Shown here one piece after another: positions 1-14,085 of a DNA stretch of 14,085 nucleotides. The stretch lies in NCBI GenBank assembly GCA_022712835.1, contig JAFLJU010000459.1, forward strand, positions 1 to 14,085, written 5' to 3'. Each line of letters opens with the position of its first letter. Positions within the stretch are counted from its first letter, which is position 1. Made by a program: the position numbers and the translations under genes. The stretch is from Desulfobacteraceae bacterium. GTDB taxonomy: Bacteria; Desulfobacterota; Desulfobacteria; Desulfobacterales; Desulfobacteraceae. Below the pieces are notes generated by a model. The model worked only from the letters and a program-made list of their open reading frames with translations, made no database searches and was not told the DNA's origin.

Positions 1-1
1 C

Positions 2-1168
2 AGAACCACCATCGACTACATGGACATTGATTGCCAGGCACAGATTCATGCCCTGGAACTGGAATTATCCCAGAAGAACGCGTTGCACAGCCCCAAGACC
101 GGCCAGGAAAATGCATTTTTAATCAATGCCACCACCACCAACCCCAGGGAGGCCTATGCCTCATTTGAGGAGCTAAAAGAGCTTTGCAAGACAAGCCGGA
201 TAAAGGTGATTGGAAGTGCGATTCAGCGCAGAAAACAAATTGATGCCAAGTTTGTCGTGGGTAAAGGCAAATTGTCTACCCTTGTCATCCAGGCGATCCA
301 GAGCCATGCCACCATGCTGATTTTTGACCGGGAGTTAACCCCCTCACAGATCCGATCCATTACCGATTTTGTGGAAATGAAGGTCATTGACAGAACCCAA
401 TTAATTCTGGATATTTTTGCAAAACAAGCCAAATCCAGGGACGGCAAATTCCAGGTGGAACTAGCCCAGATGGAATATCTGTTGCCCCGGCTTATCACCC
501 GGAATACGGCCATGTCACGCCTAACGGGTGGCATCGGCGGCAGGGGCCCCGGAGAAACTAAACTTGAAATCAACCGACGCAGAGTCCGGGATCGGATTTC
601 CCGGTTGAAAAAAGAGATCGTTCAAATCAGAAAGCAGAGAACCCAGCAAAAAGCCAAACGGAAACGAAAAGACCTGCCCATTATCTCCATTGTGGGATAC
701 ACAAATGCTGGCAAATCCACCCTGCTCAACACCCTGACCCAGAGCAATATTATTGCAGCCAACCGTCTTTTTGCCACCCTGGATCCCTCTTCAAGGCGAT
801 TGCGCTTCCCACGGGACACGGAAGTCATTATTACGGACACCGTTGGGTTTATTCAGAACCTTCCCAAGGAACTAATGGAAGCATTCCATGCCACCTTGGA
901 AGAACTATCCGAGGCCAATATCATCCTGCATGTGGTTGATATCAGCAACCCAAGATATAAACAGCAAAAAGAATCCGTTGAAAAAATTCTAACACAACTT
1001 GAGCTTGATAAAATCCCCACCCTGTATGTTTTCAACAAACTGGACCAGGTTGACCTGGATAATTTTGATGATCGTTGGCTGTTAAATCAAGGAATTACGG
1101 TGTCAGCCAACCAAAAACAAACCCTGATCCCCCTGGTTGAAAAATTAGAATCAATGGTGCTCATTTAA
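2..1168 (+). CDS. hflX: GTPase HflX, 5' part cut by the window edge
   Basis: HflX is a ribosome-associated GTPase that binds the 50S subunit and, in other bacteria, splits stalled or stressed ribosomes. Counting from the ATG at position 20, residues 33-140 match the HflX N-terminal domain (GKGK at 81-84, the DRTQLILDIFA block at 124-134). GGIGGRGPGET at 170-180 is the family hallmark and is followed by a basic coiled-coil linker. The G domain has G1 GYTNAGKST (226-234), G3 DTVGF (273-277), G4 NKLD (339-342) and a G5-like SAN (362-364). The reading frame stays open to the left edge (RTTIDY before the ATG), no Shine-Dalgarno precedes the ATG, and the first residues resemble the end of the N-terminal extension of long deltaproteobacterial HflX proteins. 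I therefore treat the gene as partial, although position 20 could be a real start. The next gene, on the same strand, begins 56 bases after the stop. Confidence 0.93.
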   Translation, partial: RTTIDYMDIDCQAQIHALELELSQKNALHSPKTGQENAFLINATTTNPREAYASFEELKELCKTSRIKVIGSAIQRRKQIDAKFVVGKGKLSTLVIQAIQSHATMLIFDRELTPSQIRSITDFVEMKVIDRTQLILDIFAKQAKSRDGKFQVELAQMEYLLPRLITRNTAMSRLTGGIGGRGPGETKLEINRRRVRDRISRLKKEIVQIRKQRTQQKAKRKRKDLPIISIVGYTNAGKSTLLNTLTQSNIIAANRLFATLDPSSRRLRFPRDTEVIITDTVGFIQNLPKELMEAFHATLEELSEANIILHVVDISNPRYKQQKESVEKILTQLELDKIPTLYVFNKLDQVDLDNFDDRWLLNQGITVSANQKQTLIPLVEKLESMVLI

Positions 1169-1224
1169 GTACATTTTTTGATCAATGAGTATCTAAATAT
1201 ATAAAAATTGAATATGGAAATTAC

Positions 1225-1446
1225 ATGAAAATAAAAGATTTGAGTCAGATAGTCTTCCCCCAAAAAGAGAAAAAAGATGCGCTTGATACACCGGATTGTT
1301 TTGGTGAATATAATAAAAAGAACAAACTATGCTCAACCTATTGTTCGATTTCGATCAAATGTTGTGTGATGCGGACCCGGCATCCGAAAATAGATATTCT
1401 TGAAAAATTATTGCTTCACAATGACTATGCTGTCAAACCCAATTAA
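1225..1446 (+). CDS. Small cysteine-motif protein, function unknown
   Basis: A 73-residue protein that I do not recognise as a named family. It has no signal peptide or membrane segment. Its N-terminus is lysine-rich and its centre holds five cysteines at 25, 36, 40, 46 and 47, spaced C-x10-C-x3-C-x5-C-C, with the first in a CFGEY motif. The pattern could bind zinc or an iron-sulfur cluster, but this is inference from spacing alone. The C-terminal third looks like a short amphipathic helix (KIDILEKLLLHN). It follows hflX on the same strand and converges with the glcD-like gene, whose stop lies 21 bases beyond. The Shine-Dalgarno is weak (TATGGAAAT just before the ATG). The ordered cysteine spacing and compact fit between neighbours favour a real gene, but the short length leaves doubt. 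Confidence 0.6.
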   Translation: MKIKDLSQIVFPQKEKKDALDTPDCFGEYNKKNKLCSTYCSISIKCCVMRTRHPKIDILEKLLLHNDYAVKPN

Positions 1447-1467
1447 AAAGCCATCACAAAACAAGCC

Positions 1468-2847
1468 TTAAAGAAATATTTTCCCGGGATTTAAAATATT
1501 ATCTGGATCAAACACCTGTTTTATCCCCTTCATAATTTCAAGTTCAAGCGTGCCGATTTCCCTGGGAAGATATTTCATCTTTGTGATACCTACCCCATGT
1601 TCGCCAGTAATGGTACCGCCTAATTCAAGCGTCGCGTTGAATAATTCATCCACCGCTTTTTCAGCCCTTTTTTCCTGGTCCTTATCCTTTTTATCGTACA
1701 TGATGTTGCAATGGATATTACCGTCACCTGCATGACCGAAGCTGACAACGGTTAAGCCGGATTCTTGTTGAATGTTTTGGATAATTTTCACCATTTCTGG
1801 AATTTTTGAGATGGGAACCACAATATCTTCATTGATTTTATTCGGGGCAATTTTATAGAGAACCGGAGACAATGCTTTTCTGGCCTCCCACAACTTTTGT
1901 GCCTCAACTTGATCTTTGGCAACCACCACCCCAATGGCACCCACACCCGTACAATAGGTCTGAATTTGCAGGGCCTCTCGTTCAACCTGATCCTCATCCC
2001 CATCCAGTTCTAAAATCAACAATGCCCTAATTGTTTTGGGTAGTTCAAAGGAAAGAAATTTGCGAACAAGATTGATGGAGGCTTCATCCAGGTATTCCAC
2101 ACATCGGGGAATAATGGCCTGTTTCATTACGCCAGATACGGTTTTAGCCGCTTTATCCATGCTGTCATAAAAGACGGCCAATGTTTTTACAGCTTTTGGT
2201 TTCGGCAACAATTTCAAAACAATCTGGGTGACCACGGCCAGTGTCCCTTCCGACCCCACAATCAGCCGGGTAAGGTCATAGCCGGCAACTCCTTTGGCCG
2301 TAGACACTCCGGTTTTAATGATATCCCCTGAGGGCATGACAGCCGTAAGCCCCAAAACATAATCCCTTGTTACCCCGTATTTAACTGCCCGGGGTCCGCC
2401 AGCACATTCACCAACGTTCCCACCAATGGTGCAGACCGATGAGCTTGCCGGGTCCGGCGGATAAAAAAGGCCTTTATCTTCGCAAGACTTGTGAATTTTA
2501 GAAACCACCACCCCGGGTTCAACCCGGGCGATGAAATTGTCTTCATCGATTTCAAGAATCCGGTTCATGCGGCTGGTCACCAATACCACTCCTCCTTCAA
2601 CCGGGATCGCCCCACCGGTCATTCCTGAGCCGCTGCCCCTTGGAATAATAGCAATTTTTTTTTGGGAGGCCAGTTTAAAAATTTGAGAAACTTCGCCTTC
2701 TGTCCCAGGAAAGATGACCGCATCGGGTAAAAAAGATTTCCCGGTGGCATCATAGGAATGACACAGAAGATCTTCTTTTTGGATGGTTAAATACTTTTTC
2801 CCGACAATTTTTTCAAACGCTTTATAAACGGAGGGAGATAGGCCCAT
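1468..2847 (-). CDS. glcD: FAD-linked 2-hydroxyacid dehydrogenase, GlcD/D-lactate dehydrogenase type
   Basis: A 459-residue FAD-dependent oxidase of the family that oxidises 2-hydroxy acids such as glycolate or D-lactate to 2-oxo acids. Residues about 45-220 form the PCMH-type FAD-binding domain: PGTEGEVSQIF (47-57), PRGSGSGMTGG (69-79) for FAD phosphate binding, CTIGGNVGECAGGPRAVKYG (139-158) and VGSEGTLAVVT (197-207). Residues about 220-459 form the FAD-oxidase C-terminal domain with GHAGDGNIHCN (371-381), GEHGVG (415-420) and the usual ending FDPDNILNPGKIF. Length and motifs are typical and complete. The ATG directly abuts the stop codon of dnaA (TAAATG), so translation is probably coupled to dnaA. 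The usual partners (glcE, and the iron-sulfur subunit glcF or an LldEFG-type complex) are not adjacent, so substrate and electron acceptor cannot be assigned. In sulfate reducers a role in lactate oxidation is plausible. Confidence 0.9.
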   Translation of the reverse strand: MGLSPSVYKAFEKIVGKKYLTIQKEDLLCHSYDATGKSFLPDAVIFPGTEGEVSQIFKLASQKKIAIIPRGSGSGMTGGAIPVEGGVVLVTSRMNRILEIDEDNFIARVEPGVVVSKIHKSCEDKGLFYPPDPASSSVCTIGGNVGECAGGPRAVKYGVTRDYVLGLTAVMPSGDIIKTGVSTAKGVAGYDLTRLIVGSEGTLAVVTQIVLKLLPKPKAVKTLAVFYDSMDKAAKTVSGVMKQAIIPRCVEYLDEASINLVRKFLSFELPKTIRALLILELDGDEDQVEREALQIQTYCTGVGAIGVVVAKDQVEAQKLWEARKALSPVLYKIAPNKINEDIVVPISKIPEMVKIIQNIQQESGLTVVSFGHAGDGNIHCNIMYDKKDKDQEKRAEKAVDELFNATLELGGTITGEHGVGITKMKYLPREIGTLELEIMKGIKQVFDPDNILNPGKIFL

Positions 2848-4275
2848 TTAAAACTTACCGGCTTCAATCTTTTTGGAAATGTAATTAATCTGCTCAAACA
2901 AAACGCCTTTTCGTTTGATTTCCTTTTCAATGGCATTTACAGAATAAATTGCCGTGGCATGATATTTTTTAAAACTGGAACCAATCTTTTTAATGGGCTG
3001 ATCGGTATATTTTTTTGCCAGGAACATGGCAACCTGTCTAGGTTTAACAATAATTTGTTTCCTGGATTTGGACATAATATCTGTTTCCGATATGGAGAAC
3101 TCATTACAAACCAATTGTTTAATCACATCAATGCTTATGCGCTTGCGGTTTTTAGTGATGTTGTCCAGAACACTTTTGGCAAGTTCAATATCAATATTGC
3201 GGCCCATGATCTGCCCCTTTGCCACCACACCGAACAACCCGCTTTCCAATTGCCTTACATCGTCGCACAATTCCTGGGCGATGTATTCGTTCACCATCAT
3301 GGGAACCTTACACCCAAGGGTATGGGATTTCTTTTTCAATATTCTCAACCGGGTCTTATAATCGGGTGCCTCAATCTCGGTCACCAATCCCATGGTCAAT
3401 CGAGATTTCAACTGATCATTGAGCTTTGGGATTTCATCGGGCAGCTCACACCCGGAAAAAATGATTTTCTTATCCGCATCCAGCAGATAATCCAAAGTGA
3501 TGGCAAGCTCTTTCTGGGTGGCCATTTTTCCGGACAAAAAATGAATGTCTTCCAAAATCAACACATCACATTTTCTTCGATATTTTTCCTTAAACCGCTC
3601 AATGGTATGGTTCCTCAGGGAAAATATCATTTCATTGGTAAAGTCTTCGGCCGTTACATAATAAACCCGGTTAGATCTTTTATTGGCCATCATATGATGC
3701 CCCACCGCCTGTGATAAATGACTTTTTCCCAACCCTGTTTTACCCAGCAGATACAGGATCGGAGCCCCGTTCATCTTTCCTTGTGCAAGAGATAGGGAGG
3801 CAGAATAGGCAAAATTTGAGTTATCCCCCACAACAAAATCATCAAATGTATACCCTTTTTTAAGCATCCTGCCGCCGTTAAAAGTGGCATCCAGGCCAGG
3901 TAATGTTGCCTGTTCCAATTTTTTCAACCGGGGCCTGACAGCCAGAGCTGGATAGGAACTGCCGAATTTATTTTCTATGGGTTTTTTTCCAGAATCATTT
4001 TTCTTGGCTTTTACCTTTTTGGGGTCATTGGTACCTTTTTCCCCATTTGCCTGGAGCGTAATATGAATGGGTTGTCCCATCTTTATAAATTCTTTGTTAA
4101 ACAGATCCAGATAATTTTCTTTTATCCGCTTGATAAAAAATTGGTTTGGGGTGGACAATGTAATACCATTGGCATCATATTCAAGAAGTGCCAATGGGTC
4201 TATCCACATCCGATAGCTATGATCAGGTATTGATTTTTTAATTTGAAACTTAACTTTTTCCCAGGATAATTCCAT
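2848..4275 (-). CDS. dnaA: Replication initiator DnaA, divergent ATPase and DNA-binding motifs
   Basis: A 475-residue DnaA with all four domains. Domain I is at 1-75 (SWEKVKFQIKKSIPDHSYRMW). Domain II is a lysine-rich linker at about 76-135. The AAA+ domain III starts at YTFDDFVVGDNSNFAY (142-157) and has Walker A GKTGLGKS (178-185), Walker B LILEDI (239-244) and the box VII arginine finger R292 (LKSRL). Domain IV is at about 378-475 with SKSRKQIIVKPRQVAMFLA (402-420). Several usually fixed positions differ. Sensor I reads SGC where E. coli has TSD. Sensor II reads RQLESGLFG (341-349), with glycine at the usual arginine (E. coli R334). The helix-turn-helix signature GGRDHTT is replaced by KKYHAT (436-441), one residue shorter and lacking the aspartate. 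I believe Desulfobacterales DnaA proteins share some of these changes, but that is from memory. No strong Shine-Dalgarno precedes the ATG. glcD follows with no gap; an AT-rich spacer lies upstream. No dnaN is present. Confidence 0.93.
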   Translation of the reverse strand: MELSWEKVKFQIKKSIPDHSYRMWIDPLALLEYDANGITLSTPNQFFIKRIKENYLDLFNKEFIKMGQPIHITLQANGEKGTNDPKKVKAKKNDSGKKPIENKFGSSYPALAVRPRLKKLEQATLPGLDATFNGGRMLKKGYTFDDFVVGDNSNFAYSASLSLAQGKMNGAPILYLLGKTGLGKSHLSQAVGHHMMANKRSNRVYYVTAEDFTNEMIFSLRNHTIERFKEKYRRKCDVLILEDIHFLSGKMATQKELAITLDYLLDADKKIIFSGCELPDEIPKLNDQLKSRLTMGLVTEIEAPDYKTRLRILKKKSHTLGCKVPMMVNEYIAQELCDDVRQLESGLFGVVAKGQIMGRNIDIELAKSVLDNITKNRKRISIDVIKQLVCNEFSISETDIMSKSRKQIIVKPRQVAMFLAKKYTDQPIKKIGSSFKKYHATAIYSVNAIEKEIKRKGVLFEQINYISKKIEAGKF

Positions 4276-4784
4276 TGGTTGACAAAAATACCTTTTCTTC
4301 CAAAATCAAATTTGGATCTTAGTAGGTTAAGCGGAAATACACAATTAACGTGAATCTAACGGACAATATAAAAAGTATAGGTTTTTCTATGCGATTATGA
4401 ATTTTGGGTCAACTCGAATAAACAAGGTTAGCAATCGATTAGATTTTCATCTGGCATAATTTTTCAACCATCTTAATTTATTAGATAATTATTGTGGAAC
4501 AAAAATTTTTCTTTAGATTCCAACCACTTCGACAACTATCTCTTTTTCAAAGGTTTTTTTACAATCCATCCTTTTTCTTTCGCAAGAGAAATTTTTTTTT
4601 CCTGCTATTTACTGCCTTTTACTCTATTTTATTCGGAATTTAATAAAAACTTACCTTATTTCTCAAACCTGAATTTTACAATGGTTTCACAATTTTTACA
4701 TTCAATTTTATTTACACTTTCCCTTTCAAAGGGTATATTTAAATTTTTTGACAATAACCTTATTTCAAATTTAGTGACAATACT
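4276..4784. other. AT-rich divergent intergenic spacer, possible origin region
   Basis: About 509 bases between the divergent starts of dnaA and pdxA. The right part (about 4480-4784) is extremely AT-rich, with T-tracts at 4554-4560 and 4592-4600. The motif TTTAC occurs at 4608, 4618, 4675, 4695 and 4711, the last three continuing as TTTACA. Four GTTA(A/G)-type motifs occur in the left part: AGGTTAAG near 4324, its reverse type near 4345 and 4357, and AGGTTAGC near 4425. No perfect E. coli-type DnaA box (TTATNCACA) is present. The closest are TGTGGAACA at 4493-4501 (two mismatches) and one inside the dnaA coding region at 4200-4208 (one mismatch). An AT-rich spacer beside dnaA is a common place for a replication origin, so this is a candidate, but the sequence alone does not prove it. 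Confidence 0.4.
4711..4739 (+). promoter_or_regulatory. Candidate sigma-70-type promoter for pdxA-uvrA
   Basis: TTTACA at 4711-4716 and TATATT at 4734-4739 are separated by 17 bases. Each hexamer differs from the sigma-70 consensus by one base. Transcription would begin near 4746, giving a leader of about 40 bases before the pdxA ATG. The surrounding DNA is very AT-rich, so chance matches are likely to be frequent. A second -35-like TTGACA at 4748-4753 has no good -10 partner. Confidence 0.5.
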
Positions 4785-5838
<1,054 letters not shown>

Positions 5839-5846
<8 letters not shown>

Positions 5847-8679
5847 TGACAAGATTGTCATTCTAGGAGCAAGGGAACACAACCTTAAAAACATCGATGT
5901 CGAAATCCCCCGGAACAGCCTGACGGTTGTCACAGGTCTTTCCGGCTCCGGTAAATCCACCCTTGCCTTTGACACACTTTATGCAGAAGGCCAGCGAAGA
6001 TATGTGGAATCCCTTTCCACCTATGCCAGACAGTTTTTAGGCCAGATGGACAAACCCGATGTGGATGCCATTATCGGCCTGTCACCGGCAATTTCAATCG
6101 AACAGAAAACAGCCAGTCACAATCCCAGATCCACCGTTGGTACTGTAACGGAAATCTATGATTATCTTCGCCTCCTTTTTGCAAGAGTAGGTCGCCCCCA
6201 TTGTTATAAATGTCAAAAACCTATTTCATCCATGTCCATTGACCAAATTGTTGACAAGATTTTGGGACCCGTTGCAGATGAAAACCCTGGAGGAAATGCC
6301 AAAATCATGATCCTGGCCCCCCTGATAAGCGGCCAAAAAGGCAGCCATGAAAATCTGCTGGCCAGGATGAAACAAGAGGGGTTTGCCAGGGTTCGGGTTG
6401 ATAAAGAGATCTTGTTAATCGAAGAGGTGCCCGGACTTAATAAAAACCAAAAACACAATATTGATGTGGTGGTGGACCGGTTGGTCATTAAAGAGGGAAT
6501 AGAAAAACGGCTCACCGATTCCCTTGAGATGGCAATTTCTTTGTCCGAGGGTTTGGTAACCCTTATCAACCTCACCGACGACACCGAAACCCTGTTCAGT
6601 GAACATGCCTCCTGTGTTCCCTGTGGCATAAGTTATCCCGAATTCACACCGGCAAGTTTTTCATTTAACTCCCCCCAGGGAGCCTGTTCCCGTTGCGACG
6701 GTTTGGGAACGGTCACGGAATTTGATCCAGATCTGATTGTACCGGATCAAAACATTTCCCTGCGTCAGGGGGCTGTTCTCCCCTGGGAAAATAAAGATTC
6801 GGTTCAATTTATGGAATTTTTAGATGCCCTTGTCATCCATTATAAGGAAGACATTTACAAACCCTTTAAGGCCTTGTCATCCCAATTTCAACAATCCATT
6901 CTATACGGAAGCAAAAAAGAAGAGATTTCCTTTTATATGGAGAGGGCTGGCAAAAAAATCACTTACAAAAAAGTGTTTGAAGGGGTGATTCCCAATTTAA
7001 AACGCAGGTTTAATGAAACAACTTCCGTCTCGGTCCGGGAAGATATCAAACGATTTATGAGTTTTAAACCCTGTTCCAAGTGCCGGGGGACTCGACTCAA
7101 TGAGGCCGGAAGAGCGGTGACGGTGGGAGGGAAAGCAATTTGGGAAATCACCGAACTATCCATCCAGAACTCAGTTAAGTTTATGTCAGCGCTTACCCTT
7201 GGGGGAAAAGATCAACTCATCGCGGACAGTATTATCAAAGAATTGGTCCAGCGACTGGGGTTTCTGGAAAATGTAGGCCTTGAATACCTGAGCTTGAACC
7301 GTGCTGCTGCAACCCTCTCCGGAGGGGAGAGCCAGAGAATCCGCCTGGCCACCCAGATAGGGTCAAAACTTACCGGCGTTCTCTACGTTCTGGATGAACC
7401 CAGTATTGGCCTTCACCAGCGGGACAATGCCAGACTGCTCAACACCCTGATGAACTTAAAAGCCCTGGGCAATACCGTTCTTGTGGTGGAGCATGATGAA
7501 GAGACCATCCTGGCATCTGATTATGTTATTGATATCGGCCCCGGCGCCGGTATCAACGGGGGGAATGTTGTTTTTTCAGGACCTCCCGAAGAACTGCTCA
7601 AAGATGAAGTATCCTTGACTGGCCTTTATCTTTCCGGCAAACGGCAAATCAAAATCCCAGATAACAGAAGAAAAGGCAATGGAAAAGCCCTTACCATCCT
7701 AGGCGCTTCTGCCAATAATTTAAAAAAACTGGATGTTAGCTTTCCCCTGGGCTGTTTTACCTGTGTCACTGGCGTCTCAGGCTCTGGCAAATCGACCCTG
7801 GTGCTTTCCACTTTGTACCAAACCCTGTCCAACCAGATAAACCATTCCAGAAAGCCCGTGGGAAGCCACAAAGCTATCAATGGAATCGAGCATCTTGATA
7901 AAGTGATCCACATTGACCAGTCCCCTATTGGCAGAACCCCCAGATCCAATCCCGGCACCTATACCCAAGTGCTCACCCATATCAGGGAATTATTTGCCAA
8001 GACCAAAGAAGCCAAGGCGCGTGGATACAAACCCGGCCGTTTCAGCTTTAATATAAAAGGAGGAAGGTGTGAGGCCTGTTCCGGGGACGGCATTGTAAAA
8101 ATAGAAATGCATTTTCTACCAGATGTCTATGTGGCCTGTGATATCTGCAAAGGAAAGCGGTATAATAGGGAAACCCTGGATATCAAATACAAGGGGAAAA
8201 ACATCGCCCAGATTCTGGACATGACCATTAACCAGTCGATCCGGTTTTTTGATAAGATATCGGCCATTCGAAATACCCTTGCAACCCTTGTTGAAGTGGG
8301 ACTTGGCTATATAAAACTGGGTCAGTCCGCTACCACCCTTTCCGGCGGTGAAGCCCAAAGGATAAAACTTGCCAGGGAATTGTCAAAACGAGATACCGGA
8401 AACACCATTTATATTTTAGATGAGCCCACAACCGGTCTTCATTCAGATGATATCAACAAGTTGCTGTCTGTGCTGGACAAACTGGTGGAGGCAAATAATA
8501 CCGTGGTGGTCATTGAACACAATCTGGATGTCATCAAATGCGCAGATCATATTATTGATCTTGGTCCGGAGGGTGGAGACAAAGGCGGATATATCGTGGC
8601 CCAAGGAACCCCTGAACAAATCGCTTCCCATAAAAAATCCTATACCGGATATTATCTGGGCAAACTGTTGAATCCGTAA
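5839..8679 (+). CDS. uvrA: Excinuclease ABC subunit A (UvrA)
   Basis: UvrA is the ATP-dependent damage sensor of nucleotide excision repair. It acts as a dimer, loads UvrB at lesions and belongs to the ABC ATPases. The chosen ATG at 5839 gives 946 residues, close to E. coli UvrA, and the first residues ([22 protein letters not shown]) match the usual start. The frame is open 150 bases further upstream, but that stretch lies inside pdxA. The first ABC half has Walker [10 protein letters not shown] (33-41), signature LSGGESQR (493-500) and Walker [10 protein letters not shown]. The second half has Walker [10 protein letters not shown] (645-653), signature LSGGEAQR (834-841) and [11 protein letters not shown]. 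Zinc-site cysteines are C122/C125 with C412/C415, C259/C262 with C283/C286, and C744/C747 with C767/C770. All key motifs are intact. AGGCGGA at 5824-5830 may serve as a ribosome binding site. A large palindrome begins 29 bases after the stop. Confidence 0.98.
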
Positions 8680-8707
8680 ATATTACATATTATGGGACTA
8701 TTGGTTC

Positions 8708-8878
8708 CCTAAGGACCGGAGATGAAATAAGATGAACATAAATAGCGCAACAATTTTTCATCATCAACAAGGCGCATTAAAGGTCTAATAGCAGGCCTAT
8801 TTTGCCTTTGATGCAACGCAGTAGATGGACCAAAAGGCAAGCTATTTCGTTCACGTTATAAGATTTGCGGTCCTAAGG
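8708..8878. repeat. 171-bp imperfect palindromic element, MITE-like
   Basis: The two arms of this segment are reverse complements along most of its length. Left 8708-8746 matches the complement of 8841-8878 at about 29 of 38 positions: CCT(A/T)AGGACCG at the ends, TGAAC in the middle and AAATAGC inside. Further in, GCATTAAAGG (8774-8783) faces CCTTTGATGC (8805-8814), and the centre is AGGCCT (8793-8798). CCTAAGG also occurs as a direct repeat at both ends (8708-8714 and 8872-8878), so it may be a 7-bp target duplication or part of the palindrome ends. There is no open reading frame. This is the form of a non-autonomous transposable element or a dispersed palindromic repeat. The transcript could fold into a long hairpin that stops transcription from both converging genes. 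The right end holds the stop codon of the next gene. Confidence 0.8.
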
Positions 8879-9436
8879 TTGAATCAAGCAGACATCGGTG
8901 TCACATGGGCAGGCGCCATCCACTTCACAGGCATAGGCAATCCTGGACGCTTTTTCATGCATGCTGTCTGATATGTCCGGGAACGCTTCACTACACCTTA
9001 TTTTTTTCAAAATTTTTTTTGACGGAATACCTTCTATACTCTGACCCGTTAACTTACCGGTCAGCCCAGAGATAATTTCTGCATCTTCCCCGTTGGTGGT
9101 CACGATAACAGGCACCTGGTAGGGACGAATCACCCTGGAAATAGCCAGATTAGACAGCCTTCTTGTCACAAGGGAACCAGGGGCATATTTGATCAGCATA
9201 CAGGTTTTGTCATCTTGATCTATCAGAAAATCAACCTTTATCCTGGCGCGTTGATTTCCAACGATGATGATTAATTCTTCATTCGGTCGAATTTGATGTT
9301 TTTCATATCCAAGTGTTTGAACCAGGTGTTTTGAAATTTTCTGTCGATACCTTTCATCATGAGTATCGATGCGCGTTTCACCCGACAAAAAATCGGATAG
9401 CTCTCCTAAAATAAGGTGATGGGGATTTTTTTCCAT
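8873..9436 (-). CDS. HsdR N-terminal-like (PD-(D/E)xK fold) protein, probably not a nuclease
   Basis: A 187-residue protein resembling the stand-alone type I restriction HsdR N-terminal domain family (HSDR_N_2 type). The N-terminal helix THDERYRQKISKHLVQTLGY (25-44) matches the R-x-x-(x)L-GY pattern of that family. The strands LIIIVG (55-60) and IKVDFLID (66-73), then CMLIKYAPG (79-87), occupy the catalytic core. Here the acidic D69 remains, but the usual E-x-K strand (IxECKAP) reads LIKYAP, so the catalytic glutamate is absent and the lysine shifted. The C-terminus has a cysteine cluster, C170-x5-C176-x-C178-x4-C183, which could bind a metal. The start is well supported: GGAGGT lies just upstream (9443-9448), six bases before the ATG. 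No methylase or specificity gene is near, so this is not a restriction system. The final Pro codon and stop lie in the end of the palindromic element. Confidence 0.78.
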   Translation of the reverse strand: MEKNPHHLILGELSDFLSGETRIDTHDERYRQKISKHLVQTLGYEKHQIRPNEELIIIVGNQRARIKVDFLIDQDDKTCMLIKYAPGSLVTRRLSNLAISRVIRPYQVPVIVTTNGEDAEIISGLTGKLTGQSIEGIPSKKILKKIRCSEAFPDISDSMHEKASRIAYACEVDGACPCDTDVCLIQP

Positions 9437-9590
9437 ATGGTTACCTCCGGGATCGGTATAAAAAGAACTTGGCCTTCATTCCATAAAATTTAAATATTCC
9501 ATACCCCCTATTCTAATACCTAAAATCTATATTGTCCATTGGATACCATGCTGCCCAGCAATTCTCGGTAACCAATACTGATGGTACCAT

Positions 9591-9704
9591 CGGAAAAATA
9601 TAAATCTCCAAAATAGGACGCAGATTTTCAGGATTACTAATCTGCGCCTATCTGTATCCTATAAAAATTAAGGCCTTCCGAGATTGGAGATCTATTTATT
9701 TCGG
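9591..9704. repeat. Second imperfect inverted repeat, degenerate palindromic element
   Basis: The 21 bases at 9591-9611 (CGG...ATCTCCAA) match the reverse complement of 9684-9704 (TTGGAGAT...CGG) at 17 of 21 positions, with the inner 8 bases perfect. The similarity weakly continues outward (GGTACC on the left against GGTGCC on the right). A tighter hairpin is nested inside the left half. No reading frame is present. The shape suggests a decayed palindromic repeat or small non-autonomous element, but the arms share little sequence with the 171-bp element at 8708-8878. Confidence 0.5.
9613..9651. repeat. CGCAGAT hairpin
   Basis: ATAGGaCGCAGAT (9613-9625) pairs with ATCTGCGCCTAT (9640-9651): a 12-bp stem with one bulged A and a 14-base loop. 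It is not followed by a T-run, so it is not a classic terminator. CGCAGAT-rich hairpins are familiar as dispersed intergenic repeats in several bacterial genomes, which is the likely nature here; no function is known to me. Confidence 0.55.
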
Positions 9705-10051
9705 GGTGCCTAACCAAGAAAATTTGATCTGAATATTATTAGAATTAGGATAGAGGCAAATAATAAAAATTTTGGTTACAATTATAATCATAAACACGGC
9801 AGGCCAATTAACCTTGGATAACCTCAAAGGGTACAAACCCTTATGATGACCCAATATGTAAGAGCTTGAAAGGTAGACAAGAAATTCGGTGCGTTACAGA
9901 GCGATCATATCCATACAAGCTCAGGCCAGGCTGATCCTTTTGTTTTATCCCGGTCCGCGGAAAGTAGGTATCTATCCTATTGCCTCCCCCTCTCAAATCA
10001 TGTATCTATTTGATAATTCAACTTTTGAGCATAGGATTGCAGCATACGGGT

Positions 10052-11152
10052 ATGATTAAAGCAAGATTAGAACAATTCAACGTGCAACTCGGCCATGCCT
10101 CCGATGTAAAGCACAGGATCTTCATCTACTACATGATATTCTTTACCGTGATGTCCCTGTTCACGGTAGTGACCAATACCCTGTCCGGTCTGGACTATTC
10201 CTACAACTATAAATGGCTATTCATAGCCCTGACCACAGCAACCTTTCTTTTCCTGGCCCAGGGAAAGTGTCATGAACGAACCCTGCACAGAATGGGAATT
10301 TATTTTCTTTCCCTGATTATCCTGCCGATCTGCTGGCTATCCAGTTCCGGCCTGGTGTCTCCCAGCATTATCTATTCAGCTCTAGCACTGATCATGATCA
10401 ACACTCTGGTTTCTGGGTGGGAGCGCGTTTTCCTCAACCTGTGCCAAATTGTGCTGGTCTTTTGTCTGATAAGCCTGTTCTATTACCACCTCGGTCTGTT
10501 CAAAGCTATGAGTCCCAGGCAGCAATTCATTGACTGGATCATCAATGTTCCGGTTGTATTCGGATTTGTCGCCCTACTCCTGACCACCTTTGAAAAAGCC
10601 TATGAAGCAGAACGCTCGGACAACATCAGACACCAACGAATATTAGAGAAGCTCTCGGTCACGGACAGTCTGACAGGCCTCTTTAACCGCTCCGGCATGG
10701 AGGAAAAAGTTAGGAGCTTCATCAATTCATTTAAACGAACCCAGCATCTTTTTTCCATTCTCATGATCGATATTGACCACTTCAAAGCTTTTAACGATGC
10801 CAGTGGCCATCTTGTGGGGGATCAATGCCTGAAGACCGTGTCAGGCATATTGAAGCAAACCGCTTCGCGAGAAACGGACTGGGTTTGCCGGTACGGCGGT
10901 GAAGAGTTCATCATGGTCCTGGGATACACCGATACCGAAGGGGCGATCAATATTGCCGAAGGGGTTCAGGCGAACCTTGCCCGGGCTGCCATTCCCCATG
11001 CCGGGACTGGTAGAACCGTAACGGTCAGCATAGGGATAGCCACCATTAACCAGGAGAACCTGAGCACAGACCTGATCCTGTCCCAGGCAGACCAGGCCCT
11101 GTACTGTGCTAAGGCCGGAGGGCGTAACCGGATTGAGGCTTTCTCCCATTAA
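10052..11152 (+). CDS. Membrane diguanylate cyclase (GGDEF), six transmembrane helices
   Basis: The C-terminal GGDEF domain makes cyclic di-GMP from two GTP. From the ATG at 10052 the protein has 366 residues. Six hydrophobic segments at about 23-43, 54-70, 81-99, 103-121, 126-146 and 160-179 form a membrane sensor. A short helix (180-202) follows, then the catalytic domain: SVTDSLTGLFNR (202-213), metal aspartate D240 in MIDIDHFK, DASGHLVGDQCL (249-260), active-site RYGGEEF (280-286) and SIGIA (326-330). The inhibitory I-site RETD (R273, D276) sits six residues before GGEEF, as in PleD, so product inhibition is expected. No EAL domain or named sensor domain is seen, so the signal is unknown. 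A TTG at 9980 would add 24 residues, but M25 begins the more usual sequence; neither start has a good Shine-Dalgarno. The gene stands alone between gene-free stretches. Confidence 0.92.
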   Translation: MIKARLEQFNVQLGHASDVKHRIFIYYMIFFTVMSLFTVVTNTLSGLDYSYNYKWLFIALTTATFLFLAQGKCHERTLHRMGIYFLSLIILPICWLSSSGLVSPSIIYSALALIMINTLVSGWERVFLNLCQIVLVFCLISLFYYHLGLFKAMSPRQQFIDWIINVPVVFGFVALLLTTFEKAYEAERSDNIRHQRILEKLSVTDSLTGLFNRSGMEEKVRSFINSFKRTQHLFSILMIDIDHFKAFNDASGHLVGDQCLKTVSGILKQTASRETDWVCRYGGEEFIMVLGYTDTEGAINIAEGVQANLARAAIPHAGTGRTVTVSIGIATINQENLSTDLILSQADQALYCAKAGGRNRIEAFSH

Positions 11153-11356
11153 AATGCGGTTTTTTGAATCAAAGCCCGATACCATATCTTGTGTCCAGAG
11201 GAACTTTTATCTGTTCTGCAAAAAATAAACTTTTTACATTTAATAACCTGATTTTTTGGAAAGCCTTTCCAGGAAGGTATTTAATGGGTTAAATGGATTT
11301 TTGAATATAATGTTAAGCAACTGGAAAGCTAATTTCCTGTGTGATTGTTTACCATC

Positions 11357-12256
11357 CTATTTTTGGACTACTTTTAATCCTTTCTTTGACAACATATCTA
11401 TTACACTATCCTCACCAATTAAATGTAAAAGACCAACTACTACCAATACATTCTCAGGATTTTTTGTTAGCTCTATAATTTTTGGAACCCATCGCTTATT
11501 CGTGTCGGTAACTAAGACTTTATCAAGCTTTGGGAACTTTTTAAGCAGACTAATATCGTACATGGCTAAAAAAAAATTAATATCTCCATTTTCCCATGCC
11601 TGTGGACTTTTGACCCATTCGTATTCTTGTAATTCTTTCAATGATATCTGCATAAACAAATCTTGATCAATTTTGTCGTGATAGAGATAGCTGTCAAAGG
11701 TTTGTTCTAATGTTTCAAGCCCTTTTATGTTTTTTTGATCAATTTCGGCTTTAGATTTAAAATAATTATCAATACCCAATTTTTTTTCAAGACCAATTTT
11801 CTCATTTTTTATTTGAAAAAGATATGCCGAACACATCCAGGGTTTCATATGAATAAACTGACTTAACTTCAGGTCTGAAGCTAATAAATAATCTAAAAGC
11901 GATTTGAAAGTTTCATTCGAAAGGTAGGATTTGATTGATTTACCAGAAGGTATAACCCCCATCATCTGAAAGGATTTTATAATTTCTTCTTGAGATACTT
12001 TTTGAGCATTTAGGTTTTCAAAAACTATAGTATCACAGCTTTGATAAGTTTTTTCTATTAATGCAGTTAAAGGATAGATCGTTTTGGGCATAGCATGGAG
12101 AGACCCTAAAAGGTAAACTGAATTTTGCTTTGATTTTATTTCCCATAAAAAATGTTTGTTCTCAGCGCTATATGCAATTTGAATATTGCAAAAAACAAGT
12201 GTCCAGAAACAGATTTGAAAAATGAATATGCATTTTGGTATCTGATAGAACATCAT
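11357..12256 (-). CDS. TraB/GumN-family protein, secreted or periplasmic
   Basis: A 299-residue member of the TraB/GumN family (related to the TIKI proteases of animals; bacterial roles are mostly unknown). The first 31 residues form a signal peptide: hydrophobic CIFIFQICFWTLVFCNIQIA, with probable cleavage after AYSA. The mature start HFLWEIKSKQNSVYLLGSLHAMP (35-57) is the family's N-terminal motif with GSLH (51-54). Further on are E80 (IVFEN), GIDNYF (161-166) and, near the end, VVGLLHLIGEDSVIDMLSKKG (273-293) with the second GxxH, GLLH (275-278). These two GxxH motifs are the proposed active-site pair. The gene begins with two adjacent ATG codons; GGAG at 12261-12264 is 4 bases from the first and 7 from the second, so residue 2 may be the true start. 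The gene is AT-rich and is transcribed alone, convergent with the diguanylate cyclase gene. Confidence 0.88.
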   Translation of the reverse strand: MMFYQIPKCIFIFQICFWTLVFCNIQIAYSAENKHFLWEIKSKQNSVYLLGSLHAMPKTIYPLTALIEKTYQSCDTIVFENLNAQKVSQEEIIKSFQMMGVIPSGKSIKSYLSNETFKSLLDYLLASDLKLSQFIHMKPWMCSAYLFQIKNEKIGLEKKLGIDNYFKSKAEIDQKNIKGLETLEQTFDSYLYHDKIDQDLFMQISLKELQEYEWVKSPQAWENGDINFFLAMYDISLLKKFPKLDKVLVTDTNKRWVPKIIELTKNPENVLVVVGLLHLIGEDSVIDMLSKKGLKVVQK

Positions 12257-12450
12257 TCTTCTCCTTTTTGGAGTTTAAAGATAGAAAATCTTAAATTGAG
12301 AAAATAAAACAGGTTAAGAAAACCGTATGCAATTGCGATGTTTACGAAAAATATATTCAAATTTTTCCAGAATGCCTTTTCAGGCATGTTCATATTCACC
12401 CACCGAGAACTGCTGCATGCTGCCTATGAACCATATTGTTCATTTTAATG

Positions 12451-12489
12451 TTGATTTAATTGAAATTGCTATCTATTATATGATATATT
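12451..12489 (+). promoter_or_regulatory. Candidate promoter(s) upstream of the SRPBCC-like gene
   Basis: Two overlapping sigma-70-like arrangements are visible. TTGATT at 12451-12456 and TATTAT at 12474-12479 have a 17-base spacer. TTGAAA at 12460-12465 and TATATT at 12484-12489 have an 18-base spacer. Both would give a leader of about 35-45 bases before the ATG at 12530. The DNA is AT-rich, so one or both may be chance matches. Confidence 0.42.
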
Positions 12490-12529
12490 TAGATATTTAT
12501 TATAGTGCAAATAGCCACAAGGAGAAAAA

Positions 12530-13054
12530 ATGAAATATTTAATTGATCGTTATCTTCCCCGATTCGATTTTAATGAAGTTCATAAAATCCATATAAATGC
12601 CCAAACTGACCGGGTGTATCCCCAAACCCTTCAGATGAACCTGAACAACTCATGGATCACCAAAACACTATTCAAATTACGGGGATTGCCCTCAACAGAT
12701 ATCAGCCTGAAAAGTATTATATCCCAAGGCCCCTTTAATATTCTGGAAGAAAAAGAAAACATTGAAATAGTGATCGGGATGGTGACGGATCAAAGAATGG
12801 TCCCAGATTTTAATTTTAATTGGGACCAAGATCAAAACCAGTCTTCTTCAAAGCAGATTAAAATTGCCTGGAACTTTTTTTTGGAAGAAAACAAAGGAAC
12901 CCGATTGACCACGGAAACCCGCATACAATGCTCTGACCGTTCAACCAGAATATGCTTTATGCTCTATTGGTTTATAATCAGGCCCTTTAGCGGTTTGATT
13001 CGCAATGAAATGTTAAAGACAATCAAAGCACAGGCTGAAAAGCCAATTGTCTAG
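12530..13054 (+). CDS. SRPBCC-like (START/Bet v 1 fold) protein, function unknown
   Basis: A 174-residue cytoplasmic protein without signal peptide or membrane segment. The opening MKYLIDRYLPRFDFNEVHKIHINAQTDRVY has the feel of an SRPBCC first strand followed by two helices. The middle NIEIVIGMV and IKIAWNFFLEENKGTRLTTETRIQC are alternating strands. The end STRICFMLYWFIIRPFSGLIRNEML is the long C-terminal helix typical of the fold. I recognise the pattern TRLTTETR...YW..I.P.SGLIR..ML from small uncharacterised proteins, some labelled DUF2867, but give no function. The start is well supported by AAGGAG (12519-12524) five bases before the ATG. It converges with the adenine deaminase gene; a hairpin lies between their stops. 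Confidence 0.72.
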   Translation: MKYLIDRYLPRFDFNEVHKIHINAQTDRVYPQTLQMNLNNSWITKTLFKLRGLPSTDISLKSIISQGPFNILEEKENIEIVIGMVTDQRMVPDFNFNWDQDQNQSSSKQIKIAWNFFLEENKGTRLTTETRIQCSDRSTRICFMLYWFIIRPFSGLIRNEMLKTIKAQAEKPIV

Positions 13055-13060
13055 GCATAC

Positions 13061-13096
13061 CCCCAAAGATTCGGCCCAAATTTTGGGGTGCGAATC
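13061..13096. terminator. Hairpin between converging genes, possible bidirectional terminator
   Basis: Two alternative stems overlap. CCCCAAA (13061-13067) pairs with TTTGGGG (13082-13088). GATTCG (13068-13073) pairs with CGAATC (13091-13096), enclosing a CCCA/TGGG inner stem. Either would sit just after the SRPBCC-like gene and at the stop of the adenine deaminase gene. There is no T-run after the stems on either strand, so it is not a textbook intrinsic terminator. Confidence 0.4.
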
Positions 13097-14085
13097 ACGA
13101 AATGATCAGATCCACAAACCCGGGACCTTTACCATCCATCATTTCCACCAATCCCCGGTTAGAGAGCCGAAGTTCCCCAAGAACCACAAGCCCCATAAGA
13201 CTCATGGTCATTTCAAAGGCCACATGGGTGCAGCCAATTTTTTGGAGTGCCGTTTCAATGGAAAGAATGCCAGCAGCGGTCACCTCAACGGATGAAAGAC
13301 TCATCAGCCCAGCAAAGGGCAAAGGTAAAAGGGAAATGATCTGGTTATCCTGAACAACCACCAATCCGCCTCCCGAATCAATCAGGGCATTGGCAGCCAA
13401 ACACATGGCATCATCATCTGTCCCCACCACCAGAAGGTTATGGCAGTCATGGGAAATCGTGGATGCATAGGCCGTCCCCGGCTTAAATCCTGTTCCGGAA
13501 ACAAGTCCTAGGCCCCGGCTATTGTCTGCCCTGCCATCGGGCCTGTGCCGATAAAACATGGCGGCCTTGGCAATATCATTATCCGGATCGGCGTTTAAAA
13601 CGCCGTTGATGACCGGCATCAGTGCTTGAGCTGACAGGGTATTCACCTGGCCAGGGATAAGTTTTATTACCCGGGCGCGCACGGTGTCTGTACAGGGGGC
13701 TGTCATCTGAAAATCCAAAGGTGTAATCCGATTATGATACATTGTATTTATGGCCCATTCCGGATATTGGAAAGCGGATATTGGCTTTACCATTTTCCCA
13801 TTTTCAGCCACCTTTATCCCGTCACTGAACACCTGCTCAACCTTAAAATCGGTCAAATTATCAACCACCAGAATATCAGCCGCCCGCCCCGGGGTTAAGG
13901 ATCCGATCCACCGGCTTTGCTCGAGCATTTGGGCGGCATTGATAGTAATCATCTGCAAGGCAACAATGGGGTTAAGTCCCAAACTGACCGCTTTTCGAAA
14001 TACCCGGTCCAAATGTCCTTGTGTAACCAGGGTGGCCGAAGTGACATCATCGGTTACCATGGTGTAAAACCGCGTATCTGTTCCG
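13095..14085 (-). CDS. ade: Adenine deaminase, C-terminal part; 5' end beyond the window
   Basis: Adenine deaminase (AdeC-type amidohydrolase) converts adenine to hypoxanthine and ammonia in purine salvage. About 329 codons are visible, and the frame is open through the right edge (GTDTRFYT before the first internal Met). The whole enzyme is usually about 550-600 residues, so roughly the N-terminal 40% is missing here. Numbered from that Met, visible motifs are MVTDDV (1-6), holding the metal-binding aspartate at the end of the amidohydrolase barrel, then QGHLDRVFRKAVSLGLNPIVALQMITINAA (14-43) and GSLTPGRAADILVVDN (53-68). The AdeC-specific C-terminal domain has the ISHDCHNLLVVGTDDDAM pattern (about 202-219). 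Nothing suggests damage in the visible part. The gene converges with the SRPBCC-like gene. Confidence 0.92.
   Translation of the reverse strand, partial: GTDTRFYTMVTDDVTSATLVTQGHLDRVFRKAVSLGLNPIVALQMITINAAQMLEQSRWIGSLTPGRAADILVVDNLTDFKVEQVFSDGIKVAENGKMVKPISAFQYPEWAINTMYHNRITPLDFQMTAPCTDTVRARVIKLIPGQVNTLSAQALMPVINGVLNADPDNDIAKAAMFYRHRPDGRADNSRGLGLVSGTGFKPGTAYASTISHDCHNLLVVGTDDDAMCLAANALIDSGGGLVVVQDNQIISLLPLPFAGLMSLSSVEVTAAGILSIETALQKIGCTHVAFEMTMSLMGLVVLGELRLSNRGLVEMMDGKGPGFVDLIIS

Follow-up and report, generated by a model that had tools for sequence, protein, structure and literature searches.

The window, a 14,085-nucleotide stretch of DNA from a Desulfobacteraceae bacterium, very probably encodes a genuine, single-copy initiator of a Desulfobacteraceae type with a re-built turn in domain IV which, judging from related genomes, reads TTATNAACA (with TTATGAACA as the best copies) instead of TTATNCACA. 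The turn is changed in the protein itself, the change is spread through the sampled order, the altered box is enriched before dnaN of the relatives, and base 6 of the box co-varies with the protein. We propose that the re-built turn, one residue shorter and with D433 changed to Y, T435 to A, P423 to K and H439 to Y (E. coli numbering), would read the altered box, so that DnaA would bind TTATNAACA as ordinary DnaA binds TTATNCACA. The predicted boxes would also be present at the window's own origin. The features concerned are listed in Table 1.

Table 1. Features of the window in and around dnaA
Feature	Position	Strand	Basis
dnaA, 475 aa	2848..4275	minus	open reading frame and family profile matches
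domain IV (Bac_DnaA_C, box-binding domain, residues 382-449)	2929..3132	minus	PF08299 profile 1-69 of 69, 77.5 bits
shortened helix-turn-helix F435-KKYHAT-441 in place of FGGRDHTT	2953..2973	minus	sequence
codon of A440 (= E. coli T435)	2956..2958	minus	residue co-varying with box base 6 among relatives
codon of K429 (= E. coli P423, box contact in E. coli)	2989..2991	minus	by-eye alignment to the E. coli sequence; contact list in PMC7561715
codon of R405 (= E. coli R399, minor-groove reader of TTA), conserved	3061..3063	minus	same residue in all 30 homologues aligned
AT-rich spacer between dnaA and pdxA	4276..4784		conserved in three relatives (L001-L003)

At the level of the full-length family, the protein scores 394.2 bits against the TIGR00362 equivalog (cut-off 343.9), and domains I, III and IV follow each other in order (PF11638 at residues 5-60, PF00308 at 138-299 and PF08299 at 382-449), all above the Pfam cut-offs. 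The D-H-[ST]-T recognition motif is absent from its domain IV, which has YHAT there instead; D-H-[ST]-T is a motif of many DnaA members and no criterion of the TIGR00362 or Pfam family models. Each of six close genomes gave a single Bac_DnaA_C match (E 0.001), and the idea that a paralogue, a second and canonical DnaA, initiates was rejected for the relatives on this basis. Neighboring genes, named by eye from their translations, are an FAD-linked glycolate oxidase-like gene, which follows dnaA, and the divergent pdxA and uvrA. An AlphaFold model of the whole protein, for which 30 sequences were used, reached a mean pLDDT of 64.5 and fell below 50 across residues 428-447; it was left unused.

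The turn of E. coli DnaA carries the signature FGGRDHTT. Residues of the window protein were matched to it in an alignment by eye, using E. coli numbering. The protein lacks one glycine of the turn; K replaces R432, Y replaces D433 and A replaces T435, and H434 and T436 are retained. The sequence thus confirms the original prediction that F-KKYHAT (residues 435-441) replaces F-GGRDHTT, one residue shorter, with the aspartate lost and a threonine changed to alanine; the turn is present, but its location had been given as 2954-2971, off by one and two bases from the correct 2953-2973. Regarding other contact positions, P423 is replaced (K429), H439 is replaced (Y444), and R399 is kept (R405); all three are among the box-contact positions listed for E. 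coli in PMC7561715. E. coli DnaA reads TnCACA with its recognition helix and TTA with R399, and the exchange T435M spoils binding (PMC5742627). From a kept R399 and a changed start of the helix one would expect a box that is unaltered in its 5' part and altered in its center, which matches what we found before dnaN; the kept minor-groove arginine (reader of the 5' TTA), H434 and T436 would fit unchanged box ends and a switched sixth base. Alanine at 435 and tyrosine at 439 have already been noted in some epsilon- and deltaproteobacteria, with no link to base 6 in the part of the article covered (PMC5043019).

A shorter turn has a structural precedent in Thermotoga maritima DnaA (2z4r), where the turn is equally short, FKKYHATAIYSV aligning without a gap to FNRSHPVVVDSV, and which also reads a different box. 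This box is described as the 9-mer ACCTACCAC, earlier as the 12-mer AAACCTACCACC, and the contact residues as not conserved, in the sections covered of PMC7561715, PMC10316083 and PMC10225481. However, the T. maritima box is quite different from the one proposed here, and so are the residues at the contact positions.

The short turn is widespread among relatives. All 120 best-listed homologues of 3302 matches (at least 64% identity) have YHAT and none has GGRDH; the named sources among these 120 are Desulfobacter, Desulfobacula, Desulfotignum, other Desulfobacterales, and Deltaproteobacteria or Proteobacteria. In the order of the closest relative, sampled with 291 genomes (277 with a Bac_DnaA_C match), the DnaA sequences examined have F-[NK]-[RK]-Y-H-A-T, with few variants (Y in place of F; T or G in place of the alanine; RRHHAT or KRNHAT). 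Next to the textbook signature the motif looks aberrant, as a sequencing error or a mutation private to one genome would, but its presence in all 120 best homologues and in nearly all DnaA sequences read from the order refutes this explanation and leaves it practically no probability. The window groups with G001-G003 (support 1.00) in a tree built from 43 DnaA proteins, six canonical phylum mates serving as outgroup. On the sequences read, the loss of the aspartate and of a glycine is common to the sampled order. The canonical pattern FGxR[DN]H-x-T occurs in 16 of the 291 order genomes, in some places clearly outside DnaA. FGxRDH[ST]T was found in no more than 19 of 247 phylum genomes, so the departure may extend beyond the order. 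Exceptions within the order are G239, G126 and G245, which carry a DnaA of a different type beside dnaN, with FGGRDHST (L209), FGNKHHSS (L211) and FGGKDHST (L210), respectively; G239 and G126 have a YHAT DnaA too, on another contig. Contaminated assemblies and a second initiator are both possibilities for these contigs. Another four genomes (G055, G178, G290 and G244) each show 15-19 Bac_DnaA_C domain matches, the surplus possibly reflecting domain IV on other proteins.

The box analysis covers 75 dnaN regions, picked by listed position or closeness and not at random, and some cut by contig ends. The regions of G245 and G239 and the first one of G126 (GGKDHST, GGRDHST and GNKHHSS, respectively, in a dnaA of the other type beside dnaN on the same contig) were left out of all box counts, so that 72 were counted; because the genomes are related, these counts are not independent. 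The closest relatives with dnaN are G001, G002 and G005 (KKYHAT) and G004 (NKYHTT). In all four, an AT-rich stretch of about 280 bp precedes dnaN, with 15-20% GC in the last 250 bp, and contains clusters of TTATGAACA, TTTTGAACA, TTATAAACA and similar words; TTWTNCACA does not occur in it. The word search suggested along with the original prediction was carried out near dnaN: in an unbiased count of 9-mers over the 700 bp upstream of dnaN in 49 genomes (G123 excluded, also from the base-6 counts), TTATGAACA ranked first, being present in 19 of them as opposed to 1.5 expected from dinucleotide shuffles. Over 2500 bp it ranked seventh, behind words including ATATCAACA and TTATTGACA.

Sorted by base 6, the same 49 upstream regions of 700 bp contained 74 copies of the A6 class TTATNAACA vs. 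4.7 expected from dinucleotide shuffles (35 of 49 genomes), 3 copies of the C6 class TTATNCACA vs. 1.8, 22 of the G6 class TTATNGACA vs. 1.8, and 4 of the T6 class TTATNTACA vs. 3.3; TTATCCACA was absent. The excess of TTWTNAACA was 8.7-fold, and variants at base 7, 8 or 9 reached at most 2.3-fold. In an enlarged set of 70 genomes (G123 and G174 excluded, also from the distance profile), the 700-bp counts were 92 for A6, 7 for C6, 31 for G6 and 5 for T6, and two of the added genomes, G073 and G069, had one TTATCCACA each. The density of TTATNAACA in the last 250 bp before dnaN was 3.43 per kb in these 70 genomes (0.3 per kb for TTATNCACA), compared with a background of 0.061 and 0.105 per kb in stretches drawn at random from two genomes; the density has a second rise 1.25-2.5 kb upstream, at the location of the G121 and G012 arrays. 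All 72 regions together, over 2.5 kb, gave 134 copies of TTATN-x-ACA with A at base 6, 25 with C, 41 with G and 7 with T, and 15 of the 25 C6 copies come from G123 and G174. At least two TTWTNAACA within 300 bp were present in 50 of the 72 genomes; 16 had no such pair but at least one copy in 2.5 kb (G123 and G174 included), and in six (G016, G287, G135, G258, G098 and G045) none was found within 2.5 kb of dnaN.

The promoter -35 consensus is TTGACA. TTWTTGACA was enriched in the 700 bp upstream of dnaN (24 copies vs. 2.2 expected; 19 of 49 genomes), and the G6 class consists mostly of TTATTGACA. Since TTATTGACA overlaps the -35 consensus, we do not claim it as a true G6 box; it may be the -35 element of a dnaN promoter rather than a DnaA box.

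For comparison, we inspected 14 loci from 13 of the 19 phylum genomes with FGxRDH[ST]T. In these canonical phylum mates (FGGRDH[ST]T), TTATCCACA occurs within 6 kb around dnaA at 10 of the 14 loci, and four loci also have one or two TTATNAACA. The TTATNCACA cluster of a canonical origin was absent from the 49 relatives, and an array of this kind was found only in G123 and G174 (YHTT). The suspicion that the box would be unlike TTATCCACA is therefore supported in the relatives by the enrichment of TTATGAACA and TTATNAACA, but the box is not wholly different, as only base 6 is changed. Standard boxes, a cluster of which would speak against a changed box, were also sought: single copies of TTATCCACA lie within 2.5 kb of dnaN in three of 72 genomes (G073, G069 and G020), and the only strong C6 arrays, of TTATGCACA, are those of G123 and G174.

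In the four aligned close relatives (G001, G002, G004 and G005), a conserved block consists of AGTTATGAACA, followed by TTTRAACA or TATGAACA, a 4-base spacer and TTATTATTGTTATTATC, which is replaced by TTATTATTATTATTA in G004. A box pair, a spacer and DnaA-trios constitute the basal unwinding system (PMC8287927; B. subtilis trio sequence in PMC10316083). By eye and by script, a box or box pair lies within about 16 bp of at least three trios in all four relatives, and in G174 the box adjoining the trio run is TTATGCACA. The box pair, short spacer and run of TTA-type trios of the closest relatives would correspond to an ordinary unwinding module. Across 50 genomes, the best trio run following a box comprised on average 2.9 of 8 TTA/CTA triplets vs. 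0.64 in shuffles, with none in some genomes; this control is generous, as shuffles seldom keep a box, which lowers their score.

Protein and box can be compared in four genomes, G121 and G012 (FNRYHAT) and G123 and G174 (FNRYHTT), whose arrays have four core boxes arranged alike in orientation and spacing (minus 17 plus 22 minus 17 plus). All four core boxes are TTATGAACA in G121 and G012, and all four are TTATGCACA in G123 and G174; G121 and G174 have an even longer run of spacings in common (15-11-17-22-17-15). Among 66 genomes with alanine at 435, TTATNAACA was ahead within 2.5 kb in 48 and TTATNCACA in none, with 18 ties (15 with neither). The three threonine-435 genomes were divided (A6 ahead in one, C6 in two), both glycine-435 genomes were ties, and A6 was ahead in G088, the one genome with the residue unread. 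The glycine-435 genomes G016 (L167) and G082 (L275), with FNRYHGT, have no array near dnaN; G016 has neither TTATNAACA nor TTATNCACA, and G082 has one of each.

These data bear on the alternative that the turn drifted without a change of specificity, TTATCCACA still being preferred and the A6 sites representing weak boxes or AT-rich noise. TTATNAACA does differ from TTATNCACA by a single base, the sequence before dnaN of the four closest relatives is as poor in GC as stated above, and 9 of the 66 alanine-435 genomes contain one TTATNCACA each, to which the three genomes with TTATCCACA can be added. However, the 74 copies of TTATNAACA far exceed the 4.7 from shuffles with TTATNCACA near chance, and base 6 differs at every core box between species of identical core spacing, so that we regard drift as very improbable.

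The tree, from which G012 was left out, joins G123 and G174 to G121 and G016 with a support of 0.91 (0.47 and 0.43 at the inner nodes). This clade is nested among YHAT genomes, and the C6 boxes of G123 and G174 therefore look like a return from A6. Loss of the aspartate as the sole cause of the altered box is weakened, as both the aspartate and the turn glycine are missing from G123 and G174 (YHTT) too, and their boxes are nevertheless C6. Our lead is that residue 435, perhaps together with 432, sets base 6, and it is from this co-variation that we infer which residue is involved. In its simplest form, residue 435 would act alone, alanine giving A6 and threonine C6; by inspection it is the only consistent difference within F-xx-YHxT between G121/G012 and G123/G174, and the split among alanine-435 genomes with a preference is 48 to 0. 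Threonine at 435 alone is insufficient, however, because G004 (FNKYHTT, with K for R432) keeps A6 boxes (TTATGAACA). In addition, G123 and G174 may represent one event given the weak inner support of the tree, and the glycine-435 genomes show no preference, with both words missing from G016 and one copy of each in G082. We give this simplest form somewhat less than an even chance. Slightly favored is the broader proposal of an origin code re-specified across the order, in which the deletion and substitutions in the turn would have accompanied the change of base 6 from C to A, one branch having reverted in concert (threonine at 435 and C6 in every box of the array).

In nine relatives whose dnaA and dnaN share a contig, the distance between them is at least about 197 kb and reaches several Mb. 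The closed genome of G251 has dnaN at base 1 and dnaA at 2.66 Mb; of its 20 GC-skew samples, those between 0 and 1.9 Mb are positive, those between 2.2 and 4.3 Mb negative, and those between 4.5 and 5.1 Mb near zero. In G263, positive skew sets in between 0.12 and 0.45 Mb; dnaN is located at 0.57 Mb, and dnaA at 3.63 Mb. In these two closed genomes, the skew thus changes sign at dnaN or no more than about 0.45 Mb from it, and on their strength the origin of the relatives is likely near dnaN, exactly or within some 0.45 Mb, with dnaA remote; the distance of 0.1-0.45 Mb between skew flip and dnaN in G263 counts against the main reading.

Given this arrangement, the lack of boxes in the window speaks neither for nor against a changed box. 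That perfect classic boxes are missing nearby, as originally stated, is true (no TTWTNCACA in the window vs. 1.95 expected by shuffling) but uninformative with dnaA remote from dnaN. An origin in the AT-rich spacer between dnaA and pdxA was considered and rejected: neither TTWTNCACA nor TTWTNAACA occurs in it, which makes it unlike an origin array, and the GC skew shows no clear flip across the window. The spacer has 28% GC at its lowest and is strongly conserved in L001-L003; it may contain divergent promoters or sites of another regulator.

The separation of dnaA from dnaN is also compatible with TTATNAACA upstream of dnaN being the site of another protein, for example a regulator of dnaN, and DnaA binding elsewhere, and G287, G135, G258 and G098 have no site in the 700 bp before dnaN and only 0-2 in up to 5 kb. 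Against this, the sites have the TTAT and ACA of the universal box, adjoin trio-like repeats in close relatives, occur in 11 exact copies of TTATGAACA in G121, and, in the two relatives that combine R432 with T435, are replaced by TTATGCACA, which follows the standard box pattern. We therefore hold another protein to be very unlikely, and boxes of DnaA itself to be the preferred reading.

The four genomes without sites (L144, L146, L174 and L179), close relatives with an FKRYHAT DnaA, have about 50% GC before dnaN and no A6 box in 700 bp, and their origin seems to have parted from dnaN; a search of 30 genomes with one 17-base origin block, allowing two mismatches, was too unspecific to place it. 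Regarding gene order, an rdgC-like ORF, recognized by eye, lies about 1.2-1.4 kb upstream of dnaN in L162, L163, L164, L165 and L140. In L162-L165 it is followed by a gene starting with MLDIATxYNKY, intergenic boxes and dnaN, and in L140 the box array precedes it. In G251 (L138), an AT-rich block of about 300 bp upstream of dnaN is, by eye, present twice (10930-11240 and 11540-11870), with the boxes doubled.

Compared to canonical DnaA (E. coli and B. subtilis type; TTATNCACA), the window protein is alike in domains I, III and IV, the equivalog score, the minor-groove arginine, H434 and T436, and unlike in the shorter turn and the replaced D433, T435, P423 and H439. At the level of the system, the relatives share with it the box ends TTAT and ACA and, in close relatives, the pair of boxes with a trio-like module; they differ in A instead of C at base 6 and in the distance of dnaA from dnaN. 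Lineage-specific DnaA boxes are already known from Cyanobacteria, Epsilonproteobacteria and Thermotoga. In Epsilonproteobacteria (H. pylori and A. butzleri), helix-5 substitutions have likewise been proposed to underlie such a box, but its core is TTCAC, with T at base 5 and C6 kept, and the 433-434 dyad is highly conserved (PMC5043019). The cyanobacterial box TTTTCCACA is also lineage-specific and adjoins dnaN in Cyanothece, but is changed at base 3 with C6 kept; for Cyanothece, a single TTATCAACA box is named, on the linear chromosome only (all in the part of PMC4674748 covered).

Few protein-DNA codes in bacteria are as conserved as the DnaA box. Among the matches listed, our literature search returned neither an A6 box as the rule of a lineage nor work on boxes of Desulfobacterales (subscription papers, supplements and DoriC tables were outside its scope), and no Desulfo- genus is mentioned in the portions covered of the main texts of PMC8287927 and PMC10225481. 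By default, Ori-Finder 2022 uses TTATCCACA and dnaA as indicator gene, other motifs being selectable (PMC10225481). With an altered box across the order and dnaA far from dnaN, the origins of these bacteria are likely missed or misplaced, and the altered box supplies a motif for locating them. Arrays with the same spacing and opposite base 6 offer a ready system for studying how an essential initiator and its many sites change specificity together. If true, the order-wide proposal would provide a natural series in which initiator and origin have changed in step, box by box.
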